A stretch of 64,000 nucleotides of DNA. Source: Halorubrum salinarum. Lineage in GTDB: Archaea > Halobacteriota > Halobacteria > Halobacteriales > Haloferacaceae. Shown piece after piece: positions 1 to 64,000 of the stretch (its first letter is position 1; each line of letters starts with the position of its first letter). The translations under genes were made by a program, and so were the position numbers. The notes below the pieces were generated by a model, which was not told the DNA's origin, did no database searches, and worked only from the letters and a program-made list of their open reading frames with translations. The DNA is taken from the NCBI RefSeq assembly GCF_013267195.1, contig NZ_CP053941.1:496001-560000 (forward strand), in the 5' to 3' direction.

Positions 1-485
1 TCGCGGTCGACCACGCCGGCGGTCGGCGCGTCCCGCAGCGTCCGCCGGGCGGCGTCGAGCGCGGTCGCTATCTTCTCGGCCTTCGTCCCCGGGTGGCCGC
101 GCCCGGTCTCGTTTGCCGCCGACCGGGCGAGCCGGCTGACCGTCTCCCTGTCGGCCAGCCGCTCGCCGACCGACCGCACGAGCGCGTCGACGTCGCCGGG
201 GTCCCACGCCGCCAGCTCGTCCGCGGCCGCCCGCGACGCCGCGACGGTCCGCGACGCGCGGCACGGGAGGTCCGCGGCGCCCGTCTCGGACCCGCCGGGC
301 GCCGTGTCGCCGGCGCCCGCCGCGTCGGAGTCGGTGTCGGCGCCGTCGTCCGGCGCGTCCGCCTCGTCCGGCGTCGGCCCGGCGGACTCGACCGGCTGGG
401 CCTCGTCCGGGCCGCTCGGTTCCGCCTCGTCGAGCCGGGCCGACGCCTCCGCCTCGTCGCCCCCGCCCCCGCGGTCCTCGTTCAT
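1..485 (-). CDS. hypothetical protein, C-terminus beyond the window
   Basis: An open frame starts at the ATG at 485-483 and runs off the left edge with no stop, giving 161 codons. The first ~75 residues are a low-complexity acidic stretch (Glu/Asp/Ala/Gly/Pro rich). A more ordinary helical region follows, with an Arg-Thr-Val-Ala-Ala-Ser segment and, near the edge, a GHPGTKAEK stretch. I do not recognise a family. It is divergent from the large regulator gene at 602. A GAGAATAAG stretch about 30 nt upstream on the minus strand could be its TATA box. An acidic disordered N-terminus is common in haloarchaea and says nothing about function. Confidence 0.75.
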   Translation of the reverse strand, partial: MNEDRGGGGDEAEASARLDEAEPSGPDEAQPVESAGPTPDEADAPDDGADTDSDAAGAGDTAPGGSETGAADLPCRASRTVAASRAAADELAAWDPGDVDALVRSVGERLADRETVSRLARSAANETGRGHPGTKAEKIATALDAARRTLRDAPTAGVVDR

Positions 486-569
486 GCGAGCGAGTGTGTC
501 GGTGACGCCCTTATTCTCACCCAGTGAAACACTGTGCCACCGCGCGCGAGAGCCGTCACCGAAGAAACA

Positions 570-577
570 GTTATACC
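570..577 (+). promoter_or_regulatory. TATA box of the 602-4420 gene
   Basis: GTTATACC lies 25 nt upstream of the ATG at 602, the usual spacing for a leaderless haloarchaeal transcript. It supports starting at 602 rather than at the in-frame ATG at 524, which lies upstream of the box. Confidence 0.6.
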
Positions 578-601
578 GATGGGTGTGGTGCGGGGGCACG
601 T

Positions 602-3600
602 ATGACGGAGCCGTCGGAGCTCGTGGGCGCCGTCGAGCGCCGCCTCGACTTCCTCGAACGGCTCGCCGCGGAGCCGCTGCGCAAGCACGAGCTCGTCGAC
701 GCGCTCGGCCACTCCCGGTCGACGGTGAACCGGGCGATAGACGAGCTGGAGGCGGCCGGGCTCGTCGCGAGCGAGACCGACGGCTATCGGACGACGCTCT
801 CCGGGCGCCTCCTCGCGACCGAGTACCGCGAGTTCCTGACGGCCGCCGACGACCTCGCGGCCGCGGGCGACGTGCTGGACCCGCTCGGCGCGGACGTCGA
901 CGTCGACCCCGCGGTCCTCCGCGAGGCGGAGACGTACCGGGCCGCGGCCCCGGACCCTTACCGGCCGCTGGAGGTGCTCGACGGGGCGCTCGCCGACGCG
1001 GACGCGGTCGCGGCGGCGCTGCCCGCGTTCCCCTACCCGCGGGTCGCGGAGCGGCTCCGGCGCACGGCCGCGGGCGGCGGGACCGTCGACCTCGCGCTCG
1101 CGGACCGGGCGTACCGACACGCCGCCGAGCGCTTCGCCGACGACCTCGGCGCCGTCGCGCGCCGGGAAGGGTCCCGCGTCGCCGCGGTCGACGTCGTCGA
1201 CGCGGGGGTGGTCGCGGCCGACGGAACCGCGCTGCTTCTCACCTTCGACGACGGCGGGACGCTCCACGGGGCGGCGGCGTCGAGCGAGCCGGAGGCCGTC
1301 GAGTGGGCGGAACGGAAGGTGCGGGGACTGATCGACCGCGGGCGCGACACGGGCGACGCGCTCGCGGCGATGGACGACGCCGAGACGGGCGAGACCGAGG
1401 GCGACGCGCGCGGCGACGACCGACCCGAAGGAAGCGCGGGCGACTCGTCGACGGGCGGCGACCGATCCGAGGAGGAGGCCGACAGCCGGGAGCGATCCGC
1501 CGGAGCTGACGGGAGGGCGGAACGCACCGGTGGTCGGCTCTTCGGGGGAGCCGGGTCCGACGACCCCGGGCGGAGCGCGCTCTCGGCGCAGGGGTTCCAC
1601 GCGGTCGACGAGGACCGGCTCGCCGGCGAGGCGGACCCGTACGGACCGCTCCGCACCACCGCGTCGTTCCCGGAGGTCGACGCGGGGTACGTCCTCGACA
1701 GGACCGCGGTGCGCGACGGCGAGCGGCGGTCGATCGCCGGCCTGCTCGTCGACGGGCTCGCCGAGGGCACCGATCACGCGCTCGTCGGCCCGCCGGGCAG
1801 CGGCAAGAGCACGGTGTGCCGGAGCGTCGCGGTCGAGTGGTACCGGTCGGGACGCGGTCCGGTGACGTACCGGCCGAGCGACGGCGGCGACCCGTTCGCC
1901 GCGACGGAGCGGCTCCGCGAGCGCGTGACCGCGGGGGACGGCCACCACCTCGTGGTCGTCGAGGACGCGGTCGACCCCGGGGCCGCCGAGGCGGTCGGCC
2001 TCGCCCGCGAGCTGGCCGACCGCGACGACGTGTCCTTCCTGTTCGACGCCCGCGAGGAGCCGTACGACGACCCCGACGGGCTCCCGCTGTCCCCGACCGA
2101 CCTCCGCTACCGCCGGGAGATTGAGACCGTGCGGATGCCCCGGCTCGACGCGCGCGAGGTGGAGCGGTTCGTCGCCCACGTCGCCGACTGTACCGGGTCG
2201 GCGCCGGCGGCCGACCCGGACGCCCTGCTCGACGACGTGCGGCGCGCGGACGACGAGCGCGTCGGGGAGCTGCTCGCGCTCGTCCACCGCCTCGTCCGCG
2301 CGAGCGGCGAGGGCGCGACCGGCGCCGGCGACCCGAGAGGGAGCGCGGGCGGCGCCTCGGGAGAGTACGGCACGGGCGACGGGACGGCCGGACGCGCGGG
2401 GGACGCCGGTCCCGAGTCCGGGCTGGAGGCGGCGGTCGCGGAGGCGGTCCGGGAGGTCCGGAACCGGCCGCCGCCGACGGCGGACGTCGCGGTGCTCGTG
2501 AACCTGCTCAACGTCGCCGGCGTGGGCGAGGTCGAGACCTTGGCGTACGCGCTCGTCGACGGGCCGGCGGCGGGACCGGGGGGCGACCGCGGCGGAGACG
2601 ACGGCCGCCCGTCGCCGACCGTCGACGGGGTGCGGCGCGCGCTCGACCGCCTCGTCGGGACGGCCCTGGTGCGCTCCGGGGACGAGGGGTACCGCGCGGT
2701 CCACGACGAGTGGTCGGTGCTGTTCCTAGAGCGGCTCGTGGAGCGGGAGCCGGCGCCGGTCGTCGCCAGGCGCGTGGGGCGGGCCGTCTCGCGGGTGCTC
2801 GCGCTCGCCGACGACCCGACGCGCCGCGCCCGCGTCCGGCGGGCCGTGGGGGGCGACGCGCCGACGGTCGATCGGATCGAGCGCGACCCGGGCGCGTGGG
2901 CGGCGGAGACGGTCCGGGCGGTGTACGGCGTGGGCCGCCGGTACCCCCGGCTGGCCCCGCTGTACGGGCGCGTTCGCTACGCCCGGATCGACCTCCCGGA
3001 CGCGTGCCCGGACGGCCTGCGCGACCGGCCGCCGGAGTGGGTGACTCGGATGTACGTCGAGGCCGGCGACCTCGACGGGGCGACGGCGGCGCTCGACGCG
3101 TGGCGGCCCGGCGACGAGGCGGGCGCCGCCGAGCGCCAGCGCGGGTACGGCGACGTGGCGCGGCGCCGCGGCGAGTACGACGCGGCGCGCGAGCGGTACG
3201 AGCGGGCCGAGGAGCTGTTCGGGGCCGCGGGCGACCGCGGCGGGCTCGCGGCGGCCGTCCGCGGCCGCGCCCAGGCGGCCCACTTCGACGGGGATTTCGA
3301 GGAGGCCTACGAGGCGGCCTCGCGGGCGTACGCCATCGCCGTCGAGGTCGGCGACCCAATCGGGGAGGCGAAGGCGCTGATGGACGTCGGGAACGCGCTC
3401 GACGGGCTCGACGGGACCGACGCCGTCCTCGCCCACTACCGGGTGGCCGGCGACCTGTTCCGCGCCTACGACGACACACACGGGGCGGCGAACGTGCGGG
3501 CGAACCAGGCGGTCGCGCTGCGGCGTCGCGGCGACCTCGACGCGGCCGAGCGGACGGCGCGGCGCGCGCTCGACGGCTACCGGACGGTCGGCGACGAACA

Positions 3601-4420
3601 CCGCGAGGCCATCTCGCTTTTGAACCTCGCGGCGGTCGCCGAGCAGCGCGGCGCCGTCGGCGAGGCGGTCGCCCGCGCGGCGGAGGCGCGGGCAATCGCC
3701 GAGCGGGTCGGGTCGGAGCTGTACGAGGCGTTCGCGCTGAGCCACCTCGGCAGCGCGGCCCACGTCGCCGGCGACCTCGACCGGGCGGAGCGCTTCCTCA
3801 CGGACGCGCTGGACCGCCTCGACGCGCTCGACGCCGACACGCGCTGCGCGATGGTGACCGCCATCTTGGCGGAGGTCGCCATCGACCGCGGCGACCTCGG
3901 CGCGGCCGAGCGGCGCGTCGACCGGACCGCGTCGCTGCTCGACGACCACGCGGGACACAAGCGGCTGGCGGAGCTAGACCGGGTCCGGGGGCGGCTGGCG
4001 CTGGCTCGGGGGGACGCCGACGCCGCGGCGGCCGCGCTGGAGTCCGCCGTCGAGTCGGCCCGCGCGGGCGGGTTCACGCAGGTCGAGGCGCAGGCGCTCG
4101 CGGCGCTGGGCGCCGCGGCGGCCGAGCGCGGGGACGGCGAGGCGGCGGCGTCCCGGCTGACCGCGGCGCTCGACCTCGGCCACCGGGTCGAGGCGGTTCG
4201 GGCGGTCGTCGCGACCGCCGACGAGCTGGCCGATCTCCTCGCCGAGGGCCGCGGCGGCTCGTCCGCGACGGACCGCGGGGCGGTGGCCGAGGCGCTCCGG
4301 GAGTCGCCGCCCGAGGCGGTCCCGGCCGAGTCGGCCGCCGACCCGGCGGCGTACCGGGCGCTCGCCGACCGCTGGCGCGTCGACGGCGACGGCGCCGCGA
4401 CGTACCCACCGCTCGGGTGA
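602..4420 (+). CDS. winged-helix regulator fused to STAND-like P-loop ATPase and TPR repeats
   Basis: This 1272-residue protein has four parts. Residues 5-80 form a winged-helix DNA-binding domain of the haloarchaeal regulator type. Residues ~80-250 resemble the sensor region that follows such domains in FilR1-like archaeal regulators. After an acidic linker, a P-loop NTPase module begins with Walker A GPPGSGKST at 396-404 and a Walker B-like hydrophobic strand ending in ED near 450. Residues ~815-1230 are at least eight TPR-like helical pairs. Winged helix, NTPase and TPR together resemble MalT/STAND switch ATPases, in which the TPR part senses a ligand or partner and nucleotide drives oligomerisation. 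The start at 602 is supported by the TATA box. DNA binding and ATP hydrolysis are inferred; the ligand and target are unknown. Confidence 0.85.
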   Translation: MTEPSELVGAVERRLDFLERLAAEPLRKHELVDALGHSRSTVNRAIDELEAAGLVASETDGYRTTLSGRLLATEYREFLTAADDLAAAGDVLDPLGADVDVDPAVLREAETYRAAAPDPYRPLEVLDGALADADAVAAALPAFPYPRVAERLRRTAAGGGTVDLALADRAYRHAAERFADDLGAVARREGSRVAAVDVVDAGVVAADGTALLLTFDDGGTLHGAAASSEPEAVEWAERKVRGLIDRGRDTGDALAAMDDAETGETEGDARGDDRPEGSAGDSSTGGDRSEEEADSRERSAGADGRAERTGGRLFGGAGSDDPGRSALSAQGFHAVDEDRLAGEADPYGPLRTTASFPEVDAGYVLDRTAVRDGERRSIAGLLVDGLAEGTDHALVGPPGSGKSTVCRSVAVEWYRSGRGPVTYRPSDGGDPFAATERLRERVTAGDGHHLVVVEDAVDPGAAEAVGLARELADRDDVSFLFDAREEPYDDPDGLPLSPTDLRYRREIETVRMPRLDAREVERFVAHVADCTGSAPAADPDALLDDVRRADDERVGELLALVHRLVRASGEGATGAGDPRGSAGGASGEYGTGDGTAGRAGDAGPESGLEAAVAEAVREVRNRPPPTADVAVLVNLLNVAGVGEVETLAYALVDGPAAGPGGDRGGDDGRPSPTVDGVRRALDRLVGTALVRSGDEGYRAVHDEWSVLFLERLVEREPAPVVARRVGRAVSRVLALADDPTRRARVRRAVGGDAPTVDRIERDPGAWAAETVRAVYGVGRRYPRLAPLYGRVRYARIDLPDACPDGLRDRPPEWVTRMYVEAGDLDGATAALDAWRPGDEAGAAERQRGYGDVARRRGEYDAARERYERAEELFGAAGDRGGLAAAVRGRAQAAHFDGDFEEAYEAASRAYAIAVEVGDPIGEAKALMDVGNALDGLDGTDAVLAHYRVAGDLFRAYDDTHGAANVRANQAVALRRRGDLDAAERTARRALDGYRTVGDEHREAISLLNLAAVAEQRGAVGEAVARAAEARAIAERVGSELYEAFALSHLGSAAHVAGDLDRAERFLTDALDRLDALDADTRCAMVTAILAEVAIDRGDLGAAERRVDRTASLLDDHAGHKRLAELDRVRGRLALARGDADAAAAALESAVESARAGGFTQVEAQALAALGAAAAERGDGEAAASRLTAALDLGHRVEAVRAVVATADELADLLAEGRGGSSATDRGAVAEALRESPPEAVPAESAADPAAYRALADRWRVDGDGAATYPPLG

Positions 4421-4470
4421 GCCGCGGGCGGTGTCGCAATCGCTTTGGGCGCGCGCGGAGAACCGCGGCC

Positions 4471-4980
4471 ATGACCGACGCCGACACGCTCGCGGACCTG
4501 CGGACGGCGGCAGACTACCAGTTCGGGGCCGGCGCGGGCGACGCGCTGTTCCCGCCGGGCGACCCGCTCACCGTGCGCCGGTCGAGCGGCGGCCGCCCGC
4601 GACAGGTGATCGACGGCGACGTCGACGACACGCCCGGCAGCAGCGAGGGCGACCGCCTCGTCTCCTACGGCACCGACGGCCGGTTCACGCTCGGGCTCGC
4701 GGGCGGGAAGCGCATCCACGAGGCGTTCGCCGCGCCGCGGCACCGGATGGTCGTCGGCGAGGAGAGCGAGCCGTTCGTCCGGGAGGGGCGCAACGCGTTC
4801 GCGAAGTTCGTCACCGCGGCGGACGACGGGATCCGCCCGGGTGACGAGGTGCTCGTCGTCGACGAATCCGACGCGATATTCGGGGTCGGGCGGGCCGAGC
4901 TCTCGGGCGCGGAGGCCGAACAACTCGGCTCGGGCGTCGCCGTGAAGACGCGCGACGGGAACCCCACGGACGACGACTGA
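4471..4980 (+). CDS. PUA domain protein
   Basis: A 169-residue protein. Residues ~80-155 carry a PUA RNA-binding fold signature (NAFAKFV, then a GDEVLVVDE strand and a GVGRAELSG strand) most like the PUA domain at the end of archaeal tRNA-guanine transglycosylase and archaeosine synthase. It has no transglycosylase domain, so it is a stand-alone RNA-binding protein, perhaps linked to tRNA modification. It starts 50 nt after the regulator gene on the same strand. Its 3' end abuts the structured repeat at 4991. Confidence 0.85.
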   Translation: MTDADTLADLRTAADYQFGAGAGDALFPPGDPLTVRRSSGGRPRQVIDGDVDDTPGSSEGDRLVSYGTDGRFTLGLAGGKRIHEAFAAPRHRMVVGEESEPFVREGRNAFAKFVTAADDGIRPGDEVLVVDESDAIFGVGRAELSGAEAEQLGSGVAVKTRDGNPTDDD

Positions 4981-4990
4981 CGAACCGATC

Positions 4991-5250
4991 CGCGGCGGCG
5001 CGTGCCTGCGAGCGGCCGGAGCGAAGCGGAGGCCGCGAGGCGGCACGCGCGAGGGACGCGGTGAGCGCTCGGAGAGCGCGAACCGCGAGGCTGGGGAGGT
5101 GTGAGGTGCGGTTGCGGTCGGGCGGGGCTCGAAGGGGCAGCCGCGAGGCGACCAGACGCTCGCTGCGCTCCTCGTCGCTCGCGTTGCTCGCTCCTGCGGT
5201 GCTTGCGTCGCCTCTGGTCGCCTCGCGGCTGGGGCTTCGGGGGTGTTCGT
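4991..5250 (+). repeat. structured repeat element, copy 1 (putative RNA)
   Basis: This fills the space between two convergent genes. Four paired parts are visible. Hairpin A: GCGCGTGCC (4998-5006) with GGCACGCGC (5042-5050), with a smaller inner stem. Hairpin B: GCGGT and GCGCTC (5058-5070) with GAGCGC and ACCGC (5074-5086). A conserved block follows, beginning GAGGCTGGGGAGG (5087-5099) and ending GGGGCAG. Hairpin C: CAGCCGCGAGGCGACCAGA (5138-5156) with its perfect complement (5213-5231) around a 56-nt loop. It ends with a CTGGGGCTTCGGGGGTGTTC block. The same blocks recur at 48669-48985 and in reduced form at 55154-55233. Unlike those copies it has no GTATAC box. I do not recognise it as a named RNA. 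Confidence 0.8.
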
Positions 5251-5295
5251 GTCGGTCGGTGGTCCGTGAACGAACTCATCGTGCGCCGAATCGAC

Positions 5296-6321
5296 TTATA
5301 AGAATCCCGCCAGTCCGAGCGCCTCGATCAGCGGGACCCCGGCGACGACGGAGCCGATCAGGTAGCCGCCGATGGCGCCGCCGTTCAGGAGGGGGAGCCC
5401 CGCGTGGGGGCGCCCCTGAATCACCCACCGCATGAGGACGAGCAGCCCCGCGAGGGTGCCGACCATCGCCAGCGCCGCGGGGAGGTTGACCCCGAGGAGC
5501 GGGACCGCGAGGTCCGCCGCCGGCGAGAACGTCGCCGCGCTCGCGATCAGCACCGTCGGGATGACGGCGTCGCCGAGGCCGATGAAGAACGCGTCGCGGT
5601 CGCCGGGGGCGTCGGCGGGGTCGGCGGCCACGTCCTCGGTGTCATTCGCGTCCGCGTCGGCGTCGCCGGCGTCCGCCGTCTCGCCGTCCTCCGCGTCCGA
5701 TTCCGACTCCCCGGCGACTCCTGACGCCTCCTCGCTGGCCGTCTCGCCGTCGAGCAGCGAGTACGACAGTGACAGCGGGATCACCAGCACGACGGGGATG
5801 TTGAGGTCCATCACGCCCTCCGCGAGCGACAGCATGTGTTCGGTGCCGTACACGGAGACGGCGTCGTAAACGGCGAGGACGGCGAGCAGGATCAGCGCGG
5901 GCAGGAGGCCGAAGGAGATGCCGAACAGCCCGGCGGCGCCCGCGCCCATCAACACCCCGGCGGTGTCGATGACGTACCACTCGGGGTGAACGAGCAGGCC
6001 GACCGCGACCGCGACCGCCGGGACGGCGGCCGCGAGCGGCGGGACGAGCGCGGAGAACACGTACCACGAGAGCCACGCCGACACGCCGACGATCAGCAGC
6101 CGGATCGCCCCGTCGAAGTCATACCGGAACGCCGCCAGCATCAGTCCGGTCATCACGACGATGGCCGCGACGTACACCACGCTGTTCACGGGGTTATCAG
6201 GGTTCTCGACCGCCTGATACCCGCTCTCGGCGAACTCGGGGACGAGCGCCAGCGCGCCCACCTGAACGACTACGAACAGCCCGACGACGAAGGCGACGCC
6301 GCGGTACTCGCGGGGGAACAT
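5296..6321 (-). CDS. presenilin-like intramembrane aspartyl protease (A22 family)
   Basis: A 341-residue polytopic membrane protein with about nine hydrophobic segments. The paired catalytic motifs of presenilin/signal-peptide-peptidase homologues are visible: YD in AVYDAVSVYG (around residue 153) and GLGD in GLGDAVIPT (around 249), followed near residue 280 by LPAAL in the position of the PAL motif. Between the two catalytic segments lies a ~50-residue strongly acidic loop. It would cleave substrates within the membrane; substrates are unknown. The ATG at 6321 precedes the first hydrophobic segment directly. It is convergent with the PUA gene, with repeat copy 1 between them. Confidence 0.9.
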   Translation of the reverse strand: MFPREYRGVAFVVGLFVVVQVGALALVPEFAESGYQAVENPDNPVNSVVYVAAIVVMTGLMLAAFRYDFDGAIRLLIVGVSAWLSWYVFSALVPPLAAAVPAVAVAVGLLVHPEWYVIDTAGVLMGAGAAGLFGISFGLLPALILLAVLAVYDAVSVYGTEHMLSLAEGVMDLNIPVVLVIPLSLSYSLLDGETASEEASGVAGESESDAEDGETADAGDADADANDTEDVAADPADAPGDRDAFFIGLGDAVIPTVLIASAATFSPAADLAVPLLGVNLPAALAMVGTLAGLLVLMRWVIQGRPHAGLPLLNGGAIGGYLIGSVVAGVPLIEALGLAGFL

Positions 6322-6618
6322 TCGACCGCCGGTTCGTCGGCCGAGGGTTTCGTCCTTGCGCTTCGGCCGCGCGCGGCGGCGACGGCGGTCGCTGTTCGAG
6401 GAGCGGAGCGCGAACAGAAACGGGTTCGGGCTCGGTGTGGGAGCGGGTGGACCCGAACCCAAGCCGACGGACGACGGACGGTGGAAGCGAGTGGCCGACC
6501 GGCCCGCCCGGAACGGGATGGGGCCGGCCGGATTCGTCCGCGGCGTTTGCTTCCTTCCCCGAGCGACGTAAGAACCTACCGGCCGAGTTATCAGGAGAGA
6601 TACTCGGCGTGTGAAGGG

Positions 6619-6666
6619 GACGGAACCGGACGAAACGAGGAGGACGAAACCGGACGGAACGAGGGC
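6619..6666 (+). repeat. 24-nt tandem repeat, two units
   Basis: Two adjacent units of the form GACGRAACCGGACGRAACGA (then GG and two variable bases) start at 6619 and 6643. They differ at only a few positions. Too few units to be functional evidence. Confidence 0.6.
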
Positions 6667-6903
6667 GACGCTGGCGGGCCGCGGAACGCGGGAAAGGGGT
6701 GGGAGAGGTGGGAGGCGGGCGAAAGGCGAAGCGGCGGCGAGAGGCGGCGGGCGGCGGCCGGACAGCGGACCCCCAGGCTGTCGTCGGCGTCGCCGCCCGG
6801 GTGGTCGGGACGGGCGCGCGGATCGATTAACGCCGAATTCCAACGAGAAAAGCGTCGGTCTTCGGCAAAAGGCGCTATGTCCCTCAGGCGTATAAAGGTG
6901 TGA

Positions 6904-6992
6904 GATCCGGAACGGCACGATCCGGCGAGGCGGGATCGGGGCACGTGGGATCCGGCGGCGCGAGATCGGGACACGTGAGATTCGGCGCTGCC
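6904..6992 (+). repeat. 30-nt tandem repeat, two full and two partial units
   Basis: A partial unit starts at 6904, full units start at 6919 and 6949, and a third partial unit starts at 6979. Each begins GATCCGGCG (or GATTCGGCG). The full units contain GATCGGG then CACGTG. The array ends just before the stop codon of the nitrilase gene on the other strand. Confidence 0.75.
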
Positions 6993-7014
6993 CGCGAGGC
7001 ACGCGCGGACCGGC

Positions 7015-7821
7015 TCACCGACGGTCGCGCAGCGCCGGGAACTCCTCGCGGACCGCCGCGACTCGGTCGGGGTCCACCGTCGCGGTCACGACGCCCGGTT
7101 CGTCGCCGACCGATGCGAGCGCGGTCCCCCAGGGGTCGTACACCGCGCTCCGACCGCAGAGCGCGTCGTCGCCGAACCGGCCGCTCCCGTTGACCGCGGC
7201 GACGTACGCGAGGTTCTCGATGGCCCGCGCGCGGCCGAGCGTCCGCCAGTGTTCGATCCGCGGGTAGGGCCACGCGCTCGGCACCAGCACGCACTCGACG
7301 CCCCGATCGACCATCCCACGGAACTGCTCCGGGAAGCGGAGGTCGTAGCAGGTCGTCACCCCGACCGTGACGCCCCCGAGGTCGACCACGGGCGTCCGCT
7401 CGCCGGGGACCATCCGGTCCGTCTCCTCTGAGCCGTACCCGAAGAGGTGGCGCTTCCGGTAGACGAGGCGCCGTTCGCCGTCGGCGTCGAACAGCACCGC
7501 GGCGTTGGCGAGCCCGGACTCGGCCGGCACGTCGAGGCCGTCCGCGGCCGACGCAGACAGGTCCTCGACGACCGTCCCGGCCAGCACCGCCACGTCGTGG
7601 TCGTCGGCCGCGGCCGCGAACCGGGCGAGCCGGTCGCCGGCGAGGCTCTCCGCGGCCCGCCCGTACGCGTCGAACGCGAAGTAGCCCACGTCGAACAGCT
7701 CGGGGAGCACGATGAGGTCCGCGCCGTCGGCCGCCGCCTCTCGCACCCGGTCGAGCGCCCGCTCGACGTTGGCCTCGACCGCGCCGCCCTCGACCGCCAG
7801 TTGGACGCCGGCGAGCCTCAT
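7015..7821 (-). CDS. carbon-nitrogen hydrolase (nitrilase superfamily)
   Basis: A 268-residue cytosolic hydrolase with the nitrilase catalytic triad: Glu in LPELFD (about residue 41), Lys in YRKRHLF (about 123) and Cys in TTCYDLRFPE (about 158). The DLRFPE and SAWP segments are typical of the Nit2/omega-amidase-like branch, which removes ammonia from small amides or omega-amino acids; the actual substrate cannot be read from sequence. Length fits the family (260-280 aa). Its ATG overlaps the stop of the upstream START-like gene (ATGA), so the two are translationally coupled. Confidence 0.93.
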   Translation of the reverse strand: MRLAGVQLAVEGGAVEANVERALDRVREAAADGADLIVLPELFDVGYFAFDAYGRAAESLAGDRLARFAAAADDHDVAVLAGTVVEDLSASAADGLDVPAESGLANAAVLFDADGERRLVYRKRHLFGYGSEETDRMVPGERTPVVDLGGVTVGVTTCYDLRFPEQFRGMVDRGVECVLVPSAWPYPRIEHWRTLGRARAIENLAYVAAVNGSGRFGDDALCGRSAVYDPWGTALASVGDEPGVVTATVDPDRVAAVREEFPALRDRR

Positions 7822-8246
7822 GCCGGCGAGGCGAGCGAGGCGCGGAGCGCGTCCTCCAAGTTGTCCAGCTCGGCGTCGAAGTTCCGCTTGAAGAAGGACT
7901 CGACGCCCGGGAGCTTCCCGTCGACGACGAACTCGTTGGCGAGCCGGCAGCCGCCGTCGGTCTCGGTGATCTCGTGTTCGCCGGTGACGCGGAACGCCCG
8001 CGACTTCCCGACGAACTTCACTCGGTTCGGGGGGTCGCGCGCGATGTCCTTCGTCTCGACGTCGATCGTCGAGCGGATCATCGGGATCGGGAGCGCGACG
8101 TGCCACGTCGCGCTGCCGTCGTCGTGTACTTCGAAGGAGTCGACCACGCTGATGGCGCCCGCGCGCTGCTCCGCGTCCGAGATAAACGCCCACACGTCGG
8201 CCGGCGGCGCGTCGAACTCGAACGTCCGGGAGACTCGAACGGTCAT
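7818..8246 (-). CDS. START-like/SRPBCC domain protein (CoxG-like)
   Basis: A 142-residue protein with the SRPBCC pattern. It begins with a strand (VRVSRTFEFDAPPADVWAF), then strands carrying ATWHVALPIPM, then a long C-terminal helix. This fold binds hydrophobic ligands in a deep cavity; the CoxG/polyketide-cyclase-like subgroup is the closest by eye. No ligand is predicted. It is the first gene of a two-gene unit with the nitrilase. A TTTTTAACC stretch about 25 nt upstream may be the promoter. Confidence 0.88.
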   Translation of the reverse strand: MTVRVSRTFEFDAPPADVWAFISDAEQRAGAISVVDSFEVHDDGSATWHVALPIPMIRSTIDVETKDIARDPPNRVKFVGKSRAFRVTGEHEITETDGGCRLANEFVVDGKLPGVESFFKRNFDAELDNLEDALRASLASPA

Positions 8247-8333
8247 ACGTACCCGTTTGGGACTACGGGGGTTAAAAATGCGCGTCGACGGTGTCGGGTG
8301 CGGGGAACGCGGTCGCCGCGCTGCCCGACGACC

Positions 8334-8561
8334 TCAGCCCTCCGGGGTCACGCGCCAGGTGGTCGACTTCGCGCGGCCCCACTTCTCGATGTCCACGTCG
8401 TCCGACTTCTCGGCGAGTCGCGGGAGCCGGGAGCCCACCTGCTTCGCGGTGAGGCCGATCGCGTCGGCGATCGTCTTCGAGCGAACGTACCGCTCACCAC
8501 GGGTGACGCTGTCCGTGAGGTACGCGAGGATCCGCTGTTCCTCCTCGGTGTACTCGCTCAT
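8334..8561 (-). CDS. small winged-helix protein (DUF7123-like)
   Basis: A 75-residue protein predicted to be a single winged-helix domain: an N-terminal helix (EEQRILAYL), a recognition-helix region (SKTIADAIGLTAKQVGSRL) and a C-terminal beta hairpin with WGRAKSTTWRV. It resembles a haloarchaeal family I know as DUF7123 (number from memory). A perfect 6+6 palindrome lies just upstream of its start (8564-8581), which makes self-regulation plausible but unproven. Confidence 0.88.
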   Translation of the reverse strand: MSEYTEEEQRILAYLTDSVTRGERYVRSKTIADAIGLTAKQVGSRLPRLAEKSDDVDIEKWGRAKSTTWRVTPEG

Positions 8562-8563
8562 TA

Positions 8564-8581
8564 TCAGACCTACGCGTCTGA
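8564..8581 (-). promoter_or_regulatory. palindrome at the start of the small winged-helix gene
   Basis: TCAGAC and GTCTGA (8564-8569 and 8576-8581) form a perfect inverted repeat around a 6-nt spacer, 3 nt upstream of the ATG. A TTAAGG-type box lies farther upstream, so the palindrome sits at or downstream of the likely transcription start, a good operator position. Confidence 0.45.
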
Positions 8582-8639
8582 CATCCTTAACGGTTTCTCG
8601 TCTTTCGCGGTCGGCCGACCGGTCCGGGGCGCGGACCGG

Positions 8640-8822
8640 TCAGTCGAACAGCTGGACCGCGCCGACGGCGAGCGTCGCGAAGAGGAACGCGCCCGCGAAC
8701 CCCCACGCTTTCCCGAGCTGACCCGGGTACGCTGCCATCACAACGGCGCCGACGACCGCGATGGCGCCGAGCGCGAGCGCGACGCCGACCTCCTTGTCCG
8801 ACTCGATGGAACCCTCGCTCAT
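8640..8822 (-). CDS. small two-helix membrane protein
   Basis: A 60-residue protein with a short acidic N-terminus and two hydrophobic segments (GVALALGAIAVVGAVVMAA and AWGFAGAFLFATLAVGAV) joined by a short loop. It resembles conserved haloarchaeal small membrane proteins of unknown function (possibly DUF7525, from memory). The start at 8822 is preferred over the in-frame ATG at 8846 because the extra residues are basic and lie outside the compact two-helix design. Confidence 0.8.
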   Translation of the reverse strand: MSEGSIESDKEVGVALALGAIAVVGAVVMAAYPGQLGKAWGFAGAFLFATLAVGAVQLFD

Positions 8823-8916
8823 ACGAGTCGCTTCGCGGGGGGCCACTTAGTTCATGCGAACCGCGCGACGCGCGTCGGGGAGACGAGAGGAAAGAGTGCG
8901 GGCCGGGAGGCCGCGA

Positions 8917-9948
8917 TCAGATGATCTCGACGTGGTCCGACGCCTCGTTGAGCGCGAGGTTCGCCGCGATTTCTGCGTTTCGCATGGCGTACTCCGCGGT
9001 GTGCTGGAGGCTGACGAGCACCTCCCGGGTCATGAGCAGCGTCTCGTTGTCCAGGTCGTTCGGGAGCTCGTCGAGGATCTCCTGTTCGCGGTCCTCCAAC
9101 CGCGAGAACAGGTCGCGGCACTCGACGGTGAGGTCGTAGTCGCGCTCGACGACCGCCCGGACCGCGAGCGCCGTCAGCTCGTCCACCTGGTCGGTGAACT
9201 CGCGGATCTGCCGCATCGTCGCGCTGTCGACGTCGAGGGTGTGGCCGTCCGCCTCCATCACGATCTCGGCGATGTCCTCGGCGTTGTCGGCGGTGAGTTC
9301 GAGGTTCTTCGCCACGGAGCGGTAGCCGATCAGCGGGAACCCCTCTTCGAGGCCGACCGCGCGCGCGAGGTTGGGGTTCTGGTAGGCGGTGAAGATGAGC
9401 CGGAGCAGGAGGACGAAGATCTTGTTCGCCTGCCGCTCGCGGTTGAGCGCGCGCTGCGCGAGGTCGGGGTTGCCGTGGGCGAGCGCCTTCACGCCCTCGC
9501 CGCGCATCGTCGAGCCCGTGTTCTCCAGCCGTTCGAGCAGGTTATCGAGGGTGAAGTCCTCGGGGTCGACCGAACAGCGGATCGAGATGTCCTCCGGGGT
9601 CTCCTCGATGACGCCGAGCCCCATCAGCTGGGTCTCGGCCTTGTACACCGCGTTGATGTGCTCGCTGTCGAGCGCCCCCTCGCTGCGGACGTGGATCACG
9701 CGCCGCCCCAGCACGTACTGCGCGACGATGGCGCGTTCGAGCGAGCGCGCGTCGAGCCCGTCGGCGTTGATCACCGCCTCCGACTCCTCGGTGCTCACCG
9801 ACTCGGGAAGCACCGTGAGCGTCCCTTTCCCGCCCATCCGCAGCGACACCTCGTCGCCCTTGTTCACGCCGTGTTCCTGCGCCCACTCGGCCGGGAGGGT
9901 CATCGCCAGCGTCGACGGCCCCAACCGCTGGACCTTCCGGGTTTCCAT
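8917..9948 (-). CDS. PhoU-family phosphate regulator with N-terminal AbrB-like domain
   Basis: A 343-residue protein. Residues 1-50 (METRKVQRLGPSTLAMTLP) form a SpoVT/AbrB-type DNA-binding domain with the LPAEWA motif. Two PhoU helical domains follow, roughly residues 120-210 and 230-330, with the repeated acidic metal-binding helices. In haloarchaea such proteins are regulators of phosphate uptake. The start at 9948 is chosen because the TATA box at 9993-10000 lies inside the longer possible frame from 10005, and METRKVQR is the usual family start. No pst genes are nearby, so it may be a stand-alone regulator. Confidence 0.9.
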   Translation of the reverse strand: METRKVQRLGPSTLAMTLPAEWAQEHGVNKGDEVSLRMGGKGTLTVLPESVSTEESEAVINADGLDARSLERAIVAQYVLGRRVIHVRSEGALDSEHINAVYKAETQLMGLGVIEETPEDISIRCSVDPEDFTLDNLLERLENTGSTMRGEGVKALAHGNPDLAQRALNRERQANKIFVLLLRLIFTAYQNPNLARAVGLEEGFPLIGYRSVAKNLELTADNAEDIAEIVMEADGHTLDVDSATMRQIREFTDQVDELTALAVRAVVERDYDLTVECRDLFSRLEDREQEILDELPNDLDNETLLMTREVLVSLQHTAEYAMRNAEIAANLALNEASDHVEII

Positions 9949-9992
9949 GCCCGACCGTACCGCCGGATAGACCTTAACCTTGTTCCCATGTT

Positions 9993-10000
9993 CATTATAC
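9993..10000 (-). promoter_or_regulatory. TATA box of the PhoU-family gene
   Basis: On the minus strand this reads GTATAATG, about 45 nt upstream of the ATG at 9948. It implies a short leader and rules out the longer start at 10005. Confidence 0.55.
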
Positions 10001-10159
10001 GCCACGCCGAATATACAAGGGATACCCTGCGCGCCGCGGTGGGGTCGGACGCCGCCGACGCGACGACGAGACGGATCGAGGCCGGGATCGGATTCACGAC
10101 GAGCGGACGGGGCAGCGACCGATCCGCGCGCTTATGTCGGTCAGGGTGAGAGAACGGGT

Positions 10160-10519
10160 ATGACCGAGCGGGTACTCGTCGTCGACGACTCCTCCTTCCA
10201 GCGGACCGTCGTTCGAGACGCGCTGGCGGAGCGGTTCGAGGTGGTCGACGAGGCGGAAAACGGCGCAGAGGCGGTCGAACTCTTCGAGGCGTACGAGCCG
10301 GACGCGGTGTCGATGGACGTCGTGATGCCGGAGATGACCGGGATCGAGGCCACGGCGGCCATCAAGGACCGCTGGCCCGACGCGGTGATCGTGATGTGCA
10401 CGAGCGTCGACCAGCAGGAGAAGATGATGGAGGCGGTGAAGGCGGGCGCCGACGGTTACGTGACGAAGCCGGTCGACGCCGAGGAGCTGGTCGGCGAGTT
10501 CGAGAGCCACCTCGGGTAG
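10160..10519 (+). CDS. CheY-like response regulator (receiver domain only)
   Basis: A 119-residue single receiver domain. It has the acidic pair (VVDDSS), the phospho-acceptor Asp in SMDVVMPEM (about residue 55), the conserved Thr/Ser strand (MCTSV) and the Lys in VTKPVD. It has no output domain, so it acts through protein contact like CheY or as a phosphorelay intermediate. It is not next to chemotaxis or kinase genes, so its partner is unknown. It is divergent from the PhoU-family gene. Confidence 0.95.
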   Translation: MTERVLVVDDSSFQRTVVRDALAERFEVVDEAENGAEAVELFEAYEPDAVSMDVVMPEMTGIEATAAIKDRWPDAVIVMCTSVDQQEKMMEAVKAGADGYVTKPVDAEELVGEFESHLG

Positions 10520-10558
10520 CGGCGCCCGGGAGTCGACGCGGGATCAGGCGAGACCGAC

Positions 10559-10627
10559 GGGGGATCGGGCGGCGATCGAACGGGGGATCGGGCGGCGATC
10601 GAACGGGGGATCGGGCGGCGATCGAAC
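10559..10627 (+). repeat. 23-nt tandem repeat, three identical units
   Basis: The unit starts GGGGGATCGGGCGGCGATCG and ends AAC. It occurs three times without a mismatch at 10559-10581, 10582-10604 and 10605-10627, followed by a degenerate GGCGGTATCAGGCGGGATCGAAC stretch. It lies between two convergent genes and contains internal GATC/CGATCG palindromes. Confidence 0.9.
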
Positions 10628-10645
10628 GGGCGCGATCAGGCGGTA

Positions 10646-11026
10646 TCAGGCGGGATCGAACGAGCGGAGGATCGACGCGAGCGCGCTCGCCAGCTCCTCG
10701 AACCGGTCCATCTCCATCGAGTCGGTCGTCACCCACACGCCGTGGTCGTTGGCGATGACGCGCGTGAGGTAGCCGTTCTCGAACACGCGGACCGTGAACT
10801 GGTAGTCGCCGAGCTGGGTGTTGGCGTACATCGACTGGGCGTGGAACCCCTGGCGTTCGTTCTCGGCGAAGCCGACCAGGTCGGCGGTCCGGCTCAGGTC
10901 GCTGCGGAGGTACAGCTGGTCGACGTCCGCTTCCGTGAAGTAGGTGAGGCTCCGCAGTTCGTCTCCCGTCGCGGTGCGGGCGGCGCTGAGCAGTTCCTCT
11001 GCGCGTTGGTCCGGTGGGTGGGGCAT
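10646..11026 (-). CDS. conserved haloarchaeal protein of unknown function
   Basis: A 126-residue soluble protein that reads as alpha/beta. An N-terminal helix (RAEELLSAARTATGDE) is followed by YFTEADVDQLYLRSDL, a long central helix with MYANTQLGDYQFTVRVF, and a strand DHGVWVTTDSMEM. It looks like a widespread haloarchaeal family (possibly DUF7522, from memory). No catalytic motif is visible. It is divergent from aglJ with ~105 nt between starts. Confidence 0.85.
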   Translation of the reverse strand: MPHPPDQRAEELLSAARTATGDELRSLTYFTEADVDQLYLRSDLSRTADLVGFAENERQGFHAQSMYANTQLGDYQFTVRVFENGYLTRVIANDHGVWVTTDSMEMDRFEELASALASILRSFDPA

Positions 11027-11131
11027 ACACTCACGATCAATGTTCACACACATGAGCGTGTGGGTGGCCGCAGCCCCGGCCGGCGACCGGGAGGGACAGA
11101 GTTTACCGACTCCCCCGTGATCGCTCGTCTG

Positions 11132-12190
11132 ATGAGCGACCACGACGACGTCTGCGTCCTGCTGCCGACGATGAACGAGGCCGAGACGGTCGCACGCGTC
11201 GTCGCGGACTTCCGGGACGCCGGCTTCGAGAACCTCCTCGTGATCGACGGCGGCTCGACCGACGAGACGCGATCGATCGCCCGCGAGGCCGGCGCGCGCG
11301 TCGTGGAGCAGTCGGGGCGCGGCAAGGGGCAGGCGGTCAGGGAGGCGGTCAGGGACCACGTCCGGGCGCCGTACGTCCTGATGGCGGACGCGGACGCCAC
11401 CTACGACGCGAGCGACGCGGCGGCGATGCTCGACCCCCTGCTCGACGGCGAGGCCGACCACGTCATCGGGAACCGGTTCGCGGACATGCGCCCGGGGGCG
11501 ATGACCCGGCTCAACCGGATCGGAAACCGCCTGATCAACCTCGCGTTCCGGGCGATCCACCGCGAGAGCTACCGCGACATCCTCTCCGGGTACCGCGCGT
11601 TCACCCGCGAGTCGTTCCTGCGGCTCCACCTCACCGCCGACGGGTTCGGCATCGAGACGGAGATGGCCGTCGAGTGCGTGAAGAACCGCGTCTCGGTCGC
11701 CGTGGTCCCGATCACGTACCGGGAGCGGCCCGGCGGCTCCGCGACGAACCTCCACCCGGTCCGGGACGGCGGCGTGATCTTCCTGGAGCTGTACCGGAAG
11801 GCGAAGACGAACAACCCGCTGTTCTACTTCGGGAGCGCCGGCGCGGCCGCGACCGCGACGGGGCTGGCGATGGGCGCGTTCGTCCTCTACCGGTACCTCG
11901 CGTTCGGGATCAGCCACGAAATCGTCGCCGTCGGCGCGGTCGGCGCGACGATCCTCGGGATCCAGCTGCTGGTGTTCGGGGTCCTCGCCGACATGATCCA
12001 CTCCCTCCACCGCGAGCAGATCGCGCGGTACGAGCGGGCGGCCGGCGACGGATCGACGGGAAGGTCGTCGGCCGACGGCGGCGACGACCGGGCGATCGGA
12101 ACGGAGGAGGTCGCCGACGCGGGCCGCACGACCGGGGGACAGGACGCCGGCCCCGACGACGTCGCCGGTCGGGACGGTCGCGGCGGTTGA
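11132..12190 (+). CDS. aglJ: S-layer glycoprotein glycosyltransferase AglJ-like
   Basis: A 352-residue GT2-family glycosyltransferase. The N-terminal GT-A domain has the nucleotide-binding start (VCVLLPTMNEAETV), DGGSTDET and the metal motif DADATYD (about residue 90). The C-terminal part has two transmembrane helices (residues ~225-295) after KTNNPLFYFGSAG. The pattern matches AglJ of Haloferax, which adds the first sugar to dolichol phosphate on the cytosolic face for S-layer N-glycosylation. A ~55-residue acidic Gly/Asp tail is extra. No other agl genes are in the window. AglD or another dolichyl-phosphate glycosyltransferase is the alternative. Confidence 0.85.
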   Translation: MSDHDDVCVLLPTMNEAETVARVVADFRDAGFENLLVIDGGSTDETRSIAREAGARVVEQSGRGKGQAVREAVRDHVRAPYVLMADADATYDASDAAAMLDPLLDGEADHVIGNRFADMRPGAMTRLNRIGNRLINLAFRAIHRESYRDILSGYRAFTRESFLRLHLTADGFGIETEMAVECVKNRVSVAVVPITYRERPGGSATNLHPVRDGGVIFLELYRKAKTNNPLFYFGSAGAAATATGLAMGAFVLYRYLAFGISHEIVAVGAVGATILGIQLLVFGVLADMIHSLHREQIARYERAAGDGSTGRSSADGGDDRAIGTEEVADAGRTTGGQDAGPDDVAGRDGRGG

Positions 12191-12480
12191 GGGGCGCGCG
12201 AGACCGGTCGACCCGAGACCGTGCGAAGGGGAACACGGCCTCGCCGGAACTTCCGGAGCCTGCTCCGGGAAGGGGCCGAGAATCGTTCCGGGGACGCCGA
12301 CTCCGCGTCCGAGGTCACGGAGCGGTCGGTTGGGGTAAATTTCGCGACTGCGATTGTGTCAAACTTTCTGATACGCGGCGAAAGGGACGCCGTCAGCCCG
12401 GTTTTCCCGCCCGGATACGCCGATTATCGAAACGCGTGTAAGATGATCGTCCCCGACAACTGTCCCGAAGTCTGAAGTTT
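12191..12480. other. intergenic region before the peptide transporter
   Basis: About 290 nt without a convincing gene. It holds a small tight hairpin (CCGGAGC with GCTCCGG, 12253-12268) after aglJ. It becomes AT-richer toward the promoter, with AAATTT and AAACTTT stretches around 12340-12370 that could bind a regulator. Confidence 0.5.
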
Positions 12481-12488
12481 TTTATACA
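12481..12488 (+). promoter_or_regulatory. TATA box of the peptide transporter operon
   Basis: TTTATACA in the T-rich stretch TTTTTTATACACC is centred 24 nt upstream of the ATG at 12508, implying a leaderless transcript starting at or next to the ATG. Confidence 0.75.
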
Positions 12489-12507
12489 CCCACTCGTACT
12501 ACTTGGT

Positions 12508-14439
12508 ATGCCACGGCGAAACATTGAGGATCGTGATGATTCCCGGCATATCGGCCGGCGACAATGGCTCTCCGCGCTCGGCATGGCCGGCGCAGTGACG
12601 CTCGCCGGCTGTTCCGGAAACGGCGGCGACGGCGGCGACGGCTCAGACGGTTCCGACGGGATGGACGGCTCGGACGGTTCCGACGGGTCTGACGGCTCCG
12701 ACGGCGGCGAAAGCCTCGAGCTCTCCGACTTCCCGAAGTTCGGCGTCGACCCCCTCTACGGCCGAGACGTCGCGCACACGCTGGCCGAACGCGCCTTCGA
12801 GCAGTCCGAGTACGACTACTCCTTCGACGGGGACACGATGGTCAACCCCGACGGAGACCAGGTCGAACTCGACATCTACCACAGCGCGGGCCAGGAAACT
12901 TCGCAGCTGACGGCCGACTTCATCGCCCAGGAGCTCGGGCAGAACCTCGGCATCGACGTCACCGTCGAGGCCATCGACGGCACGCGGTTCAACAACGAGT
13001 ACTGGACGGCCGAGCCCCAGGGCGGCACCGACACGGTCAACGGCGAGGAGGTCACCTGGGAGAACCCGACGCCGCAGAACCCCGGCCCGCAGTCGGTCAC
13101 CAGTAACGAGGCGTGGGACATGTCCATCGTGTTCGGGCTGAACACCTACCCGCTCAACCCGCTCACGAACTCCGTGTTCTTCGACGGCGCGACCCCGTTC
13201 TACAACCCGGTCGGCTACTATCCGCAGTTCAACGCGCAGGAGCTGTTCGACGAGGCCCGGCAGGCGACGAGCGTCGACGAGCTTCAGGAGGCGTTCGTCG
13301 AGATCTTCGAGAACCTCGCGTACGAGCAGCCGTACATCACCCTCCTGTTCAGCGACGACATCGTCGGCTACAACCCCGAGCTCGAGGGGCCGATCGAGAA
13401 CTTCTCGAACGGCTGGGACCTCCCCGCGTGGTACGAGGGCGAGCCGAACATCAGCGGATCCTACGACACGGTCACCTCCGCGCGGTTCACCACCCTCAAC
13501 CCGCTTTTCAACACCGAGAACGGCGCCGGCAACGCGATCGCCCGCGCGCTCGACCAGGGGTACACGTTCGACGAGAACCAGGACTACTTCCCGCTGCTGT
13601 ACGACATGTCCACCGAGGACGGCGAGGTGTGGACGTTCGACGTGCGGGAGAACCTCCAGTTCAGCGAGCCGTACGGGCAGGTCACCGCCGAGGACTTCGT
13701 CTACCTCGTGCAGGAGCTCCACCAGGCCGACTGGGCGCCCACCGCGGCGTCGAGCAGCTGGGACGGCGTGACGGTCGAGCAGACCGGCGAGTTCCAGTTC
13801 CAGGCGACGCTTGAGTCGTCGAACATCCTGTGGCCCAAGACGTACGACCCGCTCCTGTACCCGATCCCGAAGGACCTCGTCCAGCCGTACGTGGAAGAGG
13901 AGGACGTCGAGGGGCTCCAGCAGGACGAGGAGCTGCTCGAACTCCAGTTCACCGGGAACCTCGGCGCGTACGAGCTCACCGAGTGGAACCGCGGCTCGGG
14001 CACCGAGTACGTCCGCAACGACGAGTACTACCTCCGCGACATCGACGAGGGTCCCGACCTGTTCTCCGAGGGGCCGCTGTTCGAGGAAGCCTCGATCAGC
14101 GTCGTCCAGGAGCAGGCGTCGCGTCTCGGCGCGCTCGAGACCGGCGAGGCGGACTCGGCGGCGATTCCGCCGGAGCAGTACGAGTCGTACAACCAGAACG
14201 ACAACGTCACCGTCCGGCAGGTCCCCACGCCGTACAACACGATCATCTCCGTCAACCAGCGTGCGAACGGCTGGAACGCCGGTCCGGGTAACCTCTTCCA
14301 GCTGGTCCCGTTCCGCCAGGCGATGGCGTCGGCGATCAGCAAGCAGGACCTCATCCAGGGGGTCTACCGCGGGCTCGCCTCGCCGCACTTCACGTGGCAG
14401 CCCCGCTGGTCCGAGTTCTACCCGGAGACGGACGGGTAA
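12508..14439 (+). CDS. peptide-binding lipoprotein (SBP_bac_5 family), apparently circularly permuted
   Basis: A 643-residue secreted binding protein. A Tat-type signal (GRRQWLSALG) and lipobox LAGC (Cys35) are followed by a Gly/Ser/Asp-rich linker to residue ~67. The domain order is unusual. Residues ~70-312 match the family's C-terminal half (DPLYGRDVA, DIYHSAGQE, GIDVTVEAID, a WDMSIVFG strand, DEARQATS, then EQPYITLLFSDDIVGYNPE). Residues ~320-643 match the N-terminal half (TLNPLFNTE, VWTFDVRENLQFS, TAEDFVYL, then VPFRQAMASAISKQDLI) and end at FYPETDG, where normal members continue into the C-terminal half. It captures oligo- or dipeptides for the permeases at 14482-16649. Family and operon are secure; the permutation is my reading. 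Confidence 0.93.
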   Translation: MPRRNIEDRDDSRHIGRRQWLSALGMAGAVTLAGCSGNGGDGGDGSDGSDGMDGSDGSDGSDGSDGGESLELSDFPKFGVDPLYGRDVAHTLAERAFEQSEYDYSFDGDTMVNPDGDQVELDIYHSAGQETSQLTADFIAQELGQNLGIDVTVEAIDGTRFNNEYWTAEPQGGTDTVNGEEVTWENPTPQNPGPQSVTSNEAWDMSIVFGLNTYPLNPLTNSVFFDGATPFYNPVGYYPQFNAQELFDEARQATSVDELQEAFVEIFENLAYEQPYITLLFSDDIVGYNPELEGPIENFSNGWDLPAWYEGEPNISGSYDTVTSARFTTLNPLFNTENGAGNAIARALDQGYTFDENQDYFPLLYDMSTEDGEVWTFDVRENLQFSEPYGQVTAEDFVYLVQELHQADWAPTAASSSWDGVTVEQTGEFQFQATLESSNILWPKTYDPLLYPIPKDLVQPYVEEEDVEGLQQDEELLELQFTGNLGAYELTEWNRGSGTEYVRNDEYYLRDIDEGPDLFSEGPLFEEASISVVQEQASRLGALETGEADSAAIPPEQYESYNQNDNVTVRQVPTPYNTIISVNQRANGWNAGPGNLFQLVPFRQAMASAISKQDLIQGVYRGLASPHFTWQPRWSEFYPETDG

Positions 14440-14481
14440 GCCCGAACCACCCCGCTCTCACTTCACCGTTTTAGACACCAC

Positions 14482-15456
14482 ATGGGATTTGGAAGGTACG
14501 TAACCGCTCGGGTTCTCTGGGCAGCAGTGGTATCGCTAATCATCGTTACGGTCACGTTCCTGCTGCTCTCGGCCGCCCCGAACCCGGCCGTTCAGCGGGC
14601 GGCGACGCAGGCGGCGCTCCAAGGGGGCGATCCGGCGGCCGCCGCCGAGCGCGCGCGGGAGCTACGCGGCCTCAACGAGCCGCTCCACGTCCGGTACTTC
14701 GACTTCATCCGGAGCGTGTACACGCTCGACTGGGGCTGGTCCGTGAGTCGGAGCCAGCCGGTCATGGAGGCCGTCACGCAGGCGCTGTACTACACCGCGC
14801 AGTACTCGGTCCCCTGGACGATCCTCACGATCATCTTGGGCCCGCTCGTCGGCGTCTACTCCGCCGCGAACATGTACAGCTGGAAGGACCACGCAGCGAC
14901 CGGGTTCGCGTTCTTCGGCTACGCCATCCCGAACTTCTTCTTCGGGATCATCCTGCTGCTCGTCTTCGGGGTGTGGCTGGAGTGGATACCGATCACCTAC
15001 AACACGGGCGTGCCGGTGTTCAGCGTGGAAAACGCGATCCAGTTGGCGGTGCCGGTGTTCGTCCTGGTCACCGGGTCGATCGGCGCCGTGATGCGCGTCT
15101 CGCGGAACGAGTCGGCGGAGTTCCAGAACGCCGACTTCATGAAGACCGCGAAGGCGAAGGGCGTATCACCGCTACGTGCGTACGCGTACCACGTCATGCG
15201 GCCGACCCTCGTCCCGCTCTCGACCACGCTCGTCGGGCAGCTGCTCGCGCTGTTCCTCGGCGCGTCGCTGCTCGTCGAGGTCGTGTTCGCCATTCCCGGG
15301 CTTGGACGGTTGACCTACGAGGCGCTGGTCGCACAGGACACGAGCCTCGTGTTGGGGACGACGCTGTTCTTCACGTTCGTCGCCGTCATCGGGAACCTCC
15401 TCGAAGACCTCGTGTTCACCGTACTCGACCCGCGGATCAGCTACGATGACAGGTAA
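14482..15456 (+). CDS. dppB: peptide ABC transporter permease, DppB/OppB type
   Basis: A 324-residue inner-membrane permease. An N-terminal helix (RVLWAAVVSLIIVTVTFLL) is followed by the periplasmic-side loop containing LNEPLHVRYFDFI, then five more helices. The coupling loop (RNESAEFQNADFMKTAKAKG) contacts the ATPases. DppB-type permeases pair with DppC. It follows the binding protein by 42 nt and precedes dppC by 8 nt, so it is part of one operon. Confidence 0.95.
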   Translation: MGFGRYVTARVLWAAVVSLIIVTVTFLLLSAAPNPAVQRAATQAALQGGDPAAAAERARELRGLNEPLHVRYFDFIRSVYTLDWGWSVSRSQPVMEAVTQALYYTAQYSVPWTILTIILGPLVGVYSAANMYSWKDHAATGFAFFGYAIPNFFFGIILLLVFGVWLEWIPITYNTGVPVFSVENAIQLAVPVFVLVTGSIGAVMRVSRNESAEFQNADFMKTAKAKGVSPLRAYAYHVMRPTLVPLSTTLVGQLLALFLGASLLVEVVFAIPGLGRLTYEALVAQDTSLVLGTTLFFTFVAVIGNLLEDLVFTVLDPRISYDDR

Positions 15457-15464
15457 CACAAACA

Positions 15465-16649
15465 ATGGCAACTGAAGAATCCGAACGGTTCGACCAAGTC
15501 GACTGGAACGACCTCTCGCGGTCGGGACGGTTCGATCTGTCGATCAACTCGCTCGGGATGCTCCTGACGACGGTCCCGCTCGCGCTGCTCGGCGTGTACG
15601 ACTGGCGGTTCACCGGTCAGCGGACCCCGACCTTCGAGTTCATCGGCCTCGAGCGGAACCTGGAGACGATCGACTTCCTCTTCATCTTCACGCTGTTCCT
15701 GGCGTTCTGGTACCTCGTCTTACCGCTGTACCAGAACCCGCGGATGACGCGGTACTACTGGAAGGAGTTCAAGCGCAACCGGCCGGCGGTCGTGAGCCTC
15801 GGCTGGCTCGCAATCGTCTTCGTCGGCGGACTCGTCGGGCCGCTCGTGTTGAGCGCCCCCCAGCAGGAACTGCTCATCGCCTACCAGCCGCCGGTTTTCA
15901 CGTCCGTCGTGGACACGACCCCGGCGACCTGCGTCGGCGAGGTGATGAACGGCCGGTGTTACGGCACCTGGCAACACCCGCTCGGAACCACGCAGGGCGG
16001 GAAGGACGTGTTCACGATGATCGTCTACGGGATGACGATCAGCATGCAGATCGCGTTCATCACGACGACCATCGTCGCGACGATCGGGATCTCGTTCGGG
16101 ACGCTGAGCGCGTACGCGGGCGGCTGGGTCGACGAGATCATGATGCGGTTCGTCGACATCATCCTCTCGTTCCCGACGTTCCTGATGTTCCTGCTCATCC
16201 TGTACATCTACGGCGGCGGGCTGGGGATGTTCATCGTGGTGTTCTCGCTGTTCGCCTGGGGCGGCATGGCGCGCTACGTGCGCAGCAAGTCGCTGTCCAT
16301 CTCCGAGGAGGAGTTCATCAAGGCGAGCCGGATCAGCGGCGCGAGCACGTACCAGGTGATCCGCGGCCACGTCGTGCCCAACGCGGCGAGCAGTATCATC
16401 ACGAACCTGACGCTGCTCATCCCCGGCTTCCTGCTGTTCGAGGCGCAGCTGGCGTTCCTCGGGATCGGTGACTCGACGGTCCCCTCGTGGGGGCAGCTCA
16501 TCTCCGCCGGGCGGAGCGACCTGTCGTTCGCCCCGTGGATCGTGTTGGCGCCGGGTATCGTGCTGTTCTTGACCATCCTCGCGTTCAACTTCCTCGGCGA
16601 CGCGCTGTTGGACGCGCTGAACCCCGAAGCGGAGGCGGAGAACGAATAA
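15465..16649 (+). CDS. dppC: peptide ABC transporter permease, DppC/OppC type
   Basis: A 394-residue permease with two extra N-terminal hydrophobic segments (about residues 30-95) before the usual six-helix core. The coupling loop YVRSKSLSISEEEFIKASRI is clear at about residue 270. A loop with two cysteines (TCVGEVMNGRCYG) sits between the first core helices, on the outside by topology, and could form a disulfide. The stop TAA overlaps the ATG of dppD by one base, indicating tight coupling. Confidence 0.95.
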   Translation: MATEESERFDQVDWNDLSRSGRFDLSINSLGMLLTTVPLALLGVYDWRFTGQRTPTFEFIGLERNLETIDFLFIFTLFLAFWYLVLPLYQNPRMTRYYWKEFKRNRPAVVSLGWLAIVFVGGLVGPLVLSAPQQELLIAYQPPVFTSVVDTTPATCVGEVMNGRCYGTWQHPLGTTQGGKDVFTMIVYGMTISMQIAFITTTIVATIGISFGTLSAYAGGWVDEIMMRFVDIILSFPTFLMFLLILYIYGGGLGMFIVVFSLFAWGGMARYVRSKSLSISEEEFIKASRISGASTYQVIRGHVVPNAASSIITNLTLLIPGFLLFEAQLAFLGIGDSTVPSWGQLISAGRSDLSFAPWIVLAPGIVLFLTILAFNFLGDALLDALNPEAEAENE

Positions 16650-17710
16650 TGGCCGACGATCAGCCACTACTCGAGGTCGAAAACCTCACGACGACGTTCA
16701 GCACCGACAACGGAACCCTCACCGCGGTCGACGGCGTCGACTTCACCGTCGACACCGGCGAGACGGTCTGTATCGTCGGCGAGTCGGGCTCCGGGAAGAC
16801 GGTCGCGACCGAGTCGATCACAAGGATCATCAACACCCCGCCGGGGGAGATCGAGGGGACCGTCCGGTACAAGGGGCGCGACCTGCTGTCGATGTCAGAG
16901 TCGGAGCTCCGGAACATCCGAGGCAACGACATCGCGCACATCTTCCAGAACCCGCAGGAGGCGATGAACCACTGCTACACCGTCGGGTGGCAGATCACCG
17001 AGGCGCTCCAGATCCACCAGGACGTCTCCGACGACGAGGCCCGCGCGAAGGCGGTCGACCTCATGGACCGCGTGGGGATCGCGAACGCGAGCTCGCGGTT
17101 CGACGACTACCCCCACGAGTTCTCCGGCGGACAGAAGCAGCGCGTGATGATCGCGATGGCGCTGGTCGGCGACCCCGACCTGCTCATCGCCGACGAGCCC
17201 ACGACGGCGCTCGACGTGACCGTTCAGGCCCAGATCCTGAAGCTCCTCGACGACCTCCAAGAGGAGTTCGAGATGGGCATCCTGTTCGTCACGCACGACC
17301 TCGGCGTCGTCGCGGAGATCGCCGACCGGATCGTCGTGATGTACGCCGGGAAGGTGATGGAGCGGGGCGGGGTCCTCGACATCTTCGATCACCCCGCACA
17401 CCCGTACACCCAGCAGCTGTTGGAGTGTCTGCCGGAGTTCGGCGGCTCCGGCGGCGGGATTCCGGGAACGCTGCCGGACCCGCACAACCCGCCGGACGGC
17501 TGTCGGTTCGCGCCCCGCTGCGAATACGCCGAGGAGGCGTGCCGCACCGGCGACCAGCCGGACGAGATCGAGGTCGCGCCCGACCAAGAGGTCTCCTGCG
17601 TCCACTACGGGCCGGGCGGAAACCCCTCGATAGTGCGAAGCGAGGGGCTCGGGCCGGGCGACGAGACCGGAGCGGCCGGAGACAGCGAGGTGGGTCCGGC
17701 CGATGACTGA
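16649..17710 (+). CDS. dppD: peptide ABC transporter ATPase, DppD type
   Basis: A 353-residue ATPase. Walker A is GESGSGKT (about residue 45), the signature is FSGGQKQR (about 155), Walker B is LLIADEPTTALD, with a THDLG H-loop. The C-terminal oligopeptide/dipeptide extension has four cysteines (GCRFAPRCEYAEEAC then SC), the pattern that binds an iron-sulfur cluster in DppD homologues. It overlaps dppF by 8 nt. Confidence 0.95.
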   Translation: MADDQPLLEVENLTTTFSTDNGTLTAVDGVDFTVDTGETVCIVGESGSGKTVATESITRIINTPPGEIEGTVRYKGRDLLSMSESELRNIRGNDIAHIFQNPQEAMNHCYTVGWQITEALQIHQDVSDDEARAKAVDLMDRVGIANASSRFDDYPHEFSGGQKQRVMIAMALVGDPDLLIADEPTTALDVTVQAQILKLLDDLQEEFEMGILFVTHDLGVVAEIADRIVVMYAGKVMERGGVLDIFDHPAHPYTQQLLECLPEFGGSGGGIPGTLPDPHNPPDGCRFAPRCEYAEEACRTGDQPDEIEVAPDQEVSCVHYGPGGNPSIVRSEGLGPGDETGAAGDSEVGPADD

Positions 17711-19037
17711 GCCGCTGCTCTCGGTCCGCGACCTGAAGAAGCACTACCCGATCCGGAAGGGGATCTTCAACCGGAAGGTCGGCGCCGCGCGCGCCGTCGA
17801 CGGGATCAGCTTCGACATCGAGGAGGGCGAGACGCTCGGCCTCGTCGGCGAGTCCGGGTGCGGGAAGTCGACCGCGGCGAGCTCCGTCATCCACCTGGAG
17901 GAGCCGACCTCGGGAGAGGTCATCTTCAACGGGAACGGCCGGAAGGGCGCGACGCGTAACCCCGACGGGACCCACCCCAACGACGTGACGGAGTTCGACG
18001 ACCAGGAGATGATGGAGTTCCGACGGGGCGCCCAGATGATCTTCCAGGACCCGTCGTCGAGCTTCGACCCGCGGGTGTCCATCGGCAACGCGGTCGGCGA
18101 GCTGCTCAAGGTTCACGGCATGAGCGACCGCCACCGGCGCCGCGCCATCGTCGAGGACCTGCTCGAACGCGTCGGGCTCTCGGCGAACGACTTCGACCGG
18201 TATCCGCACGAGTTCTCCGGCGGGCAGAAACAGCGGATCGCGCTCGCCCGGGCGCTCGTGTTGAACCCGGACCTCATCATCGCCGACGAGCCGGTGAGCG
18301 CGCTCGACGTCTCCATCCAGGCGGAGATCCTCTCGCTGATCAACGACCTCCAGGACGAGTTCGGGCTGTCGCTGCTGTTCATCAGCCACGACATGTCCGT
18401 CATCCGCCAGATCTGCGACCGCGTCGCCGTGATGTACCTCGGCGAGATCGTCGAGATCGGCCCGGTCGAGGAGATCTTCACCAACCCGCAACACCCCTAC
18501 ACCGAGGCGCTGCTGTCCTCGATCCCGACGCCGGACCCGCGCGCGAGCGTCGGCGGCATCGAGCTGAAGGGCACCGTCCCCAGCCCGACGAACCCGCCGA
18601 GCGGCTGTCGGTTCCACACGCGGTGTCACAAGGTGATCCAGCCGGACGGCGTCGACGTCGACCAGGAGGACTGGCGGGGGCTGTTGAACCTGCGCGACAA
18701 CGTCAACGCCGGCGAGATCGACGTCGAAGGGGTCCGCGAGAACGTCGCCGCCAGCGGCACCAAGCCGACCAGCGCCGAGATCCGCGCGGAGATCCGCCGC
18801 GAGTTCGACATCAGCGAGACCGTCGACGACCCCGAACTCGAACGGACGCTCTCGGAGGCGCTCGACCTCCTCATCGAGGACGACGAGGAACAGGCCGGAA
18901 GCGTCCTGTCGGACGCGATCACGACGCCGTGCGCCGAGACGGAGCCGCAGCGCACGGCGCACTCGGCCGACCACGAGTCCGCCTGCCTCCTCCACGGGGA
19001 GCGGACGCCCGCGGAGCCGAACCCCGCGGACGACTGA
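17703..19037 (+). CDS. dppF: peptide ABC transporter ATPase, DppF type, with C-terminal insertion
   Basis: A 444-residue ATPase with Walker A GESGCGKS, signature FSGGQKQR, Walker B LIIADEPVSALD and ISHDMS. It is ~100 residues longer than usual. After GCRFHTRC in the C-terminal oligopeptide region, a charged helical insertion (about residues 310-405) precedes the last two cysteines (TPC and SACLLHG). The cysteine pattern that normally binds a cluster is thus split but all four are retained. It is the last gene of the operon; the next gene is convergent 27 nt away. Confidence 0.94.
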   Translation: MTEPLLSVRDLKKHYPIRKGIFNRKVGAARAVDGISFDIEEGETLGLVGESGCGKSTAASSVIHLEEPTSGEVIFNGNGRKGATRNPDGTHPNDVTEFDDQEMMEFRRGAQMIFQDPSSSFDPRVSIGNAVGELLKVHGMSDRHRRRAIVEDLLERVGLSANDFDRYPHEFSGGQKQRIALARALVLNPDLIIADEPVSALDVSIQAEILSLINDLQDEFGLSLLFISHDMSVIRQICDRVAVMYLGEIVEIGPVEEIFTNPQHPYTEALLSSIPTPDPRASVGGIELKGTVPSPTNPPSGCRFHTRCHKVIQPDGVDVDQEDWRGLLNLRDNVNAGEIDVEGVRENVAASGTKPTSAEIRAEIRREFDISETVDDPELERTLSEALDLLIEDDEEQAGSVLSDAITTPCAETEPQRTAHSADHESACLLHGERTPAEPNPADD

Positions 19038-19064
19038 TCCGGGCGCGACCCGGGTCGGCGATAT

Positions 19065-19817
19065 TTACTCGGCCGCCGAACCGACCGACGACGGGTCGAT
19101 CCGTCGGGGTTCCGGAACGTCCGCGTCCAGCGGGGCCACCGCCACGTCCCCGCGCGATTCTACGTCCGACTCGCCGTCGCCGTCCGGCGGCGCGAGCACT
19201 GCCGTCGCACCGACCGAGAGCGGCGCGACGAGCCCGGCCGCGAGCGCCGGCGGATCGGAGAACGGGCGACGGAGGACGACGCGCGTCCCCTCCTCCATCG
19301 CGCCGGCCTCGACGGCCGCCGCCGCGGTCGAACAGAGGTCGCGGTGGCTGAACGCCCGGTCCGGGCCGACGACGGCGTCGTCGTCGGGGACGACGTCGCT
19401 CGGCGGGGTTCCCGGATTCTCGCTCCACAGCTCCTGTTCCCAGTGCGTGGTCTCGGGGCGCTCCGGCGACCCGCCGAACAGGGCGAGGTTCGTGCCCGGC
19501 GCCGGGTCGAAGGCGGCGGCGGTCGCGACAGGCGCGAGCACGACGCGGTCGCCGGCCTCGATCCCCGCCGCCGGGTCGAACCGGACCGGTGCGCCGACGG
19601 CGGCGGCACCGAGGAACGCAAGCGTCGTGTGGAAGCCCGGTTTGGGGTCGACGGCGACGGTCGCGCCCGCGCGGACGCCGAGGTACCGGAGCACGTTCGC
19701 CGCCTTGTACCCGTTCGTGATCAGGTCGTGGTAGCTCCGCTCCCGGCCGTCCGCCGTGACGAGCGCCGTCTCGCGAGTGCGTCGGTCGCGCGCGAGCAGG
19801 TCCCCGACGAGGTCCAT
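19065..19817 (-). CDS. N-terminal adenylation-domain stub (acyl-CoA synthetase-like)
   Basis: A 250-residue protein resembling only the N-terminal subdomain of acyl-CoA/acetyl-CoA synthetases: TADGRERSYHDL, then NVLRYLGVRAGATVAV and FLGAAAVGAPV. The adenylate-forming signature (a Ser/Thr/Gly-rich P-loop) and the catalytic Lys domain are absent, so it is unlikely to activate acids. The frame is open with a clean start, so it looks like a short family rather than a fresh pseudogene. Role unknown. Confidence 0.8.
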   Translation of the reverse strand: MDLVGDLLARDRRTRETALVTADGRERSYHDLITNGYKAANVLRYLGVRAGATVAVDPKPGFHTTLAFLGAAAVGAPVRFDPAAGIEAGDRVVLAPVATAAAFDPAPGTNLALFGGSPERPETTHWEQELWSENPGTPPSDVVPDDDAVVGPDRAFSHRDLCSTAAAAVEAGAMEEGTRVVLRRPFSDPPALAAGLVAPLSVGATAVLAPPDGDGESDVESRGDVAVAPLDADVPEPRRIDPSSVGSAAE

Positions 19818-19898
19818 AGGCGACGTTCGGAGCGCGCGAGCCTTAACGCTGCGGCGTCGGCGAAACGGGTCCGGGACCGTACCGAGTCGGAACCGGCG

Positions 19899-20219
19899 TC
19901 ACGGGGCGCCGGCGATGACCATCTTCGAGCCGTCGGCGGAGAAGGCGAGGTCGCGGGTGGACCCGGGGTCGACGCGGACCGCGTCGCCGGGAGCGAGGTC
20001 GACGGCGTCCCCGTCGACGGTGAGCGTCGCCTCGCCGTGGAGCAGCACGTACACCTCCTCGTGGTCGGCGTCGGCGTGGTCGTGTTCCATCCCCTCCCAG
20101 CCGGCGTCGGCCTCGACGACGGTCACGCCGAGGCGCTCGCAGTCGAGCGCGTCGCGGAGGAAGTACATGCCGGGCGCGCGGGGTTCGACGTCGTCGTAGG
20201 CGGTCGTGTCGTAGCCCAT
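19899..20219 (-). CDS. cupin domain protein
   Basis: A 106-residue single cupin. The first metal motif is read as HDHADADHEEVYVLLHGEA (His, His, Glu) and the second as PGDAVRVDPGSTRDL; the usual second-motif His is not obvious there. Such small cupins are sugar-binding, isomerase or dioxygenase-like; no specific function can be assigned. It is separate from dnaJ by 85 nt. Confidence 0.88.
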   Translation of the reverse strand: MGYDTTAYDDVEPRAPGMYFLRDALDCERLGVTVVEADAGWEGMEHDHADADHEEVYVLLHGEATLTVDGDAVDLAPGDAVRVDPGSTRDLAFSADGSKMVIAGAP

Positions 20220-20304
20220 GCCTCGGCGAACGACTCGAAAGGCCGAAAAGCTACGGGCCGCGGAAGGGGAACGTTTCAGGTGCCGGACGAAGGGCTCGCT
20301 CCGC

Positions 20305-21474
20305 TCAGAAGGAGCTCTTCAGCTTCTCGAAGAACCCGCCGCCGACGTCGATGTCCTCGCCGCCGGCCTCGGCAAACGCCTCCAGCGCCTCGCGCTGCTC
20401 GTCGTTGAGCGACTCGGGGACGACGACGGCGACCTGCACGTAGAGGTCGCCCCGTCCGCGGCGCCGAAGCCGGGGCATCCCCTTCCCCTGGAGGCGGAAC
20501 GTCTCGCCGCTCTGCGTCCCGGCGGGGACGTCCATCTCGACGCTGCCGTCGACCGTCTCCACCTCGACGGTGTCGCCGAAGACGGCCTGCGGGAAGGAGA
20601 TGGCCTCGTTGACGCGGAGGTCGTCGCCGTCGCGCTCGAACCGGTCGCCGACGTCGACGTCGACCTCGATGAGCAGGTCGCCCTTCGGGCCGCCGTTCTC
20701 GCCGGGCGCGCCCTCGCGCTCCATCCGGAGGCTCTGTCCAGAGCGGATCCCGGCGGGTATCTCGACCGAGAGCGTCGCCTCCTCGCGGACGACGCCGTCG
20801 CCGCCGCAGTCGGAACAGTCCTCGCTGTACAGCTCGCCCTCGCCCTCACAGCGGGGGCACGTCGAGGTCTGCTGGACGCGCCCGAGCGGCGTCTGCTGGA
20901 CCTGCTGGACCTGCCCGCGACCGTTACACTGCGGGCACGTCTCCACGTCCGCGTCCGGGGGATGGCCCGCGCCGTCGCAGGTGGCGCAGGTGGTGGGTCG
21001 CGTGAGCGTGACCTCCTTGGTCGCGCCCTCGAACGCCTCTTCGAGGTCGATGGTCAGCCCCGTCTTGAGGTCGCGCCCCTGCCGCGGCCGGTTGCCGCCG
21101 CCACCGCCGCCGCGGCCGCGACCGCCGCCGCCACCGAAGAACTGGTTGAAGATGTCCTCGAAGCCGCCGGCGCCCCCGGCGCCGCCCGCGCCGCCGAAGG
21201 GCCCGCCGGCGCCGCCCGGGCCACCGCCGCCGGTCGCGCCGCGCTTGTCGGCCTCGGTGAACCGGTCGTGGCCCATCTGGTCGTACTGCTGTCGCTTCTG
21301 CTCGTCGGTGAGCACCTCCTTGGCCTTCTGGATCTTCTTGAACCGCTCCTCGGCGTTCTCGTCGTCGCTGACGTCGGGGTGGTGTTCGGCGGCCTGCTTG
21401 CGGTACGCCTTCTTTATCTCCTCCTCGCTGGCGTCCCGCGACACGCCGAGGACGTCGTAGAAATCTTCGCTCAT
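20305..21474 (-). CDS. dnaJ: chaperone DnaJ (Hsp40)
   Basis: A 389-residue type I DnaJ. The J domain has the HPD motif ([10 protein letters not shown], about residue 34) that stimulates DnaK's ATPase. A long Gly/Phe-rich region (about 75-135) follows, then four CxxCxGxG zinc repeats ([32 protein letters not shown]; about 150-210) and a C-terminal substrate-binding region. It lies 82 nt downstream of dnaK with its own TATA-like box, so it may be read both with dnaK and alone. Confidence 0.98.
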
Positions 21475-21511
21475 GCGTTGCGTTCGTTGGTTGGTGTTGA
21501 TCGACGGGTCG

Positions 21512-21519
21512 ATTTAAAC
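21512..21519 (-). promoter_or_regulatory. TATA-like box of dnaJ
   Basis: GTTTAAAT on the minus strand, about 38 nt upstream of the dnaJ ATG and between the dnaK stop and dnaJ. Confidence 0.5.
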
Positions 21520-21556
21520 GGCGGGGTCGCGGCGTCGAGAATCGGGTCGGAGCGGC

Positions 21557-23482
21557 TTACTCCTCGTCGTCGTCGTCCACGTCCTCAAAGTCGGCGTCGA
21601 CGTACTCCTCGTCGTCGCCGTCGGGCCCGGCGCCGCCGGGGCCCGCCGCGCCGCCCGGACCGGCGGCGCCGCCCATGCCGCCCATGCCGCCGGGACCGGC
21701 GCCGCCCGCGCCGCCCGGACCGGCCTGCGCGGCCTGGCCCTCGTACATCTGCTTGCCGATCTCCTGGAGCTCCTCGGTGAGCGCCTCGGTGGCGGACTCG
21801 ATCTCGTCGGTGTCGGCGTCCTCGTCTTCGAGCACGTCCTCGACGTCCTCGATGGCCGCCTCGATGTCGCCGACGAGCGCGTCGTCGTCGAGCTCCTCCT
21901 CGTTCTCTTCGAGCAGGGTCTCGGCGCGCTGGATCGTCGTCTCGGCCTCGTTGCGGGCCTCGATCCGCTCGCGGCGGGCCTCGTCCTCCTCGGCGTGCTT
22001 CTCGGCCTCCTCTTGCATCTCCTCGATCTCCTCGTCGGAGAGGCCGACGCCGCCCTCGATGGTGATCGACTCGGCGTTGCCCGAGCCCTGATCCTCGGCC
22101 TCGACGTTGACGATGCCGTTCTCGTCGATGTTGAACGAGACCTCGATCTGCGGGGTGCCCGCGGGCGCCGGCGGGATGCCGGACAGCTGGAACGCGCCGA
22201 GCAGCTCGTTCTCCTCGGCGATCTCGCGTTCGCCCTGGAAGACGCGGACGTTGACGGAGGTCTGGTTGTCGGCGGCCGTGGTGAACACCTTCGACTCCTC
22301 GGTGGGGATCGTGGTGTTCTTCTCGATGAGCCGCTCGAAGAGGCCGCCCTTCACCTCGATCCCGAGCGAGAGCGGGGTGACGTCCAGCAGCACGATGTCG
22401 TCGACGTCGCCGGAGAGCACGCCGCCCTGGACCGCCGCGCCGAGCGCGACCGCCTCGTCGGGGTTGACGTTCTTCTTCGGCTCCTGTCCGACGAGCTCCT
22501 CGACCTGCTCCTGGACCTGCGGCATCCGCGTGGAGCCGCCGACGAGGATGACCTCGTCGATGTCGGACTTCGAGTAGTCGGCGTCGGCGAGCGCCTGCTC
22601 GGTCGGCTCGACGGTGCGCTCGATGAGGTCCGAGGTGAGGTTCTCGAACGTCGCGCGGGTGACGGACTGTTCGAGGTGGACCGGGCCGCTGTCGGTCGCG
22701 GTGATGAACGGGAGGTTGACCGTGGTCTCCTTCTTGTTCGACAGCTCGATCTTCGCCTCCTCGGCGGCGTCTTTCAGCCGCTGGAGCGCCTGCCGGTCGT
22801 CGCGGAGGTCGATCCCGTGGTCGTTCTGGAACTCGTCGGCGAGGTGGTCGATGAGCGCCTCGTCCCAGTCGTCGCCGCCGAGGTCGTTGTCCCCGTTCGT
22901 GGCGACGACCTCGTAGACGCCGCCGCCCAGGTCGAGGACCGACACGTCGAACGTGCCGCCCCCGAGGTCGTACACGAGGACGGTCTGGTCGGACTCGTCG
23001 TCGAGGCCGTACGCCATGGAGGCCGCGGTCGGCTCGTTGACGATGCGTTCGACCTCGAAGCCGGCGATCTCGCCGGCGTCCTTCGTCGCCTGGCGCTGCT
23101 TGTCGTTGAAGTAGGCGGGGACGGTGATGACCGCCTTCTCGACATCGTCGCCGAGGTACTCCTCGGCGTCGCGTTTGATCTTCTGGAGGATCATCGCCGA
23201 GACCTGCTCCGGGGTGTAGTCGTCGTCGCCGATCTCGACGGTGTAGTCGTCGTCGCCCATGTGCCGCTTGATCGACTGGATCGTGCGGTCGGGGTTCTGG
23301 ACGGCCTGGTTCTTCGCCGGCTTGCCGACGAGGCGCTCGCCGTCGTCGGCGAAGGCGACGACCGACGGAGTGGTCCGGTCGCCTTCCGCGTTGGCGATGA
23401 TCTCGGGCTCGTCGCCCTCCATCACCGCGAACGCGGAGTTGGTGGTACCGAGGTCGATACCGAGAATCTTGTTGCTCGCCAT
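21557..23482 (-). CDS. dnaK: chaperone DnaK (Hsp70)
   Basis: A 641-residue Hsp70. The ATPase domain has GIDLGTTNS at the start, [10 protein letters not shown] (about residue 165) and GGSTRMPQ (about 300). The substrate-binding domain follows the linker-region DVTPLSLGI. The C-terminal lid is acidic and ends in a Gly/Pro/Met-rich stretch and an acidic tail, typical of haloarchaea. An alternative ATG three codons upstream (23491) exists; MASNKILG is preferred. grpE is not adjacent. The upstream region carries a strong TATA box and an inverted repeat (listed). Confidence 0.98.
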
Positions 23483-23580
23483 CTTGGTCATAGGTAGCGG
23501 CTTGTTTCGGTTAAAGGTTACTAGATGCTGCCATACGGCCGCACAAACGAACCCGCTGCCGTCGTGCGATTTCTCGATCG

Positions 23581-23595
23581 TGTGAGTCGCTCACA
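23581..23595 (-). promoter_or_regulatory. inverted repeat in the dnaK promoter (candidate operator)
   Basis: TGTGAG and CTCACA flank TCG, a perfect 6+6 inverted repeat 6-20 nt downstream of the TATA box on the minus strand, covering the expected start point of transcription. A repressor bound here would block dnaK transcription. Confidence 0.45.
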
Positions 23596-23600
23596 TCGAT

Positions 23601-23610
23601 GTATTTATAC
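23601..23610 (-). promoter_or_regulatory. TATA box upstream of dnaK
   Basis: GTATAAATAC on the minus strand is one of the best TATA boxes in the window, about 120 nt upstream of the ATG, giving a leader of ~95 nt. A weaker TTTAACC box ~30 nt upstream of the ATG could serve a second, short-leader transcript. Confidence 0.65.
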
Positions 23611-23704
23611 AGATCCGCAAACGCAGCGGCTCCGGGACGGAAGGGGGAAGGTCACTTGCCGCGACCGGGCTGCTGAGATCGGGGCGTCGAGCCCCCGCAG
23701 CGGC

Positions 23705-24349
23705 TCAGATGCCGCTCACGAGGTCTTCGAGCACGGCCTCGGGGTCGTCCGCCTTCGCGACGCCGGAGGCCAGCAGGACGCCGGCGGCGCCGAGGTCGCC
23801 GGCGGTCGACACGTCCTCGCCGGTCGAGACGCCGGCGCCGCAGAACACGTCGACCGCGGGGTCGACGGCCTCGGCGGCCGCGACCGCGTCCTCGACGATC
23901 CCCGGGTCGGCGGTGGCGACGGAGACGTCGCCGCCGATGAGCGCCGGGGGCTCGACGGCGACCGCGTCGGGGCCGAGCGCGGCCGCGGCGCCGACCTGCG
24001 CGGGGTTGTTCGCGCAGACGATCGTCTCCAGGTCGGCCCGCTCGGCCGCCCGCACGGAGCCGTCGACGTCCGCGAGCTTCAGCCGGTTCTCGGAGTGGTT
24101 GATCAGCGTCCCCTCGGCGCCGTTGTCGGCGACAGCCTCGGCGAGCGTCGAGCCCGTGTGCGAGCCGTGCCCGTTCGGCGAGACGTGCTGCGCCCACGTC
24201 TCGACGCCGGTCTCGGCGACGCGGGCGACGTCCGCGGCCTGCGGCGAGACGGCGATGCGCGCGCCGGACGCCTCGGCGACGTCGCGGGCCGCGGTCGCTA
24301 CCTCGATCGGATCGCACGGGTACGCCTTGAGGTTCACCAGGATGAACAT
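23705..24349 (-). CDS. tpiA: triosephosphate isomerase, archaeal type
   Basis: A 214-residue TIM barrel, short like other archaeal isomerases (bacterial ones are ~250 aa). It has the N-terminal Lys strand ([10 protein letters not shown]), catalytic His in TLINHSENR (about residue 85), catalytic Glu in [10 protein letters not shown] (about 134) and the phosphate-binding GAGVS and LLASGV strands. It interconverts dihydroxyacetone phosphate and glyceraldehyde 3-phosphate. The start at 24349 gives MFILVNLK; an ATG two codons earlier is possible. Confidence 0.97.
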
Positions 24350-24481
24350 ACCCACGCTGGGGGAGCGCGGCGCAAATAGGTTCGTGCTTCGCGCACGCCG
24401 CGCCCGGCGGCGGTCCGGTTCGCCGGCCCCACGCGAACCCCGGTTTCCGGGGACGGTCGCGGTCCCGGGAGCAGAAACGTC

Positions 24482-24488
24482 CTTATAC
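24482..24488 (+). promoter_or_regulatory. TATA box of the DICT/DsbB unit
   Basis: CTTATAC lies ~26 nt upstream of the ATG at 24514, fitting a leaderless start. Confidence 0.55.
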
Positions 24489-24513
24489 CCCGCTGTTGTG
24501 GGTCGGACAAGGG

Positions 24514-25314
24514 ATGTCCCTCATCGAGCTCATCGCGGGCGTGGAGGCGCACGAGGCCACGCTGACCGTGTTCAACGCCGATCCGGCGGTGACCGACGAA
24601 CTCCGGGAGCACTTCGCCGACCGCAACGTCCGGATCGTCGACGACCAGACCGCCTCGGGCCCGGAGGAGTTCGCCGTCCTCGCGCGGGACGGGGAGTTCG
24701 TCACGGCCGTGACCGTCGACGAACTGCTGTCGCGGCCGGGCGAGGGGGAAACGGCGGCCACCGGCGTGGGAGTCGCCGAGTCCGACGAGGGAGGCGGCGA
24801 ATCGAGGGAACGAGGCGGCGCGGGTGACCGCGTCGGGCGGCCGGTGTTGGACCACCTCGACGAGACGATGTTCACCTCCTACTCCCGGGAGGACATGGTC
24901 GCCGCGTCGAGGGAGATCGAGGACCGCGCGTGGCGGGTGGGCGACGGCGAGCTCCACGCGGGGTTCCAGACGCTCGACGTGCTCACCGGCGAGGCGGACA
25001 CCTACGACCTGCTCGGCGAGAAGGAGCGGCTCGACGTCCACGCGTACGCGGCCGACGAGGGCGACGCGCCCGACGTGGAACACTACACCGTCCACGTCGG
25101 CGAGACCGCCGAGATCCGCGAGACGTGGTTCGTCGCGTACGACGGGGGCGGCTACGACGAGGCGAAGTGCGCGCTGCTCGCCGAGGAGCGCGCGCCGGGC
25201 GAGTTCTACGGCTTCTGGAGCTACGACCCCGAGACCGTCGAGTACATCATCGACTACCTCACGGAGCGGTACGGCGGCTCGGAGCAGACGGACGACGGCG
25301 GCGCGACGGTGTGA
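24514..25314 (+). CDS. DICT sensory domain protein
   Basis: A 266-residue protein. It begins [20 protein letters not shown], the DICT domain start seen in haloarchaeal Bat-type regulators and cyanobacterial sensors. It continues through [17 protein letters not shown], an acidic linker (about residues 80-110) and a C-terminal half with [25 protein letters not shown] and [18 protein letters not shown]. There is no obvious DNA-binding domain, so it is a sensor or adapter rather than a transcription factor. Its stop overlaps the GTG start of the dsbB-like gene (GTGA). Confidence 0.87.
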
Positions 25315-25721
25315 CCGCCCGCCCGTCCCCGGCGACCGCGTGGCTGTCGGCCGCGACGGTCGTCGCGGCGGTCGCGACCGCGGGGAGCCTCTGGTTCAGC
25401 CTCGGACTCGGGCTCGTGCCCTGCGACCTGTGCTGGTACCAGCGGATCCTCATGTACCCGCTCGTCGCGGTCCTCGGGGTCGCGACCGTCGAGCGGCGGC
25501 CCGCGGTCTGGCGGACCGCGCTGCCGCTCGTGTCCGTCGGCCTCCCGCTCGCCGCGTACCACTCGTACCTCCAGGCGACGATGACGCAGTGTACGGTCGG
25601 CGGCCCCTGTGCGACCGTTCAGTGGCAGAGCCCGCTGCTCGGGCTCACGATCCCGAACCTGTCGCTCGTCGCGTTCGGACTGCTCGCGGTCGCGCTGGTC
25701 GGACTCCGGCGACGCGTCTGA
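25311..25721 (+). CDS. DsbB-type disulfide bond formation protein
   Basis: A 136-residue four-helix membrane protein. CDLCWYQR in the first external loop is the quinone-reactive CxxC motif. A second cysteine pair (CTVGGPC) lies in the second loop. DsbB-like proteins reoxidise a DsbA-like thiol oxidase and pass electrons to quinones. The GTG start at 25311 overlaps the stop of the DICT gene by 4 nt and is the only start giving the first helix. Confidence 0.92.
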   Translation: MTARPSPATAWLSAATVVAAVATAGSLWFSLGLGLVPCDLCWYQRILMYPLVAVLGVATVERRPAVWRTALPLVSVGLPLAAYHSYLQATMTQCTVGGPCATVQWQSPLLGLTIPNLSLVAFGLLAVALVGLRRRV

Positions 25722-25770
25722 GCGCGCGGTCGACGGGGAACGAGAAGGTCAGGCGGGGCGAGCGGGCCGG

Positions 25771-26298
25771 TCAGTCCTTCCGCTTGACGACGTCGCCGAG
25801 CGTCATCGTGCCCGCGTCGTCGGTCTCCCAGTCGGCGTCGTCGGACGACTGCCCCTCGACCAGGGAGATGTCGAGCGCGCGTTCGAGCTTCCGCTGGACC
25901 TCGTCGGTCGGGAGCGTGTCGCCGCGTTCGAGCTTGCGGATGAGGCTCGCCTTCTCGTTGAGCTGGTCGGCCAGCTCCTCCTGGCTCAGCCCGCGCGACT
26001 CCCGCGCCTCGCGGATCCGCTCGTCGTAGTCGGTGGCGATCTCGTCCATGTCGTCGAACATGTCGCGGCGGCGGGTCGAGCTCCCCGAGGAGCCACCGGA
26101 GCCCGAGGAACCGGACGACGAGGACGACTTCCCGGTGCTGGAGCTGGTGGAGTACTTGCCGCCGCCGGAGCTCGTCGACTCGTCGCGGACCTCGGTGCCG
26201 AAGTCCGTACACGAGCTACAGAGCTCCAGTTCGGCGCCTTCGACCTTCGTCGTCGTCAGCGAGGCCTCCTCGGCGCCACACATCTCACACTGGGGCAT
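25771..26298 (-). CDS. archaeal multiprotein bridging factor aMBF1
   Basis: A 175-residue protein. Residues 1-35 form a zinc ribbon (CEMCGAEE and CSSCTDF). A Ser/Gly-rich linker (about 45-80) is longer and more repetitive than usual. The C-terminal part (about 90-150) is the conserved MBF1 helix-turn-helix, with REARESRGLSQEELADQL. aMBF1 is an archaeal protein that binds the ribosome and TBP-related factors. It is convergent with the dsbB-like gene. Confidence 0.95.
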   Translation of the reverse strand: MPQCEMCGAEEASLTTTKVEGAELELCSSCTDFGTEVRDESTSSGGGKYSTSSSTGKSSSSSGSSGSGGSSGSSTRRRDMFDDMDEIATDYDERIREARESRGLSQEELADQLNEKASLIRKLERGDTLPTDEVQRKLERALDISLVEGQSSDDADWETDDAGTMTLGDVVKRKD

Positions 26299-26320
26299 AC
26301 GCGACGCTAACGCTCCCGTT

Positions 26321-26329
26321 GGTATAAAG
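26321..26329 (-). promoter_or_regulatory. TATA box of the aMBF1 gene
   Basis: On the minus strand CTTTATACC lies about 25 nt upstream of the ATG at 26298. Confidence 0.6.
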
Positions 26330-26442
26330 GGTGTGCCGCGGCGTCGCGAGGAGGGTCCGCGGCGCGTCGCCCGCCGCCGCCCGCGCGGCCGCAATCGTGC
26401 CGCGGCCGGTACCGACTTGTCACCGGGGGCGGGAGAGTGGGT

Positions 26443-27822
26443 ATGGACGTCCACGTCACGCGCTCGACCCTCCGGGGGACCGCCCGCGCGCCGCCGTCGA
26501 AGAGCTACACGCACCGCGCGCTCCTCGCCGCGGGGTACAGCGACGGCGCGACCGTCGAGTCGCCGCTCGTCTCCGCCGACACGCGGGCGACAGCCCGCGC
26601 CGTGACCGCGTTCGGCGGGGCGGTCGCGCCCGCGGGGGCCGACGGCGGAGCCGAGGCCGAGCCGGACCTCGCCGACGCCGACGCGCTCGCCGTCGAGGGG
26701 TTCGACGGCCGCCCCGCGGTCCCGGACGACGTGATCGACTGCGCGAACTCGGGGACGACGATGCGGCTCGTCACGGCCGCGGCCGCGCTCGCCGACGGCG
26801 CCACCGTCCTCACCGGGGACGGGTCGCTGCGCTCGCGGCCGCAGGGTCCGCTCCTCGACGCGCTCGGCGACCTCGGCGTCCGCGCGGAGTCGACGCGGTC
26901 GAACGGGCAGGCCCCGCTCGTGGTCGCCGGCCCGCTCGCGGGCGGCGAGGTGGCGATCCCGGGCGACGTCTCCTCGCAGTACGTCACCGCGCTGCTGATG
27001 GCCGGCGCGGTCACCGACGAGGGGGTCGAGGTCGAGCTCACGACCGAGCTCAAGTCCGCGCCGTACGTCGACATCACGCTCGAACTGCTCGCCGACTTCG
27101 GCGTCGAGGCGACGCCGGTCGACGACGACGGCGACCCGCTCGACGGCGCCGCGGGCGCGGCCGGCTTCTCGGTCCCGGGCGGGCAGACGTACGCGCCGAG
27201 CGGCGGGACCTACGCGGTGCCCGGCGACTTCTCGTCCATCTCGTACCTGCTCGGCGCGGGCGCGGTCGCGGCCGACCCCGGCGGGGCGGTCCGGATCGAG
27301 GGCGCGCGACCGAGCGCGCAGGGCGACGCCGCGATCGTCGGGATCGTCGAGGAGATGGGCGCGGCCGTCGACTGGGACCGCGAGGCCGGCGAGATCGCGG
27401 TCGAGCGCGCCGACCTCGCCGGCGTCACCGTCGACGTGGGCGACACGCCCGACCTCCTCCCGACGATCGCCGCGCTCGGCGCGGTCGCGGACGGCGACAC
27501 CCGGATCGAGAACTGCGAGCACGTCCGCTACAAGGAGACGGACCGCGTCTCGGCGATGGCCGAGGAACTCGGAAAGATGGGCGCGGAGACCACGGAGGAG
27601 CCCGACGTGCTCACGGTCCACGGCTCCGAGAGCGACCTCCGGGGCGCGACGGTCGACGGCCGCGGCGACCACCGGATCGTGATGGCGCTGTCCGTCGCCG
27701 CGCTCGCGGCCGAGGGGACGACGACGGTCCGCGGCGCCGAGCACGTCGACGTCTCGTTCCCCGGCTTCTTCGACGCGATGGCCGATCTCGGGATGGACGT
27801 CGAGCGCGAGGGAGCCGAGTAG
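26443..27822 (+). CDS. aroA: 5-enolpyruvylshikimate-3-phosphate synthase
   Basis: A 459-residue EPSP synthase, the sixth step of the shikimate pathway (shikimate 3-phosphate plus PEP). Shikimate-binding PPSKSYTHR (about residue 20), [11 protein letters not shown] (about 102), [12 protein letters not shown] (about 175), the phosphate-binding RYKETDR (about 362) and [10 protein letters not shown] (about 407) are all present. Length is slightly above the usual 430. No other aro gene is adjacent. Confidence 0.97.
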
Positions 27823-27938
27823 AACTCGTACACGTCGAAGCCCCGCTCCCGACAAACGGCGGCGTCACCGACCGCGTCTCAGGGCGCTCGGGCGCGTGGG
27901 TCCGACAGAATTATTGTCAGAGAATAAGGGGATAGGTC

Positions 27939-28481
27939 GTGGACGTACGCGAACCGGAGAGCGCGGCGGAGGTTCGGGCCGGAAGGGAACTGACCGTTCG
28001 GGCGTGGGCGGAGGGCTACGGGGACCTCCTCTCGCCGGACGCGCTGTCGACGATAGAGGAGGTGATGCTCGACCAGGACTTCGAACAGGAACACGCGGAG
28101 TTCACCGGGTCGGAGGTCGACAACCGCGCGCTCGTCGCGGTCGCCGACGACGGGGCGGGTGGTTCGACGACCGTCGTCGGCTGGGCGACCCTCGTGTGGG
28201 ACGACGAGTGGACCGGCGAGTTCGTCGGCGACGACGAGGCGGAGCTCCGGGCCTGTTACGTCGACCCCGAGCATCAGGGCGCCGGCGTCGGGGGCGCGCT
28301 GGTCGAGGCGGTCCTGTCGCGCGTTCCGACGGGGTACGATCGCCTCGTCTTGGAGGCGTTCGAAGCCCACGACGAGAGCCGCGCGTTCTACGAGGGGCAG
28401 GGCTTCGAGCCGCGCGCGACGGGCGAGATCGTCGTGGTCGGCGAGTCGAACCCGTCGGTCGTCTACGCGCGGGAGTGCTGA
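27939..28481 (+). CDS. GNAT family acetyltransferase
   Basis: A 180-residue acetyltransferase. The acyl-CoA-binding motif is read as CYVDPEHQGAGVGGALVEAV (about residues 104-123), followed by LVLEAFEAHDESRAFYEGQGF, the usual motif B. The substrate is unknown. A GTG start at 27939 gives the shortest N-terminus without losing the first helix. An AT-rich stretch (GAATTATTGTCAGAGAATAA) upstream may hold the promoter. Confidence 0.9.
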   Translation: MDVREPESAAEVRAGRELTVRAWAEGYGDLLSPDALSTIEEVMLDQDFEQEHAEFTGSEVDNRALVAVADDGAGGSTTVVGWATLVWDDEWTGEFVGDDEAELRACYVDPEHQGAGVGGALVEAVLSRVPTGYDRLVLEAFEAHDESRAFYEGQGFEPRATGEIVVVGESNPSVVYAREC

Positions 28482-28563
28482 GCGCAGGGCCGTCCGACAC
28501 GGCCCGCGCGATCGCCTTCTCGGGACCGACGGGTACAGGTGTCCGCCGAAACGAAACGGGCAT

Positions 28564-29739
28564 ATGGACGACATCGACGTCGAGCCCGTCGACCGCGTCG
28601 AGGGGCCCGAAGACGAGGAGGGGGACGGCGCCGCCGTCGAGCCCGCGGAGACGGACGAGGCGCTGACCGTCGACGACGACCTCGCCGACCTTCCGGCGGG
28701 CGTCGACGCGCCCGACTACGTGCTGTACGGCGGGAAGGGCGGCGTGGGGAAGACGACGATGGCGGCCGCGACGGGGCTCGCCTCGGCCGCGGGCGGCGTC
28801 CGGACGCTCGTCGTCTCCACCGACCCCGCGCACTCGCTGTCGGACACCTACGAGACGGAGATCCCGGCAGAGCCCGCGCGCATCCGCGAGGACCTGCCCC
28901 TGTACGCCGCGGAGATCGACCCCGACGCCGCGATGGAGGAGGGGATGTTCGGCGCCGACGCCGACCCGCTCGGCGGGCTCGGCGAGATGGGCGACGCGAT
29001 GGGCGGGATGGGCCCCGGCGGCGAGACGGGCGACGAAGCCGGCGAGGGCGAGGGGCTCGGCGGCCTCCTCGGCGGGACGATGCCGGGCGCCGACGAGGCC
29101 GCGGCGATGCGCCAGCTGCTGGAGTACCTCGACGACCCTCGCTTCGACCGCGTCGTCGTCGACACCGCGCCGACCGGCCACACGCTCCGGCTGCTCCAAC
29201 TGCCCGAGATCATGGACTCGATGCTGGGGCGCGTGATGAAGCTCCGCCAGCGCTTCTCCGGGATGATGGACGGACTCAAGGGGATGTTCGGCGGGGGCGA
29301 CGACGAGCCCGACCCGTCGGCCGACCTCGACGAGCTCCGCGAGCGCATCGAGCGCCTGCGGGCCGTCCTCCGCGACCCGGCGAAGACCGACTTCCGCGTC
29401 GTGATGATCCCCGAGGAGATGAGCGTCGTCGAGTCCGAGCGGCTGGTCGCGCGCCTCGACGAGTTCGAGATTCCGGTGGACACGCTCGTCGTCAACCGGG
29501 TGATGGAGGGCGTCGGCGACGTGACCGACGGGAGCGGCGCCGGGATCGACCCCGACTGGGTGGTCGAGCCGAACCCGGAGACCTGCGAGTTCTGCGCGCG
29601 CCGCTGGGAGGTCCAGCAGAACGCGCTCCGCGAGGCCACCGACCTGTTCCGCGGCCGCGAGGTGAAGCGCGTGCCCCTGCTCGCGAACGAGGTGCGCGGC
29701 GAGGCCGCGCTGCGGGTCGTTGCCGCCTGCCTGAACTGA
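28564..29739 (+). CDS. Get3/ArsA-family ATPase
   Basis: A 391-residue deviant-Walker ATPase. P-loop GGKGGVGKTT (about residue 60) has the signature Lys. DPAHSLSDTY follows (switch I, about 88), then DTAPTGHTLRLLQLP (about 199) and a C-terminal CxxC (CEFCARR, about 340) in the position where dimeric Get3 binds zinc. A Gly/Met-rich insertion (about 140-180) sits before the switch. In eukaryotes Get3 delivers tail-anchored proteins; archaeal members are thought to act likewise. No ars genes are nearby, which favours Get3 over arsenite export. Confidence 0.92.
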   Translation: MDDIDVEPVDRVEGPEDEEGDGAAVEPAETDEALTVDDDLADLPAGVDAPDYVLYGGKGGVGKTTMAAATGLASAAGGVRTLVVSTDPAHSLSDTYETEIPAEPARIREDLPLYAAEIDPDAAMEEGMFGADADPLGGLGEMGDAMGGMGPGGETGDEAGEGEGLGGLLGGTMPGADEAAAMRQLLEYLDDPRFDRVVVDTAPTGHTLRLLQLPEIMDSMLGRVMKLRQRFSGMMDGLKGMFGGGDDEPDPSADLDELRERIERLRAVLRDPAKTDFRVVMIPEEMSVVESERLVARLDEFEIPVDTLVVNRVMEGVGDVTDGSGAGIDPDWVVEPNPETCEFCARRWEVQQNALREATDLFRGREVKRVPLLANEVRGEAALRVVAACLN

Positions 29740-29770
29740 CCGCCGCGGCCGGGCCGGCGCCCCGTCGGCG

Positions 29771-30406
29771 TTACTCGGCCGCGCTCCCGAGGAGGCGGTC
29801 CCGGACCAGCTCCGCGACCCCCGTGAGGTGCGCCTGTCCGAACAGGCCCACGAGGATCGCGCCGATGGTGTTGTAGGTGAGGTCTTTGACGGTGTCTTCG
29901 AGCCCGTGCTGCGCGAGCGGCATGTCGATGCCCGTCTCGGTCGCGACGATGTCGAGCCCGAACTCGAACAGCTCCCAGAGCACGCCGAACGCGAGCACGA
30001 CGACGACGATGAAGACGAACGCGAACCGCGGCGGGATGCGGATGCCGTCGCTGTGGAGGTCGACGGCCCGGAGCGTCGTGTACCCGACCGCGGCGACCAG
30101 CGAGGCCGACAGCGCGTGGGTCATGTGGTCCCACCACTCGACGCGGGCGTAGAACCCGGCCGACCCGACCGTGTGAAGGAACACCGCCATCGTGATCCAC
30201 AGCGCGAGCCACGGGTCAAGGGGGAGGTCGTACCGGCGCTCCAGCGTCGCCGGGACCAGCGTGACGAGGAAGGCGATGATCCCGTTGCTTATCGCCTTCT
30301 GCTCGCCGGCGAGGAAGCCGTAGGCCACGATGGCGATCAGGAGGACCTGCATCGCGCCGGTGAGGCGCCGCTGCGACCGGATGGAGGGGCGCGGGAGCAG
30401 CCTCAT
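29771..30406 (-). CDS. polytopic membrane protein, partner of the upstream gene
   Basis: A 211-residue protein with five or six hydrophobic segments, including TGAMQVLLIAIVAYGFLAG and FVFIVVVVLAFGVLWELFEFGLD. A conserved-looking DHMTHALSAS loop contains histidines. It resembles the DUF2238-type membrane family by layout; function unknown. Its ATG overlaps the stop of the preceding gene (ATGA), so the two are made together. Confidence 0.87.
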   Translation of the reverse strand: MRLLPRPSIRSQRRLTGAMQVLLIAIVAYGFLAGEQKAISNGIIAFLVTLVPATLERRYDLPLDPWLALWITMAVFLHTVGSAGFYARVEWWDHMTHALSASLVAAVGYTTLRAVDLHSDGIRIPPRFAFVFIVVVVLAFGVLWELFEFGLDIVATETGIDMPLAQHGLEDTVKDLTYNTIGAILVGLFGQAHLTGVAELVRDRLLGSAAE

Positions 30407-31062
30407 CGCCGCACCACCCGTCGGATGGCGCGGCGGAGGCGGCGCCCGCGGCCCCGGAAGTAGCCGTCGAAGAGGAGCCCCGCCGCGAGCCCCGCCAGCG
30501 TGACGTACAGCCACTCGATCATCAGCGCGTCGTTCGTCGTGAGGTACGCCGTCCCGCCGCGCTGATCGAGGTTCCAGCGCAGCACCGTCCACACCGCCGC
30601 CGTCGCCAGCGTCGCCATCACGACGAAGACGACCGCGAACCAGTGGGTCACCCGCAGCGACGTGAACATGTGGAGGTCGACGGTGACCACGAGCGCCAGC
30701 GCCGCGATGGCGACGTAGGTGGCGAACGTGCCCAGCTCGCCGCCGAACACCGCGCGCACGAGGACCGGAAGCAGCGCGAGGCCGACCAGCTCCGCGGGCA
30801 GCATCGCCCGCCAGTCCCGCGCCGCGACCGTCGGCGCGAGGACGACCGCCCCGAGGCCGACGACGATGACCGCCGAGAGGAGGTCGTAGTCGAGCGCGCT
30901 CTCGACGAGCACCCCCGCCAGGACCGCGATCATCGTCCACGCCGCGAGCGCGTTGAACCGCCCGTCGCGGACCAGTCGCGCCAGCCGGTCCTCGACGGTC
31001 TCCGGCTCCCCGCCGTCCCGCTCGGCGCCGTCGTCGCCGCGGCGGCGTCGGTCTCCGTCCAT
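30403..31062 (-). CDS. polytopic membrane protein
   Basis: A 219-residue protein. A charged ~35-residue N-terminus is followed by about six hydrophobic helices (for example AAWTMIAVLAGVLVESAL and HWFAVVFVVMATLATAAVW), ending in a very basic C-terminus (RGRGRRLRRAIRRVVRR) that should lie in the cytosol. Likely the partner of the downstream membrane protein. No enzyme motif seen. Confidence 0.85.
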   Translation of the reverse strand: MDGDRRRRGDDGAERDGGEPETVEDRLARLVRDGRFNALAAWTMIAVLAGVLVESALDYDLLSAVIVVGLGAVVLAPTVAARDWRAMLPAELVGLALLPVLVRAVFGGELGTFATYVAIAALALVVTVDLHMFTSLRVTHWFAVVFVVMATLATAAVWTVLRWNLDQRGGTAYLTTNDALMIEWLYVTLAGLAAGLLFDGYFRGRGRRLRRAIRRVVRR

Positions 31063-31192
31063 ACCCGGTAGGGAGACCGGCGAGGGTTATAACCTGTTGC
31101 TCCGGCCCGGGCGCCGACCGCGGAGCGCGGCCCGACGGGGCGGTCGCACGGCGAACGGACGACCTTTTAGCCCACACGACCGTCCGATCGGT

Positions 31193-31993
31193 ATGAACTG
31201 CCGGCGGTGCGGGACCCCGTTAGAGAAGCCCGGGGACTACTGTCTGACCTGTAACACCGCCAACGCCGACGCCGTCGTCGCCGAGTTCGAGCCCGACCGC
31301 GCGCGTCTGACGCTGCTCGACGAGGACGACGTCGTGGGCGAGACGACCGTCACCACGCGCCCGGAGGACCGGGAGCGGCTGAGCGAGGTCCAACTGCGGA
31401 ACTTCGCGGGCCGCGTCGCCGACGAGATCCGTCGGAAGCGCCCCGAGACCGTCTACGCCGCCGGGGAGCGCGAGCCGCTCCGCGAGACGCGCGCACAGCT
31501 CCACCACGAGTTCTACCGCGTGCCGGACGGCGGCGCGAGCGAGGGCGCCCACGACGGGGCCGGAACCGCGGGCGACCCCTCGGACGACCGCGAGGCGGAC
31601 GTGAGCCCGGTCGTTCGCTGGGTCCTCGACCGCCGGGGTGACCGGTCGCTCGCGGTGGTCGAGACGCCGCCGCGGGAGAAGATCGGCGGCTCGCACTCGA
31701 CGCTCATCGGCGACCGCAAGGGGCGGAAGGCCGTCCAGACCGTCGCGGAACACCCGCACGTCAAGAAGATCGTTCCCGGCCCCATCGACGCCGGCGGGAC
31801 GGGCTCGCGGACCGGGCTCCGAGCGAAGGCGACGCGCGCGGGGACGAACGGCAACGTCCGACTGCTCCTCCGGGACGGCTCCAGCGTCCAGGAGAACCGG
31901 ATCGTCACCACGGCGATGGACCGCGAGACCGGCGAGCGCGTCCGCGAGGACCTCAACGAGGCGCTCCGGGACGCCGAGCTCCAAGACGCGTAG
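31193..31993 (+). CDS. DUF2103 family protein with N-terminal zinc ribbon
   Basis: A 266-residue protein. It starts with a CxxC...CxxC ribbon (NCRRCGTP and CLTCNTA). A conserved C-terminal region contains IGGSHSTLIGDRKGRKAVQ and VKKIVPGPIDAGG. Sequences of this type are called DUF2103 metal-binding proteins in haloarchaea. The function is unknown; the ribbon and basic loops would fit nucleic-acid binding. A CTTTTAGC box precedes it by ~25 nt. Confidence 0.88.
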   Translation: MNCRRCGTPLEKPGDYCLTCNTANADAVVAEFEPDRARLTLLDEDDVVGETTVTTRPEDRERLSEVQLRNFAGRVADEIRRKRPETVYAAGEREPLRETRAQLHHEFYRVPDGGASEGAHDGAGTAGDPSDDREADVSPVVRWVLDRRGDRSLAVVETPPREKIGGSHSTLIGDRKGRKAVQTVAEHPHVKKIVPGPIDAGGTGSRTGLRAKATRAGTNGNVRLLLRDGSSVQENRIVTTAMDRETGERVREDLNEALRDAELQDA

Positions 31994-32153
31994 GCGCGAG
32001 GGCGCCGCCGGCCGGGGGCGGTCGTCCGCCGCGCGCACCGACGTTCGGATCCGTCCGTCGATGTCCCGATCCCGGGCGTGACGGCCGGAGCCGTCCGCTG
32101 CTGTCCGCCCCTTCTTCGCGGGCTTTTTCACGAAATCGGCCGTTTCGAGCGAC

Positions 32154-32852
32154 GTGAGTTCCCTCGTCACGCTCGGTGCGGGCGTCGTCTTCGGCCTGGC
32201 GCTCGCGGCGCCGCCCGGACCGATGAACGCGGTTATCGCCGAGGAGTCCGTCCTCCGCGGCCGCCTCGCCGGCTTCCGGGCCGGGCTCGGCGCGGCGACC
32301 GCCGACGCGATCTTCTTCGTCCTCGCGTACGTCGGCGTCGTCGCGGTCGTCGAGTCGCTCCCGCTGTTACAGGGCCTCATGGTCGCGGTCGGCGGCGTGC
32401 TGATGCTGTACTTCGCCGCCGGCGCCGCCCGGGGGGCGCGGGAGTCGTTCCGCCCGACCGCCGGCGAGGAGCCGATGGTCGCGGAGGGGAAGGGGTTCCG
32501 CAAGGCGCTGGTGCTCGCCCTGACGAACCCGTACCAGGTGCTGTTCTGGCTGACGATCGGCGTCGGGCTGCTTCAGCCGGGCGAGCTCGACGTGCTCGCG
32601 CGGCTCCCCGTGGTCGGGAGCGACCTCGCGGGGACGCTCGTGGTCGCGACCGGCTCGCCGGCGCTCATCGGCGGGTTCTTCCTCGGCGTGCTGACGTGGA
32701 TCGTCGGCTTCCCGACCGGGCTCGTCGCCGCCGAGCGCCGGATCGAGACGTTCGCGCCGATCGTCGCGGTGCTGTCCGCGGTCGTGCTCGCCGGGTTCGG
32801 CGTGTACTTCCTCTACGACGCGGCGACGACGCTGGCCGCCCTCGGCGCGTAG
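32154..32852 (+). CDS. LysE/RhtB-type amino-acid exporter
   Basis: A 232-residue membrane protein with six helices. The family start GLALAAPPGPMNAVIAEESV is clear, as is NPYQVLFWLTIGVG in the middle, equivalent to the NPK/NP-containing helix of LysE. It exports amino acids or similar small molecules; the substrate is unknown. It begins with GTG at 32154. It stands alone between two same-strand genes. Confidence 0.92.
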   Translation: MSSLVTLGAGVVFGLALAAPPGPMNAVIAEESVLRGRLAGFRAGLGAATADAIFFVLAYVGVVAVVESLPLLQGLMVAVGGVLMLYFAAGAARGARESFRPTAGEEPMVAEGKGFRKALVLALTNPYQVLFWLTIGVGLLQPGELDVLARLPVVGSDLAGTLVVATGSPALIGGFFLGVLTWIVGFPTGLVAAERRIETFAPIVAVLSAVVLAGFGVYFLYDAATTLAALGA

Positions 32853-32958
32853 CGGGGGCGGCCGCAAATCGATCGCCCGGGCCGACAGGCGCGCCGCGTC
32901 AGAGCGGCCCGCGGCCCGCATGGACAACGGCTTTGACCCGTCGGCGCGACCGCCCGAT

Positions 32959-34011
32959 ATGTTCGAGAAGACGACGTGGATCAAGCTCCCGCGGAACGTC
33001 CTCGTGGGACACGACGTCATCGACGACCTCGGCGAGGCGGTCGGCGAGCTCTACCTGACGGGGCGGCCGCTGATCGTGACGAGCCCGACGCCGAACGAGA
33101 TCGCCGGCGACCGCGTCCGGGCGCAGTTCGACGACCCCGCGACCGCCGTCGTCGAGGACGCCTCCTTCGACGCGGTCGAGGAGCTGAAGGCGACCGCCGA
33201 GGCGGTCGACCCCGGCTACCTGATCGCCCTCGGCGGCGGGAAGCCGATCGACATCGCGAAGATGGCCGCCGACCACCTCGACGTCGGCTTCGTCTCCGTC
33301 CCGACCGTCGCCTCCCACGACGGCATCGTCTCCGGCCGCTCCTCGATCCCCGAGGGCGACACGCGCCACTCGGTCGCGGCTGACCCGCCGCTCGCCGTCG
33401 TCGCGGACACGACGCTGCTCGCGGAAGCGCCGTGGCGGCTCACCACCGCCGGCTGCGCCGACATCATCTCCAACTACACCGCCGTGAAGGACTGGCGGCT
33501 CGCCCGCCGCCTCCGCAACGTCGAGTACAGCGAGTACGCGGGCGCGCTCTCGGAGATGACCGCGGAGCTGCTCGTCGAGAACGCCGACATGATCCGCCCG
33601 GGCCTAGAGGAGTCGGCGTGGGTGGTCGTGAAGGCGCTCGTCTCCTCCGGCGTCGCGATGTCCATCGCGGGCTCCTCGCGGCCCGCCTCCGGCGCGGAGC
33701 ACCTCATCTCCCACCAGCTGGACCGCATCGCGCCCGGCAAGGCGCTTCACGGCCACCAGGTCGGCGTCGCCTCGATCATGACTGAGTACCTCCACAGCGG
33801 CGAGAACGGGCGGTGGGCGGCGATCCGCGACGCGCTCGCCGAGCTCGACGCCCCCACGACCGCCGCCGAGCTGGGGATCGACGACGCCGAGCTGATCGCC
33901 GCCCTGACGAGCGCCCACGAGATCCGCGACCGCTACACGATCCTCCAGGGCGGGATCAACGAGTCGGCCGCGGTAGAGGTCGCGACCGCGACGGGCGTCA
34001 TCGACGAGTGA
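32959..34011 (+). CDS. egsA: sn-glycerol-1-phosphate dehydrogenase
   Basis: A 350-residue enzyme that reduces dihydroxyacetone phosphate to sn-glycerol 1-phosphate, the first step of archaeal membrane lipid synthesis. GGGKPIDIAK (about residue 92) binds the dinucleotide. Metal ligands are in SVPTVASHDGIVS (Asp, about 120) and in SGAEHLISHQLD and GKALHGHQVG (His, about 245 and 262). The start at 32959 (MFEKTTW) is preferred over 32920. Together with tpiA this links central carbon to lipid synthesis. Confidence 0.97.
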   Translation: MFEKTTWIKLPRNVLVGHDVIDDLGEAVGELYLTGRPLIVTSPTPNEIAGDRVRAQFDDPATAVVEDASFDAVEELKATAEAVDPGYLIALGGGKPIDIAKMAADHLDVGFVSVPTVASHDGIVSGRSSIPEGDTRHSVAADPPLAVVADTTLLAEAPWRLTTAGCADIISNYTAVKDWRLARRLRNVEYSEYAGALSEMTAELLVENADMIRPGLEESAWVVVKALVSSGVAMSIAGSSRPASGAEHLISHQLDRIAPGKALHGHQVGVASIMTEYLHSGENGRWAAIRDALAELDAPTTAAELGIDDAELIAALTSAHEIRDRYTILQGGINESAAVEVATATGVIDE

Positions 34012-34134
34012 CCCCGCCTCGGGCGCGCGGACCGTCGATCGGTCCCGGCGCGACGCGGGCCGCGACCCCCGCCCACTTCCGGCGACGGCGGCCGCGCTCG
34101 AAAGGCCAATAACGCTCCCGGGAGTACACCTGAT

Positions 34135-34794
34135 ATGTCCACCGCCAGCGTTCGCGAGCGGGCCAAGGAGCGGGCCACCGCCATCACCGTCCTCCTCACC
34201 GTCGTCGGCTACGGCGCGGTCGGCGGCGTCTTCCTGGTCCCCGAGTTCCAGGCGCTGTTCCCGACGCTCACGCAGGAGACCGTGAACCTCCTCGCGCACG
34301 CCATCGCCGTCGTCAACACGTTGGCCGTGATCAGCCTCTCGCTCGGGTGGTACTGGATCCGCAACGACGAGGTGAAGAAGCACGCCGCGGCGATGACGAC
34401 CTCGTTCGCGCTCATCCTCCTGTTCCTCGGGATGTACCTCCCGAAGGTCGCCGGCGGCGGCACCAAGGAGTTCGTGCTGGACTCGTCGTACGCGTGGGTC
34501 CCGCTGTGGGACTGGGTGTACCCGGCGTACCTGCTCATGCTGGCGATCCACATCGTCCTCTCCGTGGTCTCGGTCCCGGTGGTGCTGTACGCCATCGTCC
34601 TCGGGCTCACCCACACGGAGCGGGAGCTTCGGAACGAGACGCCGCACCGCCGCGTCGGCCGGATCGCGGCGAGCGCGTGGATCCTCTCGCTCGTCCTCGG
34701 CGTCGTCACCTACCTCCTGTTGAACCACCTGTACGACTCGACGTTCGCGGCCGCCGAGGCCGCGACGGCCCTGCTTCCGGCCGTGCCGGTCTGA
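34135..34794 (+). CDS. DUF420 membrane protein
   Basis: A 219-residue protein with five or six helices. Features are NLLAHAIAVVNTLAVISL, a helix pair around MTTSFALILLFLGMYLP, and LAIHIVLSVVSVPVVLYAI, with several membrane His residues. DUF420 proteins often sit with cytochrome oxidase genes and may assist heme-copper enzymes. Here it lies ~1.5 kb from the cytochrome b cluster, which fits but does not prove such a role. Confidence 0.9.
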   Translation: MSTASVRERAKERATAITVLLTVVGYGAVGGVFLVPEFQALFPTLTQETVNLLAHAIAVVNTLAVISLSLGWYWIRNDEVKKHAAAMTTSFALILLFLGMYLPKVAGGGTKEFVLDSSYAWVPLWDWVYPAYLLMLAIHIVLSVVSVPVVLYAIVLGLTHTERELRNETPHRRVGRIAASAWILSLVLGVVTYLLLNHLYDSTFAAAEAATALLPAVPV

Positions 34795-34886
34795 CCGCTC
34801 CCCGCCGACCCGCCGGCCGGACGCCCGCTTCCGGCCGCCCCCGCCGCCACCGAAACGCTTGAGCGGCGCCCGCGACACCGCTACCC

Positions 34887-36209
34887 ATGACCGACTGGAT
34901 CGGCGAGACGTTCACGAGCGACGCGGGCTGGAACCACCTCACCGACCTCGTCGACGTCGGCGACCGGATGGCCGGGTCCCCGGGCGAGCGCGAGGGGCTG
35001 GAGCTGACCCGCGACGCGTTCGCCGACGCCGGCGCGCGCAACGCCGCGATCGAGGAGTTCGAGATCCAGGGCTGGGAGCGCGGCGACAGCGCGGTTCGGG
35101 ACGCCGCGAGCGGCGACCCCGTCGCGGTCGGCCCGAACGCCTGTATCGCGCTGCCTCGAAGCCCGAGCGGCGAGGCGGCCGGCGAGTTCGTCGACCTCGG
35201 CCACGGCGTCCCCGAGGACTTCGAGGCCGACCTGGAGGGGAAAGTCGTCATGGTCTCGTCGGACACCCCCGACTCCGTCGACCGCTTCATCCACCGCCGC
35301 GAGAAGTACTACCGCGCGGTCGACGCGGGCGCCGCCGCCTTCGTCTTCGCCAACCACGTCGAGGGGACCCTCCCCCCGACCGGCAGCGTCGGGACCGCGG
35401 ACGACCCGATCGGCGCGATCCCCGCGGTCGGCGTCTCGAAGGAGACCGGCGCCCGCCTCGCGCGACGGAACGAGGGCGACGACCTGACCGTCGCGGTCGA
35501 CTGCGAGACGCCGACCGCGACGAGCGGGAACGCGGTCGCCGAGCTCGGCCCCGACACCGACGAGCACCTGATCGTCTCCTCGCACGTCGACGCGCACGAC
35601 CTCGCGGAGGGCGCCATGGACAACGGCGCGGGCACGGCGACCATCGTCGAGGTCGCGCGGGCGCTCGCGGCACGCGAGGACGAGCTCGGCGTGCGGGTGC
35701 GGTTCGCCGCGTTCGGCGCCGAGGAGGTCGGACTCGTCGGCTCGTCGGTGGCCGCCGAGGCGGCCGACAGGGACGCGGTCCGCGCCGTCGTCAACGTCGA
35801 CAGCAACGTGTTCGGACGGACGCTCCGCGTCGACCACCACGACTTCGACGCGCTGGCGGCGGCCGCCGAGCGCGTGAGCGACCGCTTCGATCACCCGATC
35901 TCGACGGGCGAAGCGCTCGTCCCGCACAGCGACCACTGGCCGTTCGTGAAGCGAGGAATTCCTGGGTACATGATCTCCGGCGAAACCGAGGGGCGCGGCC
36001 GCGGGTGGGGTCACACCCACGCGGACACGCTCGACAAGCTGGAGTCGCGGAACCTCCGGGAGCAGGCGATCCTGCTGACCGAACTGGTCGTCGACCTCGC
36101 TGAGGCCGACGCGTCGATCCCGCGCCGGGACACCGACGAGATCGCGGCGGCGCTCGAAGCGGAGGGGAAGGCTACCGGCATGAAGCTCACCGGCGACTGG
36201 TCGTTCTGA
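34887..36209 (+). CDS. M28 family metallopeptidase
   Basis: A 440-residue zinc aminopeptidase-like enzyme. The metal ligands of the M28 family are visible: HVDAHDLAEGAMDNGAG (His and Asp, about residues 232-248), GAEEVGLVG (catalytic Glu and ligand Glu, about 282), VVNVDSNVFG (Asp, about 307) and HTHADTLDKL (His, about 375). A PA-like inserted region occupies ~95-200. No signal peptide is visible, so it should be cytosolic and could act on peptides imported by the Dpp transporter. Confidence 0.93.
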   Translation: MTDWIGETFTSDAGWNHLTDLVDVGDRMAGSPGEREGLELTRDAFADAGARNAAIEEFEIQGWERGDSAVRDAASGDPVAVGPNACIALPRSPSGEAAGEFVDLGHGVPEDFEADLEGKVVMVSSDTPDSVDRFIHRREKYYRAVDAGAAAFVFANHVEGTLPPTGSVGTADDPIGAIPAVGVSKETGARLARRNEGDDLTVAVDCETPTATSGNAVAELGPDTDEHLIVSSHVDAHDLAEGAMDNGAGTATIVEVARALAAREDELGVRVRFAAFGAEEVGLVGSSVAAEAADRDAVRAVVNVDSNVFGRTLRVDHHDFDALAAAAERVSDRFDHPISTGEALVPHSDHWPFVKRGIPGYMISGETEGRGRGWGHTHADTLDKLESRNLREQAILLTELVVDLAEADASIPRRDTDEIAAALEAEGKATGMKLTGDWSF

Positions 36210-36251
36210 GGCGGCAAAATCGGGGAAAACGGGACGCAGGTTGGGGGTTCG

Positions 36252-36695
36252 TCAGGCGACGACGAACTGGTTCCAGAACCCCTCGACGAGGAAGAACAGC
36301 GCGAAGTACGACGACCAGATCAGCACGACGAGCGAGGCGGCGATCGAGCTCTTCGGCGCCTCGATCTCCATGTCGTTGCGGGCCTCAACGTTGCGGGCCT
36401 CCAGCTCGAAGAAGTCGGCGATGAACATCGCGAGCACGAGCACGGAGAGGATCGTCCCCCGCACGGGCGCGGTGAGGATGAACACGAACGAGAGGAGGAC
36501 GAGCCCGACGTTCGTGAAGACGTGGGGCGTGTACGCCTCCACGCTGTCGGCGTCCTGACCCTGTTCGACGTGCCGCCTGTGCGCGAGGTGCCGCGTCGCG
36601 AGGTTCGCGACTGTCATCACGAATATCGCGTACGGCAGCGCCGGCCCGGCGGCCGACAGCCAGCCGAGGGGTACGAGGAACTGCAGTGGGTCCAT
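36252..36695 (-). CDS. small membrane protein at the end of the cytochrome b cluster (DUF7313-like)
   Basis: A 147-residue protein with four hydrophobic helices (for example LVPLGWLSAAGPALPYAIFV and NVGLVLLSFVFILTAPV). It resembles a haloarchaeal protein found with the cytochrome bc genes (DUF7313, from memory). The ATG at 36704 is an alternative that adds three residues; 36695 (MDPLQFLV) is preferred. It is separated from the NAD-kinase-like gene by 97 nt. Confidence 0.85.
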   Translation of the reverse strand: MDPLQFLVPLGWLSAAGPALPYAIFVMTVANLATRHLAHRRHVEQGQDADSVEAYTPHVFTNVGLVLLSFVFILTAPVRGTILSVLVLAMFIADFFELEARNVEARNDMEIEAPKSSIAASLVVLIWSSYFALFFLVEGFWNQFVVA

Positions 36696-36792
36696 ATCCA
36701 CCATTTCCGTTCACGACGTATTAGAGTGTTTCCGATCGGCGCTCCGGCCGCGGGGCGGGTGACGCCGCCGCGGACGGGGGACGGGCCGCCGG

Positions 36793-37536
36793 TCACTGCG
36801 CCGTCGGCGCGAGGAGATCGACCCGCGCCGCGACCTCGATGGCCACCGCGCGGTGCGGCTCGACGGTCCCGCGCCGCGTCCCGTCGACGACCAGCGCGAC
36901 CGGCTCCTCCTCGCGCTCGACCGTGACCCTGACGCCGCCGCTCGCGACCCAGGTGTCGGGTCGCGTGGTGAACGGGGAGACCGGGACGACCGCGAGGCCG
37001 CCGCCCGGCGACACCACCGGCCCGCCCGCCGCCGCCGCGTACCCGTCGCTGCCGAACGGCGTCGCGACCACGGCGCCGTCCGCGCGCACCGACGCCGACT
37101 CCCCGTCGTCGAGCGCGATCTCGAACTCGGAGATCCGGGCCGGCGCCGCCGTCACGAACGCGACGTCCGCGACCGCGACCCGGCGCTCGCCGTCGCCGGC
37201 GCCGTCGACCGCTAAGAGCGGGTGCCCGACCCGGGAGAACCCCTCGACGGCGTCCGAAGCGTCGTCGAGCCCGTTGACCACGGCCGCGACCCGCTCGGTC
37301 GCGCGGTCGGGGGCGACGGCGTGACGGCCGCCGCCGACCGGCAGGATCGGCGCCGGCCGCGCGTCGCTCGCCGCCGCGCGCATCGCCTCCCGAAGCGCGG
37401 CGTCCCCGGCCGCGACGACCGCGTCCGCCGCGGAGCGGTCGACGAGGCGGGCGCCCGCGGCGGTCGCCGCCGATCGGATCGCCGCCGCCGGGTCGCCGTC
37501 GCCGAGAACCGCGAGGCCGCGCGTCGGCTCACTCAT
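36793..37536 (-). CDS. NAD kinase-like protein with degenerate N-terminal motif
   Basis: A 247-residue protein. The C-terminal NAD kinase fold is clear: ATPFGSDGYAAAAGGPVVSPG (about residues 157-177), corresponding to TPTGSTAYSLSAGGPIV, then a beta-sandwich ending. The usual GGDGT phosphate loop in the N-terminal part is missing; the equivalent region reads VVAAGDAALREA. It may bind NAD or a nucleotide without being a kinase, or be a diverged kinase. It lies inside the cytochrome cluster on the same strand. Confidence 0.85.
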   Translation of the reverse strand: MSEPTRGLAVLGDGDPAAAIRSAATAAGARLVDRSAADAVVAAGDAALREAMRAAASDARPAPILPVGGGRHAVAPDRATERVAAVVNGLDDASDAVEGFSRVGHPLLAVDGAGDGERRVAVADVAFVTAAPARISEFEIALDDGESASVRADGAVVATPFGSDGYAAAAGGPVVSPGGGLAVVPVSPFTTRPDTWVASGGVRVTVEREEEPVALVVDGTRRGTVEPHRAVAIEVAARVDLLAPTAQ

Positions 37537-37648
37537 GCGCGAGGGTGGGACGAGCGGCGGTGAAAAGCTCCCGGTTCGTCGGCGGACACCTTGGCGTCGC
37601 TCGCGGGGGAGCGAAACGGAAGGAGAACGGAGACGAGAAGTGAACGGT

Positions 37649-37933
37649 TCAGTTCGCGGCCGCGTCGTCCTCGCCGTCGTTGAGGGCGTCGCGGAGCTGG
37701 CGGCTGGCGGGGATGAGGACCCAGAACGTCAGCGCGCCGAGGATCATCAGCCAGAACAGCACGTCGCCGGCGAGCAGGCCGACCTCGCCGTACGCCGTGT
37801 TCACGCCCTCCGCCGGGTTCACGAGCTGCGAGATCTGGTAGTACGACGGCGTCCGGTACCAGCCGCCGAAGGTGATCCACCCGAGACCGCCGATCGTGAA
37901 CAGGGCGAAGCCCTTCATGAACTCGTCTGCCAT
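37649..37933 (-). CDS. small membrane subunit of the cytochrome b cluster (DUF7314-like)
   Basis: A 94-residue protein with two helices (GFALFTIGGLGWITFGGWY and VLFWLMILGALTFWVLI) and an acidic C-terminus. It follows the DUF7315-like gene by 4 nt. Small proteins of this kind accompany petB/petD in haloarchaea and are likely subunits of the complex; no cofactor motif is seen. Confidence 0.87.
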   Translation of the reverse strand: MADEFMKGFALFTIGGLGWITFGGWYRTPSYYQISQLVNPAEGVNTAYGEVGLLAGDVLFWLMILGALTFWVLIPASRQLRDALNDGEDDAAAN

Positions 37934-37937
37934 TATC

Positions 37938-38369
37938 TCACGTTTCGCTGGAGTCGTCTTGAGACTTTCCCATCCCTTGTCCGCGGAACCGGGTCCCGAG
38001 CACGTACACGGCGGTCCCGAGGACGATGAAGCCCACGCCGGTGATGGCCATGATCGCGACGAGCACGTCCTCCGGCGGGAGTATCCCGGCGTTGTCGAGC
38101 AGGTAGACTATGGTCGTCCGGACGAAGCTGATCTGGAGGGTCGCGGCGTCGATGAGCGTGAACCCGATGAAGTACGTGACGACCGCGGCGAGCGTCGAGA
38201 AGACGGTGACGGCCTTGTACAGCCGGAACGGGACGACGACCTCCCGGCCGCTCGGCCCGTCCCGCGGGCCGGTCGGCTCGTTGCGCGGGTCGGCGTCGTC
38301 GTCGGCCGCGATCGGGTCGCCGGTCTCGTCGAACGCCTGCGAGGCGTCGCCGTCTGTTGAGGATGACAT
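37938..38369 (-). CDS. small membrane subunit of the cytochrome b cluster (DUF7315-like)
   Basis: A 143-residue protein. A ~45-residue acidic N-terminus is followed by helices KAVTVFSTLAAVVTYFIGF and VLVAIMAITGVGFIVLGTAV. No heme or metal ligands are visible. It lies between petD and the DUF7314-like gene on the same strand. Start at 38369 rather than 38378 keeps MSSSTDGD; both are possible. Confidence 0.87.
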   Translation of the reverse strand: MSSSTDGDASQAFDETGDPIAADDDADPRNEPTGPRDGPSGREVVVPFRLYKAVTVFSTLAAVVTYFIGFTLIDAATLQISFVRTTIVYLLDNAGILPPEDVLVAIMAITGVGFIVLGTAVYVLGTRFRGQGMGKSQDDSSET

Positions 38370-38445
38370 GTGTGACACGGGAAGGCGGAACGGTGACCGC
38401 GACCGCGCGTCGGTCGCGGGGTCGCGGCGGGCGGGTCTCGGCCGC

Positions 38446-39234
38446 TTACTTCGGCGGGCGCAGCATGTAGTACCGGCGGTTGAGGTCGTACATGTACCCC
38501 TCGCGCATCGTCTTCAGCACCGCGTAGGTGATGACGCCGCCCGCTATCGGCAACATGAACACGAGCGAGAACAGCAGCTCGAGCGGGACCGAGAAGAAGT
38601 TCTGGATGGCCAGCACCGCCAGCGTGATCGCCAGGATGACCCCGGTCACGCCGAGCGCGGCCCAGCCGGGCTCCTCGACGGGGCGCCGCGCGTTCCCCTT
38701 GTTGAGGAAGGGGACGAGCGTGATGACGCCGAAGATGGCGCCGTGGGCCACGAGCCCGTACAGCTCGTTGGACATGACGATGTTCCCGCCCAGCACGGCG
38801 AGCTCGGGGTTGATCGGGCTGAGCTTCAGCAGGCCGAACGACCAGTAGAGGTACCAGTCGGGCAGGATGATCGCCGGCGTCGACCCGGGGTTCGCCGGGT
38901 CCCCGAAGTGCGAGGGGAGGATCGAGGCCACGAGCAGGATGACCCCGAGGAAGAACGAGGTGATAGCGAGGTTGCGGATCGTCTCGTGGGGCCACGTCGG
39001 GAAGCCGAGCACGTCGCGCTCGACGTACGTCGACTCCGCGCGCAGGTCCTCGTCCTCGCGCCGGGAGCGCTCGAAGTACTGGTAGGTGAGCTGGGCGAGC
39101 CCCTGGCTGCGCTCCTTCCGCTCGGACCAGGTCGGCGTCTCGTCGTCCGGCGGGACCGTCGCCGGCGGCCCGCCGTCGGTCCGCGCCTCGTCGTCGGTGC
39201 CTCCGTCCGTCATGGGGGTGGTGTCGTCGGTCAT
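38446..39234 (-). CDS. petD: cytochrome b C-terminal half (PetD/subunit IV-like)
   Basis: A 262-residue membrane protein. Residues 1-80 are soluble and acidic. The membrane part carries the quinol-site motif as PDWYLYWSFGLLKL (about residue 138; usual PEWY), and further helices through LGVTGVILAITLAVLAI. Together with petB it forms the split cytochrome b of a bc1/b6f-type quinol oxidase complex. It starts 4 nt after petB, so both are co-translated. Confidence 0.93.
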   Translation of the reverse strand: MTDDTTPMTDGGTDDEARTDGGPPATVPPDDETPTWSERKERSQGLAQLTYQYFERSRREDEDLRAESTYVERDVLGFPTWPHETIRNLAITSFFLGVILLVASILPSHFGDPANPGSTPAIILPDWYLYWSFGLLKLSPINPELAVLGGNIVMSNELYGLVAHGAIFGVITLVPFLNKGNARRPVEEPGWAALGVTGVILAITLAVLAIQNFFSVPLELLFSLVFMLPIAGGVITYAVLKTMREGYMYDLNRRYYMLRPPK

Positions 39235-39238
39235 TGGA

Positions 39239-40048
39239 TTAGTGCGGCTCCGCGATGCCCTGCACCCAGACGATGCCGACGTGGATCGCGATGAGCGCGG
39301 TGACCACGAACGGCAGCACGAACACGTGCAGGATGTACATTCTCACGAGCGTCGCCTGTCCGAGGGTGAACCCGCCGAACAGCAACTGGGCCGCCCACTC
39401 GCCCACGATGGGGGTCGCGAGCGCCAGTTCGACGCCGATCTGCGCCGCCCAGAAGGACAGCTGCTTCCACGGGAGGACGTACCCGGAGAACCCGAACAGC
39501 AGCGTCAGGGCGATGAGCACGACGCCGAGGATCCAGTTGACCTCGCGCGGCTCCTTGTACGCGCCGGTAAAGTAGACGCGCAGCATGTGGAGGAACACCG
39601 CCGCCACCATGAACTGCGCCGCCCAGCGGTGGATCGACCGGAGCATGAAGCCGAACTGGACGTCCTGCATGATCATCACCATCGAGTCGTACGCGGCGGT
39701 CGGGTCGCCCTGCGCCGCCGCCCCCGCGGTCGACGGCGCGTAGTAGAACCCGAGCATGGCGCCGGACACCGCCGCGAGCAGGTACGCGATGATAGAGAGA
39801 GACCCGAGCGAGTACAGCGGGTACCAGTACCAGAACTTGTTGTCGAGGTCGTACTGTTCCGTGTGGCTCTTCGGCATCTGGAGGTTCGCGCGGTAGTACA
39901 TCGTCTCCAGCAGCTCGAGGTAGTCGACGATGCGGAGCCGCTTGTCCAGCCAGATGAGCGTGGTCAGGAACGCCGTCTCGATGGCGGTGAGGTCCTGACT
40001 CTTGAGCCACGCGTTGTGGTCCATGTCGTCTTGTTTTTTCAGACTCAT
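39239..40048 (-). CDS. petB: cytochrome b N-terminal half (PetB/cytochrome b6-like)
   Basis: A 269-residue protein with four heme-binding helices. RSIHRWAAQFMVAAVFLHML (about residues 138-157) supplies the first two heme His residues, followed by RVYFTGAYKEPREVNW. GFSGYVLPWKQLSFWA (about 182) and a second His pair in RMYILHVFVLPF and IAIHVG complete the b-heme sites. It oxidises quinol and passes electrons on. It is preceded by the DUF7318-like gene by 7 nt. Confidence 0.95.
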   Translation of the reverse strand: MSLKKQDDMDHNAWLKSQDLTAIETAFLTTLIWLDKRLRIVDYLELLETMYYRANLQMPKSHTEQYDLDNKFWYWYPLYSLGSLSIIAYLLAAVSGAMLGFYYAPSTAGAAAQGDPTAAYDSMVMIMQDVQFGFMLRSIHRWAAQFMVAAVFLHMLRVYFTGAYKEPREVNWILGVVLIALTLLFGFSGYVLPWKQLSFWAAQIGVELALATPIVGEWAAQLLFGGFTLGQATLVRMYILHVFVLPFVVTALIAIHVGIVWVQGIAEPH

Positions 40049-40055
40049 TGTCGAA

Positions 40056-40445
40056 TCACTTCTTGTAGTACGGGTACACCGCGCGTTTCAGCGTCTCCGC
40101 GAGCCCGCCGGTGTCAATTCCCTTGCCGTCTTTGTCCTCCTCGCGGACGTACAGGTCCTCCCACTTACGGCGGCGCTTCTTCACGATCATCACGTCCGGA
40201 AGGAACTCTTTCCGGTACAGGAGGAGGATGAACGCGAGATCAATAAAGATGAAGGCCAGGAGCGCGCCGACGTACATGTTCCCCGCCTCCGTCGACGCCC
40301 ACGCGGACATCAGCCCGTAGGTGAAAAGCGAGACGAAGACGACCTCGATGACGGTGAGGAGGACGATCGCGATCGCGGCGGCGGTGCTCTCGCGGGCCGG
40401 CTCGTACCGGTGGATGTCCCCGTACGAGGAGTTGCCGGAGCTCAT
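40056..40445 (-). CDS. small membrane subunit of the cytochrome b cluster (DUF7318-like)
   Basis: A 129-residue protein with two hydrophobic helices (AAAIAIVLLTVIEVVFVSLF and NMYVGALLAFIFIDLAFILLL) and a basic then acidic C-terminal tail. Its ATG overlaps the halocyanin stop (ATGA), so it is translated with halocyanin. It is a haloarchaeal family found with petB/petD (DUF number from memory). Confidence 0.88.
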   Translation of the reverse strand: MSSGNSSYGDIHRYEPARESTAAAIAIVLLTVIEVVFVSLFTYGLMSAWASTEAGNMYVGALLAFIFIDLAFILLLYRKEFLPDVMIVKKRRRKWEDLYVREEDKDGKGIDTGGLAETLKRAVYPYYKK

Positions 40446-41089
40446 CTCGCACCCCCGTGGCCGGTGTGGGCCGACTCGCCGTACTTGAGCATGTAGAACG
40501 TGAACACGAACGTCATCCCGATGCCGAGCATCGCGGAGATGCCGACCCAGTGGGCGTGGAGGGGGACGCCGACCTTGGCGATGTCCTCCGGCCACCCGGT
40601 GTTCGCCCCGCCGGTCTCGACGGTGGCGACGTCCTCGCCGACGGCGATGCCGCCGTGCATGCCGACCGCGGTGTGGGGGACGCAGTGGTAATGGGTGATG
40701 CCGGCGTCCTCGCTCGACGTCTCGTACTCGTAGGTGTACCCCTCCTCGCCGACGGGGTCTCCGCTGTCGAGGCTGGCCGGGCCGCCGTCGTCGACGGTCT
40801 GGACGTTGTGGTCGCCGCCCGCGCCCGTCCACTCCCAGGTGATCGTCGTCCCCTCGTCGACCCAGACGAGGGTCGGGTCGAACGCGAGGCCGTTGCTGCC
40901 GGCGCCGACCGAGATGGTCACCGAGTCCTGGCCGCGGGCGTCGGTGTACGACCCGACGTTGCCGCTCGACGCGCCGCTCGGCCAGTCGGGCTGTACCTCC
41001 TGTGCAGCCACCGTTCCGGTCGCCCCGGCGGAGGCCGCGACGGCGGCGGTCGCGCCGCCGGCCGTCCGCACGAAGTCCCGCCTTTTCAT
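40442..41089 (-). CDS. membrane-anchored halocyanin (blue copper protein)
   Basis: A 215-residue exported protein. A Tat signal (KRRDFVRTAGG) precedes AAQ. The cupredoxin has its copper ligands in GGDHNVQT (His, about residue 104) and in HCVPHTAVGM (Cys, His, Met, about 145-153). A C-terminal helix (VGISAMLGIGMTFVFTFYML) anchors it to the membrane, so it is retained at the outer face next to the cytochrome b. It can carry electrons from the cytochrome complex to a terminal oxidase in place of cytochrome c. Confidence 0.93.
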   Translation of the reverse strand: MKRRDFVRTAGGATAAVAASAGATGTVAAQEVQPDWPSGASSGNVGSYTDARGQDSVTISVGAGSNGLAFDPTLVWVDEGTTITWEWTGAGGDHNVQTVDDGGPASLDSGDPVGEEGYTYEYETSSEDAGITHYHCVPHTAVGMHGGIAVGEDVATVETGGANTGWPEDIAKVGVPLHAHWVGISAMLGIGMTFVFTFYMLKYGESAHTGHGGAR

Positions 41090-41113
41090 ACGGTTTCACT
41101 CAGGACGGGCCCC

Positions 41114-41121
41114 GCTTAAAC
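41114..41121 (-). promoter_or_regulatory. TATA-like box of the halocyanin gene
   Basis: GTTTAAGC on the minus strand, about 28 nt upstream of the halocyanin ATG at 41089. It suggests the halocyanin-petB-petD genes have their own promoter in addition to any read-through from 42067. Confidence 0.55.
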
Positions 41122-41185
41122 CCTCCGACTGAAACCGCCGACGTGGAGGAGGTTGGAGGGGCTGAGACGGCCGAAATCGGCGTAA

Positions 41186-42067
41186 TTACTCGTCTCGGTC
41201 GCGGTCGGTCGCGGCGGCGTCGCGGTCGGTCACGACGCCGTCCTCGACGGGCACGAACTCGGGCCGCTCCTTCGCCTCGCGGAGCGCCCGGAGCCGCTCC
41301 CGGTACTCCTCCGAACGGAACCGGTCGGAGAGCCGCGCGTTCGCCACCATCGCGAAGAGGAAGACGCCCACCAGCAGGAAGACGATCCCCATCACCGGAG
41401 CGACGATAGTTCCGAGGTCGGCCACGGCGCTCGCGACGAGGAGCGCCGCGCCGGCGAGCACCTGGATCGCGGCGACGACCTGTACCACGAGGTTGCCGAA
41501 CTCGCCGGAGCCCTCGGGGACGCTGTCGGGGTGCGGGAGCGACCAGTCCTCCGGCGGCTCGGGCACCTCGTACGAGTCCATCGCCGCGAGCGCGACGACG
41601 GGCTCGATGTCCCGGAGCACCGTCCCCTCGCCGCGGACCTCGCCCGTGGGGCGGATGATCGCGTACCCCTCGTCGGAGTAGACGAGGATGCGTTCCTCGC
41701 CGTCCTCGCGGACGCGCTCCAAGACCCCGAACACGTCCCGGGTCGCGATCCGGGACTTCAGCTCGGCGTCGACGCGGTCTAAGAGTCGGTCGCCGGTGAT
41801 CCACGTGTCGGGGTCGAACGCGGCGTCCCACTCCTCGGCGCTCATCCGGGCCATGTCGGACGGGCCGAAGTCGTCGAAGTCGTACTCCGACTCGACGCGC
41901 TCGCGGAGGGCCTCGATGTCGGCCTCGTCGTCTCGGGTCCCCTCGTCGGCCGTCGAGCTCCCTCCGTCCTCGCCCGTCGGTCCGGGGTCGTCCGGACCGT
42001 CGGGAGCCGGATCGGCCGACTCCTCCGGCGGCGACTCCGACTCCGACCGCGTCGAGGTGTCCTCCAT
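41186..42067 (-). CDS. membrane protein at the head of the cytochrome b cluster (DUF7319-like)
   Basis: A 293-residue protein. The first ~70 residues are acidic and disordered. A folded middle part follows (WDAAFDPDTWITGDRLLDRVDAEL), then two hydrophobic helices near residues 210-250 (VVQVVAAIQVLAGAALLVA and VAPVMGIVFLLVGVFLFAM). Found with petB/petD in haloarchaea (DUF number from memory). Role unknown, perhaps assembly of the complex. Confidence 0.86.
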   Translation of the reverse strand: MEDTSTRSESESPPEESADPAPDGPDDPGPTGEDGGSSTADEGTRDDEADIEALRERVESEYDFDDFGPSDMARMSAEEWDAAFDPDTWITGDRLLDRVDAELKSRIATRDVFGVLERVREDGEERILVYSDEGYAIIRPTGEVRGEGTVLRDIEPVVALAAMDSYEVPEPPEDWSLPHPDSVPEGSGEFGNLVVQVVAAIQVLAGAALLVASAVADLGTIVAPVMGIVFLLVGVFLFAMVANARLSDRFRSEEYRERLRALREAKERPEFVPVEDGVVTDRDAAATDRDRDE

Positions 42068-42205
42068 CACCCCGGCGCTACGTGCTCCTGACGCTAACTG
42101 TTTTCGTCCGCGCCCGGCCGCCGGGAAGACGGGACGGGGGGCGGGCGACCGCGTCGCCGGACGCGGATCGCGGGGCTTTACGCGCCGGAGCACGTACCCG
42201 TCGAC

Positions 42206-42688
42206 ATGGTCGACGAGTCGGTCATCGCGGCGCTCGCCGGGGTGTCCGTGACGACGAGCCTCCCGTTCCTCCTGTACGGGGCCTGGATCATGATCGACGC
42301 GGAAACGGTGTCGTGGAACGTGCTGATGCGGCACCTCCGGTACATCCTCGTCGGGCTGGTGCTCACGACGGTCCCCATCGTCACTTGGATGATCCCGCGC
42401 GTCCTCGACCAGGTGAGCGGGATGGCGATCCTCCACGCGTTCTTCGGCGTTCAGGCGTACGCCCTGCTGGCGTTCGCGCTCACCGGCATCGTGCGGATCT
42501 TCCAGGCGAAGCGGAACGCGGACGCCTACGAGGACCCCAGCGTGGACATCGACGAGCTCCACGAGGACATGGGCCACTGGCGGAAACGCCTCAGGGCGGG
42601 GGTCGCGGGGTTCATGCTGCTGTGGCTGTGCGCGTGGGTGACCGGGCTCTACCGGCTGGTCACGCTCCACTTCGGGTCGGCGTTTTAG
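42206..42688 (+). CDS. four-helix membrane protein divergent from the cytochrome cluster (DUF7321-like)
   Basis: A 160-residue protein with four hydrophobic segments (for example LRYILVGLVLTTVPIVTWMI and GVAGFMLLWLCAWVTGLYRL). Histidines flank the helices (LMRHLRYILV, HAFFG, TLHFG) and could bind heme, though no pair is diagnostic. It is divergent from the DUF7319-like gene and is a regular companion of this respiratory cluster in haloarchaea. Confidence 0.86.
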   Translation: MVDESVIAALAGVSVTTSLPFLLYGAWIMIDAETVSWNVLMRHLRYILVGLVLTTVPIVTWMIPRVLDQVSGMAILHAFFGVQAYALLAFALTGIVRIFQAKRNADAYEDPSVDIDELHEDMGHWRKRLRAGVAGFMLLWLCAWVTGLYRLVTLHFGSAF

Positions 42689-42743
42689 GCCCGGTCTCCC
42701 CGACCGACAGGTTCAATCCGGGTTTGGCCCTAACGGTGGTATC

Positions 42744-43364
42744 GTGGCAGTCACCTTCGACCTCTTCGGGACCCTCGTCGACGTCGAGTACCCGTCAGAC
42801 CCGGCGGAAGCGGTCGCGCGCGAACTGGAGTCCCGCGACGTGACGGTCCCCGACGACTGGCACGTCGCGTACGGCGAACAGCACGTCGAGGCGCCGGCCG
42901 GCGCGGAGGTCCCCCTCCCCGCGCACGTCGCCCGCGCGCTCGACTCGCGGGGCGTCGACGCGCCCCAAAACATCGCCAGGCACGCCGTGATCGCGGCGTT
43001 CGACCCCGACGTGACCCGGCGCGACGACGCGCTTGACGCCGTCCGGGGCGCCGCCGAGCGCGGCCCGGTCGGCCTCCTCTCGAACTGCGCGGTCCCCGAG
43101 CTCGTCCCGCGGACGCTGATCCGCGCGGGGCTCCGCGGCGAGTTCGACGCGGTCACGACGAGCGTCGGCTGCGGCTGGCGGAAGCCCCATCCCTCCGCGT
43201 TCGAGGCCGCGGCCGAGGCGCTCGGGACCACCACCACCGGGCTCGTCCACGTCGGCGACGACGCCGAGACCGACGGCGGCATCGTCGCCGCGGGCGGCCG
43301 CTTCGTCGACGTGACGGAGACGCCGCTGTCCGAGGTCGTCGGCGAACTCGAGGCCGAGCCGTAG
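42744..43364 (+). CDS. HAD superfamily hydrolase
   Basis: A 206-residue HAD phosphatase-like enzyme. Motif I is FDLFGTLVD (residues 5-13) with the nucleophile at the first Asp and Phe-Gly following. Motif II is LLSNCA, motif III Lys is in WRKPHP, and motif IV is HVGDDAETD. The small substrate cap lies between motifs I and II. The substrate is unknown. GTG start at 42744, with the motif I Asp at residue 6 as usual. Confidence 0.92.
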   Translation: MAVTFDLFGTLVDVEYPSDPAEAVARELESRDVTVPDDWHVAYGEQHVEAPAGAEVPLPAHVARALDSRGVDAPQNIARHAVIAAFDPDVTRRDDALDAVRGAAERGPVGLLSNCAVPELVPRTLIRAGLRGEFDAVTTSVGCGWRKPHPSAFEAAAEALGTTTTGLVHVGDDAETDGGIVAAGGRFVDVTETPLSEVVGELEAEP

Positions 43365-43392
43365 GCAAGACCGACGGCGCCGAGCGGCCGCG

Positions 43393-44244
43393 TCAGTCGA
43401 AGCCGCGGTCCGCCAGCCGCGCGCGCCACGCCTCGTCGACCCGCCCCTCCGCGACCAGCTTCTCGACGTGCGCGACGACCGTCGCTCGGGCGAGGTCCCG
43501 CACGCCGGTGAGGTCTTTTTCGTAGGCGCCGTCGACGACCGCGTCGACGTCGGTCGCGCCGGCGTCGATCGCGGCGGTCACGTCGCGCTCGCGGTCGATC
43601 CGGTGGTCGATCAGCCGCTGACAGGTCGCCTGGGGATCGTCGATCGGCGGCCCGTGCCCGGGGAGCAAGCGACCGTAGCCGGCGTCGCGGACCCGTTTGA
43701 GGCTCGCGAGGTACGCGGACAGGTCGCCCTCGGGCGCGGCGACCGCGACGCTCCCCTCGGCGACGGCGAGGTCGCCACAGCACAGCACCGCGCGCCCGGG
43801 GGCGTCGGGGTCGCCGGCCGCGAACGCGAGGTGGTCCGGCGCGTGCCCCGGGGTGTCGACGGCGCGGACGGCAGTGCCCGCGACCCGCTCGCCCGGCGCG
43901 ACAGTCTCGTCCGGCTCGGTCCCGGTCGCCGCGGCGAACCGGTCCGCGTGGCCCTCGCGGGCGACGACGGTCGCCCCCGTCGCGGCGGCGTAGTCGGCGA
44001 CCGCGCCGACGTGGTCCGGGTGGGCGTGGGTGACCGTTACGGCCTCGAGGCCGGGATCACCGGGACGGTCCGCCGCGACAGCCGCGTTGAGCGCGTCCGT
44101 CCGGGCGGCCGGGTCGATCAGCACGCCGTCAACGACGTACGCGTTCGTGGTCCCGCCCGGCGCGCGCGTGTCGACCGGGACCTCGACCCGCGTGACCGCG
44201 GGGTCGCGGGGCCGTTCCGCGTCGCCGGGGTCGTCGGCCGCCAT
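43393..44244 (-). CDS. metallo-beta-lactamase fold hydrolase
   Basis: A 283-residue enzyme. The zinc motif is VTHAHPDHVGAV (HxHxDH, about residues 73-80), then DTPGHAPDHL, CCGDLAV and LLPGHGPPIDD, all expected positions. The C-terminal helices are of the type seen in the glyoxalase-II/LACTB2-like family. Substrate unknown. It starts 3 nt downstream of the radical SAM stop, so the two form an operon. Confidence 0.93.
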   Translation of the reverse strand: MAADDPGDAERPRDPAVTRVEVPVDTRAPGGTTNAYVVDGVLIDPAARTDALNAAVAADRPGDPGLEAVTVTHAHPDHVGAVADYAAATGATVVAREGHADRFAAATGTEPDETVAPGERVAGTAVRAVDTPGHAPDHLAFAAGDPDAPGRAVLCCGDLAVAEGSVAVAAPEGDLSAYLASLKRVRDAGYGRLLPGHGPPIDDPQATCQRLIDHRIDRERDVTAAIDAGATDVDAVVDGAYEKDLTGVRDLARATVVAHVEKLVAEGRVDEAWRARLADRGFD

Positions 44245-44247
44245 CGC

Positions 44248-46110
44248 TCAGTCCCCGCGGCCGAGCGACGACCGCGCGGCCGGACCGGGGCCGGACCCGC
44301 GTCGGTCGCGGCCCGGGATCGGCATGTCGGTGTCGCCCGCGACCGCGTAGGCGGCGAGGTCGACGGTCCCCGGGGCGACCGCGTCGACGGCGTCGACGGA
44401 GTCGTACGGGCGGCCGACCACGACGTCCCCGGCCGTGCTCCGGTTGATCCCGGGGATCGCCGTCAGCTCGTCCATCGACGCCGCGTTCACGTCGAGCGGG
44501 TACGGGACGCCCGTCACGGAGCGGTAGCCGTGGTCGGTGATCGCCACGTCGATGCTGGTGCCTAACTCGCGCTCGCCGGGGACCGCGACCAGCAGCGCGT
44601 AGGTGCCGAGCTGGCGCCCGAACGTCTTGCCGTCCTGGTGGTACTCCAGGTGGACGTCCGGGAGGACGGTCCCCGGCGGGACCACGCGGTCGAGCATCGG
44701 GTTGTCGATGGTCTCGCGCACCTCGCGCTTGTACGCCTGGAACTGGTCTTTGTGCTCCTGTGCGACCTCGGCGCCCGTCTCGGCCATCTCCGTGCCGGCG
44801 AACGCCATCACCTGCCGGATGTTGATCCGGCGGAGCATCAGCCCCTCGTCGTAGACGGTCTGGAGGAAGCGCTTGTTGTGCTCGTACGTCTCCGGTCGCT
44901 CGCCGGTCAGCCCGTGGACGAGGTTGATCCCGGGGAGCAGCTTCGGCAGCCGCGGCGAGGCGTCCGGGCCGGTCGAGGGACCGGTGACGCGGGAGGCGTC
45001 GCCCGGCGTCGTCGTCGGGTCGTCCCCGGGGCGCCAGCCGCCCTCCTCGTTGACGACGCGGACCGCCTCCAGACACTCCTCGGCGGTGACGAGCAGGTTG
45101 TTCTCCTCCTGGACCACGGGGTCGGCCGACTCCAGCCCGAACGCGGCCGTGTCGCCGGGGGTGTTGTGCTCGGCGATGACGCGGATCGCCTCGCGGGACG
45201 CCTCGGGGTAGTCGGTGATCGTCACCGGGTTCATGTTGTCGAGGTGGAGCGTCCGGAGGTCGGGGGCGACCTCGCGGATCCCGCCGTACAGCTCGCGGAG
45301 CGCGTCGGGGTTCGGCGCCTCGCCGTCGCCGCCGAACGCGAGGATGTCGGCCTGCCGCCCGAGCCGGAAGTGCCTGACCCCGCGGTCCGAGAGTGCGTCG
45401 ACCTCGTCGACGACCGACCGCGCCGCGCGGAACGCCGGGTCGCCGTACAGCGGCTCCGTACAGAAGGAACAGCGGTACGCGCAGCCGCGGGAGGTCTCCA
45501 TCTCGCAGATGAGGTAGTCGGGGTGGTTCGGGTGCTGCTCGACGACGAACGCTCCCCGCCGCGCCCAGCGGTCGACCTCCTCGTTCGTCCGCATCCGGTT
45601 GCCGTACCCCTCTAACCCCTCGCGGACGAGGTCGTGGGCCGCGGCCTCGACGTCGCCCATCGCGACGAAGTCGTAGTCGAGGTCGTCGCGCTGCGTCTCC
45701 TGTGCGCCCGCGTTCTCCTCGCCGACCCCGAACCGCACGGGACCCCCCAGGAGCGTCACGCCGTCCGCGGTCCAGCCGAGTTCGCGGACCTCGTCGGGCT
45801 CCGCGGGGGTGCCGCCGACGTACTTGCCGGGCACCGTCATCCCGCCGACGTACACCATCAGGTCCGCGTCCGCCACGTCGGCGTGCTTCGAGCGGTCCTC
45901 GCGGAGTTCGTCGATGGTGTGATACGTGATCTGCGACTCCGGGACGCCCGCGTCGACGAGCGCGCCGGCCGTGTACCGCGGGTACGTCGAGAGGTACGGC
46001 GGGACGCCGAAGTGGGCCGGCTCGTCGACGTACCCGTCGACGATGGTGACGGCGAGGTCGTTCGGGTCGGCCGGGAGCGACCCCCGGGCCGACGCGGGCG
46101 AATCGGTCAT
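44248..46110 (-). CDS. radical SAM protein with N-terminal domain and C-terminal HhH
   Basis: A 620-residue protein. An N-terminal region (about 15-175) has a cobalamin-binding-like alpha/beta layout. The radical SAM core follows with SRGCAYRCSFCTEPLY (CxxxCxxC, about residue 214) and LHLDNMNP strands. The C-terminal end has a helix-hairpin-helix motif (DVNAASMDELTAIPGINRST, about 540-560). It is likely a tRNA- or cofactor-modifying enzyme; the reaction is not predictable. It is upstream of the metallo-beta-lactamase fold gene. Confidence 0.9.
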   Translation of the reverse strand: MTDSPASARGSLPADPNDLAVTIVDGYVDEPAHFGVPPYLSTYPRYTAGALVDAGVPESQITYHTIDELREDRSKHADVADADLMVYVGGMTVPGKYVGGTPAEPDEVRELGWTADGVTLLGGPVRFGVGEENAGAQETQRDDLDYDFVAMGDVEAAAHDLVREGLEGYGNRMRTNEEVDRWARRGAFVVEQHPNHPDYLICEMETSRGCAYRCSFCTEPLYGDPAFRAARSVVDEVDALSDRGVRHFRLGRQADILAFGGDGEAPNPDALRELYGGIREVAPDLRTLHLDNMNPVTITDYPEASREAIRVIAEHNTPGDTAAFGLESADPVVQEENNLLVTAEECLEAVRVVNEEGGWRPGDDPTTTPGDASRVTGPSTGPDASPRLPKLLPGINLVHGLTGERPETYEHNKRFLQTVYDEGLMLRRINIRQVMAFAGTEMAETGAEVAQEHKDQFQAYKREVRETIDNPMLDRVVPPGTVLPDVHLEYHQDGKTFGRQLGTYALLVAVPGERELGTSIDVAITDHGYRSVTGVPYPLDVNAASMDELTAIPGINRSTAGDVVVGRPYDSVDAVDAVAPGTVDLAAYAVAGDTDMPIPGRDRRGSGPGPAARSSLGRGD

Positions 46111-46204
46111 GTTACCTCCCGTAGTCGGCCGAGAGGGGAAAAGCGTGCGGAACGCCGGGATGGTCGCCGGATCGCTTATACCGGAACGCGCGGAAGCGCC
46201 GGCC

Positions 46205-46654
46205 ATGCCCTCCGAGACGCCCGCGACCGCCGAGACGCGCTCGGATGACGGTCCCCCCTCGGCCGCCGACGAGCCCTCTCGATGGAAACGAATCGGAAAC
46301 GCGGTTTCGCTCGCCGCGCTCTGCGCGCTCGCCGCGATACAGTTCCTCGGCGCCGACCCTCGGCCCTGGGGGCTCGCGGCCGGGTGGGCCGCGGCGACCG
46401 CGTTCGGCCTCGGACCGGTCGCGTGGCTCGCCCGCGACCGCCTCTCGCCGGAACGCTACGAGACGCTGACCTACGTCGCCTTCGGCGCCGCGATCCTCGC
46501 CGTCTCCGTCGGGCTGGGCGTCGCGCTCGCGTTCGGGGTCCCGTATTACCCGTACGGTCCCGGCTTCCTCGCCGGCGTGGCGGTCGGCATCGCAGTCGTC
46601 GCGGTCGCCGAGCGCACGATCGTCCCGGAGCGCATGCGCGGCGCGGGGATCTGA
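46205..46654 (+). CDS. four-helix membrane protein
   Basis: A 149-residue protein. A ~28-residue soluble N-terminus precedes four hydrophobic helices: IGNAVSLAALCALAAIQFL, a Trp-rich segment (WGLAAGWAAATAFG), AFGAAILAVSVGLGVALAF and LAGVAVGIAVVAVAER. No enzymatic motif or obvious family. A CTTATACC stretch about 25 nt upstream of the ATG is a good TATA box. Confidence 0.86.
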   Translation: MPSETPATAETRSDDGPPSAADEPSRWKRIGNAVSLAALCALAAIQFLGADPRPWGLAAGWAAATAFGLGPVAWLARDRLSPERYETLTYVAFGAAILAVSVGLGVALAFGVPYYPYGPGFLAGVAVGIAVVAVAERTIVPERMRGAGI

Positions 46655-46733
46655 CCGCCGCGCGGCGCGTTCGGCGCTCCCGGGTCGCCGCCGCCACGCC
46701 GTTTAAGCCCTCGCCGACACAACTGGCTCGTAT

Positions 46734-46889
46734 ATGCCATCGACGATGGAGGTCAAGTGCGAGAGCGACGACTGCGAGCTGGACATGTTCGAGAACCACT
46801 ACACGTACGACGTACCGGACGACCACGCCGTGGAGGACCTCTCGTGTCCGTACTGCGGGGGGAGCGACCTGGTCGAAATCGAGGTGTGA
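46734..46889 (+). CDS. small zinc-binding protein (51 aa, DUF7559-like)
   Basis: A short protein of 51 residues with two Cys pairs (CESDDC and CPYCGG) that would bind one zinc ion in a ribbon. It starts at the ATG at 46734; a GTTTAAGC box 25-30 nt upstream supports this start. It is followed after 3 nt by the Hsp20 gene. The family seems to be conserved in haloarchaea (DUF number from memory). Function unknown. Confidence 0.85.
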   Translation: MPSTMEVKCESDDCELDMFENHYTYDVPDDHAVEDLSCPYCGGSDLVEIEV

Positions 46890-46892
46890 GCC

Positions 46893-47309
46893 GTGGGCCG
46901 ACTCGTTGAGACCGGTCGCTCGGCGCTCCGGAGCGCCCTCGAACGCGTCGGTCGCGGGTGGGGGCGCGTCCAGGAGCGGCGCCCGCTCTCCACCGACCTC
47001 CTCGAGAGCGACGACGCGTACCTCGTCGTCTTCGACGCCCCCGGCGTCCGCGGCGAGGACGTCGACGTCACCTTCCTCGACCGCACCGTCGAGGTGAACC
47101 TCGAACGCTTCCGCGACTTCTACGACGGATACGACCTCGTCTTCCCCGGCCGCGGCGTCTCGCTGTCCGGGCGCGTCGACCTCCCGCGCGACGCCGAGGT
47201 GACGCCCGAGGGCGCGAACGCGACGCTCACGCGCAACGGGACGCTCCACGTCGAGATACCCAAACGCGGCGGGTCGAGCGACGTCGACGTCGTCGAAGAG
47301 AGCGACTGA
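46893..47309 (+). CDS. Hsp20/alpha-crystallin family protein
   Basis: A 138-residue small heat-shock protein. The alpha-crystallin domain runs from about residue 40 (YLVVFDAPGVRGEDVDV) to 130 (LTRNGTLHVEIPKRG), where the L-x-I/V-type strand is typical. The GTG start follows the zinc protein gene by 3 nt, indicating co-expression. It likely binds unfolded proteins. The end is convergent with the DAO-type oxidoreductase. Confidence 0.9.
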   Translation: MGRLVETGRSALRSALERVGRGWGRVQERRPLSTDLLESDDAYLVVFDAPGVRGEDVDVTFLDRTVEVNLERFRDFYDGYDLVFPGRGVSLSGRVDLPRDAEVTPEGANATLTRNGTLHVEIPKRGGSSDVDVVEESD

Positions 47310-47339
47310 ATCTCCCTTTTCCCGTCCCGCACCGGCGGG

Positions 47340-48608
47340 CTACTCCCCGTCCGTCCGGTTCGACAGCGACATCCCCTCCGTGATCTCGAAGGACTCGTCG
47401 CCGTCGAACCGCGCGGGGTCGAACGCGCCGATCCACGGCGAGTCCGACGCGTCGACCGCGACGCCCGCGAGCGACGCGAGCACGCCCTCGGCGACCGTCT
47501 CGCCCGTCGCCGGCGCGCGCATGAACCCGTGTCCTTGCCACCCGGCGGCGACGAAGAGCGTCGGGCCCGCCTCGGCGCCCGCGTCGACCGGCCCCATCAC
47601 CGGGTCGCCGTCGGGCGTCGCGGTACAGAGCCCGGCCCACGCCCGCGCGTCGCCGAGGTCGCGGCCGGTGCCCGCCGAGCGACCGGTCGAGTCGGCCCGG
47701 GCGAGTCGCTCGTCGAGGACGGCCCCGATGTCCTCGCGGAACCAGTCGTCCGCCTCCCGACGGTAGTCGTCCGGATCGGCCGGGACCGGTTCGGTGCCGT
47801 CGCCCGCGAGCAGGCCGTCCGGATGCGGGCGGAGGTACGCGTCCGCGGTGGCGTCGTAGACCATCGGGCCGTCGTAGGCGTCCCGGGCCACGAGCGCCTG
47901 AACGCGGTAGGGGACGACCGGGACCGAGACGCCCGCGTCCGCGAGCAGCGAGCGCGTGTGCGCCCCGGCCGCGACGACGACCGCGTCGAACGCGCGCCGC
48001 TCGGCCGCCGGTGCCCCGCCGTCAGCGTCGCCGCGGACCCGTATCTCGCGCCCCGCGTCGGTCCGCGGGCCGATTTCCACCGCCGTTTCCGTCTCGACCG
48101 CGACGCCCTCGCGAGCGGCGCGCTCGCCGAGCGCGCGGACGTAGCTCGGGGGATCCGTCCACCCCGCGCCCTCCGCGACCGCGGCGACGGCGAGGTCGTC
48201 GGTCCGGAGCGACGGGAAGCGGTCGCGGAGCGCGTCGGGCGCGACGACCGACACCTCGCGGCCGTGCTCGCGCATGCGGTCGACCATCGCCGGGACGGCG
48301 TCGGCGTCCGGGTCGCCCTCGCGGACCGCGATGACGTACGGGCACGCGGCGAAGGAGAAGCCGGGCAGCGAGCGGTCGAACGCGCGGAACCGCTCCAGCG
48401 CGCGGGCGCCGACCGCGGCGTCGACGTCCTCGGCGTAGGCGTCGTAGAGGACCCCGGCCGCGCGCCCGGAGCTCTCGGCCGCCAGGTCCCCGCGCTCGTA
48501 GAGCGTCACGTCGGCGCCGCGGGCCGCGAGGTCGTGCGCGGCGGTGACGCCGACCGTGCCGCCGCCGACGACCGCGACCGACCGGGCGGACTCGTCTGCT
48601 TCGGTCAT
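47340..48608 (-). CDS. FAD-dependent oxidoreductase (DAO family)
   Basis: A 422-residue flavoprotein. The N-terminal GGGTVGVTAAHDLA dinucleotide motif is followed by LYERGD (acidic strand end) and a FAD-binding SSGRAAG stretch. The C-terminal part ends with a PDGDPVMGPVDAG and FVAAGWQGHGFMRAPATGE region, typical of glycine/sarcosine oxidase-like and D-amino acid dehydrogenase-like enzymes. Substrate likely an amine or amino acid. The start at 48608 (MTEADESARS) is preferred over 48665, whose extra residues overlap the repeat region's promoter-like box. Confidence 0.9.
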   Translation of the reverse strand: MTEADESARSVAVVGGGTVGVTAAHDLAARGADVTLYERGDLAAESSGRAAGVLYDAYAEDVDAAVGARALERFRAFDRSLPGFSFAACPYVIAVREGDPDADAVPAMVDRMREHGREVSVVAPDALRDRFPSLRTDDLAVAAVAEGAGWTDPPSYVRALGERAAREGVAVETETAVEIGPRTDAGREIRVRGDADGGAPAAERRAFDAVVVAAGAHTRSLLADAGVSVPVVPYRVQALVARDAYDGPMVYDATADAYLRPHPDGLLAGDGTEPVPADPDDYRREADDWFREDIGAVLDERLARADSTGRSAGTGRDLGDARAWAGLCTATPDGDPVMGPVDAGAEAGPTLFVAAGWQGHGFMRAPATGETVAEGVLASLAGVAVDASDSPWIGAFDPARFDGDESFEITEGMSLSNRTDGE

Positions 48609-48657
48609 GGATCTGGACACGCGAGCGACGACGAAAAGCCTCCGGGACGACGATTGC

Positions 48658-48985
48658 GTATACACTACTGCGGTGGCGCGTGCCTGCGAGCGGCCGCCGG
48701 AGGCGGTCGCGAGTCAGCACGCGCGAGGGAGTAGTCGCCCGAAGCGGAGCGAGGGCGACTGACGAGGCTGGGGAGGCGCGAGGGGCGGTCGTGGTGCGGG
48801 GCGGGACACAAAGGGGCAGTCGCGAGGCCGCAGTAGGCGACGTAAGCACCGCAGCGAGCGGAGCGAGCGAGGAGCGCAACGAGCGTACTGCGGCCTCGCG
48901 ACTGGGGCTTTGGCGGAGTTCCCCGTAGTGGCAACGACGTAGTGCCGAGCGACTGGGGCTTTGGCGGTGTTCACCGCCGACCTAC
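48658..48985 (+). repeat. structured repeat element, copy 2 with promoter-like box (putative RNA)
   Basis: The 545-nt gap between the oxidoreductase and GST-like genes is largely filled by this element. A GTATAC box (48658-48663) is followed 6 nt later by GCGGTGGCGCGTGCC (from 48670). Hairpin A: GCGCGTGC (48676-48683) with GCACGCGC (48717-48724). Hairpin B: AGTCGCCC (48733-48740) with GGGCGACT (48753-48760). Then come the GAGGCTGGGGAGG block and the GGGGCAG block. Hairpin C: CAGTCGCGAGGCCGCAGTA (48817-48835) with its perfect complement (48886-48904). A final GGCGGT/ACCGCC hairpin with a GTTC loop is at 48963-48978. Stems differ from copy 1 but pairing is kept. The rest of the gap (48609-48657, 49025-49153) shows nothing clear. 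Confidence 0.8.
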
Positions 48986-49024
48986 CATCATCGATGTATC
49001 AGCGAGTAATTGGGGTTTTGGCGG
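48901..49024 (+). repeat. triplicated 16-nt 3'-end motif of the repeat element
   Basis: ACTGGGGCTTTGGCGG occurs at 48901-48916 and 48952-48967, and ATTGGGGTTTTGGCGG at 49009-49024, at spacings of 51 and 57 nt. Each is preceded by a GCGA-type sequence. A variant lies at the 3' end of copy 1 and a reduced form in copy 3. Confidence 0.85.
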
Positions 49025-49153
49025 AGCCTCTCGTTTGCTCTCCGTCGATCGATTATCTGTAGGGTACGCAGAATGCGGCGTCTTACTCTGCGTTCGACCG
49101 GTGACACGCGTGTCCCCGCCCACGTTATAGGCGTCGAACCCCACGTTCCGAAC

Positions 49154-50185
49154 ATGAATCAGCTCGTGAACGGCGAGTGGCGCACGGACACCTACGAGGC
49201 GACCGACGAGGAGGGCGCGTTCCAGCGCGGCGAGACCACCTTCCGGAACTGGATCGCCGGCAGCGACGTGCCGGAGCACGTCGACGCGGAGCCGGACGAG
49301 CGCTTCCAGCCGGAGGCCGGCCGGTACCACCTGTACGTCTCGTACGCCTGCCCGTGGGCGCACCGCACGCTCCTCGCCCGGTCCCTCTTGGGCCTCGAAG
49401 ACGCGATCAGCGTCTCGGTCGTCGACCCGTGGCGCGGCGAGGACGGCTGGCAGTTCAGCCCGGAGAAGGACGGCTGTACGCGGGACCACCTCCGCGACAG
49501 CGACTACCTCCGCGAGCTGTACGTCGAGGCCGACCCCGACGCCACCTGCCGAGTGACCGTCCCCGTGCTGTGGGACAAAGAAGAGGAGACCATCGTCAAC
49601 AACGAGTCGCGCGAGGTCCTGCGGATGCTCTCGACCGCGTTCGCCGACCTCGGCAACGGCGCCTCGCTGCTCCCCGACGCGGACGACGACGCGACCGTCG
49701 CGGACGTCGACGAGGTGATCACGGACATCTACGAGCCGATCAACAACGGCGTCTACCGCGCCGGGTTCGCCACCTCGCAGGAGGCGTACGACGAGGCCAT
49801 CGACGACCTCTTCGACGCGCTCGACCGCTACGACGATCACCTCGCCGATCAGCGGTACCTCGTCGGCGACTCCTTGACGGAGGCGGACATCTGTATGTTC
49901 ACCACCCTGATCCGGTTCGATCAGGTGTACCACACCCACTTCATGTGCAACCGGCAGTTCGTCCACCAGTACGACAACCTCTGGCCGTACCTGCGCGACC
50001 TCTACCAGACGCCGGGCGTCGCCGAGACGGTGAACATGGCCCACATCAAGGAGCACTACTACACCACGCACCCCGACGTGACCCCTTCGGGCATCATCGC
50101 GCGCGGGCCCGACCTCGACTTCGAGGCCGAGCACGACCGCGAGCGGCTCGGCGGCGAGGCGCCGACGCCGGCCGCGGACGACTGA
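49154..50185 (+). CDS. glutathione S-transferase-like protein (glutathionyl-hydroquinone reductase type)
   Basis: A 343-residue protein with a thioredoxin-fold N-terminal half carrying the active-site SYACPWAHRTLL (Cys, about residue 62; CPWA type). Features of the Xi/GHR class are DPWRGEDGWQFS, VPVLWDKEEETIVNNES and an all-helical C-terminal half with DICMFTTLIRFDQVYHTHF. In bacteria such enzymes reduce glutathionyl-hydroquinones. Haloarchaea use gamma-glutamylcysteine instead of glutathione, so the thiol partner must differ. It is convergent with the sugar permease gene. Confidence 0.9.
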   Translation: MNQLVNGEWRTDTYEATDEEGAFQRGETTFRNWIAGSDVPEHVDAEPDERFQPEAGRYHLYVSYACPWAHRTLLARSLLGLEDAISVSVVDPWRGEDGWQFSPEKDGCTRDHLRDSDYLRELYVEADPDATCRVTVPVLWDKEEETIVNNESREVLRMLSTAFADLGNGASLLPDADDDATVADVDEVITDIYEPINNGVYRAGFATSQEAYDEAIDDLFDALDRYDDHLADQRYLVGDSLTEADICMFTTLIRFDQVYHTHFMCNRQFVHQYDNLWPYLRDLYQTPGVAETVNMAHIKEHYYTTHPDVTPSGIIARGPDLDFEAEHDRERLGGEAPTPAADD

Positions 50186-50219
50186 GGCGGCCGCGTCGTC
50201 GAAAGAATCGAAGGAGTAG

Positions 50220-50225
50220 AAAAAA
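50220..50225 (-). terminator. T-run downstream of the sugar transporter operon
   Basis: On the minus strand six T residues follow the last permease gene by about 24 nt (seen as AAAAAA on the plus strand), the form of a typical archaeal intrinsic terminator, in the gap between the two convergent genes. Confidence 0.5.
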
Positions 50226-50248
50226 TCGAGACGGGACGGTCGGGTTCG

Positions 50249-51331
50249 CTACCCTTCCATCCCGCCGAACGAGAGCCCGTCCTCGACGGAGCGCTGGGCC
50301 GCGAAGTAGACGATCGCGACGGGGAGCGCGAACAGGTTCGCGAACGCCGCGAACCGCGTCCACGGCGTCGAGAACCGGCCCTCGGTCGCGATGTTGTACA
50401 GCTCCACCGAGAGCGGGTAGTTCTCGGGGCGCAGCAGCGTCTGCGCGATGATGAACTCGTTCCAGCCGGCCAGCCAGACGAAGATCAGGACGACGGCGAG
50501 CCCCGGCTTCGTCAGCGGGAGGATCACCTCCCGGATCGTGTCGAGGAAGCTCGCGCCGTCGACCATCGCCGCCTCCTCGTAGGAGACGGGGATGTTGTCC
50601 ATGTACGTCTTCAGCAGCCACGTGTTGAACGGGATCGCCGACGCGGCGTAGAAGAGCCCGAGGACGAACAGGTTGTTCGTGAGCCCGTAGGTGCTGAACA
50701 GCGAGTACAGCGCCACGAGCGTCGCGATCGACAGGCCGGCGCCGATCTGGGTGAAGAGGACGTAGCCGTAGAGGATGCGCTTGCGGCCGACGAACTTGCG
50801 ACGCGAGAACGCGTACGCCGCCGGGACGATCATCCCGAAGCCGGCCGCGAGCGTCACGCTGACGATGTAGAGGCTGTTGAACACGGCCCCGGGACCGGTC
50901 TCCGTGCCGGCCCACCGGAAGCTCACGAGCCCGTCCCCGCCGCCGAGGACCAGCTGGGGGTACCCCCAGTCGCCGTCGACGAAGAAGAAGTCGGACTCGA
51001 AGATCACCCACCGGTACGCGCCGAGGTTGTACGTCGACGGGTCCGGGAAGATGCCGCTCGTGTTGAACAGCCGCGACCCCTCCGCGAGCGACGCGGTCGT
51101 GATCCAGAACAGCGGGAACAGCAGCACGAGCACCATCGCGAGGCCGAACAGCGTCATCAGCACGCTCTTGGCCACGTCCCACGCGCTGCGTTTCCCCGTG
51201 CGGACGTCGTATATCGCCCGCTGGATCACCACGGCGAACCGCTTCGGCGCGGTCGCGAGGCCGATCAGCTTCGAGCGGACCAGCCCGACCGCGCCGGCGA
51301 CCAGCGCGGCCGCGGACTCGAGGGGGTTCAT
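50249..51331 (-). CDS. sugar ABC transporter permease, MalG type
   Basis: A 360-residue permease. A ~55-residue soluble N-terminus precedes six helices. A long external loop (about residues 90-145) with GGGDGLVSF sits after the first. The coupling-loop EAAMVDGASFLDTIREVILP (about 252-271) contacts the ATPase. A MalG-type C-terminal end (ENYPLSVELYNI) follows. Its ATG overlaps the stop of the MalF-type gene (ATGA), so both are co-translated. Confidence 0.94.
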   Translation of the reverse strand: MNPLESAAALVAGAVGLVRSKLIGLATAPKRFAVVIQRAIYDVRTGKRSAWDVAKSVLMTLFGLAMVLVLLFPLFWITTASLAEGSRLFNTSGIFPDPSTYNLGAYRWVIFESDFFFVDGDWGYPQLVLGGGDGLVSFRWAGTETGPGAVFNSLYIVSVTLAAGFGMIVPAAYAFSRRKFVGRKRILYGYVLFTQIGAGLSIATLVALYSLFSTYGLTNNLFVLGLFYAASAIPFNTWLLKTYMDNIPVSYEEAAMVDGASFLDTIREVILPLTKPGLAVVLIFVWLAGWNEFIIAQTLLRPENYPLSVELYNIATEGRFSTPWTRFAAFANLFALPVAIVYFAAQRSVEDGLSFGGMEG

Positions 51332-52323
51332 TCGTCACCCACCCCCTCTGCGAGGCCGCCGTAGCGCACGGCGACGTACATGAACAGCCCGACGAATCCG
51401 ATCCCGACGATCAGGATCGCGGCCGACAGGCCGAACTGGTTGAACGTGATCGCCTCGCGGTAGCCGTACACGATGATCAGCTCGTTCTGTCTCGACGGCC
51501 CGCCCTGGTTGAACACCCACGGGATCAGGAACTGCTGGAACGAGGTCGCGGCCGTGAGGATCGACGCGAACAGCACCGGGCCCTTGATCGCGGGCAGCGT
51601 CACGGTCCGGAACCGCTGGAGCGCCCCCGCGCCGTCGACCATCGCGGCCTCGTGGAGCGACTTCGGCACGTCCTGGAGCGCGCTCACGATGATGATCACC
51701 ATGAACGGGTACGCCAGCCACACCTCGGTGGTGACGTACGCGAAGAACGCCTCCCAGCGGCCGCTGAGGAACCCGATGGGCACGTCGAAGAGCAGGGCCT
51801 GCGGGGCCGACAGCGACGACATCACGTCGTTGTACCGGCCCAGGATGGTGTTGAACACGCCGAAGCGCGCGTCGCTGAACATCCCGCGCCAGACGGTGAT
51901 CGTGAAGATGCCGGGGAACCCCAGCGGGACGATCACCGCGGCGCGCATGTAGCGCTTGCCCGCGACCCGCACGTGGTTCAAGAGGAGAGCGATCCCCACG
52001 GCGAGGATCACCTTGATCACGAGCGAGACGGCGACGAACAGCCACGTCGTCGTCATCGACGTCCAGAACTGCGAGTCGCCGATCAGCTGGACGTAGTTCG
52101 CCAGCCCGATCAGCTCGGCGCCGCCGCCGATCACCGACCCGGCGAACGTCGCGTCGGTGAGCGAGATGTAGAAGAGGTAGAAGATGGGGTACAGCATGAA
52201 ACTCGAGAAGAGCAGCACGCCGGGCGCGACGAGGAGCAGCCCCCAGTCGCGACTGGAGAACGGCAGCGCCGACCGCAGGCGCGCCAGTCCGCTCACGCCG
52301 GTTCCGGGTTGCGAAGAGGCCAT
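51328..52323 (-). CDS. sugar ABC transporter permease, MalF type
   Basis: A 331-residue permease with six helices (for example WGLLLVAPGVLLFSSFMLYP), FTITVWRGMFSD in the second loop and the coupling-loop EAAMVDGAGALQRFRTVTLP near residue 236. It pairs with the MalG-type permease. It follows the binding protein gene by 15 nt. Confidence 0.94.
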   Translation of the reverse strand: MASSQPGTGVSGLARLRSALPFSSRDWGLLLVAPGVLLFSSFMLYPIFYLFYISLTDATFAGSVIGGGAELIGLANYVQLIGDSQFWTSMTTTWLFVAVSLVIKVILAVGIALLLNHVRVAGKRYMRAAVIVPLGFPGIFTITVWRGMFSDARFGVFNTILGRYNDVMSSLSAPQALLFDVPIGFLSGRWEAFFAYVTTEVWLAYPFMVIIIVSALQDVPKSLHEAAMVDGAGALQRFRTVTLPAIKGPVLFASILTAATSFQQFLIPWVFNQGGPSRQNELIIVYGYREAITFNQFGLSAAILIVGIGFVGLFMYVAVRYGGLAEGVGDE

Positions 52324-52338
52324 CGCTCCGAGCGGTGC

Positions 52339-53634
52339 CTACAGCGCCTCCCGGATCTCGGAGGCTGCCTGGTCGAGCGCGGCGTCGCTGTCCTGCTCGT
52401 CGTTGAAGACGCGCTCCAGCGCCTCCGTCACGGGCGTCCAGACGCTGTCCATGTCCGGGTGCGTCGGGATCGGGACGCCGTGGTCGACCTGCTGGGCGAA
52501 CGCCTGGACCTCCGAGGAGAGGTCGCCGTTGCCCACCACGTCGGCCAGGACGGGGATGTACCCCTGTTCCGCGGCGTTGGTCTGGATGATCTCCTCGTTG
52601 GTGGTGTACCACTCGGCGAGGCCGGTCGCCGCGTCGACCGTGGACTGGTCGGCGTCGGCCAGCATCGACGAGAAGTAGAACAGCTGGATGCCCGAGTAGG
52701 TGCGCGGGTGGTTCCCGTCGATGGTCGGCAGCGTCGCGACGCCGAGGTTCTCGATCGAGTCCTGGAGGTTCCCGAGCTCCCACGGGCCGTTGATCGCGAA
52801 CGGCGCGAGGCCGTCCGCGAACGCGACGATCTGCGACTCGTAGCCGGGGTCGGCCGGGACGTACTGCGACACCGTCTCGAGGGCGTCGATCCCGCGCTTA
52901 CACGCGTCGCTGTCGACGCCGACCTCGAGGTTCTGCTCGTCGAAGATGTTCCCGCCGTACGCCTGGAGGAACCCGCTGGCGAAGTACGGGTCCGTCACGG
53001 GGTACGAGAGGCCGTACTGGCCGTTCTCGGGATCGTGGTGCTCCTCCATGATCGAGACCATCTCCTCTAGGGTCTCCGGCGGCTCGTCGACCATGTCCTC
53101 GTTGTAGAACAGCGTGACGGTCTCGGAGGCGAACGGGAGCCCGTAGAGCCCGTCGTTGAACTGGGCCGCCTCGCGCGCCGCCTGCGTGTAGCTGTCGAGC
53201 GAGACGTCGACGTCGTCGCTCGCGTCGTAGAGGAACGGCGGGTCCTCGCGGACCGCGAACCGGCCGACCCAGTCGTGCGCCCAGATCCACGAGTCGGGGC
53301 CGTCGCCGGCCGGGATCGCGGTTTCGAGCTGCTGGTCGAGCTCGCCGCCGGGCGCCTCCTTGTTGATGGTGTTGCCCGTCTCCGACTCGTACTGGTCGAT
53401 GTACTCGGTGATGGCCTCGTCCTCGGCGTCGGAGAGGTCCGTCCACAGCCGCGCGGACCCGGTGTTCCCGCCGTCGGAACCGTCGCTTCCGTTCGACCCG
53501 TCGGAGCCGTCCGACCCGTCGGAGCCGTCACCGCCGTCGCCGCCGTCGCCGCCAGTGCTGATACAGCCCGCGAGCCCCGCGAGCGCAGTCGTTCCCCCCA
53601 TCGCCTTGAGCAGCGTTCTACGTTTCTCGTTCAT
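52339..53634 (-). CDS. sugar-binding lipoprotein, MalE-like
   Basis: A 431-residue secreted protein. A twin-arginine-like start (KRRTLLKAMGG), lipobox LAGC (Cys24) and a Gly/Asp/Ser linker (about 25-58) precede the solute-binding fold: LPFASETVTLFYNEDM (about 165), INGPWELGNL (about 280) and a C-terminal end with VPIPTHPDMDSVWTPV. These match MalE-type maltose/maltodextrin-binding proteins; the exact sugar is not certain. It is the first gene of the operon, divergent from the ATPase. Confidence 0.94.
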   Translation of the reverse strand: MNEKRRTLLKAMGGTTALAGLAGCISTGGDGGDGGDGSDGSDGSDGSNGSDGSDGGNTGSARLWTDLSDAEDEAITEYIDQYESETGNTINKEAPGGELDQQLETAIPAGDGPDSWIWAHDWVGRFAVREDPPFLYDASDDVDVSLDSYTQAAREAAQFNDGLYGLPFASETVTLFYNEDMVDEPPETLEEMVSIMEEHHDPENGQYGLSYPVTDPYFASGFLQAYGGNIFDEQNLEVGVDSDACKRGIDALETVSQYVPADPGYESQIVAFADGLAPFAINGPWELGNLQDSIENLGVATLPTIDGNHPRTYSGIQLFYFSSMLADADQSTVDAATGLAEWYTTNEEIIQTNAAEQGYIPVLADVVGNGDLSSEVQAFAQQVDHGVPIPTHPDMDSVWTPVTEALERVFNDEQDSDAALDQAASEIREAL

Positions 53635-53654
53635 GTGGCCAGAACAAATGATGA

Positions 53655-53664
53655 ATTATATTTT
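53655..53664 (-). promoter_or_regulatory. TATA box of the sugar-binding protein operon
   Basis: AAAATATAAT on the minus strand, about 25 nt upstream of the ATG at 53634, implies a near-leaderless transcript. It lies in the most AT-rich stretch of the window. Confidence 0.7.
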
Positions 53665-53851
53665 CATACATTTAGTGTTTGGGGTACGTTCCGATCGATC
53701 GGGATCGATCCGCGTCGACCGAGTCGTTCGACGATCGACTCGACCGATTCGAAAGAGCGGTTTCCGCTCGGGAGGGACGGTTCCGTCCGGTTCTGCCGGG
53801 GCGACCGAGTCGGACGGGGCAGGGTGCGAATATTTGAGAAGAGATTATTCA

Positions 53852-53859
53852 CCATATAT
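53852..53859 (+). promoter_or_regulatory. TATA box of the sugar ATPase gene
   Basis: CCATATAT (in ACCATATATC) precedes the ATG at 53909 by about 55 nt, giving a leader of about 25 nt. Divergent promoters to the binding-protein operon share this ~270-nt region, a natural site for joint control. No clear palindrome of the TrmB type was seen. Confidence 0.55.
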
Positions 53860-53908
53860 CAGGAAAACAGCAAAGAACTCATATGCCAGCGGACCAGTCT
53901 TCAGGGAA

Positions 53909-55042
53909 ATGGCACGCGTCACGCTCGACACGCTCCGGAAGGAGTTCGACCGAGGAACCATCGTCGCCGTCGACGACCTGGACCTGGAGATCGACGACGG
54001 GGAGTTCGTGACCGTGGTCGGGCCGTCGGGGTGCGGGAAGACGACCACGCTCCGGATGGTCGCGGGGCTCGAAGAGCCGACCTCCGGCACCGTCAGCTTC
54101 GACGACGAGGACGTCACCGACATCCACGCGAAGGAGCGCCCGGTCGCGATGGTGTTCCAGAACTACGCGCTGTACCCTCACAAGACGGTCCGCGAGAACA
54201 TGGCGTTCGGGCTCAAGATGAGCACGGACATGACGAAAGAGGAGCGCCACGAGCGCGTCCGCGAGATGGCCGAGATGATGGGCATCGAGGACCTGCTCGA
54301 CGACAAGCCCGACGAGCTCTCGGGCGGGCAAAAGCAGCGCGTCGCGCTCGGCCGCGCCATCGCGCGCGAGCCCGAGGTGTTCCTCTTCGACGAGCCGCTC
54401 TCGAACCTCGACGCGAAGCTCCGCACGGAGATGCGCGCCGAGATCCAGAAGCTCCAGAAGGAGTTCGGCGTCACGGCGATGTACGTCACCCACGACCAGG
54501 AGGAGGCGATGACGATGGGCGACCGCCTCGCCATCCTGAACGACGGGAAGCTCCAGCAGGTCGGCGCCCCCACGGAGGTGTACCAGAACCCGGTCAACGA
54601 GTTCGTCGCCGGCTTCATCGGCTCGCCGTCGATGAACTTCCTCGACGTCGACGTGGAGACCGACGGGACGACGGCGACGATCCGGGACGAGGCGTCCGGG
54701 CTCGCGTTCCCGCTCAGCCGCGACTACGTCGCGGGCCACGACCTCGAGAGCGGCCCGTACACCCTCGGCGTCCGCCCCGAGAACATCGAGGTCGTCGAGC
54801 AGCCGACTGGCGAGGAGACCCTCACGGCGACCGTCGAGGTCGTCGAGCCCATCGGCTCCGACAACTACGTCCACCTCGACGTGAGCGAGGACTTCCTCGC
54901 GCGGTCGCCCGCGGACGTCCAGCCCGAGGCCGGCGACGAGGTCGGCGTCACCTTCGACGAGGCGGACCTCCACCTGTTCGACCCCGAGACCGGCGAGGAC
55001 GTGTTCCTGACCGAGGAGGAGATCGCGGCCGCGGTCGCTTAG
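53909..55042 (+). CDS. sugar ABC transporter ATPase (MalK/UgpC type)
   Basis: A 377-residue ATPase. Walker A is GPSGCGKTTTLR (about residue 36), Q-loop MVFQNYALYPH, signature ELSGGQKQR (about 136), Walker B FLFDEPLSNLD and H-loop THDQEEAMTM. The C-terminal part has the TOBE domain typical of MalK-type ATPases (LGVRPENIEV and a final GVTFDEADLHLFDPETGE strand), which may interact with a regulator. It energises the permeases encoded on the other strand. Confidence 0.95.
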   Translation: MARVTLDTLRKEFDRGTIVAVDDLDLEIDDGEFVTVVGPSGCGKTTTLRMVAGLEEPTSGTVSFDDEDVTDIHAKERPVAMVFQNYALYPHKTVRENMAFGLKMSTDMTKEERHERVREMAEMMGIEDLLDDKPDELSGGQKQRVALGRAIAREPEVFLFDEPLSNLDAKLRTEMRAEIQKLQKEFGVTAMYVTHDQEEAMTMGDRLAILNDGKLQQVGAPTEVYQNPVNEFVAGFIGSPSMNFLDVDVETDGTTATIRDEASGLAFPLSRDYVAGHDLESGPYTLGVRPENIEVVEQPTGEETLTATVEVVEPIGSDNYVHLDVSEDFLARSPADVQPEAGDEVGVTFDEADLHLFDPETGEDVFLTEEEIAAAVA

Positions 55043-55153
55043 GGAGGGTCGAGTTTTAGATCGGGCGGCGGCGCGTGAACCGATCGTTCGTACTTTCTCG
55101 CTGAATCCGAGACGGACATCGTGAGTTCCGCTGCTCGGTGGGGACCCGCCGTT

Positions 55154-55233
55154 TCGGCAGTGAACACCGCCAAATCCTCGGCCGCGACGACTCGATGCGC
55201 TCGGAGGCGCGCGCCACCGCGGATTTGTATACA
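55154..55233 (-). repeat. structured repeat element, copy 3 (short)
   Basis: Read on the minus strand, a TGTATACA box (55226-55233) is followed 6 nt after GTATAC by GCGGTGGCGCGCGCCTCCGA, then a short middle, then a 3' end TTTGGCGGTGTTCACTGCCGA (a hairpin GGCGGT-GTTC-ACTGCC with one G-T pair). It thus keeps the 5' and 3' ends of copy 2 with the same box spacing but lacks hairpins B and C. It lies between the sugar ATPase and mutL. Confidence 0.7.
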
Positions 55234-55319
55234 GATCGAGCCGCGTCGCGGCGAGCCGTCCGTCTCACGTCGCCGCCGACAACGGCTTGAAGTGCGCGCT
55301 CGTCGGACGGTCCGTAAGC

Positions 55320-57692
55320 ATGGAGCCGCCAGACATCGAGCGGTTGGACGAGCGGACCGTCCAGCGGATCGCGGCCGGCGAGGTCGTCGAGCGCCCCGCG
55401 AGCGTCGTGAAAGAGCTGGTCGAGAACAGCCTCGACGCGGGCGCGAGCCGCGTGGCGGTGTCGGTCGAGTCGGGCGGCACCGATGGGATCCGCGTGCGCG
55501 ACGACGGCGTCGGCATCCCCGAAGACCAGTTGGACGCCGCCGTCGCGGAGCACGCCACCTCGAAGATCGGCGACATCGAGGACCTCGACCGCGGCGTCGG
55601 CACCCTCGGCTTCCGCGGCGAGGCCCTGTACACCGTCGGCGCCGTCTCCCGGCTCACCGTCCGCTCGCGCCCCCCGGACGCCGAGGCGGGCGCTGAGATC
55701 ACCGTCGAAGGCGGCGAGGTCGGCGAGGTCCGCCCGGCGGGCTGTCCGGCGGGCACGACCGTCGAGGTCGACGACCTCTTCTTCAACACGCCCGCCCGCG
55801 AGAAGTTCCTCAAGCGGACGGCGACTGAGTTCGACCACGTGAACACGGTCGTGACGAGCTACGCGCTCGCGAACCCGGACGTGGCGGTCTCGTTAGAACA
55901 CGACGGCCGCGAGACGTTCGCGACCGAGGGGAACGGCGACCTCCGGTCGGCCGTCCTCGCGGTCTACGGCCGCGAGGTCGCCGAGTCGATGATCGACGTG
56001 GACTGGACGCCCGAGGGGAGTGAGGCGGACGGCGCGGCCGACGCCGACGACGCTCCGGTCAAGCGCGTGACGGGACTCGTCTCGCACCCCGAGACGGCGC
56101 GCTCGACGCGCGACTACCTCTCGACGTACGTCAACGGGCGGTACGTCACCGCGAGCGCGCTCCGCGAGGCGACCCTCGACGCCTACGGCGGCCAGCTGGC
56201 CCCCGACCGCTACCCGTTCGCGGTCCTCTTCGTCGAGGTCCCGGCCGGCGACGTGGACGTGAACGTCCACCCCCGCAAGCTGGAGGTCCGCTTCGACGAG
56301 GAGCCGGCGGTCCGCTCGGCGGTCGAGACGGCCGTCGAGGACGCCCTCCTCGACCACGGCCTGATCCGCTCGACGGCGCCCCGCGGGCAGTCGGCGCCCG
56401 ACGAGACCGCGGTCGCCCCGGAGACGCCCGACCTCGAGGCCGTCGGCGGCGCGGACACCGACCACGAGCGCGCCGCGCGCGAGGGGCGCGAGCGCGCGAC
56501 CGAGTCCGCGGCGTCGGGCGACCCGACGGACGCCGGAGGCGACTCGGACGGCGCTCGCGACGGCGAAGTCCCTCGGGCCGACGAGGGTATCGCCTGGGCT
56601 GACGAGGACGCCACCCGATCCGACGATGACACCGAACGGGCCACCGCCGACGCCGCCGAGGGCGACGCCGACCCGTCGGCGCCGACCGAGCTGGACCCCG
56701 CGGACGACGCGGCGTGGTCGGTCGACGGGCTGAACGGCGAGGGCGCGTCGACGGACGGAACGGCCGGCGAGCAGACGGGTTCCGGGCGCACCGACGCGGG
56801 CGGCGACGCGCGCCCGTCCCCGCGAAGCTGGCAGGCGGACTCCGCGGACCGCGACGCCGAGTCGACGACGGAGACCGACGAGGTTGCGGGAGCGACCGGC
56901 GACAGCGCGGAGACGCTGACCGACGCGGCCGAGCGGGGTTCCGATTCGCCGGCCGGCGAAGAGGAGGAGAACCGGTCCCTCGCGGAAGAGTCGTCGCGGC
57001 CGTCTCCGCGGGCGCGCTCCGCGACGCGGCAGCGGACCCTCGGCGGCGAGGGGACCGAGCGCGAGCGCGAGTTCGACTCGCTGCCCTCGCTGCGGGTGCT
57101 GGGACAGCTCCACGAGACGTACGTCGTCGCCGAGGCCCCCGACGGGTTGGTGCTGATCGACCAGCACGCGGCCGACGAGCGGGTGAACTACGAGCGGCTG
57201 AAGTCGGTGTTCGCGGACGGCGCGGACGCGCAGGCGCTCGCGGAGCCGGTCCGCATCGAGCTGACGGCGCGCGAGGCGGCGCTGTTCGAGGAGTTCGTCG
57301 ACGACCTCGCGGGGATCGGGTTCCGGGCCGAGCGCGCGGGCGACCGCGAGGTCGCGGTGACCGCGGTTCCGGCCGTCTTCGACGCCGCGCTCGATCCTGA
57401 CCTCCTGCGGGACGCGCTGTCCGCGCTGGTCGACGACGACGCCGCGGGCGACGAGCCGGTCGCCGACGCGGTCGACGAGCTGCTCGCCGACCTCGCCTGT
57501 TACCCCTCGGTCACGGGGAACACCTCGCTCACCGAGGGACGGGTCGTCGACCTCCTCGACCGGCTCGACGCCTGCGAGAACCCATACGCCTGCCCGCACG
57601 GGCGCCCGGTCGTGATCCGGCTCGACCGCGAGGAGATCGGGTCGCGATTCGAGCGCGACTACCCGGGCCACGGCGGGCGACGCGCGGAGTAG
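55320..57692 (+). CDS. mutL: DNA mismatch repair protein MutL
   Basis: A 790-residue MutL, longer than the ~615-residue bacterial form. The N-terminal GHKL ATPase (residues ~1-330) has KELVENSLDAGA (about 37), DDGVGIP and the GFRGEAL loop (about 97). An acidic linker (about 350-580) follows. The C-terminal domain carries the endonuclease motif DQHAADERVNYE (DQHAx2Ex4E, about 613) and CPHGRP (about 758). The nick-making activity therefore looks intact. mutS is not in the window. The start at 55320 (MEPPDIERL) is typical. Confidence 0.97.
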   Translation: MEPPDIERLDERTVQRIAAGEVVERPASVVKELVENSLDAGASRVAVSVESGGTDGIRVRDDGVGIPEDQLDAAVAEHATSKIGDIEDLDRGVGTLGFRGEALYTVGAVSRLTVRSRPPDAEAGAEITVEGGEVGEVRPAGCPAGTTVEVDDLFFNTPAREKFLKRTATEFDHVNTVVTSYALANPDVAVSLEHDGRETFATEGNGDLRSAVLAVYGREVAESMIDVDWTPEGSEADGAADADDAPVKRVTGLVSHPETARSTRDYLSTYVNGRYVTASALREATLDAYGGQLAPDRYPFAVLFVEVPAGDVDVNVHPRKLEVRFDEEPAVRSAVETAVEDALLDHGLIRSTAPRGQSAPDETAVAPETPDLEAVGGADTDHERAAREGRERATESAASGDPTDAGGDSDGARDGEVPRADEGIAWADEDATRSDDDTERATADAAEGDADPSAPTELDPADDAAWSVDGLNGEGASTDGTAGEQTGSGRTDAGGDARPSPRSWQADSADRDAESTTETDEVAGATGDSAETLTDAAERGSDSPAGEEEENRSLAEESSRPSPRARSATRQRTLGGEGTEREREFDSLPSLRVLGQLHETYVVAEAPDGLVLIDQHAADERVNYERLKSVFADGADAQALAEPVRIELTAREAALFEEFVDDLAGIGFRAERAGDREVAVTAVPAVFDAALDPDLLRDALSALVDDDAAGDEPVADAVDELLADLACYPSVTGNTSLTEGRVVDLLDRLDACENPYACPHGRPVVIRLDREEIGSRFERDYPGHGGRRAE

Positions 57693-57783
57693 CGTCCGCG
57701 GGGAGCGACCCTGACGAGGCGGGGACGCGGAGCCCGACTCGCCGCCGATCCCGAATATCACGTTTGATACCAGCGGGCCGCCG

Positions 57784-57790
57784 TTTAACA
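57784..57790 (+). promoter_or_regulatory. TATA-like box of the htrI-sopI operon, flanked by an inverted repeat
   Basis: TTTAACA lies ~27 nt upstream of the ATG at 57814. TATCACG (57756-57762) and CGTGATA (57801-57807) flank it symmetrically and could be a regulator site. Confidence 0.45.
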
Positions 57791-57813
57791 CGTTGGTTTT
57801 CGTGATAGATCGT

Positions 57814-59361
57814 ATGCCGATCGCAGCGGTAAAAGACAGCTACGGGGTGAAACTGGGGGTCGGGTACGTCGCGACGGGGGCGTTCATCGTCGCCGTCGGC
57901 GTGGTCACGAACGACGCGAACGCGACGGTCGTCGCGGCCGTCGCCGGCCTGTTGACCTTGGGCTCGATCAATGCGGCCGAGACGATCGCCAGCGTCACGG
58001 AGATCGGCGCGCAGACGCGGCGCGTCGCGAACGGCGACATCGACCGCGAGGTACGGTCGACACGAACTGACGAGTTCGGCGAGCTGGCGGGCTCCATCGA
58101 GGAGATGCGGGTCTCGCTGAAGGACCGGCTCGCGGAGATGGAGCGGACGCAGGACGAGCTCGAAGACGCGCGGGCGGAGGCGACGGAGATGGCCGAACGG
58201 TACCGCCGGACGGCCGACCGCTACGCCGAGGTGATGGAGGAGGCGGCGACCGGCGACCTCACGCGCCGGGTCGACGTCGACGCGAGCGACGAGAGCCTCG
58301 CGACCGTCGGGGAGTCGTTCAACCGGATGATGGACGACCTCCAGGCGACCGTGGAGACGGTCCGGGAGATGGCCGACCGGATCGAGGCCGACGCCGGCGA
58401 GATGGCGGAGATGAGCAACGAGGTCGAACAGCGCGTCGCCAGCGCGACCGGGAGCGCGACGACGATCCGGGGACAGGCGAGCGACCAGCGCGCGGAGCTG
58501 GAGTCCATCGCCGCCGACATCGAGAACGTCAGCGCCTCGGCCGAGGAGATCGCGGCGACCGTCGACGACCTGTCGGACCGGAGCGAGGCGGTCGCGGCGA
58601 CGAGCGACGACGCGCGCAGCTCCTCCCAGAGCGCGCTCGACGAGATGGCCGAGGTCGAGTCGGAGGCCGAACGCGCCGTGGACCGAGTCGAGCGGCTCCA
58701 GGAGGGGATGGACGAGATCACCGAGATCGTCGACATCATCGGCGAAATCGCCGAGCAGACCGACATGCTCGCGCTGAACGCCTCGATCGAGGCGGCCCGC
58801 GCGGACGGCTCGGGCGACGGGTTCAGCGTGGTCGCCGAGGAGGTGAAGGGGCTCGCCGAGGAGACGCAGTCGCGCGCGAACGAGATCGACGAGATGATAG
58901 ACGAGATCGCCGACCAGACCGAGGAGGTGACGGTGTCGATCCGCTCGACGCAGGAGCGCGTCCAGAACGGGACCGACACCGTCGAGTCGACGCTCTCCGA
59001 CATCGAGTCGATCGCCGACTCCGTCGACGAGATCAGCGGGTCGCTCGCGGAGATCCGCCGGACGACCGCCGACCAGGCGAACACGGTACAGGACACGGCG
59101 GAGTCCGTCGACGAGATCACGGAGCTCAGCACTGAGACCGCCGAGACGGCCGAGGAGACGGCGGCGGAGATACAGGAGGGACAGTCGGTCGTCGAGGACG
59201 TGTCCGACTCGCTGCGCGAGTTCCAGACCGACGCCGTGACGACGCTCCAGGACCGCGTCGCGGCCTTCACCGTCGAGGGGAGCGACGCCGGGACCGGTGG
59301 CCCGGCCGCCGAGGGCGGCGCCGGCCACTCGCGGGCGACGACCGACGGGGGTGCGCGATGA
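57814..59361 (+). CDS. htrI: sensory rhodopsin I transducer HtrI
   Basis: A 515-residue transducer. Two transmembrane helices (about residues 10-50) with [20 protein letters not shown] between them match the HtrI start, followed by the HAMP region and long coiled coils. The methyl-accepting signalling tip is read as [19 protein letters not shown] (about 310-330) with [10 protein letters not shown]. It lacks a ligand-binding extracellular domain and receives its signal from the rhodopsin in the membrane, then controls the CheA kinase. ATG 57793 is an alternative start; [14 protein letters not shown] is preferred. It overlaps sopI (ATGA). Confidence 0.95.
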
Positions 59362-60101
59362 CGGGCGCCGTCACCACCGCGTACTGGATCGCGGCCGTCG
59401 GCTTCCTCGTCGGCCTCGGGATCACGGCGGCGCTGTACGCGAAGCTCAACGGGTCGGAGCACCGCGGCCGACTGGCGGCGCTGGCGGTGATCCCCGGGTT
59501 CGCCGGGCTCGCGTACGTCGGGATGGCGCTCGGAGTCGGGACCGTGACGGTGAACGGGAACGAGCTGGTCGGGCTCCGCTACGTCGACTGGATCGTCACC
59601 ACGCCGCTGCTCGTCGGGTTCATCGGCTACGTCGCCGGCGCGTCGCGCCGCGCCATCGCGGGCGTGATGGTCGCCGACGCGCTGATGATCGCGTTCGGGG
59701 CCGGCGCGGTCGTCGCCGGCGGGACGCTCAGGTGGGTGCTGTTCGGCGTCTCGGCGCTGTTCCACGTCACGCTGTTCGCGTACCTGTACGTGATATTCCC
59801 GCGGTCGGTCCCCGACGACCCGATGCAGCGGGGGCTGTTCAGCCTGCTGAAGAACCACGTCGGGCTGCTGTGGCTCGCGTACCCGTTCGTCTGGCTGATG
59901 GGCCCGTCGGGGATCGGGTTCACCGGCGCGGTGGGCGCCGCGCTGACGTACGCCTTCCTCGACGTGCTGGCGAAGGTGCCGTACGTCTACTTCTTTTACG
60001 CGCGGCGGCAGGCGTTCACCGACGTGGTGTCCGCCGCGGCCGCGGACCGCGACGCCGCGGCCCCGTCGCTCGGCGACGAGACGCCGACCGGGGCCGACTG
60101 A
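59358..60101 (+). CDS. sopI: sensory rhodopsin I
   Basis: A 247-residue retinal protein with seven helices. The retinal Schiff-base Lys is K206 ([15 protein letters not shown]). The helix C segment [13 protein letters not shown] gives Arg74 and Asp77 (equivalent to Asp76 of SRI). His167 in [12 protein letters not shown] is the SRI-specific residue. The pump's proton-donor Asp is replaced by Phe88, so it is a sensor and not a proton pump. It mediates colour-dependent phototaxis with HtrI, with which it overlaps by 4 nt. Confidence 0.96.
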
Positions 60102-60168
60102 GGCCTCGCGGGGGTCTCCCGGTCGCCCACGGGGCGACCCCCGACGACGGCGACCGCAGAGAGGTACG

Positions 60169-60175
60169 TTTTAGG
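60169..60175 (+). promoter_or_regulatory. TATA-like box of the thiolase gene
   Basis: TTTTAGG lies about 25 nt upstream of the ATG at 60198, consistent with a leaderless transcript for the thiolase/DUF35 pair. Confidence 0.5.
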
Positions 60176-60197
60176 CGACTGCGACGGACCCAGCGGT

Positions 60198-61358
60198 ATG
60201 GAACGCGTAGCGATCGTCGGCGCGTCGATGACCAGGTTCGGGCAGCGCGACGCCTGGGTGCGCGAGCTGCTGGCGGAGGCGGGCGCGGCCGCGCTCGACG
60301 ACGCCGGCGCCGACGGCGACGACCTCGATCACCTGTACGTCTCGAACATGGCCAGCGGCGAGTTCGAGGGCCAGACCGGCGTCCCGAACGCACTCGCCCA
60401 CGACCTCGCCGCGCAGCCGGCCTACACCGCGCGGATCGACCAGACCTCCTCGTCGGGCGGCGCGGGCGTGTACGCCGCGTGGCAGTCGGTCGCGTCCGGC
60501 GCGAGCGACCTCACGATGCTCGTCGGCGGCGAGAAGATGACCCACCGGACGACCGCGGAGGCGACCGACGTGATCGCGTCGCTCACGCACCCGGTCGAGT
60601 ACAAGCACGGCGTGACGCTCCCCTCGTTCGCGGGGCTCACCGCGCGGCTCTACCTCGACGAGTACGACGCGCCACGCGAGAGCCTCGGGAAGGTCGCAGT
60701 GAAGAACCACAGGAACGGGGTCGACAACCCCCACGCGCAGTTTCGGAAGGAGGTCGACCTCGACACCGTCCTCGACTCGCCGGTCGTCGCCGACCCCCTC
60801 CGGCTGTACGACTTCTGTCCGATCACGGACGGCTCGGCGGCGCTCGTGTTCTGTCCGGAATCCGTCGCCGAGGAGTACGCACCGGACGGCAGCTACGCCG
60901 TGATCAGCGGGATCGGCGGCGCGACCGACACCCACGTCGTCCACGAGCGCGCGGACCCGACGACGATGGGCGGGGTCGTCGACTCCTCCGAGGTCGCCTA
61001 CGAGATGGCCGGCATCGGTCCGGACGACGTGGACGTGGCGGAGCTCCACGACATGTTCACCATTCTGGAGTTCCTCCAGAGCGAGGACCTCGGCTTCTTC
61101 GAGAAGGGCGAGGGGTGGAAGGCGGTCGAGGAGGGCGTCACCGACCGCGACGGCGACCTGCCGATCAACACCTCGGGCGGGCTCAAGTCGAAGGGCCACC
61201 CCCTCGGGGCGAGCGGCGTCGCGCAGGTGTACGAGATATTCAAGCAGGTCACGGGCGACGCCGGCCCGCGACAGGTCGAGGCCGACACGGGCCTCGCCTG
61301 TAACGTCGGCGGGTTCGGGAACTGCGTGACCACCACCATCTTGGAGGGAAGCCAATGA
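60198..61358 (+). CDS. thiolase-fold protein with Ser at the nucleophile position
   Basis: A 386-residue protein of the archaeal/SCP2-like thiolase family. The catalytic-base regions ELHDMFTI (about residue 281) and GGLKSKGHPLGASG (about 324) are intact, with GGFGNCVTT near the end. The residue corresponding to the acyl-accepting Cys lies in IDQTSSSGGAGVYAAW (about 84-90) and is Ser. It may not form an acyl-enzyme. The stop overlaps the DUF35-type gene (ATGA), as in archaeal thiolase/DUF35 complexes. Substrate unknown. Confidence 0.88.
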   Translation: MERVAIVGASMTRFGQRDAWVRELLAEAGAAALDDAGADGDDLDHLYVSNMASGEFEGQTGVPNALAHDLAAQPAYTARIDQTSSSGGAGVYAAWQSVASGASDLTMLVGGEKMTHRTTAEATDVIASLTHPVEYKHGVTLPSFAGLTARLYLDEYDAPRESLGKVAVKNHRNGVDNPHAQFRKEVDLDTVLDSPVVADPLRLYDFCPITDGSAALVFCPESVAEEYAPDGSYAVISGIGGATDTHVVHERADPTTMGGVVDSSEVAYEMAGIGPDDVDVAELHDMFTILEFLQSEDLGFFEKGEGWKAVEEGVTDRDGDLPINTSGGLKSKGHPLGASGVAQVYEIFKQVTGDAGPRQVEADTGLACNVGGFGNCVTTTILEGSQ

Positions 61359-61834
61359 GCGACAACGAGACGACCGACGGCGAAGACGGGGCATCGCCCG
61401 GCGAGGAACCGACCTTCGAGGCGGCGGAGTACGCGGACGGGACGGTCACCTACCCGCCCCACACCGTGAGCCCGGACGGCGCCGAGCGCGTCGGGACGGT
61501 CGACCTCCGCGAGTACGAGGGCCGGGTCGTCACGTGGACGACCTCGACCGCGACGCCGCCGGGCGTCCGCGAGCCCAACACCCTCGTAATCGTCGAGTTC
61601 GAGATGGGCGACGACTACGACGGGCCGCCGGTCCGGGCGCTCGGACAGGTAGCTGAGCGGGACGACGCGGGAGCCGGCGACGACGGGGGGGCCGAGGATG
61701 GTGAGCAGTTCGACGTCGCCATCGGCGACCGCGTCAAGCCCGTCCACGCCGGCGAACTGCGCGAGCCGGGAGCCGGCATCCGCGAGCCGGAGAGCCAGGA
61801 CTGGGACGGGTTCCGGTTCCGCCCGGTCGAGTAG
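61355..61834 (+). CDS. DUF35-type OB-fold protein without zinc ribbon
   Basis: A 159-residue protein. It resembles the OB-fold part of archaeal DUF35 proteins, which bridge thiolase and HMG-CoA synthase and guide the acyl-CoA: VGTVDLREYEGRVVTWTTS and PNTLVIVEFEMGD. The N-terminal Cys4 zinc ribbon is absent; there is no Cys in the protein. An acidic insertion lies at about residues 110-125. It is coupled to the thiolase gene by a 4-nt overlap. Confidence 0.85.
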   Translation: MSDNETTDGEDGASPGEEPTFEAAEYADGTVTYPPHTVSPDGAERVGTVDLREYEGRVVTWTTSTATPPGVREPNTLVIVEFEMGDDYDGPPVRALGQVAERDDAGAGDDGGAEDGEQFDVAIGDRVKPVHAGELREPGAGIREPESQDWDGFRFRPVE

Positions 61835-61858
61835 CGGTCCCTCTCGGGCGGCACGAAC

Positions 61859-62437
61859 TCAGGCACGGAACCGCGACGCGTCGCTGTCGGTGAGCGGCCC
61901 GAGCCGCTCCGCGTGGACCCTGTCGAGCGTGTAGACGTCCGGGCGGTACCGTATCTCCTCGGTCACGCCGTGAGCGTCCCGGAGCCGGCGCCGCACCCGG
62001 TCGACGTCCGCGCGGTCGAAGTAGTTCGGAGTGAACACCAGCACCACGTGGTCCGTCTCGCCGAAGGCCTCGCAGCCGGCGCGGGTCGTGACCTTCGCGT
62101 CCCAGAGCCGCCCGGCAGCGACGTCGTCGACCACGCCCTCCCAGAGGTCGTCGACCGCTCCCGCGGGGCGCTCGACGAGCCACTTGCCGCTCAGGTACGT
62201 CGTCTCCAGCGCGAGTCGGTCGGCGTCGCGGACCGTCTCGGGGTCGGTCGGGAGCGCGTCCGCCCGCGCCCGGTCGACCCCCGGCAGGTCGGCCTCGGTC
62301 GTCGCGGCTGGTCGGATCACATCGTGAGTCGGGAAGTAGGCGTCGCGGGCCTGTCGCGGGAACCCGGTCACGTGCTTGACCCGGAGCCAGTGCCACCCGG
62401 CCTCGTCGATCGCGGTCGGCGACCGGTCGGTGACCAT
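61859..62437 (-). CDS. DUF1917 family protein
   Basis: A 192-residue soluble protein. HWLRVKHVTGFPRQ, TYLSGKWLVERPAGAVDDLW and VLVFTPNYFDRADVDRVRRRL are typical of the DUF1917 (Bles03-like) family, whose archaeal members are sometimes named putative phosphothreonine lyase domain proteins. No reaction is established. Start at 62437 (MVTDRSPTA) is clear. Confidence 0.85.
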   Translation of the reverse strand: MVTDRSPTAIDEAGWHWLRVKHVTGFPRQARDAYFPTHDVIRPAATTEADLPGVDRARADALPTDPETVRDADRLALETTYLSGKWLVERPAGAVDDLWEGVVDDVAAGRLWDAKVTTRAGCEAFGETDHVVLVFTPNYFDRADVDRVRRRLRDAHGVTEEIRYRPDVYTLDRVHAERLGPLTDSDASRFRA

Positions 62438-62505
62438 GGCGTCGGTTCGGCGCCGCGGGTGAAAACGATCCCGTCCGTCGCGACGCGGACGAGGGCTCGC
62501 GGCGC

Positions 62506-63276
62506 TCAGACCCGTCGGTAGTCGCCGAGCCGCGTCCCGTCGAGCAGGTACGCGTCGGCGGCGGGCAACGCGGCGGGGAGGTACGGCGCGAGGAACGACT
62601 GCCCCTCGACGTTGACCCAGGTCCCGCCCGAGCGTTCGTTGAACGCGGGGAAGACGACGAGTTCCGGCGAGTCGGCCGCGCGGTCACCCTCGTCGCCCGA
62701 CTCGGTGAACGCCGCGGGGTCGAGCTCCCCGCGGAGCCACGCGCGCTCGACGCGCGAGCCGCCGACCGCGTCCTCCAGCCGCACCTGCGGGTGTTCGTGG
62801 CCGGTACACACCACGTCGGCGTCGAGGAGGTCGGGGTCCGGCCAGGTGTGGCCGTGGCAGACGCCGACGGCCCCCGAGGAGTCGCCGAGCAGCCCGCCCT
62901 CGGGACCGATCACGTCGAGGTCGTCCGCGAACGTCTCCGCGACGCCCGCGTCGTGGTTCCCCTCGACGAGCGTCATCGGGACGCGGTCGGTGACGGCGCG
63001 GACCAGCGTCTCCAGTTCCTCGCGCTCGTCGCCGTCGGGCGCGCCGATGCGGTGCGCGAGGTCGCCGAGGACCACGAGCCGGTCGGCGTCGGTCTCGGCG
63101 ATCAGCCCGCAGAGCCGCTCGCGGCGCGCGTCGGCGCGGGAGTCCAGTTCGACGCCGCGCTCGTAGCGCAGGCCGACCTCGATGCCGGCGTGGACGTCGG
63201 CGACGAGCAGCGCGCGCTCGCCGCCGAGGTCGGCCACGGCGGCCGGCTCGCCGACGACCGGCTCCACCCGCGCCAT
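62506..63276 (-). CDS. rpe: RPA-associated phosphoesterase Rpe
   Basis: A 256-residue metallophosphoesterase (COG1407 type). Metal motifs are visible: LLVADVHAGIEVG (DxH, about residue 24), VVLGDLAHR (GD, about 70), LVEGNHDAG (GNHD, about 99), CHGHTWP (GH, about 139) and CTGHEHPQV (GHxH, about 154). In Haloferax volcanii the rpe gene is the last of the rpa1-rpap1-rpe operon; here the preceding gene is Rpap1-like and overlaps by one base. It likely acts with the ssDNA-binding complex; substrate unknown. Confidence 0.9.
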   Translation of the reverse strand: MARVEPVVGEPAAVADLGGERALLVADVHAGIEVGLRYERGVELDSRADARRERLCGLIAETDADRLVVLGDLAHRIGAPDGDEREELETLVRAVTDRVPMTLVEGNHDAGVAETFADDLDVIGPEGGLLGDSSGAVGVCHGHTWPDPDLLDADVVCTGHEHPQVRLEDAVGGSRVERAWLRGELDPAAFTESGDEGDRAADSPELVVFPAFNERSGGTWVNVEGQSFLAPYLPAALPAADAYLLDGTRLGDYRRV

Positions 63277-64000
63277 CAGATCGGCTTGAGCAGCCCGTCG
63301 CCGGGCTCGTAACACTGCCCGCTCATCAGCGCGTCCTGGATGGCGTCCTCGACCGCGCCGGGCTCGACGCCGTGGTCGTCAGCAACGCGCTCGACGACCG
63401 CCTCGCGGGGCGCGCCGTCGCCGTCGTCGAGGTCGCCCATCGCCGCGACCGCGGCGGCTTCGAGGTCGACATCCTCGTCGGCCTCGGTCGCGTCGGCCTT
63501 GTCGTCCTCGGTCGGTTCGGCGGCCTCGGTCGCCGGGTCGGCCGGCTCGCTCTCCTCGGTCGCGGCGCCGGTCGCCTCGTCCGCGGCCGCCGCGGGGTCG
63601 TCGACCGGTTCCTCGGCGAGGTCCTCGGGGTCCGGCACGTCGATGTCGGCCTCGCCCGGCTCGTCGACCTCGGTGCCGGTCGCGAAGTCGGTGCCGAACT
63701 CGGACTCGATCTCCTCGCGCTCCTCGTCGTCGAGCTGGTACATGTCGTCGGCGTCGGCGTCCGGGTCGAGGTCCGCGGTCGCGTCCGCCTCGCTCCCGTC
63801 GTCGAACGCCGCGTCCGCGTCGCCGCCGGCGTCGAAGTCGCCGAGCCCGCCGTCGTCGGACCCCGCGTCGGCCGCCGCCGCGTCCGCGTCGTTCGCGTCA
63901 TCGATCGATTCGGGGTCGGCGGTCGAAGCGGACGCCGGCCCTGCCGCGTCGTCCGTCGGCGGCCCGGCGGCGTCGGTCGACGCCTCGGTCGAGTCGCCAA
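63276..64000 (-). CDS. rpap1: RPA-associated protein Rpap1-like, N-terminus beyond the window
   Basis: The C-terminal ~241 residues of a gene that begins beyond the right edge. A long acidic Asp/Ala/Gly/Ser-rich linker leads to YQLDDEEREEIESEFG and GTEVDEPGEADIDVP segments. The end reads as a small helical domain (REAVVERVADDHGVEPGAVE) and finishes with CYEPGDGLLKPI. The sequence and the overlap with rpe match the RPA-associated OB-fold protein of haloarchaeal rpa1-rpap1-rpe operons. The OB fold itself and rpa1 would lie beyond 64000, so the call rests on the C-terminus and context. Confidence 0.8.
   Translation of the reverse strand, partial: GDSTEASTDAAGPPTDDAAGPASASTADPESIDDANDADAAAADAGSDDGGLGDFDAGGDADAAFDDGSEADATADLDPDADADDMYQLDDEEREEIESEFGTDFATGTEVDEPGEADIDVPDPEDLAEEPVDDPAAAADEATGAATEESEPADPATEAAEPTEDDKADATEADEDVDLEAAAVAAMGDLDDGDGAPREAVVERVADDHGVEPGAVEDAIQDALMSGQCYEPGDGLLKPI

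Follow-up and report, generated by a model that had tools for sequence, protein, structure and literature searches.

A dispersed intergenic element selected for its fold

Within the 64,000-nucleotide stretch of the Halorubrum salinarum genome that we analysed (the window), we found two copies of a structured element that belongs to a large family in Halobacteria, whose hairpin sequences turn over almost freely provided that pairing holds. Selection acts on the fold of its G-rich strand, as RNA or single-stranded DNA, and the fold comprises hairpins A, B and C and a helix D around a GGG/GGG loop, together with nearly invariant unpaired G-rich blocks. Our best explanation, which we hold at about even confidence, is an ancient dispersed intergenic repeat family of Halobacteria, similar in kind to BIME, ERIC and BOX elements and selected for its fold. 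The elements keep their places across species while their hairpins are rewritten and still pair, from which it seems likely that some cellular process relies on their shape.

The initial annotation of the window had described an element with a 9-bp helix A, a two-part hairpin B, a perfect 19-bp hairpin C and several unpaired blocks, and inspection of both copies found all of these present; the second copy (48675-48912) has the same order of parts, with B and C differing in sequence and pairing kept. The element is indeed shared between about 5 kb and 48.7 kb, but these are not its only copies, as the genome holds at least 65, and the convergent flanking genes noted at the outset are found around the 5-kb copy, the 48.7-kb copy lying between divergent genes. 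Overlooked in that first reading were helix D with its GGG/GGG loop and the tail units at 48902, 48953 and 49010 (Table 1); tails like that of copy 2 are present in other copies too.

Table 1. Copies of the element in the window and their parts
Feature	Position (strand)	Description	Basis
Copy 1 of element	4992..5240 (+)	Core, leader GCGGC to helix D 3' strand	Sequence; 20-nt motif; covariance model
Copy 1 domain A	4998..5050 (+)	Outer helix 4998-5006 with 5042-5050, tandem GA/GA, inner GC-rich stem	
Copy 1 hairpin B	5057..5087 (+)	Two stems via tandem GA/GA, GGA triloop	
Copy 1 G-rich core	5087..5106 (+)	GAGGCTGGGGAGGTGTGAGG; unpaired, conserved	65 genomic copies; column conservation
Copy 1 helix D 5' strand	5130..5134 (+)	CGAAG, then GGG	Partner 5235-5239; covariation
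Copy 1 hairpin C	5138..5231 (+)	Perfect 19-bp stem, 5138-5156 with 5213-5231; interior in the opposite orientation to that of most copies	
Copy 1 helix D 3' strand	5235..5239 (+)	CTTCG, GGG just before	Covariation
Copy 2 of element	48670..48916 (+)	Core	Sequence; covariance model; seed of genome search
Copy 2 domain A	48676..48724 (+)	48676-48683 with 48717-48724	
Copy 2 hairpin B	48733..48760 (+)	AGTCGCCC with GGGCGACT	
Copy 2 G-rich core	48764..48783 (+)	Unpaired, conserved	20-nt motif match
Copy 2 helix D 5' strand	48809..48813 (+)	CAAAG	Partner 48908-48912 CTTTG; covariation
Copy 2 hairpin C	48817..48904 (+)	19-bp stem, 48817-48835 with 48886-48904	
Copy 2 tail	48902..49024 (+)	Tandem 51-57 bp units that open with CTGGGGCTTTGGCGG (48902, 48953), and a decayed one from 49010	
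Third-copy remnant	55162..55220 (-)	Ancestral; 59 bp; A joined to C/D 3' end by internal deletion	

Hairpin B of copy 1 reads CGCGGT-GA-GCGCTC-GGA-GAGCGC-GA-ACCGCG (5057-5087), and B segments had a mean folding z of -4.7. The covariance model, whose training set includes both window copies or close relatives, matched copy 1 at 4997-5106 (E-value 7.3e-9) and copy 2 at 48675-48783 (8.5e-12). When whole single copies were folded as RNA, the 48.7-kb copy was significant (z -4.39) and the 5-kb copy was not (z -0.65); the argument rests on comparing copies with one another rather than on folding single sequences. The interior of hairpin C in copy 1 (5157-5212) is inverted, as if flipped between the stem arms, and the same is seen at locus L039. 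At 602-4420 (+) is a 1273-residue open reading frame whose start resembles a winged helix and which contains TPR-like repeats, both judged by eye; it may encode a large signalling ATPase.

Architecture and covariation

Copies were gathered from searches and sequence stretches, and the consensus anatomy was drawn from 65 of them, with a core of about 250 bp in Halorubrum. From 5' to 3', a leader (GCGGT) is followed by helix A, CGCGAGGGA, hairpin B and the nearly invariant G-rich core, then by variable G-rich GCGGT-like words, GGGACTCRAAGGGGCAG, hairpin C, CTGGGGCTTYGG and tail units of about 57 bp, the number of which varies between copies. Helix A has 8 bp, a bulged C, three covarying base pairs, tandem GA/GA and a GC-rich stem, often with a GNA triloop. 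Helix D, which is new in this analysis, is formed by C[A/G]AAG 5' of GGGCAG pairing with CTT[T/C]G 3' of CTGGGG; it encloses the GGG/GGG internal loop, and CAG/CTG lengthens C. Nearly every copy keeps four G tracts, one in the core, one before ACTC and one on either side of the internal loop. No terminal inverted repeats were seen in the 65 copies, and a closing helix between the leader GCGGTG and the tail, sought by eye, was not consistent among copies. A few copies are without hairpin C and some are deleted, so that single copies are dispensable.

Small double-hairpin modules occur optionally at a few fixed positions (loci L028, L041, L087, L049, L105, L016, L020, L042, L043 and L050) and are possibly a second palindromic-repeat family or RNA-like expansion segments. 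Tail units in several genera keep a strand complementary to the 5' strand of helix D, and in genome G006 (L153-L156, site b) six identical units of about 60 bp stand in tandem, a recent expansion.

When 70 copies were aligned over 90 columns, the proposed base pairs had the highest background-corrected G statistic of all non-adjacent column pairs. Among 49 sequences of the 5' domain from many genera, 16 of 22 pairs had changes on both sides, and the covariation score of 0.316 was reached by none of 500 shuffles (0.138 +/- 0.010); sliding the partners by 1-3 columns, a control that preserves relatedness, gave 0.04-0.11. Position 2 of helix D was A-T in 44 copies, G-C in 21, G-T in three and A-C in two (70 copies). 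Helix D covaries within and between genera, the variants being CAAAG/CTTTG, CGAAG/CTTCG, GAAAG/CTTTC (Haloparvum, Halosimplex and genus g5) and TGAAG/CTTCA (one Halorussus copy). Selection on structure had been proposed from the two window copies, with covariation across many copies named beforehand as one half of its test and a transcript as the other; covariation there exceeded chance, and on that half the proposal survives.

We also observed an asymmetry between the strands. Non-Watson-Crick cells in helices A, C and D were G.U in 46 cases against 13 A.C (P 2e-5 assuming independent cells, related copies being not wholly independent), and the triloops of A and B were GNA in 45 cases against 11 TNC. 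The G-rich strand had a lower folding energy than its complement in all 50 full copies, and z-scores controlled for composition by shuffling favoured it in 34 of 40. The excess of G.U over A.C and of GNA over TNC, with the better folding of the G-rich strand, shows that it is the fold of one strand that is selected.

Copies in the Halorubrum salinarum genome

A search with the 20-nt core motif GAGGCTGGGGAGGYGNGAGG at two or fewer mismatches found 65 occurrences in the genome, compared with one for the reversed pattern, and a DNA search with copy 2 as seed gave at least 41 matches (40 of the 144 candidates being scored). All 65 copies are on the main chromosome (2.94 of 3.34 Mb; P ~2e-4 under length-proportional placement) and all are intergenic according to a codon-model gene caller made for this analysis. 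They are on both strands at uniformly distributed positions, and no strand clustering along the chromosome or replication-strand bias was seen among them. Four of the five closest element pairs in this genome are oriented tail-to-tail, and tail-to-tail inverted pairs 0.1-1.5 kb apart were noted at L066 (Halorussus) and, on G000:C1, at 286 kb, 619 kb, 990 kb and 1431 kb.

The downstream gene faces the element in 42 of the 65 copies, a mild bias (P 0.025), and in 24 the sense strand is antisense to both flanking genes. Structural integrity was equal across gene contexts, including whether the upstream gene could co-transcribe the element; together with the 24 antisense copies this argues against a simple UTR role, and we rejected dependence on a cis UTR because integrity was the same in every context.

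In roughly 40% of copies, the first base of the core is preceded, at a distance of about 14-25 nt, by an AT-rich, TATA-like motif. Such a motif would be expected if each copy were a stand-alone non-coding RNA gene with its own promoter, and the complex fold and the optional hairpins at fixed sites are likewise as in large RNAs. However, haloarchaeal TATA boxes have been mapped near -26 (PMC8707807), so that with this spacing the RNA would mostly start inside helix A, the motif being too near for a start upstream of it. The motif is also absent at most site-1 orthologues and no commoner where a promoter would be needed, we found no properly placed promoter in the upstream regions of copies, and the copy number and intergenic scatter are unlike those of known RNA genes. 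We therefore rejected an own promoter on the spacing of the motif and regard multicopy RNA genes as a highly improbable account of the family.

Orthologous sites and turnover

The 64 kb syntenic with the window in five other species contain four element sites with orientation kept, and 22 of the 24 species-sites are occupied, both vacancies being in the window genome. One of these (site a) is taken by an acetyltransferase-like gene (window ~27823-28500) where the five related species have an element, and the other is the 59-bp remnant at 55162-55220, where the element is intact in five other Halorubrum species. The gene found in place of an element means that element sites also vary in gene content, as do sites 1 and 2 in more distant species. 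At site 2, 15 of 30 loci carry an intact element and two others a remnant; the element is absent from more distant species that have extra genes in the gap.

Mean identity of A, B and C between orthologous sites was 60-74%, which is the level found between paralogues in one genome (63-69%), despite flanking DNA that is ~85-93% identical; this indicates that the hairpins are replaced almost freely. Across orthologous sites the architecture, the unpaired blocks and the site-1 helix D type persist.

Replacement of hairpins faster than the flanks diverge is also what might be seen if the copies were neutral remains of an old mobile element, in which pairing was kept without selection as template switching corrected imperfect palindromes and copies exchanged sequence; the inverted hairpin C interiors of the 5-kb copy and L039 and the recent tail expansion are in keeping with such processes. 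Palindrome correction, however, should erase the bulged C, the tandem GA/GA and the GGG/GGG loop, all of which are conserved, and yields no bias of G.U over A.C. Helix D, moreover, is short, forms no part of the long palindrome and covaries from genus to genus, and the element is kept at orthologous sites in compact genomes. We consider this neutral origin of the pairing unlikely, and continue to favour a dispersed repeat family selected for its fold.

At the syntenic sites we saw neither a target duplication nor a clean insertion of recent date; among them no clean empty site was close enough for duplication to be judged. Reverse transcriptase (PF00078) was found in none of 52 Halorubrum genomes, the positive controls being detected, and on this we rejected a retroelement or group II intron. 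As the sites are old and shared and the Halorubrum genomes searched are without reverse transcriptase, current mobility is not supported: of the two readings first suggested, a non-coding RNA or a mobile structured repeat, the dispersed repeat is certain and the present mobility unsupported.

RNA or single-stranded DNA

The main rival of recognition as RNA is that the G-rich strand folds and works as single-stranded DNA, much as attC and REP sites do, and is recognised by a DNA-processing protein (a recombinase, an HUH/Y1-type nuclease or a replication or repair factor), with the family having been spread by that activity and the protein perhaps still binding. GNA triloops and tandem GA/GA pairs, which are very stable in DNA hairpins, are frequent in the element, which is independent of the orientation of neighbouring genes; copies are confined to the chromosome, and the AT-rich motif occurs at the end of tail units as well as before the core. 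Against this, 11 of the 52 Halorubrum genomes have no Y1 transposase (PF01797), among them some with more than 100 copies, such as G006, G009 and G193, so that Y1 is not needed to keep the element; the copies are without strand clustering along the chromosome, and neither target duplication nor clean recent insertion was found. The absence of Y1 from these 11 genomes also led us to reject a BIME/REP-with-RAYT dependence on this transposase. Recognition as single-stranded DNA is possible, at a probability well short of even.

Recognition as RNA is the mechanism to which we commit, although even within our best explanation we would give it only about an even chance. The family would have spread long ago by transposition or copying, and would now be inherited vertically because the fold is useful. 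The G-rich strand would be transcribed, by read-through or from a promoter, and the RNA recognised at many loci by a cellular protein or complex, for which the unpaired G-rich core and the GGG/GGG loop may be the recognition surface and the hairpins interchangeable struts. Points against this reading are the unsuitable spacing of the AT-rich motif, the 24 copies antisense to both neighbours with integrity equal in every context, and the dispensability of single copies. We hypothesise that the G tracts could form a quadruplex-duplex hybrid in the potassium-rich cell. More tentatively, and with somewhat less than even confidence, we propose that the elements may represent a novel type of structured nucleic acid, large and modular, which is specific to Halobacteria and acts as RNA or as single-stranded DNA. 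Its copies, of which a genome keeps dozens to nearly two hundred on the chromosome, would serve a genome-wide function at fixed sites, and their conserved G-rich core may be a quadruplex that potassium stabilises and that the GGG/GGG loop connects to the duplex.

Since hairpin sequences change at orthologous sites but pairing, strand preference and G-rich blocks do not, selection on the fold is cleanly separable here from selection on sequence, and natural copies number in the thousands. If they are transcribed, the elements may rank among the most numerous structured RNAs per archaeal genome; if they act as DNA, they point to an unknown system that recognises single strands. Either way, they bear on haloarchaeal annotation, assembly and repeat-PCR typing.

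Comparison with known repeats and RNAs

To our knowledge, few repeats comparable to ERIC, BIME and BOX of bacteria have been well described in archaea. BIME/REP elements of enterobacteria occur in tens to hundreds of intergenic copies and are mosaics in which the hairpins can be exchanged and the motifs that join them are conserved; the present element resembles them in intergenic scatter and modular hairpins, but has a much longer core, the inter-hairpin helix D and G-rich unpaired blocks, and no required Y1. BOX elements of pneumococcus are modular with parts variable in number, and, compared by description, the element is built similarly, its variable units being the 57-bp tail and the optional double hairpins. 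Integron attC sites are recognised by structure rather than sequence and on one strand only, which recalls the fold of one strand here, although our element is dispersed, about 250 bp long and without an array in Halorubrum. HEARO and omega RNAs (IscB/TnpB-associated) are also multicopy structured elements, able to stand alone, but the element is without an Rfam match. ERIC (IRU, RU-1), one of the MITE-like repeats, is described in PMC2229807 as intergenic, ~100-250 bp long and foldable as RNA, with terminal inverted repeats, TA ends and target duplications listed. Our element is similarly intergenic, dispersed, in many copies and RNA-foldable, but in it we saw none of the terminal inverted repeats, TA ends or target duplications of ERIC and MITEs. 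Relative to BIME, ERIC and BOX, it adds a covarying multi-part core that spans genera. Class I intergenic repeats of HF2, a Halorubrum virus, are 56-58 bp long and contain TATA boxes according to PMC8707807; their length is like that of the 57-bp tail unit, but the motif quoted there (CTAAAGACTTAGAA) is unlike the tail.

No Rfam family matched at its gathering score and the best permissive matches were at chance level, so that a known Rfam RNA was rejected at both levels; the initial annotation had likewise recognised no known RNA. Open-access literature, searched by topic and with the core motif as a string, gave no description of the element, nor did a search for repeat terms in PMC3990103 and PMC6011602; the family is apparently undescribed in open-access papers.

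Distribution across Halobacteria

In a sample of 292 genomes of Halobacteria, the strict motif was found in all 35 Halorubrum genomes (14-194 copies each) and patchily in other genera, some with more than 100 copies. A relaxed two-block pattern was present in 73 of the 292 genomes (21 of 77 genera), with controls near zero. The covariance-model search over haloarchaeal genomes that had been suggested at the outset, done with a model of the 5' domain, gave matches in 123 of the 292 (36 of 77 genera; E <= 0.001 per genome), of which single near-threshold matches are doubtful and may be chance because E-values are rough and the genomes GC-rich. The scattered genera that carry the element belong to several families, and in a collection of named genomes it was found in Halorubrum, Haloparvum, Halorussus, Halosimplex and Halobellus.

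A pattern search of IMG/VR viral contigs gave no match, and phage records gave none to the element plus tail. Plasmids held only weak relatives, in Halobaculum and Natrinema, and none by megablast. We rejected a viral or plasmid origin on these results.

Copies in Halorussus (L065-L068, L166-L168, L214, L244 and L251) share the 5' domain, and in most of them a different, conserved 3' motif, GGCAGTAGCTAGC or near to it, replaces helix D and hairpin C. Element arrays were seen only in two f8 genomes, where the genes are tandem duplicates; on this ground we rejected integron-like cassettes as an account of the G249 array. At loci L195 (G249:C14) and L197 (G235:C181), eight same-strand elements lie within 11 kb on a small contig; several of the intervening genes are tandem duplicates, zinc-ribbon-like and OB-fold-like by eye, and a poly-A run lies shortly 3' of each element.
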